Of a stretch of 64,000 bases of DNA, positions 1 to 64,000 are shown in pieces. Numbering within the stretch: the first letter of the stretch is position 1; each line of letters starts with the position of its first letter. This stretch comes from Verrucomicrobiota bacterium JB022. Lineage in GTDB: Bacteria > Verrucomicrobiota > Verrucomicrobiia > Opitutales > Oceanipulchritudinaceae. The position numbers and the translations under genes are program-made. Below the pieces are notes generated by a model. It ran no database searches. It was not told the DNA's origin and worked only from the letters and a program-made list of their open reading frames with translations. The stretch spans positions 1 to 64,000 of the forward strand of contig JAUTCQ010000020.1 of assembly GCA_030673845.1 (NCBI GenBank). The letters run 5' to 3'.

Positions 1-116
1 CTAACGCCGCCGCCCTCGCCCCGCGCTACCCAAATCACAACAAATTGCCCGAAAATCGGGCCGGCGATGCTGCGGCAGCTGCATCGCACGTTACTTGTTA
101 CTGCCTCAACGTCTGG

Positions 117-131
117 TCAAAGCGCTTTTTC
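117..131. promoter_or_regulatory. Possible LacI-type operator palindrome
   Basis: A perfect 10-bp palindrome, AAAGCGCTTT (119-128), lies 65 bases upstream of the start codon of the first secreted protein. The central CG and A/T flanks are typical of operators bound by LacI/GalR-family repressors. No LacI-family repressor gene is visible nearby. A 10-bp palindrome can also occur by chance, so this is only a candidate. Confidence 0.3.
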
Positions 132-192
132 AGCAGGGTGCTAGATTACCAATCTACTTCAAGGATAACACAAAGTACAACCATTTTTCCTT

Positions 193-1389
193 ATGAAACT
201 CACCTACCTCAAGACCACCCTATCCAATTTTGCCACCCTTGCAGGGTTTGGCTGCGCATTCGCTACTACAGCCTCCGCGGAGGCTGTGGCCTACGAAGGC
301 TTCGATATCCCGGCCGGCTCATTTGATGGAGCATCAGGAGAGACCAGTTTTGGCTGGTTTGACGTCTGGAGTGTCGTCCATAACCAAACCATCAGCGCAG
401 AAGGCCTTTCTTATGGTAATCTCGCGACGACCGGTGGAGCACTCGAACTTTCCGATGGCACGACTCCCTCTCAGAAGGTTGGAGATATCGCCCGCGAAAT
501 AGACGAAGTATACTTCCCCACTTCCCCGGGCGAGCTCTGGATGAGTGTACTCATCCAGCCCAACATCGTAGCAGGCTCTCCTGCTGACGGTGGATTTATC
601 CAGGTGGTGCTAGGCAATGGTGCGACCAACTCGCTCTACTTAGGGACAGCGTGGAGGGGCAGTGTATGGTCGGTGGGGGGAGAACGCGCTTCCCCGAAGA
701 CGGTTAACTCCTCGGTTCCAGTAGAACATGGCGTTACCACCCTTCTTGTGATGAGGCTCGACTTCACCACCGATACGGGCTCCTTCTGGGTCAATCCCGA
801 TATTTCTGCAAACACCGCTCCCTCCGAACCTGTTGGAACCTTTTCCTTGCTTTCGGACTTCGAAGCAGACCGAGTGACGGTTTGGTTCAGCAACTACATT
901 GATGATGGGGAAGTCTTTATCGACTACACGGGCTCCAAGGTCGACGAGATCCGCTTTGGCACTGACTGGTCATCTGTAATCGTGCTGGGTGAAGGCGGTG
1001 GCGGAGACGAGACGTGGGGAGGCTTTGACATCGACGACGACAACAACGTCGACACGGGCGAATGGATGAAGTGGCTCTATGTCGAGCAGGCGCCTTGGAT
1101 CTGGTCTTACAAGTTCAAGAAGTGGCTCTACATCGAAGAGGGCAACATTGCCGACAATGGCACTTGGGCCTACATCCCGGGCGACACTTCTCCGGAGACC
1201 CCCGGCACCGGCACCACTTGGTCGGGCTTTAGTGTAGATGCCAACAATAATGCCGACACGGGCGAATGGATGGGATGGGTGCAAGTGGCTTCGACCCCTT
1301 GGATCTGGTCTTACGATCTCGGGCAGTGGATCTACATCGAGGAGGGCTTCATCGGCAGCGACGGCGCCTGGGGCTTCATCTCGCGTTAA
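193..1389 (+). CDS. Secreted lectin-like protein with C-terminal Trp-rich tandem repeat
   Basis: The protein has 398 aa. Residues 1-29 look like a signal peptide ending TASAEA. Residues about 33-262 form an all-beta, LamG-like region, which would suit carbohydrate or surface binding. A Gly-rich linker is followed by two copies of a ~54-aa module (275-329 and 343-396). Each copy has an acidic Asp/Asn run, then TGEWM, PWIWSY and YIEEG motifs. Trp/Tyr-rich modules of this kind at the extreme C-terminus occur in Verrucomicrobia surface proteins and probably serve attachment or sorting, which is inference. The start was chosen for the signal peptide; the leader is pyrimidine-rich (CCATTTTTCCTT) with no Shine-Dalgarno site. 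A strong terminator follows. No enzyme motif was recognised. Confidence 0.75.
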   Translation: MKLTYLKTTLSNFATLAGFGCAFATTASAEAVAYEGFDIPAGSFDGASGETSFGWFDVWSVVHNQTISAEGLSYGNLATTGGALELSDGTTPSQKVGDIAREIDEVYFPTSPGELWMSVLIQPNIVAGSPADGGFIQVVLGNGATNSLYLGTAWRGSVWSVGGERASPKTVNSSVPVEHGVTTLLVMRLDFTTDTGSFWVNPDISANTAPSEPVGTFSLLSDFEADRVTVWFSNYIDDGEVFIDYTGSKVDEIRFGTDWSSVIVLGEGGGGDETWGGFDIDDDNNVDTGEWMKWLYVEQAPWIWSYKFKKWLYIEEGNIADNGTWAYIPGDTSPETPGTGTTWSGFSVDANNNADTGEWMGWVQVASTPWIWSYDLGQWIYIEEGFIGSDGAWGFISR

Positions 1390-1419
1390 CTTTCGGGTGC
1401 GACGTTGTTTCTATCTGGC

Positions 1420-1452
1420 AAGCGCGGGGGCTAAAAGTCCTCGCGCTTTTTT
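1420..1452 (+). terminator. Rho-independent terminator after the first gene
   Basis: A 12-bp stem (AAGCGCGGGGGC with GTCCTCGCGCTT, including two G-T wobbles) with a 5-base loop is followed by a run of T. It lies 30 bases after the stop codon of the secreted protein. It separates that gene from the convergent glycosyltransferase gene. Confidence 0.85.
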
Positions 1453-1535
1453 GGTTGGACTAAACTACCGGACGATAGTCTCCGAAACTGCTCAAAGCCC
1501 CAAGTCGTATCAACCAATTGGATCATCCAATCGCA

Positions 1536-2513
1536 TCAAACCTTGCTTGAGCTAAGAGGTCGGAAATCATCCCTCTTAAAACGCTGGTCCATCCAAGCTT
1601 TGGTAAACCATGGATTACGTCCTTGGCGTTTCTCAAGCCAGAACCACAACGCCAATTGCGGTGACTTCAATACCTTGCGCTTGAAGCGAGGAAAATTACG
1701 ACATTCGTGGCGTAAAATATTGACCTGCAGCTGACGACAGGAATCCCGGAAGGCCGGGTCAAATCGGCTTGCGTAATCAGAACAGACTTTGGCGGTCCGC
1801 TTTAGATTCGACAGCGTATCATGCTGCGTCAGCTGGCCTTCGTAAGTCCGCCAAGTGGCCAGATAATCGGCGAGATGCACTACATCGGTGTGCGTGAAAG
1901 CCATCATCTGCCAAGCATAGTCTCCAATCGGCCCGTATTCGGTGGGGAAGAGGCCTGTCTTTTCAAAAAGACTTCTACGGATGAGCACACCCGTCATCGA
2001 TACAATAATCGTCCCTATGCAAGGCATCATCAAAAGATCGGCGGCGCCCGAGCGAGTATGGTCACGGTGCATCCATCCGTCGAAGACCTTTACGTTGAAC
2101 ATATTATCCCACTTATTCTCCAAGACCTTTCCTTGCTCATCGAGCATGTGGATATTGAAGTCGCACAAGTCGATTTTGGGGTGCTGCTCCAACGCTGTAC
2201 AAGCCCGCTCCAGACATTGAGGATAAAAAGTGTCGTCACTCGTGGCGAAGTAAACGTATTCACCACTGGAATGCTCGACACAGCGATTCCAATTACGATA
2301 CAGACCGTCGCGTGGGGTTTGGAACATTTTTACCCGCCGGTCTCCAGCAAAACGCTCTTGCATGTATTCCCAGGAACCGTCATCGGAATGGCTGTCGACC
2401 ACAATGAGTTCCCAGTCTTGAAATGTCTGGGCGTAAATGGAGTCGATTCTGGCCGGCAGGAAGCGGCGGTGATTCAGATTAGGCAGGCAGATGGAAATTT
2501 TCGGAGCAGCCAT
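1536..2513 (-). CDS. Family 2 glycosyltransferase
   Basis: This 325-aa protein starts directly with a GT-A fold. The beta strand KISICLPNLNHRRFL is followed by IYAQTFQDWELIVVDSHSDDGS, the UDP-sugar-binding region. SGEYVYFATSDDTF carries the metal-binding Asp pair (about D93/D94). GT2 enzymes transfer a sugar from a nucleotide donor to a polysaccharide or cell-envelope acceptor; the substrate cannot be read from the sequence. The start at MAAPKIS was chosen because the conserved strand begins there and the upstream in-frame extension (to 2753) shows no domain. The C-terminal ~60 residues are basic and may be membrane-associated. The gene is A+T-rich compared with its downstream neighbours and has no obvious operon partner. 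The 295 bases upstream (2514-2808) show no gene. Confidence 0.85.
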   Translation of the reverse strand: MAAPKISICLPNLNHRRFLPARIDSIYAQTFQDWELIVVDSHSDDGSWEYMQERFAGDRRVKMFQTPRDGLYRNWNRCVEHSSGEYVYFATSDDTFYPQCLERACTALEQHPKIDLCDFNIHMLDEQGKVLENKWDNMFNVKVFDGWMHRDHTRSGAADLLMMPCIGTIIVSMTGVLIRRSLFEKTGLFPTEYGPIGDYAWQMMAFTHTDVVHLADYLATWRTYEGQLTQHDTLSNLKRTAKVCSDYASRFDPAFRDSCRQLQVNILRHECRNFPRFKRKVLKSPQLALWFWLEKRQGRNPWFTKAWMDQRFKRDDFRPLSSSKV

Positions 2514-2808
2514 GGTAGACAAATGAGATTCGCAAGCGTTCAGCTCTCTGCAGAGCAGCATTGGCCGATCCAGTCCTGAAGCGGCATCGCCGAAAAGTGT
2601 AGCGAATAAAGCTGCGTGAAACTGCTGTTTGCTCTCCAATCGAGCAAACATTGGAGGCTCACGAAACTTGGCGGTTGAGGCATGACGAGGTTGACAGAAC
2701 TTGATCGAAAAGCCCCGCAGCATGGTGGTGTCTTCAGGAAAGTCGAGTGCCAATCCCCTTCCCCGCCTGTTCCCCGATTGAGCAAGCTGCCGTTAAATCT
2801 ACTTTCCG

Positions 2809-5808
2809 TCAAAGGATGGACGGCTCTTTGCCTGCCCCGACCACTGACTCGTAGAACTCGATCTCGATCAGCGACAGCTCGCCTTGGCCGACGTTTTCTT
2901 CGCCGGTCGTGGCGTTGCCCTGGTCGATCAATTCCGTGATCTCACCAAAAGCGTCGCGCGCTTCGCTGCCAGCCAGCACTTGGATCTCTACCGTGCGGCC
3001 CTCTGCTGCTGCCTTCAGGGGCAGCGTGATGTAGCCCAGGCTGCGCGGGGTGACGCCGGAGAAGACTTCCTGCCCGCCGAGCAAGACGCGGATCGGGTAG
3101 CTACGGGCGCGAAAACCGCCCGTCTTCATCGTGATTTCGCTCAAGCGAGCGGTCCGCTCCAGCTCAAAAGTGATCGAGCCCTGCCCCACCCAGGCCGTCG
3201 CTTCGTTGTCGTCGAAGGCGAGGCGAGGATCGTTACCCGAAGCTCTGGCGGTGCGCACCGGCACATCGTAACGGGTGGGTGTAACCGTTGAGGCCTGCGG
3301 CGTGGGGCCTTTGCCCAGACGCGCGGCCAGCGCTTCGCCGGGGTGTTGGTGCGACCAGCCATCGGCGACGCTCACGGGTTGAGATTGGACGGAAGCCGTA
3401 GCCGGCTGAAGCCCTTTGGACTGGGCGCGCAGCGTAATACGACCACTCTCGGGCAGCGTGCGGACGAGCACGCGGTTGACGCCGCCTTCGACCGGCAGGG
3501 ACGTGGCGAGGATGTAATTATCGGGCCCTTGGGCAATGCCGCCCCGCCATTCCGCCGGCCCTTCGAGGGAGAAGTCGACCTTATTGAGCGCAGTCGGGCA
3601 GCGCCGACCTTGGGCGTCCACCACTTCGACTTGCGCGAGGAAGACGTCCGCACCGTTGGCCTTCAAGCCGGTGGGGGATTGCATGATCTCCAGCTTCAGC
3701 GCCACCGGCTCACCCGCCGTTTCATGGCGCGCAGTGCAGACGGGCTTGCCACGGGCGTCTAGCCCCACGGCTTCGATCACACCCGGCTCCCAGGCGACGT
3801 CTTCGAAGGTGAAGAGGAAGTGGTGCTGGCGCTGGCCCTGCCCCAGCGAGCGATCATTGATGCGCAGCTCCACCGCGTCGGTATTGGAAACGACGTGGAT
3901 GTCTTTGACGACACCTGCCTTGTAATTCCAATGTCCGATGATGTGGGCGGCCGGTTGCGCGGGATCGACCCAGCCGTCCCACATCACCTGATGGGCAAAG
4001 AAGCCGTCTTTGGGGATGCGCATCGGGTCGACTTCGCCGCTGCGGCGGTAGTTCTCGGCGCCACGGTAGTGGGTATTGGTGTCCGAAAAAATGATATTGA
4101 GGCCACCGCCATTGACGCGCCGCCCTGTGCCCGGACGCTCAAGCCAGTAATCGTACCAGCGCTCGACGTTTTCGATGGCGTGCGAATCCTGGTTGCGGTT
4201 GTAGGCGCGGGCGGGATGGCCGCGATAGAGCGGTCCGTCGCCGTCCGGGTGGTAGGGAGGCGAAAACTCGTCCCAGTATTTGCGCAGGCCTTCGTCGCGC
4301 GAGTATTCCGTCTGCCAATATGGGATGCCGGCGCTTTTGTTGATATAGAGCATCTCGCCGCCATATTCGGCCTCCTGCGAGCCCAGCATGTCGCGACTGC
4401 CGATGGCGCGGCCGCCGTGAGGGTCGAAGCGGTCGCGCAGGGCCTTCATCTCGGCCATATGGGGCTCGCTGATCTCGTTGTTGCCCGCCTCGTAGACGAT
4501 CACGCTGGGGTTGTTGCGGTTGTAAATAATCGCGTCGCGCATCAGCTCCAGACGCTGGACCCACTTACGGCCGGTCGCGTCGCGCTCGGAATCGCCCGCC
4601 GGCAGCATCTGCATCAGGCCCACGCGGTCGCACGATTCCACGTCCTGCTTCCAGGGGGTGACGTGCATCCAGCGGACCATGTTGGCGCCGCTTTCGACCA
4701 TCAGCGCGTTGGAGTAATCGCTGAGCCACGGCGGCACGGAGAGGCCGATCGCAGGCCACTCGTTGGAAGTGCGCTGAGCGTAGCCCTTCACATGGATTAC
4801 GCGTCCGTTGAGTTTGACGACGCCGTCTTCGAAGGCGGTCTGGCGGAAGCCGGTGGTGGTACGGACGCGATCGACGACTTCGCCGTCGACCTTCAGCAGC
4901 GTCGTGACTTCGTAGAGGTAGCCGTAGCCCCAGCTCCAGAACTCCAGATTCTCCACCCGGGCCGAAGCGGTTGCGACGATCCGGCCGCGCTGCGGGGCCA
5001 CGAATTCGCCCCCGGAGAAGGCGGCCACCAGCTTGCCTTCGGGGTTGCGCACCTCCACCTCGAACTCGAAGGGCTGGTTGTGGCGCGGTTCGAACACGAC
5101 TTCCGACTCCACGTTGATCACTGCGCTCTGGCCTGAGACGTCGATTTCCGTCGGGTAGATATAGACGCCGGTGTGGCCGAGGTTGGAGTAGAGCGGCAAG
5201 GTCTGGTGCAGGATACCCGTCAGGTGGAGGCGCACATTTTTGACGAGCCCACCGTAGTTGGCGTTGAAATTCTGGTCGGCCCACTGGAAGCCTTGCCCGG
5301 ATACGCGCTCCCGGTAGTCCCAGGCGTTGTCGGTGCGCACGGCGATGACGTTTTCCTCCGGCCAGGGCTTAACGTAGCCGGTGAGGTCGAAGCCGAAGGC
5401 CATGACGCCGTTTTCGTGGGAGCCGACTCGCTCGCCGTTGACCCACACTTCCGCCAGTTGGCGCGCGCCCTCGAACTCGATGTAGACCTTGCCCGGTTCG
5501 CTGCGCTCCGGCAGCTTGAAGCGCTTGCGGTACCAGGCAATCCCGGTCCGGTGGTCGTGAATGGAGAGGTGAAAGGCGTCGTCTTCGTTCCAGGCGCGCG
5601 GCAGCGTCACCGGCTCGAAGGCAGAATCGTCGAAGCCGGGTTGCTCGGCGCCGGGAAATTCGCCCACCCCCATCCGCCAGCCCGGGTTGAAGTTGAGGTT
5701 GAGCCGCTCGGGCACCTCGGCCCATAAGCTGGTCGCAAGCGACATCGCAAAGAGGGTCAACAGCTGGCGCAGGCCGAGCCTGCACCGGTTTCGGGGAGTT
5801 TTGAGCAT
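2809..5808 (-). CDS. Secreted glycoside hydrolase family 2 enzyme
   Basis: The 999-aa protein begins with a signal peptide (about 1-30, ending SLWA). In order it has a jelly-roll sugar-binding domain (about 60-200), an Ig-like domain (about 215-330), a TIM barrel (about 335-620), two further beta-sandwich regions (DUF4982-like and an invasin-like Ig), and a C-terminal discoidin/F5-8-like domain (about 860-960). The acid/base is E445 in AGNNE and the likely nucleophile is E501 in YWQTEY. GH2 members include beta-galactosidases, beta-mannosidases, beta-glucuronidases and exo-enzymes for decorated pectins; the exact specificity is unknown. The pectin lyase upstream suggests work on rhamnogalacturonan side chains. 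The leader is pyrimidine-rich, and an inverted repeat shared with the PL11/GH3 promoter lies ~123 bases upstream. Confidence 0.9.
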   Translation of the reverse strand: MLKTPRNRCRLGLRQLLTLFAMSLATSLWAEVPERLNLNFNPGWRMGVGEFPGAEQPGFDDSAFEPVTLPRAWNEDDAFHLSIHDHRTGIAWYRKRFKLPERSEPGKVYIEFEGARQLAEVWVNGERVGSHENGVMAFGFDLTGYVKPWPEENVIAVRTDNAWDYRERVSGQGFQWADQNFNANYGGLVKNVRLHLTGILHQTLPLYSNLGHTGVYIYPTEIDVSGQSAVINVESEVVFEPRHNQPFEFEVEVRNPEGKLVAAFSGGEFVAPQRGRIVATASARVENLEFWSWGYGYLYEVTTLLKVDGEVVDRVRTTTGFRQTAFEDGVVKLNGRVIHVKGYAQRTSNEWPAIGLSVPPWLSDYSNALMVESGANMVRWMHVTPWKQDVESCDRVGLMQMLPAGDSERDATGRKWVQRLELMRDAIIYNRNNPSVIVYEAGNNEISEPHMAEMKALRDRFDPHGGRAIGSRDMLGSQEAEYGGEMLYINKSAGIPYWQTEYSRDEGLRKYWDEFSPPYHPDGDGPLYRGHPARAYNRNQDSHAIENVERWYDYWLERPGTGRRVNGGGLNIIFSDTNTHYRGAENYRRSGEVDPMRIPKDGFFAHQVMWDGWVDPAQPAAHIIGHWNYKAGVVKDIHVVSNTDAVELRINDRSLGQGQRQHHFLFTFEDVAWEPGVIEAVGLDARGKPVCTARHETAGEPVALKLEIMQSPTGLKANGADVFLAQVEVVDAQGRRCPTALNKVDFSLEGPAEWRGGIAQGPDNYILATSLPVEGGVNRVLVRTLPESGRITLRAQSKGLQPATASVQSQPVSVADGWSHQHPGEALAARLGKGPTPQASTVTPTRYDVPVRTARASGNDPRLAFDDNEATAWVGQGSITFELERTARLSEITMKTGGFRARSYPIRVLLGGQEVFSGVTPRSLGYITLPLKAAAEGRTVEIQVLAGSEARDAFGEITELIDQGNATTGEENVGQGELSLIEIEFYESVVGAGKEPSIL

Positions 5809-5930
5809 GGGGAATAAGAGGGTGTTTCGCTGCCCACGAGGCAGGGGCGGCGACGTGTGAGGGGATTATTCTGACACCTGTCCCGAAAAAGGACGCGTCT
5901 AACCCTAACACAGTAGATGCAGCACGAGGT

Positions 5931-5948
5931 ATCCCTAAAACAAGGCAG
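5931..5948 (-). promoter_or_regulatory. Inverted-repeat operator candidate upstream of GH2
   Basis: Read toward the GH2 gene, this site contains CCTTGTTTTAGGGAT, one half of a dyad AGGGAT/ATCCCT around a TGTTTT spacer. It differs by one base from the core of the perfect dyad at 12624-12641 in the PL11/GH3 divergent promoter. The downstream half is perfect; the other half is degenerate. It ends about 123 bases before the GH2 start. Co-regulation by one repressor or activator is inferred. Confidence 0.5.
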
Positions 5949-5980
5949 TTCCGGACTCAAAAACTCTGCGCCTCTGACCG

Positions 5981-7165
5981 TCAACCGTGCCCGGGGGCAG
6001 CACCCCCTAACCGCTCCACCACCCAATAGACGCTGATGGCAATGATCGCACAAGTCAGCGCAGGCGCGCCGTAGCGGCTCCAGACGACGTGGCGGCGCGC
6101 CCACAGCAGCAGCGGTAATACGAGGGCCGCCAGCATAACTTGCCCGGCCTCTACCCCGAGGTTGAAGGCCAGCAGAGACGAAACCAACTCCTTCAGATCC
6201 GGCCCGAGCCCCATTTCGCGCAGAATGGCGGCAAAACCGAAGCCGTGCACCAGCCCAAAAAGCCCGGCGAGCCACCAGCGATCGGCCTCATGATCACGAC
6301 GCAGCAGGCTGTCGAGGCAGACGAAGATGATCGAGGCGGCAATGAAGGGCTCGACAAACCAGTCGGGCAGCGTGAAGAGGTCGAGCGCCGCGAGGGCCAG
6401 CGTGAGCGTGTGCGCCAGCGTGAAGCACGAGATCACCACGAGCATGGATTTGAGGCTGCGCACGCCCAGCAGGAGCGCGGCGAGGAACAGGAGGTGGTCG
6501 AGCCCGATCAGGATGTGCTCGACGCCCAGCCGAAAAAATTCGCCCAGAGAAATCCCCGGCGAAGGCAGGGATTCGACTGCGGCGACCTCGCCCTCTGCCG
6601 AGCCTGCCACCGGAGCCGCCTCTGGCCTTGCGACCGGTAGCAAAGGCAGCGAAATGGTGGCGTCGTCGTGGCGGAGCACCGCCATGCCCAGCGAGCGACC
6701 ATCGGAGCCGAACAGCGTAATGACGCTCTTCGTCAACTCCGGCACCGCCTCATAGAGCGTGAGGTGCAGGCCCAGTCGCGAGGCTGCCGGGCGTGGGTAG
6801 ATGAGCACAATATCGACCTCCAGGCCCTTGGCCTCGGTCACGACCCGCTCGGCCGCCACGGTTTCCGCGCCGCTTTGCACCACAAACAGGTGCGGGGCGA
6901 GCGAGACATCCTGCTCGACCGTCAGGCCGGGCTGGAGCGCACGGGTGGTTTCGGCGACTTTCTCCGGCGGATAACCGGCGTGTGCGAGCAGGGCGTTCAT
7001 GGCGTCTAGCCCCAGCGTTACCCGCAGCTCCACGTGGTCGTCCGTCACGAGGCCCTCGGTCGAGGCCTCAAAGGGGGCGTGAGCCCGTAAGGTGCCGACA
7101 AGACAAACGATCAGGGCAGTAAAAAGCCCCAAGGGGCAAAATCGAAAGAGACGAAATTTCTGCAT
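5981..7165 (-). CDS. HupE/UreJ-type membrane protein with periplasmic N-domain
   Basis: The start at MQKFRLFRF gives 394 aa with a signal peptide ending LRAHA; an in-frame upstream ATG at 7195 would add 10 residues without improving it. A periplasmic beta-rich domain (about 25-190) precedes six or so membrane segments. The signature GVEHILIGLDHLLFL, the motif FTLAHTLTL and LVHGFGFA are those of the HupE/UreJ_2 family. Relatives are thought to move nickel or cobalt, or support metalloenzymes, but this large N-domain subfamily is uncharacterised. The gene lies between a pectin lyase and a GH2 gene on the same strand, with a terminator-like hairpin upstream, so it probably has its own promoter. 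A role in glycan use is not evident. Confidence 0.8.
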   Translation of the reverse strand: MQKFRLFRFCPLGLFTALIVCLVGTLRAHAPFEASTEGLVTDDHVELRVTLGLDAMNALLAHAGYPPEKVAETTRALQPGLTVEQDVSLAPHLFVVQSGAETVAAERVVTEAKGLEVDIVLIYPRPAASRLGLHLTLYEAVPELTKSVITLFGSDGRSLGMAVLRHDDATISLPLLPVARPEAAPVAGSAEGEVAAVESLPSPGISLGEFFRLGVEHILIGLDHLLFLAALLLGVRSLKSMLVVISCFTLAHTLTLALAALDLFTLPDWFVEPFIAASIIFVCLDSLLRRDHEADRWWLAGLFGLVHGFGFAAILREMGLGPDLKELVSSLLAFNLGVEAGQVMLAALVLPLLLWARRHVVWSRYGAPALTCAIIAISVYWVVERLGGAAPGHG

Positions 7166-7209
7166 AATGAAAATGGCAATGAAGGCATTACTCATGCCCT
7201 AACGGAAGA

Positions 7210-7234
7210 GAGGGCTCCCGCTACAGGAGCCCTC
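7210..7234 (-). terminator. Hairpin terminator downstream of the pectin lyase gene
   Basis: A perfect 9-bp stem (GAGGGCTCC/GGAGCCCTC) with a 7-base loop lies 54 bases past the stop of the minus-strand PL11 gene. On that strand it is followed by TCTTCCGTT, a weak T-rich tract. A smaller stem, GCGGG/CCCGC (7246-7259), sits between it and the stop codon. Confidence 0.6.
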
Positions 7235-7287
7235 CCACCCTATTTGCGGGAAATCCCGCTGGTCTGTTATTGCTACCTATTACCGTA

Positions 7288-10200
7288 CTAAAGCGTAGGG
7301 TCTTCGGCGACGACGCGGACGAAGAACTTCGACGCGTCGGGATGGCGAATGTGGGCCTGCACCGTTTCGGTCAGGTCTTCGTTGTCTTCCACCGAGATGA
7401 TCTCATAGCCCGGGGCCGCATCGGCGTCCAAAGCGGTCCAGGTGGTGAGGTCGGTCGAGATTTCGTAGTGGTATTCCACCGCCACGTTTTGCGGGCGGGT
7501 GTAGGTGAGCGTCACCGCCGCGCCATCTTCATAGGCCCCGAGGCCGGATGCCTGCGGCAGGTTGCCGTGGCCTTCACCGGTGATGGGGTCGATGCCGAAG
7601 GCAAAGGCGAGGAAGTTGCTGATGCCGTCGCCGTTGTAATCATCGGTCGCGCCTGTGTTTTCGGCTCCCACCGGGAAGATGCTGGCAGCGTATTGGGCAT
7701 AGCTGGTCGCCATCGCCACCAGCGTGACGCTGAGGGTGCCGCCGCTGATGCTGACTTCGCCGCCGAGGCCCGGGGTGAGCGATTCGACCGTGATGTCTGC
7801 CGCCGTCAGGTCCGTCGAACCGAAGGCTGCCAGCGTATACACCTGGCCGGCTTCGACTCCGCTGCCTGCGCTGATCCGGATGACGTGCGAGCCTTCGCCC
7901 GACTTGCCGAGCGCGCCGGTGACGCTGAGCGTGCTCGTCGAGCCGCCGAGGACAAACTCCAGCATGCCGCCGGCCTGCCAATCGAGGGACGAGACCGTGA
8001 GGCCGGTGCCGGGCGTCGCCGCGCCGGGGGCCAGGGTGCCGCCGTTTTGCAGCGCCACCGCACGGTCGACAATGCCGCCGCCGCTGAGGCGACCGCCGGC
8101 AACTGTGAGGGCCGCGTCTCCTCCGATCGTGCCGTTGGCGACCAGCTCGCCTTCCTGCACCGCGAGGGCGCCGGCAAAGCTGCTGTTGCCGCTGAGCACG
8201 AGGTGCCCTGCCCCAGTCTTGACGATGCCGCCCGAGCCGGAGATGTCGCCCGCCAGCGTGATGTCGCGAGCGTCACCGTTGATGTTGGCGGTGTGGACCG
8301 TCACGTCGCCCTCGCCGCTGAGTGCCAGGGGCACTTGCGTCGACCAGTCCGACTTGGCGCCCAGGGTGCCGCTCACGAGGGAGACGTTGGAGACAAAGTC
8401 GCCCGTCCCCCGTCGCTCGATGCCGCCTGCACCCACGTAGAGCGTGCCGCCGTTGAGGGTGAGCGTGGCGGTGCCGAGCGTGATCGTCTCGTCGAAGCCG
8501 AGCTTGATGCGGTCGACCACACTGGTGCCGCCGAGGAACTGTGCGACGGACCCGTTGTTGTTGCCGCGCACAATGACGAGGCCGTCCACGAGGTTGGTAG
8601 CATAGAAGCTGCCGCCAGTCACGCGCAGGTGGCCACCGCGACCGCCCGTGCTCTGGTTGCCCAACATGATCGGGCCCGTGACCGAAACCGTGCCGCCTTC
8701 GACGGACATGGCCGCGTTGGAGTTGGCCGTGCCCAGGTGGATATCGCCCAGTTGGGCCTCGCCGCCCCGGATGATCAGGCCGTCGTTATAAGACACGCTG
8801 CCGGCGGTGCTGCGGCGGAACTCGACCGTGCTCGCGATGAGCAGGCCGTCGTTGAGGATGGCGACGTTGCCGGAGTTGTTGCTGCCGTAGATGCGGCCAA
8901 AGCTGGCGGTGCCACCGTCGATGATGAGCGCACCGGCGCCGTTGATGTCGGCATCGCCATCGGAGACGATTTCGCCACCTGCGATACGGAAGGTGTTACC
9001 CCCGCCGTTGACCGCGATGCTGCCGGGGCGGTAGCTGGCTGCCGTATCTACGATCAGCTGGCCGGCGTCGACGTTGATCGAGCCCGACAGGGAGCCTTCG
9101 CTGGCGAGGACGAGCGTGCCCGCGCCGCGCTTGGCAAAACCAGCCGTGCCTGCCAGGGGCACTGCAATCGTGGCAGTGCTTTCGGCAGCCAGGCCGTCGA
9201 CCGTGATGGAGGGGCCTTGGAGGTCGCCAGCCAGCGTCAGCTCGCTGCCCGCACCGCTGCCGTTGCTGATCAGCCAGTTGCCCGCGCTGCTTGCATCGGC
9301 ATCACCAAAGTTGAGGTGCGTGATGCGGCGCGGCTGGTCGAGGACTACTTCGAGCGTTTCTTCAACATCCACCGTGGCAAAATTGGCGGTCTGGTCCAGG
9401 CCGTCGGCGACGATGCCGCCTTCCCAGTTGGCGTTGTCGCTCCAGTTGCCGCCCGTGAGGGAGTGCGTCCAGGTGCCGCTGCCGAGCAGCACGCGGGTGA
9501 AGACGTCGCCCTCGGCAAAGCCACCGTTGAGGGCGTTGCCCGCCACGTCGGTAATGCCCGTGCCAGCGGCGTTGACGGTGAGTTGCAACGTGCCGGCGCC
9601 GTCGAGCGGTTCGACCGTTACGTCGAAGGCGTTGCCTTCCGCCGGCTCGACCGTGCTGATCGTGCCGGTGAGGGAGCTGCCCAACGCAAGAGCGAAGTCG
9701 GCCGCATCGACGCCCGCTACGGCTTCCGAGAAGGTGACGCGGAAGGTTGCGGCGGTGGCGCTCGAAGTGCTGGACTCGGGCGAGATCAGCTCTACGGAGG
9801 CGACCGTCGGGGCCATCTGGTCGACCGTCACCGGGAACAGCACCGAGCCGAGGCCGTCGGAGCTGATGGCGACAAAGGTGTAGCTGCCGGGCTCAAGCGT
9901 CGTGCCGGAGTAGTCGAATTCCCATTCGCCGCTGCCGTTGGCCGTGGCGGTGCCGATGACGCCGCCACCGAGCTGCAGGATCGAAACGGTGGCACCGGCG
10001 GAGGCCGTGCCGCTGAAGACCAGCGCGCCATCGGTCGTAATCCCGTCGGCATCATCCACGCCCGTATCGGTGACGACGCCGCCCACGCTGGGCACCGCCA
10101 CATCCGCATCGAGCGTCTTTTGGGCCGCACTGCTCAGGTTGCCCGCCGGGTCTTCGGCCACCGCCGAGACGGTGTGACTGCCGGCGGTCAACGGATCGCC

Positions 10201-12489
10201 GCTGTAGGGCAGCATCCAGTTGCCATTGGCATCGACGCTGGCCGTGCCGATCAGGCCAAGGCCGCTGACTTCAACTTCCACACGGGAGAGCGGTTCGGCG
10301 GTGCCGATCACGGTAAAGCCGCCTTCGGAGGCCGCCACGACTTCGATCACCGGCGCGTCGGGCACGACGGTTTCGATCTCGATCACAAAGGGCAGCGAGT
10401 AGTCGTCCTGGCCGTTATCGAGGCGGGCCAGAAGGTAGTGGCTGCCATCGGCCAAGGCCGTTTCGTAAGGGAACGTCCAAGCGCCGCTGGCGTCGGCCAC
10501 CGCCGTGCCGTCGTCGCTGCCGCCCACGCGAGAGACGATGACGGTCGAGCCTGGGGGCGCGATGCCGGAGAGCGTGGGCATGTTGTCGTTGGTCAAGTGG
10601 TCGCCAGCGGAGTGCCCGGCGTCGTCGCTAAAGCCGGTGATGGAGGGGGCGGTCGCGGTGGAGCTGAGCACGGGCACGATGTCCGGGGCGGGCGGCAAGG
10701 TCATGCCGTCGCCCAGGTAATAGTCGATCATGTGCGACTGGAGGTAGCCCTTGACGGTAAAGCCGGCCCGGTAGGTGGGGTTGTGGGGCAGCGTGTAGAG
10801 GCGCACGTCGGTCGGGATCGGCGTGGTGTAGATCATCAACTCCGTGCGGTCGGAATTTTCGAAGAGTACTTCTTCGCGCCAGTCGCCCATGATGTCGCCG
10901 TAAAACTGGGCCGCGTCGCGCCAGGAATCGACCGCACCATCATTACCGGCCGAGAGCAGGTTGATCGTGCCGCCGGTAGTCGGGTCCCACTTTTCGACGA
11001 TCTCGCGGTTGAGGTTTTCGCTCATCACGTCGCCATCCCACCAGATGCGGAAGTTGGGCCACGGGCGGCGCGGGTTGGGCGAGATGACGCTGCCGTCCTC
11101 GATTTCGTGGATGCCGTGGAACGACCAGTATTCGTAGCCGCGGTGCGCTGCGCTGATGTCGGCGGCCGTGCCGCGCCCGGTGTCTTCGATCCCGCCAAAG
11201 TGCTGGTGGATCATCTCGCCGGTGGCGGCATCGTAGACGTAGTAGAGCAACCCGCTGCCGTTGTTTTGCTGGATGCCAAAGCCTTCCAGGCCGGGGCGGT
11301 CGGGGTCGAGATCGCCGATGTGGAAGCGGTCGCCGTGCACGACGCCCTGATCCTTGAGGTTGTAGAGCACGGTGCCGTCGTCATCGAGCACGTAACCGCC
11401 ATCACAGACTTCGTCGCGGCCGTCGCCATCGACATCGGCAATGCGGATCTGGTGGAAGTTGGGGTAGTCGACTTCGCTGCCGGGCGCGAACTTCCAACGC
11501 TGGGTCAAGTCGGTGCCGTCGAAGTCCCAGGTCGTCACCATAACATTGAAGGCGCCGCTGCCGATACGGTTCTTGGCCTTGAAGACAAAGCTGGGCTTTT
11601 CGCCATCGAGGTAGGCAATGCCGAAGTGGCCGGCCACGGTGCCGTCGGCGATATAGTCGGTCGGCACCGGGGCGGTGGCACGGGGGCCGCCGGTCATCCC
11701 GTCGAGCACCGAGACGAACTGGGTCATGTTATCGCCGTAGGTGAACTCGCTGTCGTCGCCATAGGTGACGCCATTGGCCGTGATGATCACCACCTCGGAG
11801 AGACCGTCGCCATCGAGGTCGTAAACCGTAACGCCGTCGTTGTGGCCCGCACTGATGGTGGAGGCGGGCGGCTCGATGTTGTCGGGGTCGACGGAATTGG
11901 GGCCGAAGTCGACGCGCCAGAGGAAGGTGCCGTCGCTCAGATAGGCGTCGAGCAGGCAGGGCCTCCCCGTCACGGAAGGCAGGCGGTTGACGATGTAATC
12001 GTACTCGCCGTCGCCGTTGAGATCGCCCACCCAAGCAGTGTGGACGTAGGTAGCCCAAGGCGTGGGCTCGAGCGGCACGCTGAAGTAGGGCCGGTCGGAT
12101 GCATTGGCGGGCAGCGTGTAGGCGGCACTGGCCTGAAGCTCCGTGCCGTTGATCACAGGCCGCACAAAATAGGCGTTCGGGACGCTGAGGTCGGCCGTGG
12201 TATCGGTAAAGTTGGTGCCGGCGGCGAGCGGCTCGGCGTTCAGCTTCACGGCCATGCCATCGTTGGCCGAGCGGTAGAGGTTGAACGGCAGGTCTTGCGG
12301 CTCGTAGCCGAGCAAACGCCAACTGACGAAAACGCTGTTGTCGGTATTGCGAATGGCGACGACGCCACGGCCCAGATTTTCCATCTGGCGCTGCGCTTCT
12401 ACCGCCTGAAATGCGGCAGTGGAGGCAAGCAAGGTAGCGAAGAGGCGCCCGTATTTACGTAGATACGTGCAAGGGCAGAGATACTGCAT
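7288..12489 (-). CDS. Multidomain rhamnogalacturonan lyase (PL11) with repeat stalk
   Basis: The 1733-aa secreted protein has a signal peptide (about 1-33). The PL11 domain (about 35-620) begins with MENLGRGVVAIRN and SWRLLGY and carries many Asp-rich DLDGDGxSE/DGDGRDE calcium-binding loops of the eight-bladed propeller fold. It should cleave the rhamnogalacturonan I backbone by beta-elimination. Four or five Ig-like modules follow (about 625-960), with repeats such as GTAxANGxGEWxFxY. A long repetitive beta-strand region of autotransporter-associated type (about 960-1560; motifs GAGTLVL, GAGHLVLSG, GTxTLNGGTL) comes next. The last ~130 residues include DYNGDGISNFLAFAFGIDP and a Y-rich beta domain typical of Verrucomicrobia secreted proteins. 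No transporter barrel is present, so the stalk is probably for surface display. Divergent from GH3. Confidence 0.9.
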   Translation of the reverse strand: MQYLCPCTYLRKYGRLFATLLASTAAFQAVEAQRQMENLGRGVVAIRNTDNSVFVSWRLLGYEPQDLPFNLYRSANDGMAVKLNAEPLAAGTNFTDTTADLSVPNAYFVRPVINGTELQASAAYTLPANASDRPYFSVPLEPTPWATYVHTAWVGDLNGDGEYDYIVNRLPSVTGRPCLLDAYLSDGTFLWRVDFGPNSVDPDNIEPPASTISAGHNDGVTVYDLDGDGLSEVVIITANGVTYGDDSEFTYGDNMTQFVSVLDGMTGGPRATAPVPTDYIADGTVAGHFGIAYLDGEKPSFVFKAKNRIGSGAFNVMVTTWDFDGTDLTQRWKFAPGSEVDYPNFHQIRIADVDGDGRDEVCDGGYVLDDDGTVLYNLKDQGVVHGDRFHIGDLDPDRPGLEGFGIQQNNGSGLLYYVYDAATGEMIHQHFGGIEDTGRGTAADISAAHRGYEYWSFHGIHEIEDGSVISPNPRRPWPNFRIWWDGDVMSENLNREIVEKWDPTTGGTINLLSAGNDGAVDSWRDAAQFYGDIMGDWREEVLFENSDRTELMIYTTPIPTDVRLYTLPHNPTYRAGFTVKGYLQSHMIDYYLGDGMTLPPAPDIVPVLSSTATAPSITGFSDDAGHSAGDHLTNDNMPTLSGIAPPGSTVIVSRVGGSDDGTAVADASGAWTFPYETALADGSHYLLARLDNGQDDYSLPFVIEIETVVPDAPVIEVVAASEGGFTVIGTAEPLSRVEVEVSGLGLIGTASVDANGNWMLPYSGDPLTAGSHTVSAVAEDPAGNLSSAAQKTLDADVAVPSVGGVVTDTGVDDADGITTDGALVFSGTASAGATVSILQLGGGVIGTATANGSGEWEFDYSGTTLEPGSYTFVAISSDGLGSVLFPVTVDQMAPTVASVELISPESSTSSATAATFRVTFSEAVAGVDAADFALALGSSLTGTISTVEPAEGNAFDVTVEPLDGAGTLQLTVNAAGTGITDVAGNALNGGFAEGDVFTRVLLGSGTWTHSLTGGNWSDNANWEGGIVADGLDQTANFATVDVEETLEVVLDQPRRITHLNFGDADASSAGNWLISNGSGAGSELTLAGDLQGPSITVDGLAAESTATIAVPLAGTAGFAKRGAGTLVLASEGSLSGSINVDAGQLIVDTAASYRPGSIAVNGGGNTFRIAGGEIVSDGDADINGAGALIIDGGTASFGRIYGSNNSGNVAILNDGLLIASTVEFRRSTAGSVSYNDGLIIRGGEAQLGDIHLGTANSNAAMSVEGGTVSVTGPIMLGNQSTGGRGGHLRVTGGSFYATNLVDGLVIVRGNNNGSVAQFLGGTSVVDRIKLGFDETITLGTATLTLNGGTLYVGAGGIERRGTGDFVSNVSLVSGTLGAKSDWSTQVPLALSGEGDVTVHTANINGDARDITLAGDISGSGGIVKTGAGHLVLSGNSSFAGALAVQEGELVANGTIGGDAALTVAGGRLSGGGIVDRAVALQNGGTLAPGAATPGTGLTVSSLDWQAGGMLEFVLGGSTSTLSVTGALGKSGEGSHVIRISAGSGVEAGQVYTLAAFGSTDLTAADITVESLTPGLGGEVSISGGTLSVTLVAMATSYAQYAASIFPVGAENTGATDDYNGDGISNFLAFAFGIDPITGEGHGNLPQASGLGAYEDGAAVTLTYTRPQNVAVEYHYEISTDLTTWTALDADAAPGYEIISVEDNEDLTETVQAHIRHPDASKFFVRVVAEDPTL

Positions 12490-12741
12490 ATTGGAGGAGT
12501 GGTGGGGTTAGGGCCCGTCGGTAGGAGCAACACGGGCTCCGTTTGGGGGTAGTCGCCGTCACAGGAAGGCAAAACTGCGGTGCCCGTTGACCGCCATCAT
12601 AATTCCTGACGGCTCTGAAAAGAATCCCTTGTTTCAGGGATATTGGAGGTAAACCGCTGAAATCTGGCGCATTTAGTCACATATAACGCGCAAAACCGCA
12701 CGCTTTACGATTGGCCAAGGCCGCGCAAACGATCAAACTCG
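12490..12741. promoter_or_regulatory. Divergent promoter region between PL11 and GH3 genes
   Basis: These 252 bases contain no gene. They hold the dyad operator candidate at 12624-12641 and a TTGGCCAA palindrome (12713-12720) just before GH3. The leader on the PL11 side reads CACTCCTCCAAT before the ATG, with no Shine-Dalgarno site. No convincing -35/-10 pair could be fixed by eye. Confidence 0.6.
12624..12641. promoter_or_regulatory. Perfect dyad operator candidate ATCCCT-N6-AGGGAT
   Basis: ATCCCT (12624-12629) and AGGGAT (12636-12641) are perfect inverted halves around TGTTTC. The site lies 135 bases upstream of PL11 and 101 bases upstream of GH3, so it could control both. The same spacer and one intact half recur upstream of the GH2 gene. 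Confidence 0.55.
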
Positions 12742-15240
12742 ATGCCATCCCCTGCCATGACAACCGTATCAAAACCCCGACTCCCCGCCTCCCTCGCGTT
12801 TGCATGCGCCTTGTTCGCAACGGCTTCCGCGTGGGCAGCTCCCGCCATGAAGCCCCAACCTGCTCCCGAGATCTACCATGATGGCTGGATCGACCTGAAC
12901 AAGAACGGAGAAATGGACCCGTATGAGGATCCATCCTTACCTGAAGACGCGCGCATCGACGACTTGCTGGGCCGCATGACGCTGGAAGAAAAGACGGCGC
13001 AGATGACGACCCTCTACGGTTTCCCTCGCGTGCTCAAAGATGAGCTGCCTACCTCGCAGTGGAAGGAGCGGATGTGGAAGGACGGCATCGGCAATATCGA
13101 CGAGCACATGAACGGCAACGAGGGCTGGGATGGCGGCCTCCCCAACCCGGAGCACGATCTCCCCTGGGCCAAGCACACGGCGGCCATCCACGAGGTGCAG
13201 CGGTGGTTCATCGAAGAAACGCGGCTGGGCATCCCGGTCGACTTTACCAACGAGGGCATCCGCGGTCTGATGCACTCCGAGGCCACGAGCTTCCCCGCCC
13301 AGCTGGGCGTAGCCAGCACCTGGAACCCGGAGCTGGTGCGCGAGATTGGCCGGGTGACGGGCAGCGAGGCCAAGGCGCTCGGCTACAGCAACGTCTATTC
13401 CCCCGTGCTCGACGTGGCCCGCGACCCGCGTTGGGGCCGCATCATCGAGAGCTACGGCGAAGACCCCTTTCTCATCTCCGAGCTGGGCCTGCAACAAGTC
13501 CTGGGGATCCAGGAGCAGGGCGTGGCCTCGACCCTCAAGCACTACGCCGTCTACGGCATTCCCAAGGGGGGGCGCGACGGCCATGCCCGCACCGATCCGC
13601 ACGCGACCTGGAGCGAAGTCCAGACGATGTACCTGGCGCCTTTCCGCAAGGCGATCCGTGAGGGTGGCGCGCTGGGCGTGATGTCTTCCTACAACGATTA
13701 TGATGGGGTGCCGGTGCAGAGCAGCTCGCTCTTTCTGCAAGACATCCTGCGCGACGAGTGGGGCTTCGAGGGCTATGTCGTCTCCGACAGCGCGGCGGTG
13801 GAGTTTATCCACGAGAAACACCGCGTAGCCCCTACCCCCAAGGAAGCGATCCGCCTGTCCGTCGAGGCCGGGCTGAATGTGCGCACCAACTTTACCCCGC
13901 CCGAAGAATATGCGGAGCCCCTGCGCGAGCTGGTGCGCGATGGCAGCCTTTCGATGGAGGTGATCGACGCCCGGGTGCGCGACATCCTGCGTGTGAAGTT
14001 CCGCCTTGGCCTCTTCGACCGCCCCTTTGCCGCCGACCCGGCCAAAGCGGCCGACGTCGTGCGCGCGCCGGAGCACATGGCCACGGCGGCCCAGGCCGCG
14101 CGGGAGTCGATCATCCTGCTCAAGAACGAGGGGGGCCTGTTGCCACTCGATGCCGGGAAGCTCAAGCGCGTGCTCGTGACCGGCCCGATGTCGGACCATA
14201 ACCGCGCCTGGTGGAGCCGCTACGGCGCCCAGCATCTCGACTTTACCACCCCGCTGGAGGGTCTGCGCGCCGCGCTGGAAGGCAAATGCGAGATCGACTT
14301 TGTGAAGGGAGTCGAAGCTGCCGACGAGAATTGGCCGCTGAGCGACGTCTACAAAGAGCCGCCGTCGGCCGACGTGCGCGCGGGGATCGAGGCCGCCGTG
14401 GCCGCCGCCCGCAATGCGGACGTGATCATCGCGTGCCTCGGCGAGACCGACGAGCAGTGCCGCGAATCGCGCAGCCGCATCAGCCTCGACCTGCCGGGCT
14501 ATCAGGAGGAGTTGCTGCGTGCACTCCACGCGACGGGCAAGCCGGTGGTGCTCGTGCTTTCCAACGGACGCCCGCTGAGCACCCAGTTTGCCGCCCGCCA
14601 AGTGCCCGCGATCCTCGAAATGTGGTTCCCGGGCGAAGACGGCGGCACGGCACTCGCCGAGGTGCTGCTGGGCGATTACAACCCGGCGGGTCGCCTGCCG
14701 GTGACGGTGCCGCAGTCGGTCGGCCAGCTGCCCTTCAACTTCCCGACCAAGCCGGGAGCGCAGGCGCAGGACTACGGGCAAGTGGAAGGCCCGCTCTACC
14801 CCTTTGGCCACGGCTTGAGCTACACCCAGTTTGGCTATGCCGGGCTGGAGGTGACGCCCAAGCGGAGCACCGCCGATCACGACATCCGCGTGCGCGTCAC
14901 CGTTACCAACAAGGGGCAGCGCGCGGGCGACGAAGTGGTGCAGCTCTATTTGCGCGACGACTACAGCAGCGTGACGACTTACGAGCAGCAACTGCGGGGC
15001 TTCCAACGGGTGCACCTCGCGCCGGGCGAAAGCCGCGTGGTGGAGTTCACGCTCGACCGCGAAGACCTGCAGCTGTTCGACGCGAAGCAGCAATGGGTGG
15101 TCGAGCCGGGCCGCTTTACCGTAATGATCGGGGCCTCTTCGGCGGACATTCGCCAGACGACCACCTTCACCATCACCGATGAGGAAGGCCAGGCGCCGGA
15201 AGAGGTCGCCATCAACGATGAGTGGATCGACCCGGTGTAA
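12742..15240 (+). CDS. Secreted glycoside hydrolase family 3 (beta-glucosidase/xylosidase)
   Basis: The 832-aa protein has a signal peptide (about 1-34; an alternative ATG is five codons in). A short EF-hand-like segment, DLNKNGEMDPYED, precedes the GH3 barrel (about 70-390). NVYSPVLDVARDPRWGR and KHYAVYG (K266-H267) are substrate-binding motifs, and D349 in VVSDS is the expected nucleophile. The C-terminal alpha/beta sandwich (about 430-650) and a fibronectin-III-like domain (about 735-805) complete the usual three-part GH3 layout. It should remove terminal beta-glucose or beta-xylose from oligosaccharides in the periplasm or outside. The XylR-like regulator starts four bases after its stop and is surely co-transcribed. 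No Shine-Dalgarno site precedes the ATG. Confidence 0.9.
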   Translation: MPSPAMTTVSKPRLPASLAFACALFATASAWAAPAMKPQPAPEIYHDGWIDLNKNGEMDPYEDPSLPEDARIDDLLGRMTLEEKTAQMTTLYGFPRVLKDELPTSQWKERMWKDGIGNIDEHMNGNEGWDGGLPNPEHDLPWAKHTAAIHEVQRWFIEETRLGIPVDFTNEGIRGLMHSEATSFPAQLGVASTWNPELVREIGRVTGSEAKALGYSNVYSPVLDVARDPRWGRIIESYGEDPFLISELGLQQVLGIQEQGVASTLKHYAVYGIPKGGRDGHARTDPHATWSEVQTMYLAPFRKAIREGGALGVMSSYNDYDGVPVQSSSLFLQDILRDEWGFEGYVVSDSAAVEFIHEKHRVAPTPKEAIRLSVEAGLNVRTNFTPPEEYAEPLRELVRDGSLSMEVIDARVRDILRVKFRLGLFDRPFAADPAKAADVVRAPEHMATAAQAARESIILLKNEGGLLPLDAGKLKRVLVTGPMSDHNRAWWSRYGAQHLDFTTPLEGLRAALEGKCEIDFVKGVEAADENWPLSDVYKEPPSADVRAGIEAAVAAARNADVIIACLGETDEQCRESRSRISLDLPGYQEELLRALHATGKPVVLVLSNGRPLSTQFAARQVPAILEMWFPGEDGGTALAEVLLGDYNPAGRLPVTVPQSVGQLPFNFPTKPGAQAQDYGQVEGPLYPFGHGLSYTQFGYAGLEVTPKRSTADHDIRVRVTVTNKGQRAGDEVVQLYLRDDYSSVTTYEQQLRGFQRVHLAPGESRVVEFTLDREDLQLFDAKQQWVVEPGRFTVMIGASSADIRQTTTFTITDEEGQAPEEVAINDEWIDPV

Positions 15241-15244
15241 GACG

Positions 15245-16387
15245 ATGCCGACCGCCCTGCCCGCTCATCCTTTGCCCGGCTCCCGCCAGCGGGTGTTGAT
15301 CGCCCTCTACTGGTGGGAAGACCGTGTATTCGAGGGCGTGGCCAAGGTGGCGGCCGAGCACGGCTGGGTGCTCGACTGCCGGATGCGGTGGACCCATTCG
15401 GCGCAAGCCTTCGCGCAATGGCGGGGCGATGGCATTATCGCCAACCCGGGGGCCTCCAGGCGGCTTGTGCCACTGGTCGACCTGCTGGAACGCGCTACAG
15501 TGCCCATCGTGGGGCTGCAGACCTTTGGCGACTACCGCTCGACCGCGCGTGTGCTGGTCGACCACCGGGAGATCGGGCGGCTGGCGGCGGAGCACTTCCT
15601 CGCCCTGGGGTTCCGCCAGCTGGCTTTTGTGCGCTTCGCGGACAACCCGATCGAGCGCGCCCGTAGCGAGGGCTACCGTGAAACTGCTCAGGCTGCCGGC
15701 GCGGCGTTTTGCGAGATCCCTTTTGCCCAGCTTCGCGAGCGGCTGGCCGAGCTGCCGCTGCCGGTGGCCCTTTGGGCGCTGAACGACGTCAATGCGCTCG
15801 AAGTCACCACTGCCTGTCTCGAAGCCGGCTACCGTATTCCCGAACAAGTGGCGATCCTCGGGGCCGACGACACCCGGATCGTCTGCGACCTGGCAGAAGT
15901 GCCCCTCTCCAGCATCGACTGTAACCACGAGCGCCAAGGCTATGAAGCGGCCCAACTGCTGCAGCGGCTGATGGCGGGGGAAGGAGGTGCCGGCGAGCCG
16001 ATCCTCATCCCGCCGACCGGCGTCACCAGCCGCAAGTCGACCGATACCATTGCCGTGCCCGATCTCCCCACCACGCAGGCCCTCCGGCTGATTCGCGACC
16101 GTTTTCGCGAGCCGCTGCGCGTCGAAGAGATTGCGCAGCAGGTGGGCGTTTCCTCGCGGCGGCTGCAGGCATCCTTCCGCGCGCATCTGGGCTTCACGAT
16201 GGTGCACGAGCTGGCGCGGGTGCGGGTAGAGCACGCCTGTACGCTGCTGGCCGATCCCGAACTGAAGCTCGACGCCGTGGCCTACGAAAGCGGCTTTTCC
16301 AGTCGCTTCCACTTTATCCGCGCCTTCCAGCGTATTACGGGCGAGACGCCGAGCGCCTTGCGCAAGTCACTGCTCGCCCACCCGTAG
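15245..16387 (+). CDS. XylR-type transcription regulator (sugar-binding domain plus AraC HTH)
   Basis: The 380-aa protein joins a LacI/GalR-like periplasmic-binding fold (about 10-275; motifs RVLVDHREIGRLAAEHFLALG and VAILGADD) to a C-terminal AraC double helix-turn-helix (about 285-375; VEEIAQQVGVSSRRLQ, VAYESGFSSRFHFIRAFQRITG). This layout is that of E. coli XylR, which binds D-xylose and activates xylose genes. The start was set at 15245, four bases after the GH3 stop; longer in-frame extensions would overlap GH3 without adding a domain. The ligand is probably the sugar released by GH3, which is inference. Its 3' end overlaps the convergent MOSC gene by 21 bases. Confidence 0.88.
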   Translation: MPTALPAHPLPGSRQRVLIALYWWEDRVFEGVAKVAAEHGWVLDCRMRWTHSAQAFAQWRGDGIIANPGASRRLVPLVDLLERATVPIVGLQTFGDYRSTARVLVDHREIGRLAAEHFLALGFRQLAFVRFADNPIERARSEGYRETAQAAGAAFCEIPFAQLRERLAELPLPVALWALNDVNALEVTTACLEAGYRIPEQVAILGADDTRIVCDLAEVPLSSIDCNHERQGYEAAQLLQRLMAGEGGAGEPILIPPTGVTSRKSTDTIAVPDLPTTQALRLIRDRFREPLRVEEIAQQVGVSSRRLQASFRAHLGFTMVHELARVRVEHACTLLADPELKLDAVAYESGFSSRFHFIRAFQRITGETPSALRKSLLAHP

Positions 16388-16855
16388 CCAGCCGCTTTGG
16401 CGGATGCGGCAGCGAAGGCCTCCCCTGCCCTTCAGCCACTGAAAAGCGCCGGTCGTAATCGCCTCGTCCATCCAGTAGCAGGGCGCGCATTCCTCGCTGC
16501 CTTCCAGCTCCACTTCCCCAAGGAAGAAGCGGCTACCGATGAGCGCATTGAGGTCGAGCCCGCGCACCAGCACGTTGCGCCGAAACGCCGCCGGGTCGAT
16601 CTCCGGTAGGGCAAACGCGCATTGCAGGGCGTCGATCACCGCGCCGTCGATCAGGGTCAGCTGGCCCTTGAAATCGGGCTTGTGGTCGTAATAGCGGTCG
16701 CCCACCAGCCCTTTGCCCGCGTGGCATTCCACCGCGTCCACCTCGACCACACCGTGATCGAGGCGGCCTTTGCCGTGGCGGCCCTTGAAGTCGTGGCCCG
16801 GCGAGATCCAGATGCGCTCGATCCGGGCGGGCGACGTTGTCGGTTCAATAGACAT
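16367..16855 (-). CDS. MOSC domain protein
   Basis: The 162-aa protein has the MOSC beta-barrel motifs GLVGDRYYD, GQLTLID and RRNVLVRGLDLNALIG, and the conserved cysteine in CAPCYWMD. MOSC domains bind molybdenum cofactor or carry sulfur in sulfurases and mARC/YiiM-type reductases. Its start codon lies within the last codons of the CysJ-like gene (11-base overlap), so translation is probably coupled. Position at the end of the nitrate run suggests a role in cofactor handling for NasA or in reduction of N-hydroxylated compounds with the diflavin protein as electron donor; both are inference. Alternative: stand-alone YiiM-like reductase. Confidence 0.85.
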   Translation of the reverse strand: MSIEPTTSPARIERIWISPGHDFKGRHGKGRLDHGVVEVDAVECHAGKGLVGDRYYDHKPDFKGQLTLIDGAVIDALQCAFALPEIDPAAFRRNVLVRGLDLNALIGSRFFLGEVELEGSEECAPCYWMDEAITTGAFQWLKGRGGLRCRIRQSGWLRVGEQ

Positions 16856-18569
16856 CGCGGAGGTAGCGCTTGTTGCGCTTCAGCTCCTCAACGTAGGCGG
16901 CGGCTCCCTCGGCGTCGATGCCTTTATGCTCGGCCACGACGGCATGCAAGGCGGCGTCGACATCCTTGGCCATGCGCGAAGCGTCGCCGCAGACGTAGAC
17001 GTGTGCGCCCTCTTCGAGCCAGCGAAACAGCTCCGCGCCTTCGTCCTGCATGCGGTGCTGCACGTAGATCTTGCGCTCCTGGTCGCGCGAAAAGGCGAGG
17101 CTGAGGCGGCTGAGCACGCCGTCGGTGCGGAAGCTTTCCAGCTCGTCGCGGTAGAGGAAGTCGCAGCTCGATTTCTGGTCGCCGAAGAAGAGCCAGTTGC
17201 GGCCTCCGCCGACGTGCTTGCGCTCGTGCAGGAAGGCGCGGAAGGGCGCGATGCCGGTGCCGGGCCCGATCATGATGACGGGCGTCTCCGGCTGCGCGGG
17301 CAGCTTGAAGTGGGCGTTGGCCTGCAGGTAGACCCCCACCTTGCTGCCAACCTCGCAGCAGGCCAGAAAGTCCGAACAGACGCCCTTGCGACCGCGCCCA
17401 TGCGTCTCATAGCGCACGCGGCCCACCGTCAGGTGCACCTCGCCGGGGTTGGCGCGCGGGCTGGACGAGATCGAATAGAGGCGCGGCTGGAGCTTCTTCA
17501 GGCTTTGCACCAGCGCATCCGCATTCTCGAACTGCGGGCGATAGTCGGTAAAGAGGTCGATCAGCTCCCGGCCATCGGCGTAGGCGGCAAACTTCTCGGC
17601 TTCGGCGCACAGCTCGTCGAGCGTAGCGTCGCAGCGGGCGGCCATTGCCTGGGCCAGCGGCAACGTGAGGCGAGAGATGTCGCGCTCGGTACTCAGGACC
17701 TCCTGCAACGTGCCGCCCGCGACCGCATCGTCCGGCTTCAGGCCTGCCGCAGCGATCAAATCGGCCACGGCGGAGGAGCAGTTACGTGGGTAAACGCCCA
17801 ACACATCGCCCGGCTCGTAGCTAAGGCCGGAGCCTGCGAGCGAAAACGCTACATGCCGGGTCTCCTTGCCCGAGCCGGGTCCATTGAGCACACGGTTGTC
17901 CACGATCTCGGCCATGAAGGGATTGCGCTTGGAGTATTCGGGCGCGGCGTCTTCTTCGGGCTCGGAAACACTGATCTGCGGTGCCTTCCCGGCGGCGGAC
18001 TCGTCCCGTGCCTCTTCGAGCACCTGCTTGACCCAGCCTTCAAAGGGCTCGTCGTAGTCCACATCGCAATCGACCCGGTCGAGGATACGGGTGGCGCCAA
18101 GGGCTTCGAGTCGAGCATCGAAATCCTTGCCCGTCTGGCAAAAGTCCGGGTAGTTGGAGTCGCCCAAGGCCAGCACGGCGAAGCGGAGGCCGTCGAGCTG
18201 CGGCGCACCTTCGGCGTGGAGGAAGTCGTAGAGCGCACGGGCGTTGTCCGGCGGCTCACCCTCGCCGTAGGTGCTGGTGATGATCAGGACCGTCTGGGCG
18301 TCCTTGAGCTGCGCCGGGTCGAAGGCGGCCATGTCCGAGACCTTCACCGCGTAACCCGCCTTTTCGCCCGCCTTGCGGGTCTGCTTGGCGAGACCCTCGG
18401 CGTTGCCGGTCTGCGAGCCGTAGAGCACGGTCAACGTCTGGGCGGGCGCGGCGTTCTCGGCTTCACCCTCGCGCTCGGAAAAGAGCCCGGCGAGGAATCC
18501 GTTGAGCCAGGAGCGCTGTTCGATGGTAAACGGCGCGTTATCGGGAATGAAGGGCAATGTCGCAGGCAT
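16845..18569 (-). CDS. cysJ: CysJ-like NADPH diflavin reductase
   Basis: Starting at MPATLPFIPDN gives 574 aa. A flavodoxin domain (about 35-185; LYGSQTGNAEGLA, TSTYGEGEPPDNA, LALGDSNYPDFC) binds FMN. A FAD-binding domain with its connecting region (about 220-440; RLYSISSSP) and an NADP-binding domain (about 445-574; GPGTGIAPFRAFL, ending LRDVY) follow. This is the complete set for the sulfite reductase flavoprotein. No haemoprotein CysI partner is adjacent, although NirA belongs to the same sirohaem family. Its place directly behind nasA suggests that it passes electrons from NADPH to NasA or NirA, as similar diflavin proteins do in some nitrate clusters. A 139-base gap with a long inverted repeat separates it from nasA. 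The leader has CCACCTCC and no Shine-Dalgarno site. Confidence 0.85.
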   Translation of the reverse strand: MPATLPFIPDNAPFTIEQRSWLNGFLAGLFSEREGEAENAAPAQTLTVLYGSQTGNAEGLAKQTRKAGEKAGYAVKVSDMAAFDPAQLKDAQTVLIITSTYGEGEPPDNARALYDFLHAEGAPQLDGLRFAVLALGDSNYPDFCQTGKDFDARLEALGATRILDRVDCDVDYDEPFEGWVKQVLEEARDESAAGKAPQISVSEPEEDAAPEYSKRNPFMAEIVDNRVLNGPGSGKETRHVAFSLAGSGLSYEPGDVLGVYPRNCSSAVADLIAAAGLKPDDAVAGGTLQEVLSTERDISRLTLPLAQAMAARCDATLDELCAEAEKFAAYADGRELIDLFTDYRPQFENADALVQSLKKLQPRLYSISSSPRANPGEVHLTVGRVRYETHGRGRKGVCSDFLACCEVGSKVGVYLQANAHFKLPAQPETPVIMIGPGTGIAPFRAFLHERKHVGGGRNWLFFGDQKSSCDFLYRDELESFRTDGVLSRLSLAFSRDQERKIYVQHRMQDEGAELFRWLEEGAHVYVCGDASRMAKDVDAALHAVVAEHKGIDAEGAAAYVEELKRNKRYLRDVY

Positions 18570-18597
18570 GGATCGAAAAGGTGGAGGTGGAAAATTG

Positions 18598-18697
18598 GAA
18601 CAGGAGTTAAAAGGAGTTAAAAAGAGTCTGATTACAGGTGGGTTCAGGCTCATGGTCGTTTTCTGCAACTCCTTTTCACTCTTTTTAACTCCTGTTC
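18598..18697. repeat. Inverted-repeat element 1 (AGGAGTT family), nasA/cysJ gap
   Basis: The left arm (18598-18628) and right arm (18667-18697) are 31 bases each. Fifteen terminal bases beginning GAACAGGAGTT are perfectly inverted, and most of the rest pairs allowing G-U. The arms themselves contain two tandem AGGAGTTAAA units. The element nearly fills the gap between nasA and the CysJ-like gene, so a transcript would form a long hairpin. Confidence 0.8.
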
Positions 18698-18708
18698 ATA
18701 ATCGTTAT

Positions 18709-20907
18709 TCAAACTAGTTCGATGGTGACGGCGCAGCCTTTGTAGCTGGGCTGGCGCGAATGGGGATCGACAATTTGGTGAGTAAGGAAATTGGTGCCGG
18801 GGAAGTGCATCGGCAGGAAAACCTGGCCAGGTTGCACGGTGGGCACGATGACGGCGGTAGCGAGCGTTTCGCCGCGTCGCGAGCGGACCCGCACGCGCTG
18901 TTGCGGCTCGATGCCGAGGCGGTGGGCGTCGTCGGGGCAGATTTCGAGGCACAGCTCCTTGGGGCCGAGCTTGCGGAGCACGTCGCTCTTGGCCGAGCGG
19001 GTCTGCGTGTGCCATTGGGCGGAGCTGCCGCGCCCGGTGAGCAGCCAGAACGGGTATTCCCCATCGGTCGGCTCGGGCACGGCGGCGGGAGGATCGAAAT
19101 GGAAGCGTGCACGACCGCTGGGCGTAAAGAAGCGACCATCGGCGAAGAGGCGGCGCTCCTTCTCCGGCGCGATACCCTCCGGGCAGGGCCACTGGATTCC
19201 GCCCTGCTCGTCGAGGTGGTCGTAATCGCGGATGCCGGTGATGTCGCAGGGCTGGCCTCGGCTGACTTCCTTGAGCGTCTGGAATACGTCGGCGGGGCTC
19301 TGCCAGCGCTCAAACAGGCGGCTGTTGTCCCAGGTGTCGGAGAGTGCCTTGAAAATGTAGAAATCGGAGAGCGCCTGGCCGGGTGCGCGACGCGTCTTGC
19401 GAATGCGACCGATGCGGCGCTCGGAGTTGATAAAGACGCCGTCTTTCTCGCCCCAACCGGCGGCGGGCAACAGCAGGTCGGCCATCTGTGCGGTCTCGGT
19501 GCTGTGATACATGTCTTGCACCACGAGGAAGTCCAGTTGCTCGCGCAGTCGGCGGAAGCGGCCCTGCTCAATCCATGAATGGGCGGGGTTGGTCGCAATG
19601 ATCCACAGCCCCTTGATCTGCCCTGCCTCGACCGCTTCGAGGATCTGGTCGTAGGCGAGGCTGTTCTCGGTGGGGATGCGGTCGGGGTCGATTCCCAGCG
19701 CGGCCGCGACCTTTGTGCGGTGGGCCGGGTTCTTGAAGTCGTGGCCGCCGAGCAGGTTGGTCGTGTTGCTGAAGAGGCGGGAACCCATCGCATTGCACTG
19801 GCCGGTAATGGAGTTGGCCCCGGTGCCGGGCTTGCCGATGTTGCCGGTCATCAGCGCGAGGTTGATCAGCGACTGCGCGATGCGGGTGCCTTCGTAGCTC
19901 TGGTTGACTCCCATCGTCCACCAGAACGACACCCGCTTGCCCGAAGCCAGTAGCTCGGCAAAGCTCAGGATCTGTGCCTCCGTCAGGCCCGAACGGGCGG
20001 CGGCGGCCGGTAGGTCGTAGTCGCGGACAAAAGCGGCAAACTCGTCGAAACCTTCCGTATGGGCGTCCACGAAGGCCCGGTCCACCGCGCCCCACTCGAT
20101 GAGGAGGTTTGCGAGGCCGTAGAACAGCGCGAGGTCGCTCTTGGGCTGGATCGCGAGGTGGCGCGTCGCGGCCATGGCGGTCTCGGTCTTGCGCGGGTCG
20201 ACCACCACGATCTCGGGGCTGCGACGGTTGCGCATCACGCGCTGCCACATGATCGGGTGCGCGATGCAGGGGTTAGCCCCGACAAACACGATCACGTCGG
20301 ACTCTTCGTAGTCTGCGTAGGTGTAGGGGGGCGCGTCGAAGCCGAACGACTGTTTGTAGGCTGCCACGGCGGTGGCCATACACTGGCGGGTGTTGCCGTC
20401 GCCGTGCAGGACGCCCATCTGGAACTTCGCGAAACAACCGAGCATGGCCATTTCTTCGCAAGGGATTTGGCCCGTGCTCAGGAACGCAACGCTGGCCTTG
20501 CCGTGCTGCGCCTGAATCGCCTTGAAGCGGTCGCGGAAGGTCGCCAGCGCCTGGTGCCACTCGATGGGTTGCATGCCGCCGGCGCCGCGCAAGAGGGGCA
20601 CGGTGGCGCGGTCTGGAGCAGCCAGCGGCGTGAGGGCTTCCCAGCCTTTGGGGCAGGCCATCCCGAGGTTGACCGGATACTGCGGCGACGCGCTGAGGTT
20701 GATCGCCTCCCCTTGATGCAGGTGCACGTTGAGCGAACAGCCGGTGGCGCAAAAACCGCAGACGCTCTTGACCGTGGCGTCGGGCTGGAGGCGCGAGGGC
20801 AACTGACCGAGACCGAACTGGCCCGGACGGCGCACGAGATCTTCGGTCAGCGGGCCTTGCCAGCGGCGGAGGGAATAAGGGCGGTCTATCGTGTTTAAAG
20901 GGCTCAT
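18709..20907 (-). CDS. nasA: Assimilatory nitrate reductase catalytic subunit
   Basis: The 732-aa cytoplasmic molybdoenzyme binds one [4Fe-4S] cluster through C50, C53, C57 and C85 and then has the bis-MGD domains of the NasA/NarB group. Motifs include [28 protein letters not shown] and [11 protein letters not shown]. No Tat signal is present, consistent with a cytoplasmic assimilatory enzyme; the C-terminal BFD-type [2Fe-2S] domain found in some NasA proteins is absent. It reduces nitrate to nitrite using electrons from partner proteins. The start at [10 protein letters not shown] is supported by GGGAGG nine bases upstream and by a 4-base ATGA overlap with the preceding DmsB-DmsC gene, so the two are translationally coupled. 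Confidence 0.92.
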
Positions 20908-22433
20908 GCGGTCATACCTCCCGGCATTTTGGGTGCGTCGACGGCTTTGAAGAAGAGCACGCGCTCGCAGAATTCGCCCACGAGGAAGAGCAGCCCGGCC
21001 AGACCGGCCAAAAGCGGCAGCCCCAACGCAACGGAGGCTAACCACGCGGCGATGGCACCCCCACCCCAGGCGGCGCGAGCAAGGGTCCACCGCCGAAGCG
21101 GTCCGCGCATAAGGCGCGTGGAGACGCTTGACGTGCCCTTCGCCCAGAGCGGGCGAAATTCGAGGAAGAGCTTCGTGGCGAGTGCCCCGGCGGCGGCGAG
21201 GCCCCAGAGCGGTCCGGTGGCGAGGCTGAGCCCGGAGAGCGTAGCCGTGGCGGCGACGCCGAAGAAGCGCAGGCTCGTGCGTGGCCAGTGCCAGAAGCGG
21301 CGGTGCGTGTCGTGGTAGATCATCATGCTGCTGCCGACCGCGAGCCAGCCGAGCAGCGTCAGCCCGCCCCAGACCGGCAGGGGCAGCGCGAAAAGGAAAT
21401 GGTGCACGGCCACCAAGCTGAAGAACGCCGGTGCGTAGCCGCCGAAGAGCACGATCTCGCGGCTGAGCCAGGAGCGGCGCAGGCCGAGGAACGCGCGCCA
21501 GGCTCCGAGCGGGCGACCCAGGTGCAGGATGCTGGCGGTGAGGCCAGCCCCGAGCAGCACGGCAGTGATGGCCTCCAGCCAGAGCGGGTGATTCGTAAGC
21601 GTGGCGGCGGTTTGCAGGCCGACGGCGGCTTGGGTGAGCGTCAGCATCGCCACCAGCGGAGTGTGGGCGTGCTGGGGGCGCAGCACCTCGGTATCGGCGG
21701 CGCGAGCGTTTGCCGGCACCGGGCGCTGCGAGATGTAGCGGGTCGTCGGCCGGGTGTATTCCGGGGCTGGCGCGGCGGCGAGAAAGGCGTCGTTGGCTGG
21801 CTTTTCGGCGGCGGGTGCGGTCCTGGAGACGATCGTGATCTTGATCGCCTGGGTCGGGCAGGCTTGCACGCAGGCGGGGGCCTCGCCTTCAGCCAAACGT
21901 CCGTGGCACATGTCGCATTTGCGCACGATGCCCAGCCGCTCCGAGAACTTCGGCACGTCGTAGGGGCACTTGAGCACGCAGTATTGGCAGCCGATGCACT
22001 GGTCGTCGAGGTGGCGGACGATGCCCGTCAGCGGATCCTTCTCATAGGCGAGCACCGGGCAACCGTTCAGGCAACCGGGATCTTCGCAGTGGTGGCAAGC
22101 GCTGGTGATCGTCTGCTGATAAGGTGCGTTGCCGCTGCCGCCCACGATCAGGCCCACGTCGCGCCAGGTTTCTTCCTCTTCGAGGCCGTTGAGGCTGTGG
22201 CAGGCGGCGACACAGGCCTTGCAGCCGGTGCACGCGTCCATGTCGACCTCGAAGGCGTATTGCTCGCCCGGCTTGGGCTGGCTCAGCGGGATGAGGTCGC
22301 GGTAGTAGGGCGCCATGGCTGGGCCTCCCGCGTCGTGCAGCTTGGAGAAGCGTTCGACGGGCGTGCCCATGTCCTGCTGTTGCCGCAGGTATTGCTCGAT
22401 GGGCGAGCGCTCGACTGTGACCGAGTCGGACAT
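20904..22433 (-). CDS. Fused DmsB-type ferredoxin and DmsC-type membrane anchor
   Basis: The 509-aa protein has an N-terminal extension (about 1-65), then four Cys clusters ([41 protein letters not shown]...CVQACP; about 70-210) that would bind four [4Fe-4S] clusters. After a linker it has eight or so hydrophobic helices of the DmsC anchor family (about 255-500). In DMSO reductases these are two separate subunits that pass electrons from menaquinol to a molybdoenzyme. Here they are one polypeptide between nirA and nasA, overlapping nasA by ATGA. It probably links the quinone pool to NasA (inference), which is unusual for an assimilatory system. Confidence 0.88.
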
Positions 22434-22440
22434 GCGTGGC

Positions 22441-24192
22441 TTACGCGGCGGCGGTTTGCAGCGAAAGGAGGTTCTTGAGTTCTTCGATCGTGTGGCGGCG
22501 CGTGAACTGCCAGAAGGTCTCGCCGGGCTCGCGGTGCTCCAGATAGCCCTCGACCACTTCGGCCAGCAGCGGCTTCAGCTCGTCGAACGGCACGCTGGCA
22601 AAGAGCTGGCGGCCGATGGACTGACGCTCGTCCACCCCACCCCCGACGAAGACATGGTAGCCCTCGACGCTGGAGTCGCCGCGCTTGACCTTCGCGCCCA
22701 GCAGGCCGATGTCGCCAATGTAGTGCTGGGCGCAGGAGTGCGGGCAGCCGGTCAGGTGAATGTTGATCGGGCGGTCGAGTTGGAAGCGCTCGGAAAGGTA
22801 ATCGCCGAGGGCGGCGGCATGGCCTTTGGTGTCGGTAGCGGCGTATTTGCAGCCCTGGTTGCCGGTGCAGGCGACGAGGCCCGCCTTGACCGTCGTGGTC
22901 TCGTGCGTCAGGCCGAGATCGCGCAGGCCTTGCAGCAGCGGCTCGACGTCTTCGCTGGCGACGTGGGGGATAAGCAGGTTTTGCCACACCGTGAGGCGGA
23001 TTTCGCCGGCCCCGTAACGGCTGGCGAGGGTGGCAATGCCCTTCATCTGGGCGGGCGACATGCGACCGACGGGCGTGACGACGCCAACGTAGTGGCGGCC
23101 GTCATTCTGCCCGTGCACGCCGACGTAGCCGTGCTGGTTAGTAGCGGGGCGCGGCTCGCACTTGTCCAGCGCGAGGCGGCGGAGCGGGAACGCGAGCTTC
23201 TTGGCGACCTCGTCGAGGTATTTCTCCACACCCCACTCGTCGACCAGATACTTGAGGCGCGCCTTGTTGCGGTTGGTACGGTTGCCGTGCTCAATGAACA
23301 CGCGCACCATCGCGGCGGCGACCGGGATGGCCTCACTGGGCTTGATCAGGAGGCCGCAGTCGCTGGCGAACTGCCGGTGACCGGTTATGCCGCAGAGCTG
23401 CACGCGGAAGTAGACGCCTGGCTCCACCCCGTGGCCTTCGCCGACGCGGGTGGCGTAAAAGCCGATGTCGTTGGTATCGGCGCAGACGCTGATCGAGCCG
23501 CCGCTGTCGAACGCGATGTTGAACTTGCGCGGCAGGCCGTAGAGGTCGCGGTGGTTGAGGATGTAATGGTGCATGGCCCGCGCGTAGGGCATCACGTCGA
23601 TCAGCTCTTGCGCATCGAAGCCGGAGGTGGGCGAGGCGGTGACGTTGCGGATGTTGTCCGCCCCGGAGCCGCGGGAGGTCAGGCCCAGCTCGTCGAGCTT
23701 GATCAGGGTGTTGATCGTGTCGCGCGGCATGATCTCGCGGATCTGGAGGTTGGCGCGGGTGGTAACGTGCGCGTAGCCCCCACCCCAGTCTTCGGCGATC
23801 TCGGCGAGGCCGGCGAGCTGGTGGCTGAGCAGGCGGCCCCCCGCGATGCGGCAGCGCAGCATGAAGCTGTCTTGCGCGGGCTTGACGTGGAAGAGGCCGT
23901 AAAACTTGAAGCGGAACATGTCGCCCCCCTCGGGGAACTGGTCGACCTCGGAAAGCGCGACGATCTTGTCCCACACGTCGAGGCCGTTTTGCTCATGCTT
24001 GATCCGCTCTTCCTTGCACAGGTCTTCGAGCGGGGTGCCGTAGACGATTTCCTCCTCCACGGCCTGCTGCGGATCGCCCGTAAACTGCCCCTGCCGGTTC
24101 TGCCCGAGGAAGGGCAAGCCACGCTGCTGCACGCCCGCAAAAAAGCCTTGCAGGTATTGCTTCTGTTCGTCGGTGAAAGCGGCGGTATTCAT
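22441..24192 (-). CDS. nirA: Ferredoxin-type assimilatory nitrite reductase
   Basis: The 583-aa protein has two ferredoxin-like half-domains and the sirohaem/[4Fe-4S] ligands CTGNQGCK and [13 protein letters not shown] (last third). Other family motifs are [18 protein letters not shown] and [20 protein letters not shown]. It carries out the six-electron reduction of nitrite to ammonium in the cytoplasm. Sulfite reductases of the same family are the alternative, but the nitrate context decides. The gene ends seven bases before dmsBC and starts after inverted-repeat element 2. The leader is pyrimidine-rich, without a Shine-Dalgarno site. Confidence 0.92.
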
Positions 24193-24212
24193 GATGAAAA
24201 AAGGTTTATGAT

Positions 24213-24301
24213 GAACAGGAGTTAGAGGAGTTTCAGGAGTTCCAAACAGGAGGTTTTCGATTCTCTTTAATCAACTCCCTACACTCCCAAAACTTCTGTT
24301 C
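24213..24301. repeat. Inverted-repeat element 2 (AGGAGTT family), nrtD/nirA gap
   Basis: Two 29-base arms (24213-24241 and 24273-24301) are imperfectly inverted, beginning GAACAGGAGTT on one side and ending CTTCTGTTC on the other. The left arm is made of nine-base steps, AGGAGTTAG, AGGAGTTTC, AGGAGTTCC. The sequence closely resembles element 1. Confidence 0.75.
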
Positions 24302-24314
24302 CAATTATCTTATA

Positions 24315-25187
24315 TTAAAAGATGGCGGCGATGCGCTGCATCACGGTTTGCTTGGGCTTGTTTGGAGCCGTGGTAGCTTTATTTTTCTTCGCGGCGTGCT
24401 TCTGTTCTTCGCATTCGTCGAGGAACGAAAGCAGGGCCTGGCGGTAGCGGTAAAACTGGTCCGTCTCCAGCAGGGCGGCGCGGTCGCGGGGGCGCTCGAA
24501 CTCGATGTCGAGCACGCGCCCGACCTTCGCCCCGGGGCCGTTGGTCATCATGCACACGCGGTCGGACATGTAGATGGCTTCGTCCACGTCGTGCGTGATG
24601 ATCATCGTGGTGATGTGCTCGCGGTCGAGGATCTCGAGGATCACGTCCTGCAACTCCATGCGGGTGAGCGAATCGAGGCGGCCAAAGGGCTCATCGAGCA
24701 GCAACATCTTGGGCTTCAGCGCGACGGCGCGGGCAATGCCTACCCGCTGCTGCATCCCGCCCGACATCTCGCGCGGGTATTTGTGCATCGAATCGGCCAG
24801 CCCGACGACGCTGAGCGAATACTCCACGATGTCGTGGCGCTGCTGCTTGGTGGCGTGCGGGTAGACGCGGTCGACCCCCATCTTGACGTTCTGGAAAGCC
24901 GTCATCCACGGCAGCAGGCAGGGCGCTTGAAAGACTACCGCGCGGTCCGGACCAGGGCCGTCGATTTCGTGGCCGTCGACCACGATACCGCCCGCGCTGA
25001 TCGGGTTGAGCCCAGCGACCATCGTCAGGACCGTGCTCTTGCCGCAACCGGAGTGGCCGATGACGGAGATAACCTCCCCCTGACGCACGATAAGGTTAAA
25101 ACCATCGACAACCTTCACGTCTTCGCCGAAGGGATTCGGGTAGGCTTTGACGAGGTTGGAAATTTCTACGTAGCGGTCCTGGCGCAT
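24315..25187 (-). CDS. nrtD: Nitrate ABC transporter ATP-binding protein
   Basis: The 290-aa ATPase has Walker [11 protein letters not shown]-loop QAPCLLPW, signature [14 protein letters not shown], Walker [10 protein letters not shown] and H-loop ITHDVDEA. Sequence features such as [13 protein letters not shown] are those of NrtD/CmpD in nitrate/bicarbonate importers. It powers nitrate uptake with the NrtB permease. A basic, Lys-rich tail (about 255-290) follows the ATPase core. It is transcribed behind the second ATPase gene and before nirA, with inverted repeats in both gaps. Confidence 0.88.
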
Positions 25188-25215
25188 GATGAATATTGAG
25201 GAAAATTAAGGATTT

Positions 25216-25286
25216 AACAGAAGCACGCTAAGAACACTAAGTTCTAAAATTTATGCCATTCTTTGCGCTCTTGGTGCTCTTCTGTT
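25216..25286. repeat. Inverted-repeat element 3 (AACAGAAG family), between ATPase genes
   Basis: An arm beginning AACAGAAGCACGCTAAGAAC (from 25216) faces an arm ending GCTCTTCTGTT (to 25286). The outer eight bases are perfect and the rest pairs with a bulge. The left arm shares the 14-base flank GGATTTAACAGAAG with element 4. Confidence 0.65.
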
Positions 25287-25297
25287 GAGAGATTTAC

Positions 25298-26191
25298 TTA
25301 AGCCGCGGTGTCGGTCTTGGACTTGCGTTCCCAGACGCGCGTGCGGCGCGTTTCGTAGAAGTCGTGCGGGCGCACGTCGGGCATCTCCTTGCGCTGGTCG
25401 GTCCGCAGGGCTTTGGCCTCCTTATTAAGGCCGATTAGGTATTGCGAGATGCGGGTGCGCAGGTGCTTGAACGCCGGGTCGGAGTTCGAGAGGGTGCGGT
25501 CGCGGGGGCGCGGCAGGTCGATCTCGAAGGCGTCGGCCAGGGTGGCATTCGGGCCCATCGTGAGCGGCACCACGCGGTCGGCCATCAGCAGGGCCTCGTC
25601 GACATCGTTGGTGATCATGACGACGGTGCGGCGGTCTTCTTCCCAAATGCGGACGATCTCGTCTTGCAGGTTGGCGCGGGTGAGGGCGTCGAGGGCCGAG
25701 AGCGGTTCGTCGAGCAGGATCACCTCGGGCTGCATGGCAAGCGTCCGGGCGAGCGATACCCGCTGGCGCATCCCGCCGGAGAGCTCGTGCGGCTTCTTCT
25801 CGGTCGCGGGCGTGAGGCTGACCATCTCGATATAGCGCTCGATGTGGGCCTTGCGCTGAGCCTTGCTGTGCTTGGGGAAGACCTGCTTCACCGCGAGCTC
25901 GATGTTGCCGTAGACGCTGAGCCAGGGCAGCAGCGAGTAGTTCTGAAACATGATGCCGCGCTCCGGGCCGGGCTCGGTCACCGGCTTGCCCTTCATGCGC
26001 ACCTGGCCTTTCTCGGGCTGCTGCAGACCGGCGAGGAGCGAAACGAGGGTGCTCTTGCCGCTACCGGAGAAGCCGATGATGGCGACGAATTCGTTTTCCC
26101 GCACCTGCAGGTTGACGTCCTTCAGCACCTCCGTGCGGTTGTTCGGCGGACCGAAGCCAAGGGAGACGTTGTCGAGTTCGAGAAAGGCCAT
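25298..26191 (-). CDS. Second nitrate ABC transporter ATP-binding protein
   Basis: The 297-aa ATPase has Walker [11 protein letters not shown]-loop QNYSLLPW, signature [14 protein letters not shown], Walker [10 protein letters not shown] and the unusual H-loop TNDVDEA, in which Asn replaces the canonical His. The position matches NrtC, but the C-terminal solute-binding domain of cyanobacterial NrtC is missing; instead there is a ~60-aa charged tail. It probably forms a heterodimer with NrtD, and the H-to-N change may make one ATP site weak. The start at MAFLELDN was chosen over a longer in-frame extension that has no conserved content. Confidence 0.85.
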
Positions 26192-26212
26192 GATAAAGAA
26201 AGGTTTGGATTT

Positions 26213-26298
26213 AACAGAAGAACACGAAGGGCACGAAGAGTTCAGAATGAACAAGATTTTTCATGTCCCTTTCTCTGAGTTCTTTGTGTCCTTCTGTT
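26213..26298. repeat. Inverted-repeat element 4 (AACAGAAG family), nrtB/ATPase gap
   Basis: AACAGAAGAACACGAAG (26213-26229) is inverted at 26282-26298 with two changes, both compatible with G-U pairing on one strand. Inside, the arms carry further ACGAAG-type steps. It shares GGATTTAACAGAAG with element 3 and fills most of the intergenic gap. Confidence 0.75.
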
Positions 26299-26314
26299 GA
26301 ACAGGTTTTTCCCC

Positions 26315-27928
26315 TTACAGCGCGGTGGGGGCGCCGTCGAAGGAGACGAGGCGTTGGAAGACGATCATGATGCGGTCGAGGGCGAGGCCGATGGCGCCGA
26401 CCACGAAGACGACCACGAACATCTGGGCGAAGGTCTGCGAGGAGCCGTTGTTGAACATGTCCCACACAAACTTGCCGATGCCTTCGCTGGAGCTGAGCAG
26501 CTCGGCGGCGATCAGCACCATCCAGCCCACCCCGAGGGAGATGCGCAGGCCGGCAAAGATCAGCGGCAGCGCGGACGGGATCACGATCTTCACCAGACGG
26601 CTCCAGAAGCCGAGGCGCAGCACGCGGGCGACGTTGAGGTGGTCCTTGTCGATCGCAGCGACGCCGAACGCGGTGTTGACCAAGGTGGGCCAGAGCGAGC
26701 AGAGCGCGACGGTGATGGCGGAAGACAGGAACGCAGGGTTCACGTCATACGCGCCGAGGAAGGGGATGGCGTTGAAGAAGTCGAGCAAGGCCGAGTTATC
26801 GGGCTCGGGGATGAATCCGCCGACGATGATGAACACGATGGGGAGCCACACGATGGGCGAAACCGGCTTGAAGAGGCTGATCAGCGGCGTCATCGCGGCC
26901 ATGAAGACCCGATTGAGGCCGCAGAGAATGCCGATTGGGATGGCGACGATCGAAGCGAGCACAAAGCCGGTGAAGACGCAGAGGATACTGCGTGCGATCT
27001 GGTCGGGCAGCGTCCAGGGCTTGGCGTAGGTGGAGGTTTCGATACGGCTGAGCGTCTGCTCTTGCGCGAGTATCTGGTTGGCCAGAGCGAGGGTATCGTC
27101 GCCGCTCTGGGCACCGAGGAAGGCTTCTTCGCGCTCCTTGAGCTGCGCCTGAGCCTCGGCCAGCTTCAGGCTCTGGCTGTCGGTGGTGAGGATGTCGCGG
27201 CGCTTGCGGAGGAATTGCAGCTCTTGCGCGGCGGCGTTGCTGGCGCGGCGGGCGGCTTCCAGCTCGGGCGACCGGGCGTTTTCGATCTCGCTGATCTGGT
27301 CTTTGAAGGCACTCAGTTTGTTCTTCTCCGCTTCTTCCCAGGCGCGATGTTCGCGCACGGCGGCAAGGAACTCCTGACGCGCTTCGGCGTCGCCGGCGGG
27401 CAGTTGGGCGGCCTCAGCGGACAGGGCCGCCTCGCGCTGCTTCGACTCATCGCGGAAGGCCACGCGCAGGTCGCGGTATTCGTCGTAAAGCGGCTTGGCT
27501 TGCTCCATCATCTGGCTGCGGTAGGTCTCTTCGACCTTGCCCAGCTCTTCGGCGCGCTGTTGGGCCAGCGGCTCCAGCTCGGCCATGCGGACCTCAACGG
27601 CGGCGAGGGCCTTTTCGCGGTCGGCACCCGAACGGAGGTAATCCGCGGCCTTGGTGTCTTCCCACTCGTCGAATTGCCAGGTGTCGCGGCCGGCCTGGTA
27701 GACGACGGCGGGCGACGGCACCTCACCGGCCTTGGTCTTGTGGCGAGGACCCACGTAGGCCCACAAGGCGACGAAAGCGGCGAGCGTCAGGAGCGGGATG
27801 ACGATAAAGAGGCCGATGCGGCGCAGCTGCTCCTTGGGCTCTTCGCCGTAGAGGAGGCGCACGACGGGGTCGAAGACCTGCAGGCCGGCGACGTCGATGG
27901 CTTTGAGAAGCTTGTATTTGAAGGCCAT
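26315..27928 (-). CDS. nrtB: Nitrate ABC permease with large coiled-coil insertion
   Basis: The 537-aa protein begins [16 protein letters not shown], has one membrane helix (about 38-58), then ~240 residues that are charged and rich in Glu, Ala, Lys and Gln (about 62-300). These are predicted to be largely coiled coil (for example [20 protein letters not shown]). The standard BPD permease domain follows (about 305-530), with six helices and an EAA-like loop around [17 protein letters not shown]. Ordinary NrtB proteins are about 275 aa and lack this insert. The insert would lie in the periplasm, between nitrate-binding NrtA and the channel. Its start has no Shine-Dalgarno site (CCACCTTTCC leader). 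Upstream, 97 bases separate it from nrtA. Confidence 0.85.
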
Positions 27929-28025
27929 GGTGGGTGGTGCGGGAAAGGTGGTTGGGAGGTCTGGGCCGATCCCGGGCGGCGAATGGCAAGACGCCGCCCG
28001 GGCCGGTGGTTTCCAGGCTGTTACG

Positions 28026-29378
28026 TCACTTGCCGGCCGTCGTGCCGGCAAAGTCCTTGTTGCCGATCTGGTGGCTGTTGAGGTAGCCGATCGGGTCGTG
28101 GGCGTCGAAAGCGATGCCGTCGATAAAGGCGGAGGTGGCAGGCTTGTAGCCGTCGGTCTCCCACGGGATCTCGCTCTTTTCGATCAGGCCCTCGTCGAGC
28201 AGCTCTTGAGCGGCGGCCAGATAGACTTCGGGGAGGTAGACTTTCCTGGCCGTCTCTGCATACCACTCGGCGGGCTTGGCTTCGGTGATCTGGCCCCAAC
28301 GGCGCATTTGCGTGAGGAACCAGATGCCGTCGCTGTACCACGGGTAGGTGGCGTGATACTTGTAAAAGACGTTAAAGTCGGGCATCTCGCGCTTGTCGGT
28401 CTTCTGGAAGTAGAAGTAGCCGGTCATCGAATTCTTGATCACGTTGAAGTCGGCGCCCACGTAGTTGGGCTGGCTGAGGATGCGCACGGCCTCGTCGCGG
28501 TTGACGTAGTGGCCGCTGGCGTCGGCTTCATCGAGCCAGCGCCCGGCGCGGATCAGCGCCTTGACGACGGCCACGTGGGTGTTCGGGTTGGAATCGGCCC
28601 ACTTTTTCGTGACGCCGAAGACCTTTTCCGGGTTGTTCTGCCAGATGTCGTAATTCGTCACGACCGGCACCCCGATGCCCTTGGTCACCGCTTGCTGGTT
28701 CCAGGGCTCGCCCACGCAGTAGCCGTGAATGTTGCCAGCTTCGAGCACGGTGGGCATCATCGGCGGCGGCGTGACCGACAGCTCGACCTGGGCGTCCGTG
28801 CGGCCCCCAACATCGGTCTCGGTATACATGCCGGGGTGGATGCCGGCGGCGGCGAGCCAGTAGCGCAGCTCGTAATTGTGGGTCGAGACGGGGAAGACCA
28901 TGCCCATCTGGAGCTTCTGGCCCGTGGCGAGCATTTCATCGACAATGGGCTTGAGCGCGGTGGCCGGGATCGGGTGCTCCGGGAAGGGGGTGTCGAGGTC
29001 GAAGTCGATCTCCTGCATGCGTTCCCAGATATTATTGGAGACGGTGATCGCGTTGCCGTTGAGGTCCATCGTGAAGGCCGTGACCACATGGGCCTGCGTG
29101 CCGATGCCGATGGTGGCGGCGATGGGCTGGCCGCTGAGCATGTGGGCGCCGTCGATGTTGCCGTTGATGACGTTGTCGAGCAGCGTCTTCCAGTTGGGCT
29201 GGGCAACGACTTCGACCGACAGGCCTTCGTCCTGGAAAAAGCCCTTCTCCTTCGCGATGACGAGGGGGGCGCAGTCGGTGAGTTTGATGAACCCAAATTT
29301 GAGTTCGGTCTTCTCCAGCGCCGCAAAGGAAGAGGCGACGGTGAGGAGGGTGGCGCAAAAAGTGACCAGGCTTTTCAT
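28026..29378 (-). CDS. nrtA: Periplasmic nitrate-binding protein
   Basis: The 450-aa CmpA/NrtA-family protein has a signal peptide (about 1-19, ending SSFA) and the core motifs [37 protein letters not shown] and [15 protein letters not shown]. No lipobox Cys is seen, so it may be a soluble periplasmic protein rather than a lipoprotein. It delivers nitrate (possibly nitrite) to NrtB. It follows the porin gene on the same strand with 158 bases between them, which contain a T-N11-A palindrome (29495-29511) and a motif shared with the NasS/LysR promoter (29456-29469). Confidence 0.9.
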
Positions 29379-29455
29379 GGATAGCGAATGGATGGGTCTG
29401 GTGTGATCGCAGTGGTTAATTTTTCTTATGAGCGGCTGTGGTGCCAGTGGTGCCA

Positions 29456-29469
29456 ATTGGCCAAAACTG
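29456..29469. promoter_or_regulatory. Motif ATTGGCCAAAACTG shared with the nasS/lysR promoter
   Basis: Thirteen of 14 bases match ATTGGCCAAAGCTG at 32097-32110, in the divergent promoter between the NasS-like and LysR genes. The core TTGGCCAA is a perfect palindrome. It lies about 78 bases upstream of the nrtA start. Confidence 0.4.
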
Positions 29470-29494
29470 TGCAGGCGATTCGGTTCACGCAGCG

Positions 29495-29511
29495 CATGAA
29501 TGAAATTCATA
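29495..29511. promoter_or_regulatory. LysR-type T-N11-A palindrome upstream of nrtA
   Basis: ATGA-N7-TCATA, with the inner palindrome TGAATGAAATTCA, fits the T-N11-A consensus of LysR-family sites. It lies ~117 bases upstream of the nrtA start. The same TATGA-N7-TCATA form occurs upstream of the porin gene. Confidence 0.5.
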
Positions 29512-29536
29512 CTTCTCTGGAAACCTCATGAATGCT

Positions 29537-30730
29537 TCAGTAAGCGAAGGTGAGTTCGGCGATGACGCGGCTGACGTCGGCCCGGGTGTCGCCGTCGTAA
29601 AGGGCAACTTTGACCAGCGCGGTCACTTTTTCATGGATCGGATAGGTCAGCACGAGGTCCACTTCGTCGCCGTCGGCGGCCTCGCCCTCATCGGACTGGA
29701 AGTGATGGTAAAAGACGGTGCCGCCCAGCTTGCCGACCTTGTAGCCCACGCTGGCGTAGAAGTCCTGCAGGCCTCCCGCGCCCCCGTTGTCGAGGTAGGC
29801 GTCGGCAAAGCCGTTGTAGGCGTGCGCGGTGGCGAGGGGAGTCAGGAACTGGCCCTTGCCCTCGTCGCTGCCCAATAGCTCGTAACCGAGGCCGAGCTTG
29901 AGCGCGCCGATCTCCGCCCCACCCTGCAGGTGCGTGTACCACGTATCGATGTTGGCGTCGTCACGGTCTTGCCAGGCCGCTTCGGCCCGGTAGGTCAGCT
30001 TCACGCCGTCGAGCGGCAGCGAGCCTGCCACAAAGCCGCCGAAAGTCTCCGTCTCCGACGCGCCCGCGCCTTCAAGGTCGAGCAGATAGGCGTAGGCCCC
30101 GACACTGACGGTGGGCGTGATCGCATAGGCGAGGTGGATCAGGTGTGAATCGCTCTCCCAGTCGCGCTCGTCCGCAAAGATGCGGTTGACGTGGTCGAGG
30201 TAAGCGTAGTCGAGCTTGAGTCCCTTGACCGGCTCCAGGCGCACGAGCCCGGCGTCGAAAGTCTGTTCGTTCTGGCGCCAGCCGACGTTGCCGATAAAGC
30301 GGGCGTTGTCGTAGATCAGCCGCTGACGGCCGCCCTTGACGAGCGTGTATTCGTTGGCGAACTGGAGGTAAGCCTGGTTGAGCTCGGTCGTCTCAGGGTC
30401 GGCGACGACGGTCTTGCCCGGTTCGCCGTTGAGACCGGCGGCGTTGTAGGCCCCATCGTCGAGCACGCGGGTATCGGTAAATTCAATCTGGGCGGAAAAG
30501 CCCTGCCAGGGTTCGGTCGTGTATCCAAGCAGCGTCTTGAGCGTCGCCGCATGGGAGGTGTCGAGGCCGTCCTGGTCGGCGGATTCATAGCGGGGGCGCA
30601 AGGTCAGGTTGGCCTTGCCCTCGGCGAGGGCATCGAGCGGCGTTTCCGCAGCCCCGGCAGCGGAGCAGAGCAGGAGGGTGCCGAAAGCGGCCAGGGCGGG
30701 ACGAGCGGAACGAATTTGAGTCAGGTGCAT
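29537..30730 (-). CDS. Outer-membrane beta-barrel, probable nitrate porin
   Basis: The 397-aa protein has a signal peptide (about 1-27, ending GAAE) and then alternating hydrophobic/polar beta strands throughout, ending in ELTFAY with a C-terminal aromatic residue, the outer-membrane insertion signal. The segment LTLRPRYESADQDGLDTSHA and GRQRLIYDNARFIGNVGWRQNEQTFD resembles the alginate-export/OprD-like barrels found in Gram-negative bacteria. It heads the nitrate-uptake run directly upstream of nrtA, so passage of nitrate across the outer membrane is inferred. A T-N11-A palindrome lies ~116 bases upstream. Confidence 0.85.
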   Translation of the reverse strand: MHLTQIRSARPALAAFGTLLLCSAAGAAETPLDALAEGKANLTLRPRYESADQDGLDTSHAATLKTLLGYTTEPWQGFSAQIEFTDTRVLDDGAYNAAGLNGEPGKTVVADPETTELNQAYLQFANEYTLVKGGRQRLIYDNARFIGNVGWRQNEQTFDAGLVRLEPVKGLKLDYAYLDHVNRIFADERDWESDSHLIHLAYAITPTVSVGAYAYLLDLEGAGASETETFGGFVAGSLPLDGVKLTYRAEAAWQDRDDANIDTWYTHLQGGAEIGALKLGLGYELLGSDEGKGQFLTPLATAHAYNGFADAYLDNGGAGGLQDFYASVGYKVGKLGGTVFYHHFQSDEGEAADGDEVDLVLTYPIHEKVTALVKVALYDGDTRADVSRVIAELTFAY

Positions 30731-30845
30731 TTTTTACAAGCAGGATGGAGATATTGGCGGCCTGGAAGCCTGCCCTCCCCTGTTGCAACTGGCTTACCTT
30801 GACCAGCAAATGGGCAAATTCATACAGTTCATCGTCGTCCGTAAA

Positions 30846-30866
30846 AGTATGACCACGATTCATACT
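30846..30866. promoter_or_regulatory. LysR-type palindrome AGTATGA-N7-TCATACT upstream of the porin gene
   Basis: This is the best of the set: seven perfect inverted bases on each side of a seven-base spacer, with T-N11-A geometry. It lies ~116 bases upstream of the porin start, in the 267-base gap downstream of the NasS-like gene. A half-site (ATTCATAC) occurs ~30 bases nearer the gene. Confidence 0.55.
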
Positions 30867-30903
30867 GCGCTGAACGCTCTTCTCCGAGCAGCGCCCAATC
30901 GAT

Positions 30904-30925
30904 GCGGTTTGGACCGATAAACCGC
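30904..30925 (-). terminator. Weak hairpin after the NasS-like gene
   Basis: A 7-bp stem GCGGTTT/AAACCGC with an 8-base loop lies 73 bases past the stop of the NasS-like gene. There is no T tract, so it is at best a weak terminator. Confidence 0.25.
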
Positions 30926-30997
30926 GCGATAGACGGTCACGACCCCGTCCTCAACCCTGCACCTGCGGACCTGTGAGCAGGCCCCGCCCTGGGAGCG

Positions 30998-32059
30998 TTA
31001 GCTGATTTGCCGCTCGGAGCGGTCCAGGCGCACCTGAGCCTTCTTATACAAGGCCGGAGCATAGATAGAGCGTAATTGCTCATCCGAAAGCTGGCGGCTG
31101 CTCTCCATCTGCCCGCTCTGCACGAGGCAGCGCTGCAGCCAGCGAGCCTTGGGCAGCGTGATCTCCTGCACCTTTGGGCCGCCAAACTGGAACATCGGCC
31201 CCGGCGCCTCCAGACCCTCCACGCCACGGGAGAAGGTGCCCTGCAGGCTGGCCTTGATCGCAGGGGCCGGCATGTCGAGGTAGACGCGGCGGGAAAGCGT
31301 TTGCGCCAGTTGGTCGGCGTTGGCCGGGTCGTCGCACCAGTTGGCGGCACGGATCAGGGCCACCAGCAGCGCCTCGACCTCCTGTGGATTGGCGTCAATC
31401 GTGTCGCGACGGGCCATCAGTACCTTCTCCGGGTGGTTGGGCTCGATCTCGCGAGAGAGGGCCATAATCGCGCCCAATCCCAGGCTTACGGCCATGGAAT
31501 TCCAGGGCTCTCCCACGCACGCGCCAATGACGGTGCCGGACTCCAGGTGGCGCAGGAACTGGCGCGGCGGCAGGGTGACGACATCGACTTGCTTGCCCGG
31601 CGTGAGGCCAATCTGCGACAGCCAGCGCCGCAGGAGATAATGGTGCGTGGAAAAGGGCGAAACCGAGCCGAGGACGAAGCGCCGTTCCCAGCGGTTTTGC
31701 CGCACATAGGTGGCGAAATCTTCAGAGGTTTTAACCCCCTCGTCGACCAGTTTGCGGCTGATCGTGATCGCGTTGCCGTGGGTGTTGAGCACCATCAGGC
31801 CTTGGCAGACTGTTGCGAACGAACCGAGGCCAATGCTTGCGGCCAGCGGCAGCGGCCCGAGCGCGTGCGCCGCCGTCAACTCCCCCTGGACGATCTTGTC
31901 CAGCAGGGTCGCCCAGCCCATTTCGCGCGACAGCTCCACAAACAGCCCTTCCTCCCGGAAGTAACCGAGCTCGGCCGCCATGATGAGCGGCGCCGCGTCG
32001 CATAGTTGTACGAAGCCGAGGCGCCAGTTCTGACTGCCCTGCGGGGTAACCCTTGTCAT
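30998..32059 (-). CDS. NasS-like cytosolic nitrate-binding sensor
   Basis: The 353-aa protein belongs to the CmpA/NrtA family (LGFVQLCDAAPLIMAAELGYF, NTHGNAITISR, GACVGEPWNSMAV) but has no signal peptide, so it should stay in the cytoplasm. That combination is the hallmark of NasS, which holds the antiterminator NasT inactive until nitrate or nitrite binds. No NasT (ANTAR) gene is present here; instead a LysR regulator is divergent across 76 bases. The chosen start has a good Shine-Dalgarno site (GGAGAGG) and avoids overlap with lysR. Alternative: a degenerate transporter paralogue. Confidence 0.75.
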   Translation of the reverse strand: MTRVTPQGSQNWRLGFVQLCDAAPLIMAAELGYFREEGLFVELSREMGWATLLDKIVQGELTAAHALGPLPLAASIGLGSFATVCQGLMVLNTHGNAITISRKLVDEGVKTSEDFATYVRQNRWERRFVLGSVSPFSTHHYLLRRWLSQIGLTPGKQVDVVTLPPRQFLRHLESGTVIGACVGEPWNSMAVSLGLGAIMALSREIEPNHPEKVLMARRDTIDANPQEVEALLVALIRAANWCDDPANADQLAQTLSRRVYLDMPAPAIKASLQGTFSRGVEGLEAPGPMFQFGGPKVQEITLPKARWLQRCLVQSGQMESSRQLSDEQLRSIYAPALYKKAQVRLDRSERQIS

Positions 32060-32096
32060 GGAAACCTCTCCAGCCAAGAACATGCCAAAGCGGCCG

Positions 32097-32110
32097 ATTG
32101 GCCAAAGCTG
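32097..32110. promoter_or_regulatory. Motif ATTGGCCAAAGCTG in the nasS/lysR divergent promoter
   Basis: This is the partner of the site upstream of nrtA (13 of 14 bases). It sits in the middle of the 76-base gap between the divergent NasS-like and LysR genes, a usual place for LysR autoregulatory sites. Confidence 0.4.
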
Positions 32111-32135
32111 GCCCAGTTCTCGCTTCAATAAAGCC

Positions 32136-33101
32136 ATGCCCTCATTGCTGGACAGCCGTCAGTTGCTCAACTTTGTTACGCTTGCCCGCACCGGCAGCTA
32201 CACGCGCGCCGCCCACGAGCTGAACTTGACGCAAAGCGCCATCAGCCACTCGATCAAGGCACTGGAAACCGATCTGGGCTACAAACTGGTCAAGCGCGCG
32301 GGCCAGCGGCTGCTGTTGACCGAGCACGGCGAAATCTTCCACACTGAGGCGCAGCAGATCGTGGAGAGCATGTTCCGGCTGCGGCACAAGCTGGACGAGC
32401 TGAACGAGTGGGGCCGCGGTCGCCTGCGGGTGGCCGCCAGCAACACGGCCTGCCAATACCTTGTGCCTTCGATCCTGCGCGAGTTCAAGCAGTCGTTCCC
32501 CCACTGCAACGTCGCGCTCGTACCCGCTGACACCCCAGCGAGTGTTGAAGCACTGCGGCACAACCAGGTGGATCTCGCGGTGGGCATCCGCCCCGTCGCG
32601 GCCACCGACCTGACCTTTTACCCGCTCTTTTCCGACGAGCTGAGGCTGGTCTTCTCGCCCCAGCACGCCTGGGCGCGGCAGCGCTCGATCAGCGTCGAAG
32701 ACCTCGCGGGCGAAACGATCCTAAGCTACGCCCGCAGCAGCCTGACCTTTTCCATGCTGGAAGCCTACCTCAATCGGGCTGGAATGCGCCTGCGCCCACC
32801 TCTGGAAGTGGGCAGTATGGAGGCGATCAAGGAGATGGCGCGCATCGGCCAAGGCGTAGGCGTGGTCGCCGATTGGGTGATCGAGAAAGACGTTGCCGCC
32901 GGCAAGCTGATCTCGCGTCCTCTGCCCGCCCCGCGCCTGAAACGCGAGTGGGGCCTGTTGACGCTCAAGGGCAAGGCGCTGAATCTGCTGGAGGAGACGT
33001 TTCTCGGGTTGGCCGAAGAGGCCGCCATTGCCCTGCAGGGCAAGAACATCATCCGCTACGACGACCTGCCGATCAACGCCCAGCTGGCCGCGGCGCAGTA
33101 G
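32136..33101 (+). CDS. LysR-family transcription regulator
   Basis: The 321-aa protein has the LysR winged HTH (about 5-65; TGSYTRAAHELNLTQSAISHSIKALE) and an effector-binding domain (about 90-300; LRVAASNTACQYLVPSILREF, VDLAVGIRP). It is divergent from the NasS-like gene and upstream of the nitrate and Moco genes, so it is the obvious candidate regulator of nitrate assimilation, comparable to NtcB/Cbl-type proteins. The start MPSLLDSRQLLNF matches the family N-terminus. Its last 29 bases overlap the convergent moaE gene. The ligand is unknown. Confidence 0.88.
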   Translation: MPSLLDSRQLLNFVTLARTGSYTRAAHELNLTQSAISHSIKALETDLGYKLVKRAGQRLLLTEHGEIFHTEAQQIVESMFRLRHKLDELNEWGRGRLRVAASNTACQYLVPSILREFKQSFPHCNVALVPADTPASVEALRHNQVDLAVGIRPVAATDLTFYPLFSDELRLVFSPQHAWARQRSISVEDLAGETILSYARSSLTFSMLEAYLNRAGMRLRPPLEVGSMEAIKEMARIGQGVGVVADWVIEKDVAAGKLISRPLPAPRLKREWGLLTLKGKALNLLEETFLGLAEEAAIALQGKNIIRYDDLPINAQLAAAQ

Positions 33102-33510
33102 GATCGACCCACTCCACGCTGCCGTCGGCGTAGAATTCTTCTTTCCAGACGGGCACGCGCTCCTTGATCGCGTCGATGATCCAGCTGCACGCGGCGAAGG
33201 CTTCCTGCCGGTGCCCGGAGGAGACGCCTACCCAGACCGCGCAGTCGCCAATCGCGAGATCGCCGATGCGGTGGACGGCATAGGCCGCCGCCAAGGGAAA
33301 GCGGGCACGCGCCTCAGTCAGGATCTTCTCGCCCTCCTTTATCGCCAGCGGCGCGTAGGCGCTGTAGCTGAGGCGATCGACCGCACGGCCTTGGTGATGG
33401 TCACGCACCAGCCCCTCGAAGGTCGCGATCGCACCGGCAGCGGGGTCCTCCAGACGCGCCCGCCAAGTGGCGACATCAACCGGTTTTTCGCTGAGTTCAA
33501 AACACGCCAT
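33073..33510 (-). CDS. moaE: Molybdopterin synthase large subunit
   Basis: The 145-aa protein carries the MoaE motifs FEGLVRDHHQG, HRIGDLAIGD, VGVSSGHRQEAF and a C-terminal VPVWKEEFYADG containing the catalytic Lys region. With MoaD it adds two sulfurs to precursor Z (cPMP). The ATG has GGAGG eight bases upstream; a TTG two codons earlier is possible. It begins two bases after the moaD stop, as the last gene of the moeA-moaC-mobA-moaD-moaE run. Confidence 0.93.
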   Translation of the reverse strand: MACFELSEKPVDVATWRARLEDPAAGAIATFEGLVRDHHQGRAVDRLSYSAYAPLAIKEGEKILTEARARFPLAAAYAVHRIGDLAIGDCAVWVGVSSGHRQEAFAACSWIIDAIKERVPVWKEEFYADGSVEWVDPTAPRPAGR

Positions 33511-33512
33511 GG

Positions 33513-33755
33513 TCAACCTCCGGCCAAGGGGGGCATGATCGCCAGGGTGCCGCGCGCGGGCAAGGGATCGCCTGCAGCGGTGTATTCGTCGTCGACCGCA
33601 AAGAGCACGCGCTCCACCGGCAGGCGGAAACCGTGCCGCGCGGCCAGATCGGCATAGAGCGCAGCGGGCGTTGCGGCAGCGGTTGAAAGCGTTTCGCTCC
33701 CGACTCCGCGTTGGGCCCGCAGGCTGCCAAAGTAGAGCACCTCAAGCTGCTTCAT
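33513..33755 (-). CDS. moaD: Molybdopterin synthase sulfur-carrier subunit
   Basis: The 80-aa beta-grasp protein starts MKQLEVLYFGSLRAQRG and ends LAIMPPLAGG. The C-terminal Gly-Gly is the thiocarboxylated tail that donates sulfur within molybdopterin synthase. It overlaps mobA by 14 bases and has its own GGAGG site. Size and ends fit the family exactly. Confidence 0.93.
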   Translation of the reverse strand: MKQLEVLYFGSLRAQRGVGSETLSTAAATPAALYADLAARHGFRLPVERVLFAVDDEYTAAGDPLPARGTLAIMPPLAGG

Positions 33756-34326
33756 GGCGCGCCTCCGGGAAGGCCGCCGACCAGTCTGCCGGCGTGTTGG
33801 CGTTGTCGAGGGCGCGACGCGAGGGCAGCGGCAGCATCCGCACACGCGGCCCCGCCAGCACCTTGCGCGGGCAGCGGACATCGAGCGCCCAGGCACGTTG
33901 AGCCACTGGCAACAGAGCCGGGCGATAGAGTGCGCACAGCGGTTCGGGCTTGCCGTCGAATTCGCTGCGGTAGGCCACCGCCGCGTCCTGAGGCTGCACC
34001 GAGGCGAGCAGGCGTTCGAGCGTGCGCTCCTCCAGTAGCGGGAGGTCGCAGGCGAGCACCAGCCATTCTGCCTGCGGGTGCGTCAGCTGCGCAGAAAGGA
34101 TCGCACCGAGCGGCCCCTGCCCCGGCCAGCGGTCGACCAGCACCGGCCAGCGCTCGGGCGGCACGGGAGCGCTCCGACGCGAGACGTAGACGCGGTCGGC
34201 AAAACGCTGCGCTAGGGCGACCGTATGCTCCAACTGCGTGCGGCCATCGGGGCGGCGCAGGGCGGCCTTGTCGCGACCCATGCGGCGGCTCTTGCCACCT
34301 GCGAGCACGAGAGCGAAACGCTTCAC
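33742..34326 (-). CDS. mobA: Molybdenum cofactor guanylyltransferase
   Basis: The 194-aa protein begins with the nucleotide-binding signature LVLAGGKSRRMGRDKAAL and has the metal-binding VLACDLPLLEE segment and ALYRPA. It adds GMP to molybdopterin-Mo to give the MGD form needed by NasA. The start is GTG, overlapping the moaC stop in GTGA, with GGGAGG eight bases upstream. No in-frame ATG gives the complete signature. Confidence 0.88.
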   Translation of the reverse strand: MKRFALVLAGGKSRRMGRDKAALRRPDGRTQLEHTVALAQRFADRVYVSRRSAPVPPERWPVLVDRWPGQGPLGAILSAQLTHPQAEWLVLACDLPLLEERTLERLLASVQPQDAAVAYRSEFDGKPEPLCALYRPALLPVAQRAWALDVRCPRKVLAGPRVRMLPLPSRRALDNANTPADWSAAFPEARHEAA

Positions 34327-34814
34327 GAGGCGGCCTCCCGCTGGTAATCGCCGGAAGCCCCACCGGTCTTGGATTCGAGGCGCACGTGCCGGATTTCGAG
34401 GTCGGGCCCGAACGCCTTGCACATGTCGATGATCGTCAGCGCGGCAGCGGAGGCACCCGTCAGCGCCTCCATTTCGACGCCAGTACGGTAGGTAGTGCGC
34501 ACGCGGCAACGGATCTCCAGGATGGGAGCCTCCGCCGGGGTGATCGTAATGCGGCAGCCTTCGATCGGCAACGGGTGGCAAAACGGGATCCAGTCGGCGG
34601 TGCGTTTGACGGCCTGCGTGCCGGCGATGATCGCGGTGTGAAAGACGGGGCCTTTTTTGGTCTGGATGTCGCCATCGGCCAAGGCCTGCCACGCGCCGGG
34701 ATTGAGGCGCACCTGCGCGCTGGCCACAGCCTCGCGGGCCGAAACCTCTTTGGCCGTAACGTCGACCATCTGAGGCTGCCCCTCGGGGGTAAGGTGGGTA
34801 AAGGTTTGTTTCAT
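34323..34814 (-). CDS. moaC: Cyclic pyranopterin monophosphate synthase
   Basis: The 163-aa protein shows the MoaC motifs MVDVTAKEVSAREAVA, TKKGPVFHTAIIAGTQAVKRT, PFCHPL and GVEMEALTGASAAALTIIDMCKA. It acts after MoaA to make cPMP from the 8-cyclo-GTP intermediate. Its start overlaps the moeA stop by one base (TGATG). The leader contains TTCCTCC, not a Shine-Dalgarno site, so translation probably depends on coupling to moeA. Confidence 0.95.
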   Translation of the reverse strand: MKQTFTHLTPEGQPQMVDVTAKEVSAREAVASAQVRLNPGAWQALADGDIQTKKGPVFHTAIIAGTQAVKRTADWIPFCHPLPIEGCRITITPAEAPILEIRCRVRTTYRTGVEMEALTGASAAALTIIDMCKAFGPDLEIRHVRLESKTGGASGDYQREAAS

Positions 34815-35989
34815 CAACGGAGGAAGGGATAGTACGGGACGCCTTCTTGAGCAGGAGGCATGCCGCCCCGTGCAATTTCGACCACCCCCGTCGCGCCCAC
34901 CGCCGCCGCGAAATCCCCGGAGTTCTGGAAGGCCAATGGCCGTGCCCTGCCCGCCTCCAGCCGCACGGGTATGAGGCGCGTGGCCTGCGGCATCGTCTCG
35001 ACCGGCTCGATCAGCGGCACATGCATGGGCTCGGGCCAACGCCCCGTCTCCAACAGGGCCAGCAATGGCACGAGGTAGCGCGTGGCGGCGGCAAGCACCG
35101 ACAAGGGGTTACCCGGTAGCCCGAGCGCCAGCGGCCCGCCGTCGACTTGCCACGCGCCTAGCGGCTTGCCCGGCTTTTGGGCGACGCCGTGGAAGAGGCA
35201 GCGGCCCATGCCGTCGAGCAAGCGCGGCAGGAAGTCGCGCTGGCCTCGGCTCATCCCGCCCACGACCACGATCAGGTCGGCGGACCGGCTCGCCTCCAGC
35301 CAGCGCCGGATCATGTCGGCATCGTCGATCAAGTGGCTGCTTTCGACCTCCGCGCCATGCGCCCGCAGCAGCGCCTCCAGCACCGCGCGATTGCTCTGGC
35401 GCACCTGGTGTGTGGCGGGAGCGAGGTGCACCGGCATCACTTCATCGCCCGTCGTCAGCAGGTGCACGCGGGGGCGGCGCACCACCGACAGCGCGACAGC
35501 CCCCACAGCAGCAGCGACCCCCATCTCGGGCAGCCCCAGTCGGGCCTGAGCAGGAATGAGCACGCGCCCAGCAGGGGCATCGGACGCTTGGGCGTGTATG
35601 AATTGACCAGCGGTCAGGCTATGAATGGAATTCATAGTGAGCGTCTGCTTGTCGCGCTGCGTCCATTCGTAGGGCACGACGGCATCGGCATCGGGCGGCA
35701 CGGGCGCGCCGGTCATGATCTCAATGGCTTCGCCTTCATCCAGCGGATCCTCGCTAACAGGCTGCCCAGCCCAGGTCCGGCCCACCACCTGCCAACGAGG
35801 ACCGGTGCCACATACCGCGTAGCCGTCCATCATACTGCGGTCGTAAGGCGGCTGATCGCGGTCGGCAATAATGTCGTTAGCCAGCCAGCGCCCCAACGCG
35901 TCGGGCAATTGCACGCTTTCGATCCCAAGCTGGCGTCCGGCCTGCTGGAGAAGGGTATTCACGCCACTTGGCTCAATCAGCGCATCCAT
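34814..35989 (-). CDS. moeA: Molybdopterin molybdotransferase
   Basis: The 391-aa protein has the MoeA domains: the N-terminal linker (PPYDRSMMDGYAV), EAIEIMTGAPVPPDADAVV, the MogA-like catalytic domain (LLTTGDE, VVVGGMSRGQRDF) and the C-terminal barrel (GLPGNPLSVL). It inserts molybdate into adenylylated molybdopterin. The start at MDALIEPS leaves 55 bases to the divergent moaA. A T-N11-A palindrome like those upstream of the nitrate genes lies inside the coding region (35620-35636). No separate mogA gene is seen. Confidence 0.93.
   Translation of the reverse strand: MDALIEPSGVNTLLQQAGRQLGIESVQLPDALGRWLANDIIADRDQPPYDRSMMDGYAVCGTGPRWQVVGRTWAGQPVSEDPLDEGEAIEIMTGAPVPPDADAVVPYEWTQRDKQTLTMNSIHSLTAGQFIHAQASDAPAGRVLIPAQARLGLPEMGVAAAVGAVALSVVRRPRVHLLTTGDEVMPVHLAPATHQVRQSNRAVLEALLRAHGAEVESSHLIDDADMIRRWLEASRSADLIVVVGGMSRGQRDFLPRLLDGMGRCLFHGVAQKPGKPLGAWQVDGGPLALGLPGNPLSVLAAATRYLVPLLALLETGRWPEPMHVPLIEPVETMPQATRLIPVRLEAGRARPLAFQNSGDFAAAVGATGVVEIARGGMPPAQEGVPYYPFLR
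35620..35636. promoter_or_regulatory. TATGA-N7-TCATA palindrome inside moeA
   Basis: TATGA and TCATA are perfect inverted halves, and the inner 13 bases read TGAATGGAATTCA. A second T-N11-A palindrome, TGACCAGCGGTCA, lies just upstream at 35604-35616. Both are within coding sequence, so they could be internal regulatory sites or coincidence. Confidence 0.3.
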
Positions 35990-36044
35990 GCCACCAGTTT
36001 CCCTGCCCCGCCGCACAAGGCGAACCGAAATTTCACCACCCGCC

Positions 36045-37088
36045 ATGTCCTTTCCTGCCCTTGCCCCTGCCCCCGTGCAATCCACCACCCCCCTCGACCG
36101 CCGCCAGCGTCCCGTCCACGACTTGCGGCTCTCGGTGATCGAGCGGTGCAACCTTCGCTGCCGCTATTGCCTGCCGGCAGAAACCTTTGGGCCCGACTAC
36201 GCCTTCTTGCCCGAGAAAGCGCTCCTGTCGGTCAACGGGCTTTACAAGATGGCGGCGGCTGCCGTCGAGCTGGGGGCGCGCAAGGTGCGGCTGACCGGCG
36301 GAGAGCCTCTCCTGCGCCGCGACTTGCCGGAGATCGTGGCCCGCATTGCCGGGCTGGATCTCGACGACCTTGCGCTGACCACCAACGGCATCGCCCTCGC
36401 CCGACTGGCACCGATCCTGAAGACGGCCGGGCTGCAGCGGGTCAACGTGAGCCTCGATGCGCTCGACCCTGAGGTGCTGGCGCAGGTGGCCGGTCGGCAG
36501 ATTGATCCCTCGATCATCCTGCGCGGCATCTCAGCGGCACAGGCAGCGGGGCTGGGCGTAAAGGTGAATACCGTAATCCAGCGTGGCCTGAACGACGACC
36601 AAGTGTTGCCGCTGGCACGCTGGGGCCGCCGCGAAGGCATCACCATCCGCTTCATCGAGTATATGGACGTGGGCAACCAGAACCGCTGGGACCGCTCGCA
36701 GGTCTACTCCGGGCGTGAAGCGCTGGAGACCCTCGAGCGCGAGTGGCCGCTGGTGCCGGTCGAGCCAGCGTACGCGGGCGAAGTCGCCCGGCGCTACCGC
36801 TATGCCGACGGCGCGGGCGAGATCGGCCTGATCAACTCCATTACGCAGCCGTTTTGCGGCAACTGCAGTCGCCTGCGCGTGACGGCTCGCGGCGAGGTGT
36901 TGACCTGCCTCTTTGCCCAGCGCGGCCTTAGCGTGCGCCACTGGGTCGAGGATCCGCTCATGACGTCCGACGACCTCGCCTTTCACCTGCGCCGCCTGTG
37001 GGCCAAGCGCAGCGACGCCTATTCCGAGCAGCGCCAGAGTGCCACCGCGCCCCAGACGAAGCGCGAGATGTGGGAAATCGGCGGATAG
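36045..37088 (+). CDS. moaA: GTP 3',8-cyclase
   Basis: The 347-aa radical-SAM enzyme has C35, C39 and C42 in ERCNLRCRYCLP for the first [4Fe-4S] cluster and a C-terminal set in FCGNCSRLRVTARGEVLTC for the second. It ends in Gly-Gly, which activates the enzyme in known MoaA proteins. It starts Moco synthesis from GTP. It is divergent from moeA across 55 bases, which must hold both promoters. The next gene on the other strand ends seven bases downstream. Confidence 0.95.
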   Translation: MSFPALAPAPVQSTTPLDRRQRPVHDLRLSVIERCNLRCRYCLPAETFGPDYAFLPEKALLSVNGLYKMAAAAVELGARKVRLTGGEPLLRRDLPEIVARIAGLDLDDLALTTNGIALARLAPILKTAGLQRVNVSLDALDPEVLAQVAGRQIDPSIILRGISAAQAAGLGVKVNTVIQRGLNDDQVLPLARWGRREGITIRFIEYMDVGNQNRWDRSQVYSGREALETLEREWPLVPVEPAYAGEVARRYRYADGAGEIGLINSITQPFCGNCSRLRVTARGEVLTCLFAQRGLSVRHWVEDPLMTSDDLAFHLRRLWAKRSDAYSEQRQSATAPQTKREMWEIGG

Positions 37089-37094
37089 GCCGTC

Positions 37095-37406
37095 TCACTC
37101 CAGCAAGGCCGGATCGCTGATCCGGTCGGGCGTCCACCGGATATCGTCGCGCACCCGCACGGCGGCATGGCGGACTCCGGGCAGGCCGGCGACGACCGAG
37201 CGCGTCCCCTCTTCCAGCGTGTCCTTGAGCGGGCAGCCGGGCGAGGTCACAATGAGATCGACTTCAACGGCGCCCTCCCCGGGCAGGCGAATTTCCTCGA
37301 TCAGGCCGAGGTCGACGATGTTGAGGCCCACTTCCGGGTCTTCGATCGTGCGGAGGGCTTCGATGACCCCGGCAACGGTTGGCGTGGTAGAATCTAGCAC
37401 ATTCAT
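37095..37406 (-). CDS. DUF59/MIP18-type Fe-S assembly protein
   Basis: The 103-aa protein has the family core VIEALRTIEDPEVGLNIVDLGLI and VTSPGCPLKD, with the conserved reactive Cys. DUF59 proteins (SufT, PaaD, CIA2-type) help mature or target Fe-S clusters. It overlaps the upstream membrane-protein gene by ATGA and is the third gene of a DUF2249-membrane protein-DUF59 unit next to NO-defence genes. A role in repairing clusters damaged by NO is inferred. Confidence 0.88.
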   Translation of the reverse strand: MNVLDSTTPTVAGVIEALRTIEDPEVGLNIVDLGLIEEIRLPGEGAVEVDLIVTSPGCPLKDTLEEGTRSVVAGLPGVRHAAVRVRDDIRWTPDRISDPALLE

Positions 37407-38671
37407 GGGCGGGAAAGGAAAGGGCGGATGCGGTGCCAGAGCTGGCCGCAGTTGATCAAACGGATGGCAAAGAGCGCTACGGTGGCGGTCAGGGCTACCA
37501 GGCAACTAGCTGGGCTTGGCTCGATCAGGAAAGTCGTCCAGGCCAAGGCGGCCAGCACGACGCAGCCGAATTCGCCCCAAAGCAGGCGCTCGGACCACAG
37601 TTGCTGCACGGTCGGGAGCTTTTGCCGACCGAGCAGGGGCGCACAAGCCACCTGCCAGGCGAGGAAGGGAACCACCCGCGCCGAGACGGCAAAAGCAATC
37701 GGAACGAGCGCCAGCGGGAGCAACGCGGCGAGCAGGACCCAGTCGCTGAACGGCAGCCCCATGCCCAACCCCCGCAGCAGCCACGCCAGCGCAACCAGCC
37801 CGAGCCCGAAGGTGCCCAGGGCGTAGCTCCAGAACGAGCCACCGAGCGGGCGCAGGCGGGAGCGGATTTGCAACGCCGTCGCGATGCCGTGCGGCAAGAT
37901 CGAGCACGCCAGCAGCGCATCCCCGAGCTGCACCCAGCCAGGCAATTCCGCCAGCAGGCCGAGCGCATCGCAGGCGAGCCCGGCATTGAGCAGGAGCAGT
38001 GCGAACAAGGCAGCGCGTCGACCCGTCTGCCGCGAAACGATGAACATCGGCACCAGGCGGTGGGACAGGCCCAGCAGCACTTGCAGGAAAAACCCGGCGA
38101 AAGCGGCCCGCAGGTGCAGCCCACGCAGCTCGGCCAGCGCGACAGGCAGCCCTACCCAACCCGCGCGAAAGCTGGCCATCCACAACCCAAGGCCGAGGGC
38201 GAGCAGCAACCACCACAGCCCGGCGTAGAGGCCGAGCGATTCGGGCGTCCAGGCGCGGCGACGTTCCAGCGCCCACAGGGCCACACCGCCAAAAACCAAC
38301 AGCCCAAGCGCGACCAGGCTACCACCCAGTACCAGCAAGCGGTGTTGCGTACCCCAGAAAGCCACCACCATCATGGCAGTGCCGCTGAGGTGGAGCACCG
38401 CATGCGTCCAGGCCAGCAGACCACCCGCTGCCGCCCGGCGTTCGCTGATCACCGGATAAAGCTGATGGGCCGCGCCGAGGTAGACCGACAGCAGCCCGCC
38501 AAGCAGGAGCGCGTGCACCCCGGCCAGAAAGGCAGAATGCGCCGGCTCGAAACCGCCCACCGCTCGCCAGGATTCCCCGAACGCTACCAGCCCGACGCCC
38601 GTGAAGGCCACGGCGGCGGCGAAAAAAGCGAAAGTGGCGCCGACGGAAGGCCAGTTGGGGCGCGTCTTCAT
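37403..38671 (-). CDS. Multi-pass membrane protein related to haem-copper oxidase subunit I
   Basis: The 422-aa protein has about 12 hydrophobic helices and little else. Two similar halves carry His-containing helices: GVHALLLGGLLSVYLGAAHQLYP and THAVLHLSG in the first, LHLRAAFAGFFLQVLLGLSHRLVP in the second. This pattern resembles small NorB/cbb3 subunit-I relatives or, less well, NnrS, both linked to NO. Start MKTRPNWPS overlaps the DUF2249 stop (ATGA), and its own stop overlaps the DUF59 start. Whether it binds haem or copper is not known. Confidence 0.7.
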   Translation of the reverse strand: MKTRPNWPSVGATFAFFAAAVAFTGVGLVAFGESWRAVGGFEPAHSAFLAGVHALLLGGLLSVYLGAAHQLYPVISERRAAAGGLLAWTHAVLHLSGTAMMVVAFWGTQHRLLVLGGSLVALGLLVFGGVALWALERRRAWTPESLGLYAGLWWLLLALGLGLWMASFRAGWVGLPVALAELRGLHLRAAFAGFFLQVLLGLSHRLVPMFIVSRQTGRRAALFALLLLNAGLACDALGLLAELPGWVQLGDALLACSILPHGIATALQIRSRLRPLGGSFWSYALGTFGLGLVALAWLLRGLGMGLPFSDWVLLAALLPLALVPIAFAVSARVVPFLAWQVACAPLLGRQKLPTVQQLWSERLLWGEFGCVVLAALAWTTFLIEPSPASCLVALTATVALFAIRLINCGQLWHRIRPFLSRP

Positions 38672-39129
38672 GACACGACTTTCTGGAGATAGATCTGGCA
38701 GCTGCCGTCGGCCTGCGGGTCTTCCTCCCACGCGATGCCGCGCGCCTCCAGTTGCTCCAGTAGCGGACGCGGGCGGTGTGGCAGGTGGACCACCAGACAA
38801 CCGCCCGGCGGCAGACTCGCAAAGGTCTCCAGCGTGCGTTGCATCGGCTCGGGCGGCGGCAGGCGGCGGAGATCGAGAAAGACCGGCACCAGCGCGGAGG
38901 CCTCCTGCTTGGTCACGGTGATGCGAAAGCCGGCGGCATCGGAAGCGACCGCGTAGTCCGCCCCCCATTGGCGGATGTGCTCGTAGAGCGGTACGGGCTC
39001 GAAGGGGACGCACAGCACCAGCGCCTCGCCCGGCGCCAACGCGGCAATGCGCTCCTGCACCACGGGCAACGGGCTGATCCCCTGGGCCAGGATTGCGCCC
39101 AGATCCATCTCAGGTTTCACGGAAGTCAT
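38668..39129 (-). CDS. DUF2249 double-domain protein
   Basis: The 153-aa protein has two TusA/SirA-like halves: one around ALAPGEALVLCVPFEPVPLYEHIRQ, the second around LDLRRLPPPEPMQRTLETF and RPRPLLEQLEARGIAWEE. DUF2249 proteins cluster with hemerythrins, NO reductase and denitrification genes but their biochemistry is unclear. First gene of the three-gene coupled unit. A TTGAC-N4-ATCAA box lies 35-48 bases upstream. Confidence 0.85.
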   Translation of the reverse strand: MTSVKPEMDLGAILAQGISPLPVVQERIAALAPGEALVLCVPFEPVPLYEHIRQWGADYAVASDAAGFRITVTKQEASALVPVFLDLRRLPPPEPMQRTLETFASLPPGGCLVVHLPHRPRPLLEQLEARGIAWEEDPQADGSCQIYLQKVVS

Positions 39130-39163
39130 GTGGCAAGTCTAGCAAAGCCCGCCGCGCAGCGCC

Positions 39164-39177
39164 TTGACGCGGATCAA
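39164..39177. promoter_or_regulatory. FNR/DNR-type box TTGAC-GCGG-ATCAA
   Basis: This matches the FNR-family consensus TTGAT-N4-ATCAA with one change. It lies between the divergent DUF2249 and Crp/Fnr genes, 23 bases before the Crp/Fnr ATG. Dnr/Nnr-type regulators often control such NO-response units, and autoregulation is possible. Confidence 0.65.
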
Positions 39178-39199
39178 GCCCGCCGCGAAACTCCTGCAC

Positions 39200-39913
39200 A
39201 TGGCAACCCCCGCTAGTTCGATCCGCGCGGCCGTGCTGCACGGCACCTTGAAGCAGTGCCCGCTCTTCAGTGCGCTCAGCGACAGCGCGCTGGCGGAGGT
39301 CGCCGCCACCTGCCGCCTGCGTGGGCTGGCCAAGGGCGAATACCTTTTCCACGAGGGCGACCCGGCGGAGGGGTTCTTTGTCGTTCAGGCCGGGGCGATC
39401 AACGCGCACCGCATCTCGCCGGATGGCCGGGAGCAGGTGATTCGCGTCTTCCGCCCCTATGCGTCATTTGCCGAGATCGCCTTGTCTGAAGCAGACCGTT
39501 ACCCCGTGCATGCGGTAGCCATCGAACCCTCGCAGGTGATCTTGATTCAGCGGCGACCGCTGCGCGAGCTGATCCAACGCAATCCCGACATCGCCTTCCA
39601 TATCATTTCCTCGATGAGCAACCACTTCCGGCACCTCGTGCAACTGCTGGAAGACCAGAAATTCAAGGACATCGAGGGGCGCCTCTCCCATTGGCTTTTG
39701 CGGCAACTGGAGGAGACGGGGCAAGCGGGGCCGGGTGTGGTGCAGCTCGACACCTCGAAAAAGCTGCTGGCCAACCGTCTCGGGGTGGCGAGCGAGACGC
39801 TTTCCCGTGCCTTTGCCCGCTTTCGCGATGCGGGCTGGATCGAGGTCGACGGGGCGCGCATCCGGGTGCTTGAGCCGGAAGCCCTGCGCACGATGCTGGC
39901 AACGGCGGAGTAG
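39200..39913 (+). CDS. Crp/Fnr-family regulator (Dnr/Nnr-like)
   Basis: The 237-aa protein has a cNMP-binding beta roll (about 18-130; KGEYLFHEGDPAEGFFVVQAGAI, SFAEIALSEADRYPVHAVA), a dimer helix, and a Crp HTH (about 180-220; LDTSKKLLANRLGVASETLSRAFARFRDAGWI). The four Fe-S cysteines of FNR are absent, favouring a Dnr/Nnr-like NO sensor that binds haem. Placement between NO-defence genes and the FNR-type box supports this. The start is ATG 39200, after the box. A convergent Fe-S repair gene follows 77 bases on. Confidence 0.85.
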   Translation: MATPASSIRAAVLHGTLKQCPLFSALSDSALAEVAATCRLRGLAKGEYLFHEGDPAEGFFVVQAGAINAHRISPDGREQVIRVFRPYASFAEIALSEADRYPVHAVAIEPSQVILIQRRPLRELIQRNPDIAFHIISSMSNHFRHLVQLLEDQKFKDIEGRLSHWLLRQLEETGQAGPGVVQLDTSKKLLANRLGVASETLSRAFARFRDAGWIEVDGARIRVLEPEALRTMLATAE

Positions 39914-39990
39914 CCGCCCAAAGAAAGCGGCCGCCGTTTGCACGACGACCGCCAACCATGGTTTTTGACTGTGTCTGTTGTTCAGAAAGC

Positions 39991-40713
39991 TCAGACGGCG
40001 CACGCCTGCAGTTGGGCCGCACGCTCAAGCGCCTTGGGGAAGAGCACGTTGTTTTCCTTGTGCACGTGCTGGTGCATGTCCCACTCCAGCTGGTGGAGCG
40101 CCTGGAACATCGCGCGGTAGGTATTGCAGGCCCAGTCCGGCGGGGTGAAGTCGTCCGTCAGCTCGCGGAGTTGTTCGAGCGCATTGCCCGCACTTTCGTG
40201 CTCGCGCTCCATCTGCGCAATCGGGGCGGCCAGCGGCATCCCGGGCATCTGCACAAACGACTCGGCCTGATCGATCTCGCGTACCAGCGGGAAGAGCACG
40301 TTTTCTTCCTTCAAGAGGTGGTGGGCAAGCTCCTGCTGGAAGGCTTCGAAAACGACGCGGATCTCGCGCAGGCGGGGCTCGCTATCGCCGTGCACCGCTG
40401 CGACCTTGCGGGTCATGAAGTCGAGGCGTGGCATTTCTTCGCGCAAATAGGCGTGGTGGGTATCGACGATGTGCTGCGCAAGCTCGGTAAGGCTGAGCGT
40501 GTCGGCATCGAATGCTTCGGGCGTGGCATGATCGAGCGCGCGGAGTTGTTCGAGCACTTCTTCGGGATCGATGCCGCGCTTGGCGCAGGCTTCGGCCAAG
40601 GGAATCTTGCCGCCGCAGCAGTAGTCGATCTTCAGGCGCTCGAAGACGCGGGCACGGCCGGGCTGGGCCTTGACGAGTTCTCCAACGGTGGTTTGGGCAT
40701 TCAACTGGGTCAT
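39991..40713 (-). CDS. Di-iron Fe-S cluster repair protein (RIC/YtfE/ScdA family)
   Basis: The 240-aa protein has the N-terminal DUF542 motif DYCCGGK (C32, C33) and a hemerythrin-like domain with His/Glu ligands (DTHHAYLREEMP, HHLLKEENVLFP, EREHESAG, HQHVHKENNVLFP). RIC proteins repair Fe-S clusters damaged by NO or peroxide. It lies 25 bases downstream of norB on the same strand, so the pair is probably co-transcribed. The leader has TCCACCTC and no Shine-Dalgarno site. Confidence 0.92.
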   Translation of the reverse strand: MTQLNAQTTVGELVKAQPGRARVFERLKIDYCCGGKIPLAEACAKRGIDPEEVLEQLRALDHATPEAFDADTLSLTELAQHIVDTHHAYLREEMPRLDFMTRKVAAVHGDSEPRLREIRVVFEAFQQELAHHLLKEENVLFPLVREIDQAESFVQMPGMPLAAPIAQMEREHESAGNALEQLRELTDDFTPPDWACNTYRAMFQALHQLEWDMHQHVHKENNVLFPKALERAAQLQACAV

Positions 40714-40738
40714 GGGAATCGGTAGATGAGGTGGAAAG

Positions 40739-43102
40739 TTACTTGGTGGGGACGGCGGCATCGGGCTTGGCCGTGGCAGACCAGCCGAAGTGCAGACCGG
40801 CGATGAACCAGCCCAGCGCAAGGATGCCGACCGCAAAGATGGTGTCGCCGATCACACGCAGCCAACGCAGGGTGTCCATGCCGTCGCGCTGGAGAAACTC
40901 GGCCGAGCGGGCATACCACATGCCGTGTTCGACGCTGGCCATCGTCTGGAGGATGCCGACCGGCAACACGCTGATCAGCACCATCAGGGCGAGGCCGAGG
41001 TTGATCGTCCAGAAGGCCAGCTTGAGCGCGCCGGTCTTCCACTCGCGGTGGTGCGTGAGGCCCTTGAGGCAGAAGAGCGTCAGGCCGATGCCAAGCATAC
41101 CGTAGACGCCGAACAATGCGGTATGGCCGTGCACGGGCGTCGTGTTGAGCCCCTGCATGTAGTAGAGCGCGATGGGCGGATTGATGAGGAAGCCAAAGAG
41201 GCCCGCGCCCACGAGATTCCAGAAGGCAACCGCCACGAAGAAGTAGATAGGCCACTTGTAGGCCGAAACCCAACGCTTTGCTCGCGAGAGGGAGAGGTTT
41301 TCGTAGGCTTCGAAGCCGATCAGCACCAGCGGCACGACCTCCAGCGCGCTGAAGACCGAACCCAGGGCCAGCACCGCCGTGGGGGTGCCGCTGAAATACA
41401 AGTGGTGGAAGGTGCCAATGATGCCGCCGAAGAGGAAAATCGTGCAGCTGAAGAGCACCGCGCCTGTCGCAAGGCTCGTCTGCAAGAGGCCCATGCGGGT
41501 GAAGAGGAAGGCAATGACGACGGTCGCAAAGACTTCAAAAAAGCCCTCCACCCACAGGTGCACCACCCACCAGCGCCAGTACTCGATCAAGGCAAAGTGG
41601 CTGCCTTGTCCATACATCAAGCCCGCGCCATAGAAGCCGGCGATCGCAAGTGAGCTGATCAGGAACAGCCCGAGCAGGTGCTTGTGCTCGCCCGGCTGGC
41701 GGAATGCCGGCCACATGGCGCGCGTCATCAGGCCAAGCCAGAGGAACAAGCCGATAAAGAGAAACCATTGCCAGAAGCGGCCGAGGTCCACGTATTCGAG
41801 GCCTTGGTGCCCGAACCAGTAGCTGGCCGTCAGCCCCATCTCCTGCCGGGTCGAATACCAGGTGCCGAAAAGGGTGCCGATCACAATGACCAGCAGGCAC
41901 GAGAAGAGCACGTTGACGCCCAGGCGCTGGAGCTTCGGTTCGTAGCCGGAAACGGCGGGGGCCATATAGAGGCCGGTGGCCAGCCAGGCGGTTGCGATCC
42001 AGAAGATGCCCAGCTGGGTGTGCCAGGTACGCGTGACCGAGTAAGGAAGCCATTCGGCCAGCGGGATGCCGTAGAAGGCCTCGCCCTCGACCCCGTAGTG
42101 CGCGGTGACCGCCCCCAGGACGACCTGCACCACGATCAGCGCGGCAACGACCCAGAAGTATTTGAGCGTGGCGCGCATGCTGGGGCTGGGCTTGAGCGCG
42201 AGCAGCGGATCCACCTCGGGAAGCTCGCCCGCCGGCTCTTCATGGTGCTTCGACACGGCGTAAAACCACGCCAGTGCCCCTACCCCACCCAGCAACAGGA
42301 CAAAGCTGAGGACGGACCACACGACGATCGGACCCGACGGGCGGTTGTCGATCAAAGGCTCCGGCGGCCAGTTGTTGGTGTAGGTGATCGCGGGAACGGT
42401 GCCAGCAGCGGCGGTTTCAGCAACCGTGGCATCGGTCTCGGCGGGGCGCTCGGTGCCGCAGGCCCAGGCGGCCCAGAAGAAGAAGGCGTTCATCGCGTCC
42501 TGGCGGTCGGTGTGTTTGATCGTGTGGGCCGGGATGGCGTAGGCGTCACGCAGCTCAGGCGGGGTCATACCGCCGTCAGCCAAAAAGCGGAGGTCGGCGT
42601 CGAACTGCTCGGCGTCACCAAAGATCGCAGCGTAATAGCGCGACATGGCATCGACCGCACGGGCGCGGTCTGCCGAAAGCGTAAGGGTATCAGTCGCCGC
42701 ATCGTAGCGGTTGGTGCGGAACTCGGCGCGCAAGCGTGCCTGAACGGCCGCCAGTTCCTCGCCCCGCAGCTCTGCGAAAGGCACCCCGTAGCGCTCCTGC
42801 GACCACTGCTGTGCCACGTAAAGGATCTCGCGGTGGAGCCAATCGGCCGACCAATCCGGCGCAACGTAGGCCCCGTGCCCCCAAATACTGCCGACCTGCT
42901 GACCGCCGATGGATTGCCAAACCGCCTGGCCGGTAAAGATATCCTCCCCGGTAAAGAGCGGCGCGCCTCCCTCGACTACCACTTGCGCAGGGTACGGCGG
43001 CGCCTTGCGGTAGATCTCGAAGCCGTAGTAGCCGAGCACGGCGAACGAGGCCACCACCACGGCGACAAAGCCCAACCAGAGTTTCCAGTAATTTCGTTTC
43101 AT
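40739..43102 (-). CDS. norB: Quinol-dependent nitric oxide reductase
   Basis: The 787-aa protein has an N-terminal cytochrome-c-like region without a CXXCH haem motif (GAPLFTGEDIFTGQAVWQSIGGQQVGSIWGHGA, about 45-80), then the 12-helix haem-copper core (about 260-770) with HTQLGIFWIATAW, EGFFEVFATVVIAFLFTRMG, GGIIGTFHHLYFSG and HGHTALFGVYGMLGIG. This is the single-subunit qNOR type, which converts NO to N2O using quinol. No nitrite reductase of the NirK/NirS type is in the window, so it probably serves NO detoxification rather than full denitrification. It is divergent from the Rrf2 gene across 133 bases. The leader has AAGGGGA, a usable Shine-Dalgarno site. Confidence 0.95.
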   Translation of the reverse strand: MKRNYWKLWLGFVAVVVASFAVLGYYGFEIYRKAPPYPAQVVVEGGAPLFTGEDIFTGQAVWQSIGGQQVGSIWGHGAYVAPDWSADWLHREILYVAQQWSQERYGVPFAELRGEELAAVQARLRAEFRTNRYDAATDTLTLSADRARAVDAMSRYYAAIFGDAEQFDADLRFLADGGMTPPELRDAYAIPAHTIKHTDRQDAMNAFFFWAAWACGTERPAETDATVAETAAAGTVPAITYTNNWPPEPLIDNRPSGPIVVWSVLSFVLLLGGVGALAWFYAVSKHHEEPAGELPEVDPLLALKPSPSMRATLKYFWVVAALIVVQVVLGAVTAHYGVEGEAFYGIPLAEWLPYSVTRTWHTQLGIFWIATAWLATGLYMAPAVSGYEPKLQRLGVNVLFSCLLVIVIGTLFGTWYSTRQEMGLTASYWFGHQGLEYVDLGRFWQWFLFIGLFLWLGLMTRAMWPAFRQPGEHKHLLGLFLISSLAIAGFYGAGLMYGQGSHFALIEYWRWWVVHLWVEGFFEVFATVVIAFLFTRMGLLQTSLATGAVLFSCTIFLFGGIIGTFHHLYFSGTPTAVLALGSVFSALEVVPLVLIGFEAYENLSLSRAKRWVSAYKWPIYFFVAVAFWNLVGAGLFGFLINPPIALYYMQGLNTTPVHGHTALFGVYGMLGIGLTLFCLKGLTHHREWKTGALKLAFWTINLGLALMVLISVLPVGILQTMASVEHGMWYARSAEFLQRDGMDTLRWLRVIGDTIFAVGILALGWFIAGLHFGWSATAKPDAAVPTK

Positions 43103-43235
43103 TTCGAGTCCCCTTCTTCGGGTTTGGCAGCACGGGCACCATCACCTCAAGCTATTTAACGCTTCAAGGCTTTAATGCTCTTTTGCGTTCTTTCTGGACA
43201 GAGCAAGATGGCTCGTCAATCATTAATCCCAGCTC

Positions 43236-43697
43236 ATGAAATTACTTTCCGACGCCTCCGAGTATGCCTTGCGCGCCGTCGTGTGGATGGCCCAGCGCCC
43301 CGGCGAGACCCACAAGCTGCGCGACATCTCCGAGGGCACGAAGGCGGCACCGGGTTACATGATCAAGGTGCTGCAAGGGCTGGCGCGAGCGGGGATCTTC
43401 TCGACCCAGCGTGGCAGCAACGGCGGTTTTTCGCTGCTCAGCGACCCCAACGCGCTGACCGTGCTGGAGGTAATCAATGCGGTCGACCCGATCCAGCGCA
43501 TCCGCACTTGTCCACTCGGGCTCGAGTCGCACGGCACCTGCCTCTGCCCGATGCACCGGCGGATCGACGACGCGATGGCGGGCATCGAAGCGAGCTTTCG
43601 CGACACCACGATTGCGGAGCTGCTGAACGAGCAGAGCCAGTCCACGCCACTCTGCGAGGCCTTGGGCGCTCCGGCAAAAAGCCAGCCGCCCGCATAG
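43236..43697 (+). CDS. Rrf2-family regulator (NsrR-like)
   Basis: The 153-aa protein has the Rrf2 winged helix (KLLSDASEYALRAVVWMAQ, YMIKVLQGLARAGIFSTQRGSNGGF) and three cysteines at 92, 102 and 104, spaced C-X9-C-X1-C, in the position of the Fe-S ligands of NsrR/IscR. A [4Fe-4S] NO sensor that represses norB is the likely role; the Cys spacing differs from classical NsrR (C-X5-C-X5-C), so cluster type is uncertain. No clear NsrR box was found in the divergent promoter. A helicase gene follows 42 bases later. Confidence 0.85.
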   Translation: MKLLSDASEYALRAVVWMAQRPGETHKLRDISEGTKAAPGYMIKVLQGLARAGIFSTQRGSNGGFSLLSDPNALTVLEVINAVDPIQRIRTCPLGLESHGTCLCPMHRRIDDAMAGIEASFRDTTIAELLNEQSQSTPLCEALGAPAKSQPPA

Positions 43698-43739
43698 TCG
43701 GGTTTGACCAGCGGCTTCCGCTTGCTTCATGGTCATCGG

Positions 43740-46388
43740 ATGCCCGAGTTGAACGAAGCCGTCGCCCGTCCGCCCAAGCCCCTGCTCGCCCCGCTGGAGG
43801 GAGAGGCCGACAGCGATGCCATTCTGGAGCACTTTCTCGACTACGTCGCGAAGAAGAACATCGAGCTCTACCCGGCGCAGGAGGAGGCGATCCTGGAGAT
43901 CTTCGACGGCAAGAACGTGATCCTGAAGACGCCCACCGGCTCGGGCAAGTCGCTGGTGGCCACCGCGATGCACTTCAAGTCGATGTGCCAGGGGCGGCGC
44001 TCTTACTACACCTGCCCGATCAAGGCGTTGGTCAACGAAAAGTTCCTCGCGCTGTGCCGCGACTTCGGGCCGGAGAACGTGGGCATGTCGACGGGAGACG
44101 CCTCGGTCAATACCGGCGCGCCGATCATCTGCTGCACGGCGGAGATCCTGGCCAACATCGCGCTCAACGGCGGCGAAGATGCCCCGGTGGACGACGTGAT
44201 CATGGACGAGTTTCACTACTACAGCGACCGCGAGCGCGGAGTCGCCTGGCAGATCCCCTTGCTGACACTGCCGCAAGCGCGCTTCCTCCTCATCTCGGCC
44301 ACGATGGGCGACAGCGAGATCTTCGAGAAAGATCTGACGCGGCTGACGGGCGTAGAAACCGTGCCGGTGTGGTCGGCCGAGCGCCCGGTGCCGCTGGAGT
44401 TTACCTATAGCGAAGAGGGGCTGGAGGAAGTGATCGCGCAACTACAGGAGCAAAAGCGCCTGCCCGCCTACCTGGTGCACTTTACACAACGCGCGGCGAC
44501 TGAAACGGCGCAGAAGCTCCTGAGCATCAATTTTTGCACCAGCGCGGAGAAGGAAGCGCTGGGCGAGTCGCTGGCCGCCGTGCGCTTTAACAGCCCGTTC
44601 GGCAAGCAGATCAAGAAGTTCCTGCGCGCGGGCATCGGCGTCCACCACGCGGGGATGTTGCCCAAATACCGCATCCTGGTCGAAAAGCTGGCGCAGGAGA
44701 ACAAGCTGAAGGTGATCTGCGGTACCGACACCCTCGGCGTGGGCGTCAACGTGCCGATCCGCACCGTGTTGTTTACCAGCCTGGCGAAGTTCGACGGCAC
44801 GAAGGTGCGGGTGTTGCCAGTGCGAGACTTCCACCAGATTTCCGGGCGCGCGGGCCGCAAGGGCTTTGACGACATCGGCTACGTGATCGCGCAAGCGCCG
44901 GAGCACGTGATCGAGAACCGCAAGATCGAGCGCAAGATTGCCGAGAACCCCAAGAAGGCCAACAAGCTGCGCAAGGTGCAGCCGGCCAAGGGCGAGGTGG
45001 GTTGGGAAGAAAACACGTTCCGCAAGCTGATCGAGTCTGCGCCCGAGCCGTTGACGAGCTCCTTTGTGGTCAAGCACGGGATGTTGCTCAACGTGTTGGG
45101 CCGCCCGACGAACGGTTGCGCCGCGATGAAGCACATCATCCGCGACAGCCACGAGACCGACGCCGCGAAGCGGACCCACCGCAAGCGTGCCATGCAGCTC
45201 TTCCGCTCACTGGTCGAGCGCGGGATCATCGAGATGCTGCCCAAGGAAGAGCGTCGCGGCAGCCCCGTGCGGGTCAACGTGTCGCTGCAGCAGGATTTCT
45301 CGCTCAACCAGGCACTTTCGCTCTTCCTGATCGACACCGTGCGGCGGCTGGACCGCGAAACGCCGGAATACACGCGCATCATCCTGGCGCTGGTCGAAGC
45401 GGTGCTCGAAGACCCGGGCATCATCCTGCGTGCGCAGGTGTCGAAGGTGAAAGACAAGATGATGGCCGAGATGAAGGCCGAAGGCATCCCCTTTGAGGAG
45501 CGCATCGACCGGCTGCAGGACGTAGAGCACCCAAAACCTTACCGCGACTGGCTCTACAACCTCTTCAACGAGTTTGCGGCGCTGCACCCGTGGGTGGGCG
45601 AGGAAAACATCCGCCCCAAGAGCATCGGGCTGGAGATGTTCGACCGCTACATGAGCTTTACCGACTACATTCAGGAGTATGACCTGCACCGGGGCGAGGG
45701 TCTGCTGCTGCGTCACCTCTCGGATGTCTACAAGACGCTGACCCAGACGGTGCCGGAGGAAAACTGGACCGACGAGGTGGAGGAAATGATCCTCTACTTC
45801 GAACAGCTCGTACGCGGCATCGACTCCAGCATTCTTGATGAATGGGAGCACCTCAAGGACCCGAGCAAGGAGGCTTTGCCGGAGCAAAAGAACGACCCGA
45901 TGGCCCGCCTGCGCCCGACTGACATCACGCGCGACCGCAAGGCGCTGGAGCGACTGGTGCGCAACGCGATCTACCGCCTGCTGCGTCCGCTGGCCTCCGA
46001 GAATTACGAAGACGCCGCCGCCGAACTCGCCAAGTTGGCCGGCCGCCCGGAAGAAGACGCCGCCCCACCCCCGCCCGCCACGCCCGACCTCAGCGCGCTC
46101 AACGAGGGTCGTGGACCGTTTGAGTGGGACTGGCGCACGCTGGAGGCAGCCGTCGATCCGTATTGGGACGAGCACGAATCCATCCGCCTCGACCCCGCCG
46201 CTCGCGCCCATGCCAACACACATTTTGAAACGGATCCGCTGCGCCCGGGCCTGCGGGTCGAGCATATCCTGGTCGACGCCGACGAACAGAACGACTGGTC
46301 GCTCGTCTTCCACCTCGATCTGACGGAATCGAAGGTGGCGGGAGAGCCCCGGATGCGGCTGGAGCGGGTGGGCCCGGTGACGGATTGA
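43740..46388 (+). CDS. Ski2-like DEAD/DEAH-box helicase (DUF3516)
   Basis: The 882-aa protein has motif I TPTGSGKS, motif II DEFH, motif III SAT, and motif [12 protein letters not shown] in two RecA-like domains (about 40-410), then a ~450-aa C-terminal region of the DUF3516 type. This family occurs in Actinobacteria and scattered other phyla and is thought to be an RNA helicase. The ATG at 43740 was chosen; a TTG 12 codons earlier is possible. It follows rrf2 closely and may be read through from it, though a functional tie to NO is not evident. The last ~60 residues are Pro/Ala-rich. Confidence 0.88.
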
Positions 46389-46462
46389 AAAAGGCGGCGG
46401 CCTGCGTAAAAAAATTCGTATTTGCAGGGAAGAAAACGTCGGGCTGGGGGCTCCCAGTCCTG

Positions 46463-47005
46463 ATGACTAAACCTCTCTACTTCTTCGCTTTGGCCGCTTT
46501 GGCTCTTCCTCTCAACGTTTCGGCGCAGCAACAGCCGCCGAAAAGCCCCGCTGCCGAGATCGAGCAGATGGTGGGCTTCACCGAAATCGACGTGAGCTAC
46601 GCCCGCCCCAGCGCACGCGACCGCGACATCTACGGTGCGCTCGTGCCCTATGGTGAAGTCTGGCGCGCGGGTGCCAACGCCTCCACCAAGGTCTCCTTCA
46701 GCCGCCCGGTAAAGGTAGGCGATGTGAAGCTCGCCGCTGGCGTCTACTCGCTCTTCGCCATCCCGGGCAAGGATGAATGGACCATCATTTTCAACAAGGA
46801 CACCGCCGCCTGGGGTGCCTACCGCTACGATGAGTCGATGGACGTGGCCCGTGTGACCGCCGAACCGGTCAAGATCGAGCCCTTCGTCGAGACGTTTACC
46901 ATCGGCTTCGACGGCCTCAAGGACGACTCGGCCATGATGTATCTGGACTGGGCCAACACCCGCGTGGCCTTCCCCATCGTCGTGGCCTGGGACGAAAAGA
47001 AATAA
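46463..47005 (+). CDS. DUF2911 secreted protein
   Basis: The 180-aa protein has a signal peptide (about 1-22, ending NVSAQ) and the DUF2911 core IDVSYARPSARDRDIYGALVPYGEVWRAGANASTKVSFS. DUF2911 proteins are common in Bacteroidetes and Verrucomicrobia; function unknown, with a beta-sandwich fold predicted. The start at MTKPLYFF gives a proper signal peptide. It lies 74 bases after the helicase and ends at a strong terminator. Confidence 0.88.
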   Translation: MTKPLYFFALAALALPLNVSAQQQPPKSPAAEIEQMVGFTEIDVSYARPSARDRDIYGALVPYGEVWRAGANASTKVSFSRPVKVGDVKLAAGVYSLFAIPGKDEWTIIFNKDTAAWGAYRYDESMDVARVTAEPVKIEPFVETFTIGFDGLKDDSAMMYLDWANTRVAFPIVVAWDEKK

Positions 47006-47018
47006 AAACCAGCCCACC

Positions 47019-47056
47019 GGGCGGCACGTGTGAAAGCGTCCCGCCCTTTTTGTTTT
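47019..47056 (+). terminator. Rho-independent terminator after the DUF2911 gene
   Basis: The stem GGGCGG-C-ACG pairs with CGT-C-CCGCCC (one mismatch) and is followed by TTTTTGTTTT. It ends the helicase/DUF2911 unit and isolates the following thiol-related operon. Confidence 0.85.
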
Positions 47057-47091
47057 AAAACGTCCTGCCCCGCGAGGGGTTCCGTCAATTT

Positions 47092-49578
47092 ATGATGTCC
47101 CGCCTCCGCGCCCTTATCTGCATGCTTTTGGGAGCCGTCTCCGCCTACGGACTCACGCCGCCGCCGAGCGGTCAACTGGAACTCGACCTGCGCAAATTGG
47201 GCCGCCTGACCAGCGTGCTCTACGTCGCCGCCCACCCGGACGACGAAAATACGCGCCTGATTGCCTACCTGGCCAACGAAGACCTGGCGTTGACGACCTA
47301 CGTGTCGTTGACCCGAGGCGACGGGGGCCAGAACCTGTTGGGCTCCGACCTCGGGGAACGTCTGGGGCTCGCCCGCACGCAGGAGTTGCTGGCAGCGCGG
47401 CAGATTGACGGGGGCGAACAGCGTTTTTCGCGCGCGGTCGACTTCGGTTTCTCCAAGACGCCAGAAGAAACGCTGGAGATCTGGGGCCGCGAAGCGGTGC
47501 TGGGCGATCTGGTATGGGTGATCCGCAGCCTGCAGCCCGACGTGATCATCACGCGTTTTGGCCCCGAGCCGGGCACGACTCACGGGCACCATACGGCCTC
47601 CACCTGGCTGGCGCAGGAGGCCTTTACCGCCGCGGCCGATCCACAGCGATTCCCCGAGCAACTGGCCCACGTCGAGCCTTGGCAGGCCAAGCGGCTGCTC
47701 TGGAACACGTCGAGCTTCTTCTATGCGGGGCGCGACGAGGTGAATTTTGACCACCTGCTGTCGGTCGATACAGGGGCCTACAATCCTTTGCTGGGCGCTT
47801 CGTATGCCGAAGTGGCCGCTCTGAGCCGCAGCGCGCACAAGACGCAAGGCTTTGGCGCCACGCCCACCTTGGGTGAGGCCAAGGAGTATTTCCAGCACCT
47901 GGCCGGCAGTGAGGCCCAGCGCGACTTGTTTGAGGGCGTCGATACCACTTGGGCGCGCGTAGCGGGCAGTGGCAAGGTGGCGGAGGCGATTGAGGACGCC
48001 ATCGCGGATTTCAACCCCAAGGAGCCGTGGGCGATCGTGCCGGAGCTGTTGCAGGCACGGGCGGCAATGGCGAAATTGCCCGCAAGCTTTTGGCGCGACC
48101 GCAAGCGCATGGAGATCGACTACGTGATCGCTGGTTGCCTCGGGCTCGACCTGGAGAGCGTCAGCCAAAACGCGTCCGCCATTCCCGGCGAGGTTGCTTA
48201 CCTGACGCTCAACGCGATCCAGCGTTCGCCGCATGCGGTGGAGGTGCAGTTTATCGGTCCGGTAGGCGAAACCCTTTCCGAGACCTTGCCGCTGGAGCCC
48301 AACCGCTTGCAGTCGGCCAAGGCGAGCCTCGTGCTGCCGAAGGACGCCGCGATCACGCAGCCCTACTGGCTGGCGGAGGCGCGCGAGCAGCAGGGGCTGT
48401 TTACGGTGAGCGATGCCACCTTGATCGGCCAGCCGGAGAACGGCCCGGCACTGCCGGTGGCAGCCATCGTGAAGGTGGAGGGGCAGACGCTCCGCTTTGC
48501 CCTCCCGAGCACGACCAAGCACAACGACCCGGTGCGCGGGGAGGTGAAGGAGCCGTTTGTCATCACGCCGCCCGCAATGATCAACCTGGCACAAGACATC
48601 CAGATTTTTGGTGCGCCGGAGCCGCGCTCCATCTCCGCCCGGCTGACCTTGGCCGATCCGAACGCCACCGGCATCGTGCGCTTCAAGGCGGGCAACGGCT
48701 GGCAAGTCGAGCCGGCCAGCATTGCCTTTGAGGGCGCCAGACGCAGCGAAATCCCGCTGACCGTAGAGCTGATCCCGCCCGCCAAAGCCGGTGAAGCAAT
48801 CCTGCAGGCGGAGGTAGAAGTCGCCGGGCGCACCTACACGCGGGGCTTTGAGCAGCTACGCTACGAGCACATCCCCGTGCAGACCCTCTTCCCCGAGGCC
48901 AAGGCGCGGCTGGTGTTGCTGGACGTGCGCAAGGCAGGCGAGCGCGTGGGCTTTATCCCCGGCGCGGGCGACTTGATCCCGGAGGCGCTGGTGCGACTGG
49001 GTTATCAAGTCGATACGCTGACCGAAGCCGACCTGCGCCCGCACAACCTCGCCCGCTACGACGCGATCGTGCTTGGCATCCGCGCGGTCAACACGGTCGA
49101 CCGCATCGGCTATTACCTGCCCGCGCTCTTTGAGTATGCGAAGCAAGGGGGCGTGGTGGTGATGCAATACAACACCAACCGCAGCCTGCAGACGGAGGAC
49201 TTCGCGCCCTACCCGCTCACGCTTTCCCGCGACCGCGTGACGGACGAGACGGCGGAAATGACCGTGCTCGCGCCGAGCCACCCGGTGCTGAACTTCCCCA
49301 ACCGGATCGGTCCGGCCGACTTCGAGGGCTGGGTGCAGGAGCGCGGCCTCTATTTTGCCTCAAACTGGGACGACGCCTACACCCCGATTTTTTCCGCTCA
49401 CGACGCGGGCGAACCGCCTCGCGAAGGCAGCTTGCTGATCGCCCCGGTCGGTGAAGGTTGGTTTGCGTATAGCGGGCTCTCGTGGTTCCGCCAACTGCCG
49501 GCCGGAGTGCCCGGTGCCTACCGTATTTTTGCCAACCTCGTTTCCCTCGGTCACGCGCATGACGACGCCGCACATTGA
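47092..49578 (+). CDS. Secreted PIG-L family deacetylase with C-terminal extension
   Basis: The 828-aa protein has a signal peptide (about 1-20), then a LmbE/PIG-L domain (about 35-300) with the zinc motif AHPDDE (47-52) and a second His site THGHH. Members remove acetyl groups from N-acetylglucosamine-type substrates; BshB and MshB are relatives. A long beta-rich middle and a ThuA/glutamine-amidotransferase-like C-terminal region (about 600-820, KAGERVGFIPGAGDLIPEALVRLGY) follow. It should act in the periplasm or outside. It overlaps the 39-aa membrane-peptide gene by 20 bases and leads the run to the symporter and the Bsh genes. A substrate related to bacillithiol is inferred from context only. 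Confidence 0.88.
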   Translation: MMSRLRALICMLLGAVSAYGLTPPPSGQLELDLRKLGRLTSVLYVAAHPDDENTRLIAYLANEDLALTTYVSLTRGDGGQNLLGSDLGERLGLARTQELLAARQIDGGEQRFSRAVDFGFSKTPEETLEIWGREAVLGDLVWVIRSLQPDVIITRFGPEPGTTHGHHTASTWLAQEAFTAAADPQRFPEQLAHVEPWQAKRLLWNTSSFFYAGRDEVNFDHLLSVDTGAYNPLLGASYAEVAALSRSAHKTQGFGATPTLGEAKEYFQHLAGSEAQRDLFEGVDTTWARVAGSGKVAEAIEDAIADFNPKEPWAIVPELLQARAAMAKLPASFWRDRKRMEIDYVIAGCLGLDLESVSQNASAIPGEVAYLTLNAIQRSPHAVEVQFIGPVGETLSETLPLEPNRLQSAKASLVLPKDAAITQPYWLAEAREQQGLFTVSDATLIGQPENGPALPVAAIVKVEGQTLRFALPSTTKHNDPVRGEVKEPFVITPPAMINLAQDIQIFGAPEPRSISARLTLADPNATGIVRFKAGNGWQVEPASIAFEGARRSEIPLTVELIPPAKAGEAILQAEVEVAGRTYTRGFEQLRYEHIPVQTLFPEAKARLVLLDVRKAGERVGFIPGAGDLIPEALVRLGYQVDTLTEADLRPHNLARYDAIVLGIRAVNTVDRIGYYLPALFEYAKQGGVVVMQYNTNRSLQTEDFAPYPLTLSRDRVTDETAEMTVLAPSHPVLNFPNRIGPADFEGWVQERGLYFASNWDDAYTPIFSAHDAGEPPREGSLLIAPVGEGWFAYSGLSWFRQLPAGVPGAYRIFANLVSLGHAHDDAAH

Positions 49579-49678
49579 TGAACCGCGCCTCTCCTGGCGC
49601 ACGATTTACGGGCTCGTCCTCGGTTGGCTGATCGTGCTGATCGTGGGCATGAAACTCTTTGGCGTTTACTTCGCATGA
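49559..49678 (+). CDS. 39-aa single-helix membrane peptide
   Basis: The peptide starts MTTPHIDEPRLSWRTIYGLV, has one hydrophobic helix (about residues 17-35) and ends FGVYFA. It overlaps the PIG-L gene at its start by 20 bases and the symporter start at its end by ATGA. This tight embedding argues that it is translated. Tiny one-helix partners are known for several SSS symporters, so it may be a stabilising subunit of the next gene. No conserved family was recognised by eye. Confidence 0.65.
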   Translation: MTTPHIDEPRLSWRTIYGLVLGWLIVLIVGMKLFGVYFA

Positions 49679-51360
49679 CCTCGCTCGACTGGTTGGTGCT
49701 CGCCCTCGTGGTGCTGGGGATCGTGGGCTATGGCATGTGGACGGCTCGCCGCAATCAGGGCCTCAGTGGCTACCTGAAGGGCGGCGACCTGAAATGGGGC
49801 ACGATCGGCCTCTCCGTCATGGCGACGCAGGCCTCGGCCATCACGTTTCTTTCCACGCCCGGTCAGGGCTACGAGAGCGGGCTGGGCTTTGTGCAAAACT
49901 ACCTCGGGCTACCCATCGCGCTGGTGATCATCTCGGCGGTGTTCATCCCGATCTATTACCGGCTCAACGTCACCACGGCCTACGAATACCTCGGGCAGCG
50001 TTTCGATGAAAAGACGCGCTTGCTGGGTGCCGCGTTGTTCCTGATCCAGCGCGGCTTTGCGGCGGGTATCACGATTTACGCCCCGGCGATCATCGTCTCG
50101 ACCATCTTCGGCTGGTCTCTCGGCACGACTATCCTGACGACGGGCGCACTGGTGATCCTCTACACCGTAACCGGGGGCACCCGCACGGTCAGCCTCACGC
50201 AAAAATACCAGATGCTGGTGATCCTCTTCGGCATGGTCGTGGCGTTTGGCTATGTGGTGGCGGGGCTGCCGGACGACGTCTCCTTCACCGACGCGCTGCA
50301 CCTCGCCGGGATTCAGGACCGCCTGCAGGCCGTCAGCCTGTCGTTCGACCCCAGCGAGCGCTACACCCTCTGGACGGGGCTCGTCGGCGGCACCTTCCTC
50401 GCGCTCTCCTATTTCGGCACCGACCAATCGCAGGTGCAGCGTTACCTCGCCGGCAGCTCCCCTAGCGCGAGCCGCCTGGGCCTGATGTTCAACGCGGTGC
50501 TGAAGATCCCGATGCAGTTCGGCATCTTGCTACTGGGCTCGCTGCTCTTCGTCTACTACCAGTTCCAGGAGCCGCCGATCTTCTTCAACCAGGCAGCGGT
50601 AGAGCAAGTGGCGGAGGCCGACCGCGCGCCCCTGGAGGCCAATTTCCGCGAACTGGTGGACGCCCGTCAGCCCTTGTTGCGGCAGGCCTTGGCCGAGCAG
50701 GCCGCGACGGGTGCCGTGAGTGTGGGTACGCGCACTGCCATCGCCGACGTGAATACCGAGATCGAGGCGCAGCGCGATGGTTTCCGCGAGGCTCTGCGTG
50801 AGGCCAACCCCGACGCGGACACGGAGGACGCTGATTACATTTTCATCGGCTTTGTGCTGCAAAACCTGCCGGCGGGCCTCGTGGGGTTGCTGGTGGCGGT
50901 GATCTTCCTCGCCGCGATGTCTTCGACCGCCTCGGAGCTGAATGCACTGGCTGCCACCGGCATGGTCGACTTTTACAAGCACTTGATCCGCAAGGATGCG
51001 AGCGAACAACACTACGTTTGGGTGTCGAAGACCCTCACGCTCTGCTGGGGTGTGCTCAGCGTCAGCTTTGCGATGACGTTGACGCTGTTCGACAACCTGA
51101 TCGAGGCGGTCAACATCATCGGCTCGCTCTTCTACGGGGCCATTCTCGGCCTGTTTCTGATCGCGTTTTTCCTGAAGCGGGTCGGTGGGCACGCCGCGTT
51201 TTTGGCGGGAATATTGGCCGAAGTGGTTGTTCTCAGCCTCTACTGGTCGTCGCTCGAAATCGGCTACCTGTGGTTCAACCTGATCGGCTGCGTACTGACG
51301 ATCGTCTTCGCGCTGGCCCTGCAACCTCTGATGCCTCAACGCAAACCCCAGACCGCCTAG
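49675..51360 (+). CDS. Sodium:solute symporter (SSS family)
   Basis: The 561-aa protein has about 13-14 membrane helices. LKGGDLKWGTIGLSVMATQASAITFLSTPGQGYESG and SYFGTDQSQVQRYLAG are SSS signatures. A soluble ~90-residue insert (about 305-395) lies between two helices. SSS proteins take up sugars, amino acids, vitamins or organic acids with Na+. The start MTSLDWLVLALVV overlaps the 39-aa peptide stop. The BshC-like gene begins at the base after its stop. Uptake of a product of the upstream deacetylase is an attractive idea but unproven. Confidence 0.9.
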   Translation: MTSLDWLVLALVVLGIVGYGMWTARRNQGLSGYLKGGDLKWGTIGLSVMATQASAITFLSTPGQGYESGLGFVQNYLGLPIALVIISAVFIPIYYRLNVTTAYEYLGQRFDEKTRLLGAALFLIQRGFAAGITIYAPAIIVSTIFGWSLGTTILTTGALVILYTVTGGTRTVSLTQKYQMLVILFGMVVAFGYVVAGLPDDVSFTDALHLAGIQDRLQAVSLSFDPSERYTLWTGLVGGTFLALSYFGTDQSQVQRYLAGSSPSASRLGLMFNAVLKIPMQFGILLLGSLLFVYYQFQEPPIFFNQAAVEQVAEADRAPLEANFRELVDARQPLLRQALAEQAATGAVSVGTRTAIADVNTEIEAQRDGFREALREANPDADTEDADYIFIGFVLQNLPAGLVGLLVAVIFLAAMSSTASELNALAATGMVDFYKHLIRKDASEQHYVWVSKTLTLCWGVLSVSFAMTLTLFDNLIEAVNIIGSLFYGAILGLFLIAFFLKRVGGHAAFLAGILAEVVVLSLYWSSLEIGYLWFNLIGCVLTIVFALALQPLMPQRKPQTA

Positions 51361-52134
51361 ATGCCCTCCACCGAACCGGTTATTTGTTTCGGGCAGCAAC
51401 CGTGCGGGTTTCTGCCCCGGCGCTTCCTTTGGGCCAAGATCGTGACGGCCAAGCGACTGCAGCGGGAAATCGGCGGGCGCATCGTGTTCTTTTACCACGA
51501 CAGCGACCACGACCCGCGTGAGACGCAGACCATCCTGACCGATCTGAAGACAGGTGAGGAGCAGAAGCTGAACTTCACCTTCGCCAATCGCCTGCAGAAG
51601 AAATACGCGCCCCTCTACGCCAAGCAGGTCGACCGCCAGTGGCAGGCGCAAATGGCCCGGCAGTTGCCCAAATACCTGCCGGAGCCGCAGGTGGAGGTCT
51701 TCGCCGCGATCCAGGCAGGTAACGTTGCGGATTTCTGCCTCGAAATGTATCGCACCCTCAACTTGCTCGACGGCGTGGAAGTGGTGCGGTCCAGCGATCG
51801 CGCGTTTCGGGAAACGGCGTGTGCGGTGGAGGACTACTTTGTCGACGTGCCGCACGAGGGGGAAATCGTCCGTGCCCGCCTGGGTGAAAACGGCGCCCTG
51901 CGACTGCACAAGGGCGGCAACGCCTTTGAAGACCTGCCGGCACAGGATTACGGCAAGGCCCAGATCAGCCCCACCCGCGACACGCGCCTGCGCTGGATGC
52001 AGTCGGTGATCCGCTGTACCCACTACATCGCGGGTGCGGGCGAGATGAACTACCTCGACACCAGCGAAGCCCCGGAAATCGCCTTCGTTTCGCGCGACCC
52101 CATCGACAACTCCAGCGCTGCCTACATCCCATGA
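51361..52134 (+). CDS. Miniature BshC-like protein
   Basis: The 257-aa protein has no signal peptide. Its N-terminus reads ICFGQQPCGFLPRRFLWAKIVTA and continues to FFYHDSDHDPRE. BshC proteins (about 540 aa; bacillithiol synthase, adds Cys to GlcN-malate) have an equivalent GQQ-x-G...PLY-x-x-K-x-x-T segment and a nucleotide-site EDHD motif. The C-terminus, RWMQSVIRCTHYIAGAGEMNYL (about 211-232, split here at 20), parallels the BshC block ending GPGEIAYW. About half of BshC, including the coiled-coil region, is missing. It abuts the symporter and overlaps bshB by ATGA, in the place where bshC would be expected. Assignment is by motif order and context; catalysis is unproven. Confidence 0.6.
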   Translation: MPSTEPVICFGQQPCGFLPRRFLWAKIVTAKRLQREIGGRIVFFYHDSDHDPRETQTILTDLKTGEEQKLNFTFANRLQKKYAPLYAKQVDRQWQAQMARQLPKYLPEPQVEVFAAIQAGNVADFCLEMYRTLNLLDGVEVVRSSDRAFRETACAVEDYFVDVPHEGEIVRARLGENGALRLHKGGNAFEDLPAQDYGKAQISPTRDTRLRWMQSVIRCTHYIAGAGEMNYLDTSEAPEIAFVSRDPIDNSSAAYIP

Positions 52135-52835
52135 GCCTCACCTACTCCATCCTCGCCCTCGGCGCCCATCCCGACGACCTCGAATTTGGCTGCGGCGCGG
52201 TGTTGTTGAAAGAGCGCACCCGTGGCACCCGCCTGACGCTCGCCATTTCTTCGCGCGGTGAAGCGGGCACTGCCGGCACGCCGGAAGAGCGCGAGGACGA
52301 AGCCCGAGCCGCCTCCCAGATGCTGGGCGTACCGGATGGCCCCGTATTTCTGGATTTCGGTGGCGATGGGCAGCAACGCGAGACGCCGGAAAATGCGCTG
52401 CAGCTGGCCAGGCTGATCCGCCGGATCCAGCCCGACCTCGTGCTCGCCCCGCTGCCCTGCGAAAACCAGCACCCAGACCACACCGTGGTAGGGCGACTGG
52501 CGCGGACGGCTTGCCGGCAGGCGCGCTATGGCGGGCTGCTCCGCGATCTGCCGCGCCACTCGGTGCAAGGGCTGTGGTTTTACTCGATCACCCACGAGAG
52601 CCCGCTGGACGGGGCCGTGCTGGTCGATATCTCCGCGCAGGTCGAGGACTGGAAGCGTCTGATGCATTGCCACCAGACGCAGGTGCAAAGCCGCGCCTAC
52701 GTCGACCTCCAGCTCTCTCGCGCCCGCCAATGGGGCTTGCGGGCCGGCTGTGAGCACGCCCTCGCCCTCTGGCCCAACGACCCGCCTCGCCTGGATTACC
52801 TGACCGACCTGCCTTACAGCGCCCGCAGTTTCTAA
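52131..52835 (+). CDS. bshB: Bacillithiol-type N-acetylglucosaminyl-malate deacetylase
   Basis: The 234-aa cytoplasmic PIG-L enzyme has LGAHPDDLEFGCG (zinc site, AHPDD at 12-16), SRGEAGTAGTPEER, and the C-terminal HPDH motif in CENQHPDHTVVGR. In bacillithiol synthesis BshB removes acetyl from GlcNAc-malate after BshA. Size and motif spacing match BshB1 well. It overlaps the BshC-like gene (ATGA) and lies nine bases before bshA. A general LmbE-type deacetylase is the alternative, but the adjacent bshA decides. Confidence 0.85.
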   Translation: MSLTYSILALGAHPDDLEFGCGAVLLKERTRGTRLTLAISSRGEAGTAGTPEEREDEARAASQMLGVPDGPVFLDFGGDGQQRETPENALQLARLIRRIQPDLVLAPLPCENQHPDHTVVGRLARTACRQARYGGLLRDLPRHSVQGLWFYSITHESPLDGAVLVDISAQVEDWKRLMHCHQTQVQSRAYVDLQLSRARQWGLRAGCEHALALWPNDPPRLDYLTDLPYSARSF

Positions 52836-52844
52836 CCCTTTTAC

Positions 52845-53987
52845 ATGAGCGACTTCCTCCGCATCGGCATCGTCTGCTACCCCTCTATCGGCGGGAGCGG
52901 CATCTTGGCTACCCACCTCGGCAAGCTCCTGGCCGACGCCGGGCACGAACTGCACTTCATCAGCTATGAGCGCCCGGTAAAGCTCGACCTGCCGTCGCCG
53001 AACCTGCACTTCCACGAAGTCACCGTCAGCGAATACGCGCTGTTTCGCTATCCCGACTACACGCTGCCGCTGTCGGTCAAGATCGCGGAGCTGAGCGAAG
53101 CTTATGATCTGGACGTCTTGCACGTGCACTACGCGGTGCCCCACGCCACTGCGGCCCTGCTGGCCCGCCAGATGCGCCCCGGCCACAAGCGCCCGGTGAT
53201 CGTCACCACACTGCACGGCACCGACACCACGCTGATGGGCCGCGACCCGCATTATCGCCCGATCATCAAATACAGCATGGAAAGCTCCGACGGCGTCACG
53301 ACGGTCTCGCACGCGCTCAAGGCCCAGACGCTGGAAAACTTCGGCCTCGAGCACCCGATCGAAGTGATCCACAACTTTTACGATCCCAAGCCCCCGCAAG
53401 TCTCGCGCGAGCAGATGCGGCGCGAGCTGGGTGTGGCGGACGACGAGGTGTTGTTGCTCCACATGTCGAACCTGCGGCCGGTCAAGCGCTTCCCGGACAT
53501 CCTGGAAGCCCTCTCGCTGATGCAGACGCAGCCCAAGGTGAAGCTGCTGGTAATGGCCGGGACCGACTTCTCGCCCTTCCGCGCGCAGGCGGAAAAGCTG
53601 GGCGTGGCCGACCGTATTATCGTGCGCGAGGCGGTCTGGGAGGTCAGCGACTACATCGAGGCGAGCGACATCGGCCTCTATGCCTCCGAACAGGAGAGCT
53701 TTGGCCTGAGCATCCTCGAATCGCTGAGCTACGGGCGTCCGGTGGTGGCGACCCGCACCGGCGGCATCCCCGAGGTGGTGCGCGAGGGCGAGACGGGCCT
53801 GCTGGTGCCGGTGGGCGATACGGCAGCCATGGCTCGTGCCGTTGATCGGTTGGTGCAGAACCCCGAGCTGCGTCAGCTGATGGGAACGATGGCCCGCGAC
53901 GATGCTTTTGTGCGCTTTTCCGGCCCGCCCGTGCGCGACCGTTACCTCGAGCTTTACCGTCGCCTCTTGCGTGAGGCGGGCGCATAA
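52845..53987 (+). CDS. bshA: Bacillithiol-type glycosyltransferase BshA
   Basis: The 380-aa GT4 glycosyltransferase starts [25 protein letters not shown] and has [55 protein letters not shown] and the UDP-binding [18 protein letters not shown] block. These are the specific features of BshA, which makes GlcNAc-malate from UDP-GlcNAc and malate, the first step of bacillithiol. It follows bshB closely; the thioredoxin-like gene begins 19 bases after it. This is the strongest evidence that the operon makes a low-molecular-weight thiol. Confidence 0.9.
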
Positions 53988-54006
53988 CCTTAACTTGAAG
54001 CCCAAG

Positions 54007-55080
54007 ATGTCCCCCCTTCGCTTCGCCCTCACCGCCAGTTGTCTCGCCGCCTCCAGCCTGTCCGCCTGGACGCTGCAGGGCTCCGGCACAGCCTTTACCA
54101 ACGTCGATCAACTTACCCTTACACGCGGGGGCGAGACACTCGCCACAATCCCGGTGGAGGATGGCCGATTCGCGTATGAAAGCGATGCGGGCAGCGGCTA
54201 TTTTGGGCTGAGCTGGGGCGATCAGAGTCTGGAGCTGGCGCTGCTCGCCGATCAAAGCGTGCGCATCGAAGCCGCCGACCTCGCAGCGGGCCTGCACATC
54301 ACCGGCTCGCCCGACACGCACTTGCTGCAGGCCTATCACGACTTTCGCCGCGCCTCGCTTGCCCGCCTGGTCTACCCCGTGCGTGCAGCCGCCAAAGCGG
54401 CCCGCGAGGCTGGCCACACTGAGGAGGTGGAGCGCCAGACCGAGCTGGAGGTGTCGGCCTACGCGGCTCACCGCCGCGAATTGGTCGACTTCACGCTCGC
54501 AGCACTGAAGGGCTCCCCCGCCCTCGCCACGGCGGCCTTGCGCTGGGGCGGAGACTACCGCCTGGAGGAGCTGGCCGCCGCCGTCGATACGACTGCGGAG
54601 GCGTTCCCGGAAGCGCCTTTCGCCGCCGAGCTACAGCAAAAGGTGGCAGCCTTGCAGCGCGTGGCCATCGGCGCGGAGGCACCTGCCGTCGAAGGAGCAT
54701 CGCCGGAGGGCGAAACGGTGCGACTGGCCGACTACCGGGGCAAGTGGGTGCTGCTCGATTTCTGGGCCTCCTGGTGCCCGCCCTGCCGCGTGGAAAACGC
54801 GCACTACCGCGAGCTTTACGCGCAATATGCCGAGCAGGGCTTCGAGATCGTCGCCGTTTCGCTGGATCAAGCCGAGCGGGGCTGGAAGCGAGCGATCCAG
54901 CAAGACCAGGCCGGCTGGGTCCATCTTTCCGACCTGCAAGGGCTCAAAAGCCCGCTGGCCACGGCCTATTCTGTAACGGCGTTGCCCGCGAGCTTCCTGA
55001 TCGACCCGCAAGGCAAGATTGTCGCCACCGACCTGCGCGGACCGGCCCTCGCCCAAAGGCTGGCAGAAGTCTTCGAGTAG
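54007..55080 (+). CDS. TlpA-type periplasmic thioredoxin with N-terminal domain
   Basis: The 357-aa protein has a signal peptide (about 1-20), a DUF4369-like beta domain (about 22-100), a helical linker, and a TlpA/ResA thioredoxin fold (about 220-357) with WCPPC (C257, C260), FWASWCPPCR and the cis-Pro ALPASF. It should reduce or exchange disulfides in the periplasm. It is the last gene of the seven-gene run; association with thiol synthesis is plausible. Its stop lies one base from that of the convergent GH43 gene. Confidence 0.85.
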   Translation: MSPLRFALTASCLAASSLSAWTLQGSGTAFTNVDQLTLTRGGETLATIPVEDGRFAYESDAGSGYFGLSWGDQSLELALLADQSVRIEAADLAAGLHITGSPDTHLLQAYHDFRRASLARLVYPVRAAAKAAREAGHTEEVERQTELEVSAYAAHRRELVDFTLAALKGSPALATAALRWGGDYRLEELAAAVDTTAEAFPEAPFAAELQQKVAALQRVAIGAEAPAVEGASPEGETVRLADYRGKWVLLDFWASWCPPCRVENAHYRELYAQYAEQGFEIVAVSLDQAERGWKRAIQQDQAGWVHLSDLQGLKSPLATAYSVTALPASFLIDPQGKIVATDLRGPALAQRLAEVFE

Positions 55081-55081
55081 A

Positions 55082-57181
55082 CTACTCGGAGCCAGCCGCC
55101 GCCCAGCGGAAGACGGTGCCGTCGCGGCGATCAGGCACAGTGCCGGGCCAATCGGCGCCGTAGGGTTCACCTGTGCCCGAGTGGGTGCCGACGTAGCGGT
55201 GGGTGTGGAGCGACAACAGCATGCACTCTCCGCGCAGCATGTCTTGCCACATGAAGAGGCTGCCAGCGCTCTCCTTGGCCATCAGGCGCACATCGGAGGA
55301 CAGCCCCTCGCCCACCACGGTGAGGAAACCGCCTTCCAGCGCCTCCAACGCCACCTTGCCTTGCCCGCGATCATGCACCCGGAATTGCACGCGCGCACCC
55401 GAGGCCTGTTCAGTGCCGGGCCGCGCGCGATGGAGCATGCCATGCGGGCTGGCCCAAAGCAGCGAATCGTCGGCCAGGTTAGCGAGCGTGATCACTTGAC
55501 CCAGCGGCACGTTTTGCGAGCGGTCGGCCATTGGTTCGTCGACCTCGAAGCGGCGGAAGTCCGCATACCCGCCCTCCCGGCCTTCGGTATTGAAGGCAAA
55601 GAGCGCGTGGCGGGTGCCCTGAAAGGTCTTGAGCTGGTAAGGCAGACGGATATCGTCACCCAGTTGCACGAACTCACCGCCCTCTTCTCGATAGCTGAGC
55701 TGTGCCACGTCGTGGTCGTAATCCCCGGTGGTGCGCAGCGTAAACTGGGGAGAGGAAACCGAGCGCTCCAACGTCTGATTGCTCAGTTGGTCGTACCAAC
55801 GCAGGACAAGGCCGTCGCTGGTGCGGGCAAGGCCGATCCAGGCATACGGGATGTTGAGCAAGGCCAGCCCGGCCACGTCGCCGGGTTGCAGGCCCGAGGC
55901 GTCGAGCTCGACCGTTGCGGTGGAGACGGGGCCGATCACACGCTGGGTCAGACTGTTGCGTGCCCAGAGGAAGTGGTCGGCGGGCATCGTATGCAGCCGC
56001 AGCGCGCCGGGCTGCTCGGTCAGCGACCACTTGGCGTCGACCGGGTTGTGATTCCACTGCCAGACGGGCAGCAGCTCTGGCCCGTCAAAGTCATCGCTGC
56101 GTTGGTAAGGTGCGGTGGGTTCGACCACCGCTTCGACCGCTGGTTTGGTCCACGTGCGCGGCGAGCGACCGAGGTTGCCGGGCAGCCCGAAGAACGGCCA
56201 GCCGTCTTTCCAGGTGACGGGCGAGAGGAAAGTCGTGCGGCCGATGGAGCGGAAATCCATCATGGAGAAGCCCCACCAGTCGCCATTGGGGAGGTCGACA
56301 ATCCCGCCTTGGTGGAGCGGCACGGCGGCCTGAAAGTTGCCCGGTGGAGGGTCGAGCTGGAAATCGAAGCCGGGTCCTGGCACCCCACGCCCGAGGCCGG
56401 AATTGCCGACCCACCAGCCGCGCTGGGTGCCCATGGTTTCGCGCGCGCTGATCACGATGGTCTCGTAAGGGCCCTCGGGCCGGTCGGCACGGGCGCACTG
56501 CATCCGGCCCACGGGGGCGTAGTTGGCGCTGATGATGTAGTATTTGCCGTCGATCTTGTAGAAGTGGTGGCCCTCGCCCATCGCGTTGCCCCGTGGAATG
56601 ATGACGCGCTCGCTGCCCTCGACGAAGCCGCTGAAATCGGGCTTGATTTCGATCATCCGGACTTCGTCGTAGCTATACACGGCGTAGATCTTGCCATCGT
56701 CATCGAAGAGCACGGAAAGGTCGTGGATGCCGCCCCCCATGTTTTTGTGCTCCCAGGGGCCAGCAGGATCTTCGGAAATAAAGACCTGCATCCCATGCCG
56801 GTTTACGTTGGAGAAGATGTAGAATTTGCCGTCGTGGTAGCGGATGCAAGGCGCCCAGATGCCCTGCCCGTAGGCTTCCTTCCCGTCCTTCAGGTTGAAC
56901 TCCGGCCCCAGCTCCAGCCGGTCGGTGGCATAGCTGAGGAACTGCCAGTTGACGAGGTCCTTCGAGTGCAGTACGACGACGCCCGGCATGGCGTGCATGG
57001 TAGTGCCCGCGAGGTAAAAATCGTCTCCCACCCGGATCAGGTCGGGGTCGGAAAACTCGTCGTAGAAGAGCGGGTTGGTGAAGGTGCCGTTGCCGTTGTC
57101 GGCGGTCCATGAAGTCGCGGCCTGCACCAGCAGAGGCGCGGCATACGTGGTCGCCATGAGGGCAATGAGTGGGAGTTTCAT
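55082..57181 (-). CDS. Secreted GH43 beta-xylosidase/alpha-arabinofuranosidase
   Basis: The 699-aa protein has a signal peptide (about 1-22) and a GH43 five-bladed propeller (about 33-350) with base D45 (FSDPD), pKa-tuning D154 (GIHDLS) and acid E203 (MGEGHHFYK). A C-terminal GH43-C2 beta-sandwich (about 375-565) and a beta-trefoil-like tail (about 580-695) follow. The layout fits subfamily-12-type enzymes acting on xylan or arabinoxylan. It begins 14 bases after the GH115 stop and must be co-transcribed with it. The leader has AACCTCCTG, not a Shine-Dalgarno site. Confidence 0.9.
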   Translation of the reverse strand: MKLPLIALMATTYAAPLLVQAATSWTADNGNGTFTNPLFYDEFSDPDLIRVGDDFYLAGTTMHAMPGVVVLHSKDLVNWQFLSYATDRLELGPEFNLKDGKEAYGQGIWAPCIRYHDGKFYIFSNVNRHGMQVFISEDPAGPWEHKNMGGGIHDLSVLFDDDGKIYAVYSYDEVRMIEIKPDFSGFVEGSERVIIPRGNAMGEGHHFYKIDGKYYIISANYAPVGRMQCARADRPEGPYETIVISARETMGTQRGWWVGNSGLGRGVPGPGFDFQLDPPPGNFQAAVPLHQGGIVDLPNGDWWGFSMMDFRSIGRTTFLSPVTWKDGWPFFGLPGNLGRSPRTWTKPAVEAVVEPTAPYQRSDDFDGPELLPVWQWNHNPVDAKWSLTEQPGALRLHTMPADHFLWARNSLTQRVIGPVSTATVELDASGLQPGDVAGLALLNIPYAWIGLARTSDGLVLRWYDQLSNQTLERSVSSPQFTLRTTGDYDHDVAQLSYREEGGEFVQLGDDIRLPYQLKTFQGTRHALFAFNTEGREGGYADFRRFEVDEPMADRSQNVPLGQVITLANLADDSLLWASPHGMLHRARPGTEQASGARVQFRVHDRGQGKVALEALEGGFLTVVGEGLSSDVRLMAKESAGSLFMWQDMLRGECMLLSLHTHRYVGTHSGTGEPYGADWPGTVPDRRDGTVFRWAAAGSE

Positions 57182-57195
57182 GGGGTAGCAGGAGG

Positions 57196-60100
57196 TTAGC
57201 GTTGGATGGCGGAGGGGTCTCCAGTGGGGGCAGGCGCGTGGTCCTCGGCAGCACGTGGGCCGAGCAGTTCGGCCAGCAGCGGCACTAGGTTGCGCGCCCA
57301 AATTTCGTAGCCCTGCAGCGAAAGGTGGAGCCGGTCCACTGTCACGCCCTCGTAAAGCTGACCGTCCGCATCGGCGAGCTGATCGTTGATATTGAGGAAA
57401 CGCACCCGTTCGCCATCGGCCAGGAGCGCAAGCTGTCGGTTGGCTTCGGCGATCACGGCGTTGCTGTGCGGGCTGTCGTTGCGTGGGAAGATGGCGGTAA
57501 GGATAATCGTAGCGTCGGGCACCTTGGCCTGAATCGTCTCGATCAAGGCCGCGACCCCCTCGGCCACGTCGGCGGCGCGCTCAGGCTTTTCCCCATTGCC
57601 GATATTGTTTGTGCCGGCGAGGAGCACGACCACCTTCGGTCTCAGGCCGTCGAGTTCTCCATTCTGGATGCGCCAGAGCATGTGGTGGGTGCTGTCCCCA
57701 CCCCAGCCGAAATTGGCGGCGTTCCAGCCGTGAAACTGCTCGCGCCAGTGGGTGAGAAACTCCGGGTAATCGGTCGCACCCCAACGGCGGGTAATCGAGT
57801 CGCCGAGGAAGTAGAGGTCGATCTGGCCTTGCTGGGCCTTCTCCAGCAACTGCTGGTGCGCGATGCGGCCATTCTCATTCCAAGGCTCGTAGGCGACGTG
57901 CGGCGCGGCGTGCACCGGCTCCGGCACTGGGCCGAAGTAGCTGGGGCGGACCTCCCCGGTGTGCACGACGAGCTTTTGCAGCACGATGCCGGGATCGACC
58001 ATCCAGACCTTGAGCGTATGCACGCCAGCGGCGGGCACGTTGAGCATCGTGGAGGTGGTGACGGCGTTGTTGCGCACCCAGTCGTGCCAGCCGCGGATGG
58101 CGGGGGCCGACTTGTCGGGGCGCGTGGTCGGGTCTTCGTAGCGAGTTCCCTCAAAGAGGTCCACGATCTGGGCCGGTTGGTCGTTGAGCGACACCGCCAG
58201 ACGGACGCCTCTGCCGGGCAGCACGCCGAGCGCGACGCCCGTGATCAAATCGAGCGGCACCTCGCCTGCCTGCGGGAAGAGCACACGGTATTCGAGACGG
58301 GGCGCGTCGTGCGGCGGCAGGATGCTCTGGGCAGTAGTGGGGAAGATACTCAGGCCGGAGGGGCCGCGCCCGTAATCGGGGATGCGCTCCCAACGGGCAC
58401 TGGGCGCCGGCACGTTGGCCATCGCCTGCTCGGCATGGATCGCGACCGGGCCGGTCAGACTGCCGAAGAAGGGACGGGCGGCGAGGTGGTTTTCCTTTGA
58501 GCGCAAGGTATCGACCTGCACCCGGACACGCTGCTGACCCGACTGCACCGTCACGTAGGCCTGAGCTTCACCGACGGGGGCCTTCGTCCAGTCGATGTCG
58601 ACCCACACGCGCTGATCCTGCGCAAGGTCGCCGGAGGTGGTGCTGAGCCTGACCCAAGGCTCGCTGGCCGTAGCCTGGAAAGATAGGGTCTTTTCGCCCT
58701 GACGGAAGACGTCGATCCAGCGGCGTTGTTGGCCGATGGAATCGAAGCCCGGCAGCGTGAGTGCCTTGGCCTCCTGCGGCCAAGCGGCTTCGGAGCCTTC
58801 GATTGCGACGCCGAGCAGGGCCTTGCCCGAAAGCTTGGGCTCGACCACTTCAGGCATGATGTTTGTCTTCGGGTCCGACCAGGTGGTGTAGCCGATGCGG
58901 GTTTGCGCCATCATGTGGTTCCACTTGCCATCGGCCACAGCGTGGTAAGCCTCGGTCAGCTCCGCGTCTTGCGCGAACAGCTCGCGGGCCAGTTTGGCTT
59001 CGGCGAGCGTGCTCGCACGGCCTTGTTTTGCGTATAGCTGGTTGCGCCCCGCCGCCAGATAGAGGCGCGCGACGGTGGCGGAGGCGACGACCGGATACTG
59101 CACCAGCTGGAAGTAGGCATCGCGCTGTTCGGCCGGGATTTGTGCCCCCACCCGCTCGGCTTCCGCCACGAGATCTTGCCAAGCGGCATCCACGCGCTGG
59201 GCCTCGCGGTAGTTGACGAAGCTGAAGGTGTCGGGCTCCAGCAGCTCCGGCTTGCGCCAGGCGTTGTACTTGGCGTATTTGGCCACGAGGTCGGCAATGG
59301 CAGCCTCGTGCTCCGGGCCAAACTCGCGCTCGGCCCAGCGGCGGGTCCAGGCGTCGATCCGCTCCTTCGGAAGCGCCTCGGGATCCCATGCCAGCCGCAG
59401 GAAAAACTCGATTGGCAGCTCCATCGGCTTGAGGTCGCCCACGTTGACGATCCAGACGCGGTCGGCGCCGTAGTCGGCTGCCATCGTCATTTGCTCCCAG
59501 ATTTTGGGCTGCGGGCTGACATTCATCCACTTGTAGGAGCGCGGCGAGCCTACGTAATCGAAATGGTAGTAGATGCCCGCGCCACCCGAGCGCTTGCGTT
59601 CTTCGGCGGTCGGCAGGCGGCGGTTGTTGCCCCAGTTGTCGTCGCACCAGAGCAGCGTGATGTCGTCGGGCACGCGCATGCCCTCGGCATAGTAGTCGGC
59701 CACCTCCTTGTAGAGGGCCCAGATTTGCGGCACCTCCTCCGGTTTCTTGCCCAGCACGTCGGCAATGATGGCGCGCTGGTCGTCGACGACTTTCTCCAGC
59801 AAGGCGATGTTGGCGGCCATGTCGTCGTCACCTGCCATCGGCTCATCGCCGTCGCCGCGCATGCCCACCGTAATCAGCGTTTCATAGTCGCGGTTGCGCT
59901 CGATACCTGCGCGGAAGAAACGCTGGAGGCCCTCTTCGTTGGTGGCGTAATTCCACTCGCCGTTGCCCATCTTCTGGCGGTGCATCGTCCAATCGTGGTG
60001 GGCGCGCATCATCGGCTCGTGGTGCGAGGTGCCGATTACGATACCGTATTCATCGGCGAGGCGGGCACTCTCGGGGTCGGCCTCGTAGAGCGACTTGCCC

Positions 60101-60843
60101 CACATGGCGGGCCAGAGGTAGTTGGCGCGCAGGCGCAACAACAGCTCGTACATATGGACGTACATCTTGGAATTGATGCCGCCGAACTGCTCACGCGCCC
60201 ACGGGCCGAAGGCGGGCTCTTCGTCGTTGATAAAAATGCCGCGATACTTGACCACCGGGGGGCCTTGCACGTGCGCACCTGCAGCGATGAAAAGCTCCGG
60301 CTGGCGAGCAGGCGGCACGTCGGCCCACCAATACCAGGGTGATACGCCGATTTGCTCCGACACCTCGTAGATGCCGTAGATCGTACCCCGTTTGTCCGAG
60401 CCAGCGATCACGAGCGCCTGCTCCACGCCCGGCATCGGGTCATCCACCGTCGCGATGAGAAACGATTCCCATTGCCCCGCGATGGGCTGGGTGTCGATCT
60501 TGCCCGCACGGGCAAGGCTGTCGATCAAGGTGCTGTGGCCGAGCGTGCCGATGAGCACTGCGGGCTGGCCGCGCGGCGTCTCCTGGGTGCGTAGCTCAGG
60601 GCGGCGGTCGGTCACGCGTTCGATGTCGGCCTGAAGATCGCCTGCGGCTCGAATGACACCGGCGTGATCGTTGGCGTCGACATACAGGGTGGCGGCCTGC
60701 TCCCCCGCCACCAGAGGGAATGCACCGTCGGTGGGGCCATCGGCGACGAGGTCGACCGGCAATCCCAGACTGGGGCGAGCAAAGGCCGCAGCCGTGAAGC
60801 CGAGCAGTAAAAAGAGAAAGGCGGGGCGGGCTCTTAGTCTCAT
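57196..60843 (-). CDS. GH115 xylan alpha-glucuronidase fused to SGNH esterase
   Basis: The 1215-aa protein has a signal peptide (about 1-22) and a GH115 enzyme (about 40-850) with motifs GIFINDEEPAFGPW, MYELLLRLRANYLWPAMWGKS, HHEPMMRAHHDW and LLWCDDNWGNNRRLP. GH115 removes (4-O-methyl)glucuronic acid from xylan. After a beta region a complete SGNH/GDSL hydrolase (about 990-1190) follows: GDSIT (S1016), AGTNNIG, and the DRLH dyad (D1170, H1173). It probably removes an ester group, such as acetyl, from the same substrate. The leader contains ACACCTCCTTAAG before the ATG, oddly the anti-Shine-Dalgarno sequence itself. Confidence 0.9.
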   Translation of the reverse strand: MRLRARPAFLFLLLGFTAAAFARPSLGLPVDLVADGPTDGAFPLVAGEQAATLYVDANDHAGVIRAAGDLQADIERVTDRRPELRTQETPRGQPAVLIGTLGHSTLIDSLARAGKIDTQPIAGQWESFLIATVDDPMPGVEQALVIAGSDKRGTIYGIYEVSEQIGVSPWYWWADVPPARQPELFIAAGAHVQGPPVVKYRGIFINDEEPAFGPWAREQFGGINSKMYVHMYELLLRLRANYLWPAMWGKSLYEADPESARLADEYGIVIGTSHHEPMMRAHHDWTMHRQKMGNGEWNYATNEEGLQRFFRAGIERNRDYETLITVGMRGDGDEPMAGDDDMAANIALLEKVVDDQRAIIADVLGKKPEEVPQIWALYKEVADYYAEGMRVPDDITLLWCDDNWGNNRRLPTAEERKRSGGAGIYYHFDYVGSPRSYKWMNVSPQPKIWEQMTMAADYGADRVWIVNVGDLKPMELPIEFFLRLAWDPEALPKERIDAWTRRWAEREFGPEHEAAIADLVAKYAKYNAWRKPELLEPDTFSFVNYREAQRVDAAWQDLVAEAERVGAQIPAEQRDAYFQLVQYPVVASATVARLYLAAGRNQLYAKQGRASTLAEAKLARELFAQDAELTEAYHAVADGKWNHMMAQTRIGYTTWSDPKTNIMPEVVEPKLSGKALLGVAIEGSEAAWPQEAKALTLPGFDSIGQQRRWIDVFRQGEKTLSFQATASEPWVRLSTTSGDLAQDQRVWVDIDWTKAPVGEAQAYVTVQSGQQRVRVQVDTLRSKENHLAARPFFGSLTGPVAIHAEQAMANVPAPSARWERIPDYGRGPSGLSIFPTTAQSILPPHDAPRLEYRVLFPQAGEVPLDLITGVALGVLPGRGVRLAVSLNDQPAQIVDLFEGTRYEDPTTRPDKSAPAIRGWHDWVRNNAVTTSTMLNVPAAGVHTLKVWMVDPGIVLQKLVVHTGEVRPSYFGPVPEPVHAAPHVAYEPWNENGRIAHQQLLEKAQQGQIDLYFLGDSITRRWGATDYPEFLTHWREQFHGWNAANFGWGGDSTHHMLWRIQNGELDGLRPKVVVLLAGTNNIGNGEKPERAADVAEGVAALIETIQAKVPDATIILTAIFPRNDSPHSNAVIAEANRQLALLADGERVRFLNINDQLADADGQLYEGVTVDRLHLSLQGYEIWARNLVPLLAELLGPRAAEDHAPAPTGDPSAIQR

Positions 60844-60952
60844 CTTAAGGAGGTGTGAGGGGTTGAACAACGGGCAAGGCATGGGTATAAGGAGGCTGAG
60901 GGTGGCCCGAGGGGCGTCACCGGAGAGGAGGAGGTGGAATCGTGCGGCGAGG

Positions 60953-61579
60953 CTATTCCAGCACGATGATGCCGCGCCGCACCGCCGCCAAAATGGCCTG
61001 CGTGCGGTCGGCGACGTGGAGCTTGGATAGGATGTTGGTGAGGTGCACCTTTACGGTGCCTTCGACAAGGTGGAGCTGAGAGGCGATGTCTTTGTTGCTC
61101 ATACCCTTGGCGACGAGCATCAGCACCTCCAGTTCGCGTTTCGAAAGTTGGGAAATGGCCCGGCGGCTGACCCGGCTCGCGATCTCTGCCGGCATGTATT
61201 GCTCACCGTTGGCGACGCGGCGGATACCCTCCAGCAGGCTCTCCAGCGGCATGTCTTTGACGACAAAGCCGGAGGCCCCGGCGTCGAAGGCCTGCAGAAC
61301 CTCGTCGCCACTCGCGTAGTTGCTGAAGACGAGCACGCGGGCACCGGGGAACTCGTCGCGCAAGTGCTTGATCGTCTCCAGGCCACCCGTCTTGGGCATG
61401 CGCAAATCGAGCACCACGACATCGGGCGAACAACGGCGGTAAGCTTCCATGGCTTCCTCGCCATTCTCGGCCTCGGCCACCACTTCGAGGTCTGGCTCGC
61501 CATGGGCGGCGGTGGCCAGCCCCATGCGGAGCACGATGTGGTCATCGACGAGCAGGATTCTGATCTTGCGAGTAGTCAT
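60953..61579 (-). CDS. NarL/LuxR-type response regulator
   Basis: The 208-aa protein has a receiver domain with LLVDDH at the N-terminus and phospho-acceptor D58 in VVVLDLRMPKTGG, and a LuxR HTH (about 143-205; LSKRELEVLMLVAKGMSNKDIA, TVKVHLTNILSKL). The start MTTRKIRIL overlaps the end of the histidine kinase gene by 38 bases, so they are translated together. It lies 109 bases upstream of the GH115 gene on the same strand and probably controls xylan genes. Confidence 0.92.
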   Translation of the reverse strand: MTTRKIRILLVDDHIVLRMGLATAAHGEPDLEVVAEAENGEEAMEAYRRCSPDVVVLDLRMPKTGGLETIKHLRDEFPGARVLVFSNYASGDEVLQAFDAGASGFVVKDMPLESLLEGIRRVANGEQYMPAEIASRVSRRAISQLSKRELEVLMLVAKGMSNKDIASQLHLVEGTVKVHLTNILSKLHVADRTQAILAAVRRGIIVLE

Positions 61580-64000
61580 CGGTAAACTGGGCTCTCCTTT
61601 CCTGGCTGGGGGCGATGGGCAGCTCGATTCGCACGGTGGTGCCCTGCCCCCGGCGGCTGACGAAGTTGAGGCGACCGTCGATCTTGGCGACGCGCGCACG
61701 CATCCCGCGCAGGCCGAAATGGCCGGGGCCTTCCGCCAGCGCTTCGTCGGTCGAAAAGCCGGTGCCATAGTCGCGCACTTCCAGCACCACGCGCTCGGGC
61801 TCGTAGACGAGGCTGACGTCGATACGGTCGGTATGGCTGTGGCGCATGGCGTTGGTGATGGCCTCCTGCGCGATGCGGAGCAGGTGGTGCTGCTTACTGG
61901 GCTCGAGCACGATCGCGCGGCCTGCAGTCGAGACTTCCACCGCCGGGCTGCCCGAAGTTACCATTTGGGCCATGGTGCGAAGTGCGCCCGCGAGATCGGC
62001 GTCTTCGAGGAAGGGCGATTCGAGGTCCCAAATCGCCTGCTGCACTTCCTCGCGCGTAAACGAGACCATCTTGCGCGCCATGGTGAGGCGCGAGCGCACC
62101 TCGGGTTGCAACTCGGCCAGCTTCAGCGTGGCATCGAGCTGCAGGATGAGGCCGGTAAGCCCTTGCTGCACGCTGTCGTGCATCTCTTCGGCCAAGCGGT
62201 TGCGTTCGGCCAGCGTGGCGGAGAGGCGGACTTCATCGGTCAGGCGCGCCATCGTCTCTTTCAGCTTTTCGGTGCGCTCGTGGACGAGCTTCTCCAGCAT
62301 GGCGTGTTTGCGGCTGGCCTGGCGGACCACGTAGGCGCGGAAGAGCCCGACCGCCGTCAGGAGCAGTAGCCCGTAGATCGGGTAAATTACAGGCTGGCGA
62401 AACCAGGGAGGCTCCACCCGAAACGCCACCACGGCCGGTCGACCGATTGGGCTGCCACCGTCGAGCAGCTGCGCCTCGACCTCGTAATCGCCTTCCCAAA
62501 GGTTGGGCAGCGCGAGCAACGAATCGGTGCTCAGCATCGTCCATTCGGTGGAGCCACGGCGGATGTGGAAGCGGTAGGAGAGCGCCTGCAGCGTTGGGTA
62601 GCCACCGGCGAAAAAGCGGAAAACGAGGTGATTGCGGTCATAGGGCACAGCCTCGGGCAGACGGTCGGCGAGCCCGGCCGAGTAGAGATCGTCGCCCGTA
62701 CGGCCATCGGTGACGGACACGAGTTGCGGCGACACCTCCAGGTGGTGCGAGGCGGGCATCTCGCGGTCGAGCCGGTAAAAGGAGGACTCGGTCGAGACCC
62801 ATATCTGGTCGTCGCCCACGAGGTGGAGGACAGGATAGCGGTCGGGGAAGCGACCGGCAAAAGGGCTCTCCCAGTGGCCCAGATCCATGCCCTCGCGCAC
62901 CAGGATCCCGTTTTCGTGTGCGCCCCACCAGTAGCCTTCGGCGTCTTGCGCGATGCGCTTGATCGGGTATGGAGCCTCGCTCAGTTTCCGGTCCAGCTCG
63001 GGGGCGTCGATAAAGCGCTCGGTAGCCTCGTCGTAATAGCGGCGCTCGTTATCGGGGCCGCTGAGCACGACGGTGTCGCCGATACTGCCGAGGTTGACCC
63101 AGGTCGGTTCGCCCCAGTCGTCCAGATCGAACACTTCGCTACGCAGCTGGCCATCGCGATAGCTGATGCGGGCGGCGAGGTTGAGCCCCAACTCGATCCA
63201 GGCCGAGTGCCCGACCGAATGCACTACCCAAGGGAAGCCGACACCGGGGACACGGGGGGCACACTCGGTCCATTGGCTGCCATTCCAGCGGAGAATGGCC
63301 AGCTCTGCCATGCCGATGACGTAACACAGGCCGTCCTCGGTCATGACGAGGCGGGAGGCATCCAGGTCGCCCAAAACCTGCTGGAAACCGTTTTCCATGC
63401 GTGCGTAAACACCCGTGGCATTGCCCACCAGCATCTGCTCACCTGAGCCATCCACGCCCCAGGCCCCGCCGGTCGGGGCGTGCGCCACCTGCTCAAAGCG
63501 GTAAGACAGCCCGTCGTCGGCCAGCGTCAGGTCATAGAGCCGCCCATGTGAGGCGATGACGGTGTTGCCGCGCCACTGGATGACTTGCGGCCATTCGACG
63601 ATGACGCCCGAACGCTGGTCGATGACTGAGATGCCTGTGCGGTAGAGGACCTTTTGCACCGAGACTTCCGTCGTCAGCCAAAGCACGCCTTCCTCGTTGG
63701 CTGCGATGTCGAAGACACGCTGGTATTCGGCGGTGGTCAGCGAACAGAGCAGGTTACCCTCGGGCGAGAAGACAAACACCCCCTCGCCATCGACCGCCAT
63801 GGCCACGCCCCCCTCTGGCAGGGGTGCCAGGCAAGAGACGGAGCCTTTGGTCCGGGTACCCAGGGGGCTGTGCCAGAGGCTGATGCCAGCGGCGTCGAGC
63901 CGCATCAAGGTATCGCCGGTGGTGGAAAACAGCATCGTCTCTGGGCTGACCCTCGCCACCTCGTCGACCACCAGACCGGATGCAACCACCTCCGTGCTGC
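61542..64000 (-). CDS. Propeller-sensor histidine kinase, 5' end outside the window
   Basis: At least 818 residues are visible; the frame is open to the window edge, so the N-terminus is missing (a GTG at 63989 is internal or incidental). WD-like propeller repeats (about the first 470 residues, for example GGVAMAVDGEGVFVFSPEGNLL) are followed by a Y_Y_Y domain, one membrane helix (VIYPIYGLLLLTAVGLFRAYVV), a HisKA_3 dimer helix with the phospho-His in EEMHDSVQQGL, and an ATPase domain (EAITNAMRHSHTD, RDYGTGFS, FGLRGM). Such periplasmic propeller sensors often detect glycan fragments. It pairs with the overlapping response regulator. Confidence 0.9.
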   Translation of the reverse strand, partial: STEVVASGLVVDEVARVSPETMLFSTTGDTLMRLDAAGISLWHSPLGTRTKGSVSCLAPLPEGGVAMAVDGEGVFVFSPEGNLLCSLTTAEYQRVFDIAANEEGVLWLTTEVSVQKVLYRTGISVIDQRSGVIVEWPQVIQWRGNTVIASHGRLYDLTLADDGLSYRFEQVAHAPTGGAWGVDGSGEQMLVGNATGVYARMENGFQQVLGDLDASRLVMTEDGLCYVIGMAELAILRWNGSQWTECAPRVPGVGFPWVVHSVGHSAWIELGLNLAARISYRDGQLRSEVFDLDDWGEPTWVNLGSIGDTVVLSGPDNERRYYDEATERFIDAPELDRKLSEAPYPIKRIAQDAEGYWWGAHENGILVREGMDLGHWESPFAGRFPDRYPVLHLVGDDQIWVSTESSFYRLDREMPASHHLEVSPQLVSVTDGRTGDDLYSAGLADRLPEAVPYDRNHLVFRFFAGGYPTLQALSYRFHIRRGSTEWTMLSTDSLLALPNLWEGDYEVEAQLLDGGSPIGRPAVVAFRVEPPWFRQPVIYPIYGLLLLTAVGLFRAYVVRQASRKHAMLEKLVHERTEKLKETMARLTDEVRLSATLAERNRLAEEMHDSVQQGLTGLILQLDATLKLAELQPEVRSRLTMARKMVSFTREEVQQAIWDLESPFLEDADLAGALRTMAQMVTSGSPAVEVSTAGRAIVLEPSKQHHLLRIAQEAITNAMRHSHTDRIDVSLVYEPERVVLEVRDYGTGFSTDEALAEGPGHFGLRGMRARVAKIDGRLNFVSRRGQGTTVRIELPIAPSQERRAQFTDDYSQDQNPARR

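Follow-up and report, generated by a model that had tools for sequence, protein, structure and literature searches.

A conserved single-helix peptide encoded directly before a bacterial sodium:solute symporter and proposed as its accessory subunit

Does the short open reading frame squeezed between a deacetylase gene and a sodium:solute symporter gene in Verrucomicrobiota bacterium JB022 encode a protein, and if so, does that protein belong with the symporter? The locus lies in the window analysed here, a stretch of 64,000 nucleotides covering positions 1 to 64,000 of contig JAUTCQ010000020.1. Bacterial members of the sodium:solute symporter (SSS/SLC5) family are mostly studied as single polypeptides. 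Should the product of the short frame be a genuine subunit, an entire bacterial branch of the family would be heteromeric, and transporters that are expressed or assayed without their 30–60-aa partner may be inactive.

The frame occupies positions 49559–49678 of the forward strand, and its product, MTTPHIDEPRLSWRTIYGLVLGWLIVLIVGMKLFGVYFA, extends over 39 aa from an ATG start to a TGA stop (49676–49678). Its start overlaps by 20 nt the open reading frame of a large PIG-L/LmbE-type deacetylase whose N-terminus resembles a signal peptide (47092–49578, forward strand; PF02585), and its stop shares an ATGA (49675–49678, forward strand) with the symporter ATG at 49675. The frame, its coordinates and both overlaps had been described correctly in the original prediction, as had a charged N-terminus followed by one helix: a single hydrophobic helix spans approximately residues 15–36, and the charged residues are mostly located before it. 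No second ATG was found upstream of the helix in this frame, and an in-frame GTG at 49451, which would yield a 75-aa product, was rejected as the start because it is unsupported by the relatives, most of which are 30–60 aa long. Neither the peptide nor its family has a meaningful match in Pfam or NCBIfam (58 members scanned against Pfam). The peptide profile matched PDB entries only at E>0.5, and no description of the peptide was found in the literature. Weak matches of single members to DUF2839, Git3, IcmG and other Pfam or NCBIfam models were scattered and far below the cut-offs, and were discarded. The peptide family is new and uncatalogued; small helical subunits of transporters are already known as a kind. 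The gene is of the type that gene finders would overlook, and as a conserved small gene that neither tested library (Pfam, NCBIfam) contains, it is ready for inclusion in annotation pipelines.

Symporter orthologs were collected from bacterial genomes, and all frames with an end near their start codons were tabulated with no motif required; nearly every ortholog proved to be preceded by a small frame in which W-x3-Y comes before a single hydrophobic helix. Verrucomicrobiota and Bacteroidota genomes were added afterwards. Because the later scans required W...Y or something like it, the invariance of W and Y is partly imposed. Equally placed frames, for which a search in related genomes had been proposed at the outset, immediately precede 174 distinct symporter orthologs, which come from Verrucomicrobiota, Bacteroidota and a few other bins; the median peptide length is 40 aa. 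The family core consists of an ungapped W...Y..V... stretch and one helix, followed by [FL][TS]..[FY][SA], and the consensus of the 176-peptide profile reads W0, Y4, V7, L11, I15, F18, F/L21, T/S22, F/Y25 and S/A26. In the window peptide, this conserved 27-residue ungapped core runs from W13 through residue 39, and the codons of the W-x3-Y motif (W13...Y17) lie at 49595–49609 on the forward strand. The W is replaced by Y in L223, a divergent member. In 96 of the 174 loci, the peptide stop and the symporter start share 4 nt, and in 160 the two lie within 15 nt of each other, while several genomes keep the peptide with a gap of 16–139 nt. The original prediction had hinged on conservation of the helix or of the overlap in close relatives: both are conserved, and across two phyla. 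The ATGA overlap is more frequent than any other arrangement but not universal, and the peptide and its placement are better conserved than the 4-nt overlap itself.

Transporter carriers in the two phyla nearly all encode the peptide directly before the symporter. Among orthologs with at least 45% identity, the peptide is present in 151 and absent in three (L052, L153 and L202), and two apparent exceptions (L016 and L077) carry it further upstream. A recognisable adjacent peptide is also absent from approximately nine divergent symporters of the subfamily, and the peptide is therefore not strictly indispensable. The symporter tree makes the peptide ancestral, with these absences nested inside peptide-bearing clades, a pattern that speaks for loss, or for a sequence too diverged to be recognised, over late gain. 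No natural peptide–symporter fusion was seen among the loci read. Two loci from Rokuibacteriota bins (L023, L085) and one from a Cyanobacteria bin (L073) have clusters closely resembling the Opitutia arrangement, and may represent misbinned contigs or transfer.

The conserved frame could in principle serve only as a translational-coupling device, in which its translation opens the symporter start and the peptide itself has no function. The 4-nt overlap in 96 of 174 loci, the tight spacing in most of the others and the rarity of Shine–Dalgarno-like motifs before the symporter start (15 of the 96 overlap cases) are all consistent with such a device, but the amino acid sequence is itself under selection. 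Over 25 related pairs and 24 core codons, in which some sequences recur so that the counts are not all independent, pS was 0.39 and pN 0.13 (pN/pS ~0.33), and substitutions at codon positions 1, 2 and 3 numbered 113, 54 and 175; this pattern is plainly that of a protein-coding sequence under purifying selection at the protein level. Conservation over core positions 5–25 peaks at a 100-degree helical period (permutation p=0.008, W and Y excluded), and conservation confined to one face is expected for a helix packing against something. One helix face is conserved across phyla, and the genomes with a 16–139-nt separation have given up the coupling and not the protein. A coupling role alone is in our judgement very unlikely.

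The linkage between peptide and symporter is close to complete. When 288 Verrucomicrobiota genomes were searched, a profile of the peptide alone (E≤1e-3) matched 18 times, once per genome, and a search for the symporter (E≤1e-100) returned the identical 18 genomes, again one each, with all 18 pairs adjacent; neither was found in the remaining 270. Because some of the 18 genomes contributed to the profile, its sensitivity is somewhat flattered, while the absence of peptide-only genomes is unaffected. No such peptide accompanies the other SSS genes of the window's own genome, and the peptide is almost never encoded apart from its symporter. The genes on either side offer another candidate partner: the peptide could serve the secreted PIG-L deacetylase or a bacillithiol pathway as membrane partner, its place before the symporter being coincidental. 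In most loci the peptide gene is immediately preceded by the large PIG-L gene, whose end often overlaps the peptide start by 4 nt, and bsh genes follow downstream in Opitutia. The PIG-L gene is not obligatory, however. The peptide stays with the symporter where no large PIG-L is adjacent, as in two of the 18 Verrucomicrobiota genomes (G141, G313) and in many Bacteroidota loci (L010, L015, L044, L047, L059 and others are further loci of this kind), and one locus (L153) has the symporter directly after PIG-L with no peptide between them. In most of the Bacteroidota loci surveyed, no relatives of bshA or bshB turned up close to the symporter. The peptide follows the symporter and not its PIG-L or bacillithiol neighbours; its persistence without an adjacent PIG-L points to the symporter as the partner, and we regard partnership with the deacetylase or the thiol pathway as highly improbable.

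The frame thus exceeds chance and is a real gene, which quite probably encodes a single-helix accessory subunit dedicated to one subfamily of SSS symporters. The peptide is conserved, selected and genetically locked to one transporter, as expected of a single-helix transporter subunit, and the earlier proposal of a small subunit coupled to the symporter is well supported at the sequence level by conservation across two phyla and by the symporter linkage, from which we infer physical association of the two proteins. Ribosomes finishing the peptide may restart at the overlapping symporter ATG, and this coupling would bring the peptide into the membrane shortly ahead of the symporter, with the two in matched amounts. 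Lysine and arginine are enriched before the helix (2.13 per N-terminal flank versus 0.53 per C-terminal flank), which predicts an orientation with the N-terminus inside and the C-terminus outside. The conserved face (core positions 0, 4, 7, 11, 15, 18, 21/22 and 25) would then pack on the symporter exterior, where the helix might most likely aid assembly or stability, or hold the scaffold domain during the transport cycle, by analogy with MAP17 and SGLT2.

A conditional regulator resembling AcrZ, MgtS or MgtR, which would tune symporter activity or FtsH turnover and not act as a constitutive subunit, is a further interpretation. Such regulators usually come from separate, differently regulated genes, whereas position and overlap lock the peptide gene to the symporter within the same transcriptional unit, which favours a fixed stoichiometry. 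Size and a single helix do match known regulators (PMC10710835), yet overall we consider regulation of this kind improbable.

The partner symporter (561 aa; 49675–51360, forward strand) is assigned to the SSS/SLC5 family by TIGR00813 (246.4 bits, cut-off 184), PF00474 (151.7 bits, cut-off 22.8), PDB relatives and an ortholog model. Its nearest solved relatives are NIS, SMVT, SMCT1 and SiaT. A charged insertion of approximately 90 residues (residues ~300–395; window ~50580–50860), probably a loop, splits the PF00474 match. The model of an ortholog (L020) has the SSS fold, with Z scores of 40 to SiaT, 37 to SMCT1 and 37 to NIS over residues 60–620. It matches SSS structures from TM0 to approximately TM12, and the match ends at SGLT1/2 residue 549–550, i.e. 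before TM13, the helix that MAP17 binds; judged from this model, the window symporter appears to be without TM13. As a modelling device, the in-frame L020 peptide, its natural spacer and the symporter were folded together with AlphaFold2, with intergenic stops read as glycine. The symporter was modelled confidently and the peptide helix less so (blocks of pLDDT ~60–75), and only the symporter part aligned in structure comparison. A covariation analysis of 171 peptide–symporter pairs by mean-field DCA (Neff ~113) gave scattered pairs and no coherent interface, and counts as no evidence because the set is too shallow.

The closest functional parallel is MAP17 (PDZK1IP1; human SGLT2/SGLT1), which likewise has a single helix and works with an SSS/SLC5 transporter. 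SGLT2, a member of the same transporter superfamily, needs MAP17 as an essential auxiliary subunit, and MAP17 stays with the bundle domain while the rest of the transporter moves (PMC10803289). It binds TM13 (PMC10803289, PMC9616851), and its tethering to IL6 implies a cytosolic C-terminus (PMC9616851). The two differ in that MAP17 is oriented with the N-terminus outside and the C-terminus inside, whereas the positive-inside counts predict the reverse for the peptide, and in that the helix bound by MAP17 appears to be lacking from the symporter. No kinship in sequence was detected, since the peptide matched neither a Pfam family nor a PDB chain. As the symporter model ends before TM13, the peptide may best be read as an additional helix that an SSS transporter of 13 helices receives from a gene of its own. 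A bolder version makes the peptide an obligatory extra helix of this subfamily supplied in trans, a detached TM13-like scaffold and hence the bacterial counterpart of the SGLT TM13–MAP17 module; it draws on the symporter matching SGLTs only through TM12 and on the predicted in-to-out orientation of the peptide, as expected of TM13, and we hold it as a tentative and rather unlikely reading. If the peptide is a subunit, it would offer a bacterial and genetically tractable counterpart of MAP17–SGLT2, whose mode of action is still debated.

Small membrane proteins encoded next to bacterial transporters provide further comparisons. DUF4212, the 'solute:sodium symporter small subunit' of VC_2705-type SSS transporters, resembles the peptide in being small, hydrophobic and encoded directly upstream of an SSS gene. 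The window's own genome also has a classical DUF4212 gene followed by an SSS gene (L102, 2454–2810, reverse strand; contig C13), which allowed an internal comparison. The L102 protein matches PF13937 at 2e-29 and has 118 aa with two hydrophobic segments, compared with approximately 40 aa and one helix in the peptide, and no member of the peptide family alignment matched PF13937 at E≤0.01. DUF997 (YhdT) is a small membrane protein found beside PanF. The small membrane protein DUF3311 shares an operon with MctP (PMC9100948). Both are larger than the peptide and belong to different Pfam families, and neither Pfam model matched any of the 58 peptide members scanned. The peptide differs from DUF4212, DUF3311 and DUF997 in sequence, size and helix number, these three being multi-helix proteins. 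KdpF, CydX and AcrZ are like the peptide in being 30–50-aa single-helix subunits or modulators of membrane complexes, but their partners are unrelated and no sequence relation to the peptide was found.

The neighbouring genes bear on what the symporter might carry. Downstream of it lie, all on the forward strand, a 257-aa protein of no assigned family (51361–52134) that is conserved beside the symporter in Opitutia, a BshB1-like PIG-L deacetylase (52131–52835; TIGR04001 124 bits, below the cut-off of 182.5) and BshA, the N-acetyl-alpha-D-glucosaminyl L-malate synthase of bacillithiol biosynthesis (52845–53987; TIGR03999 409 bits, cut-off 273.7), which together give the Opitutia loci a bacillithiol-type cluster. 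The PIG-L and bacillithiol neighbours suggest a sugar- or thiol-derived substrate, and this link is a hint, since bsh relatives go mostly undetected near the Bacteroidota loci. A 2018 survey listed Verrucomicrobia as having no documented or predicted low-molecular-weight thiol (PMC6282198). In the window, the cluster at 51361–53987 combines a confident BshA with the BshB1-like protein, and a search of the window's own genome, which is 97% complete, gave no canonical BshC (PF10079). The 257-aa protein, which matched nothing in Pfam, NCBIfam or the PDB, is a candidate for the missing last bacillithiol step. A locus in a Gemmatimonadetes bin (L052), from which the large PIG-L gene and the peptide are both absent, has the symporter, the 257-aa protein, bshB and bshA in the same order.
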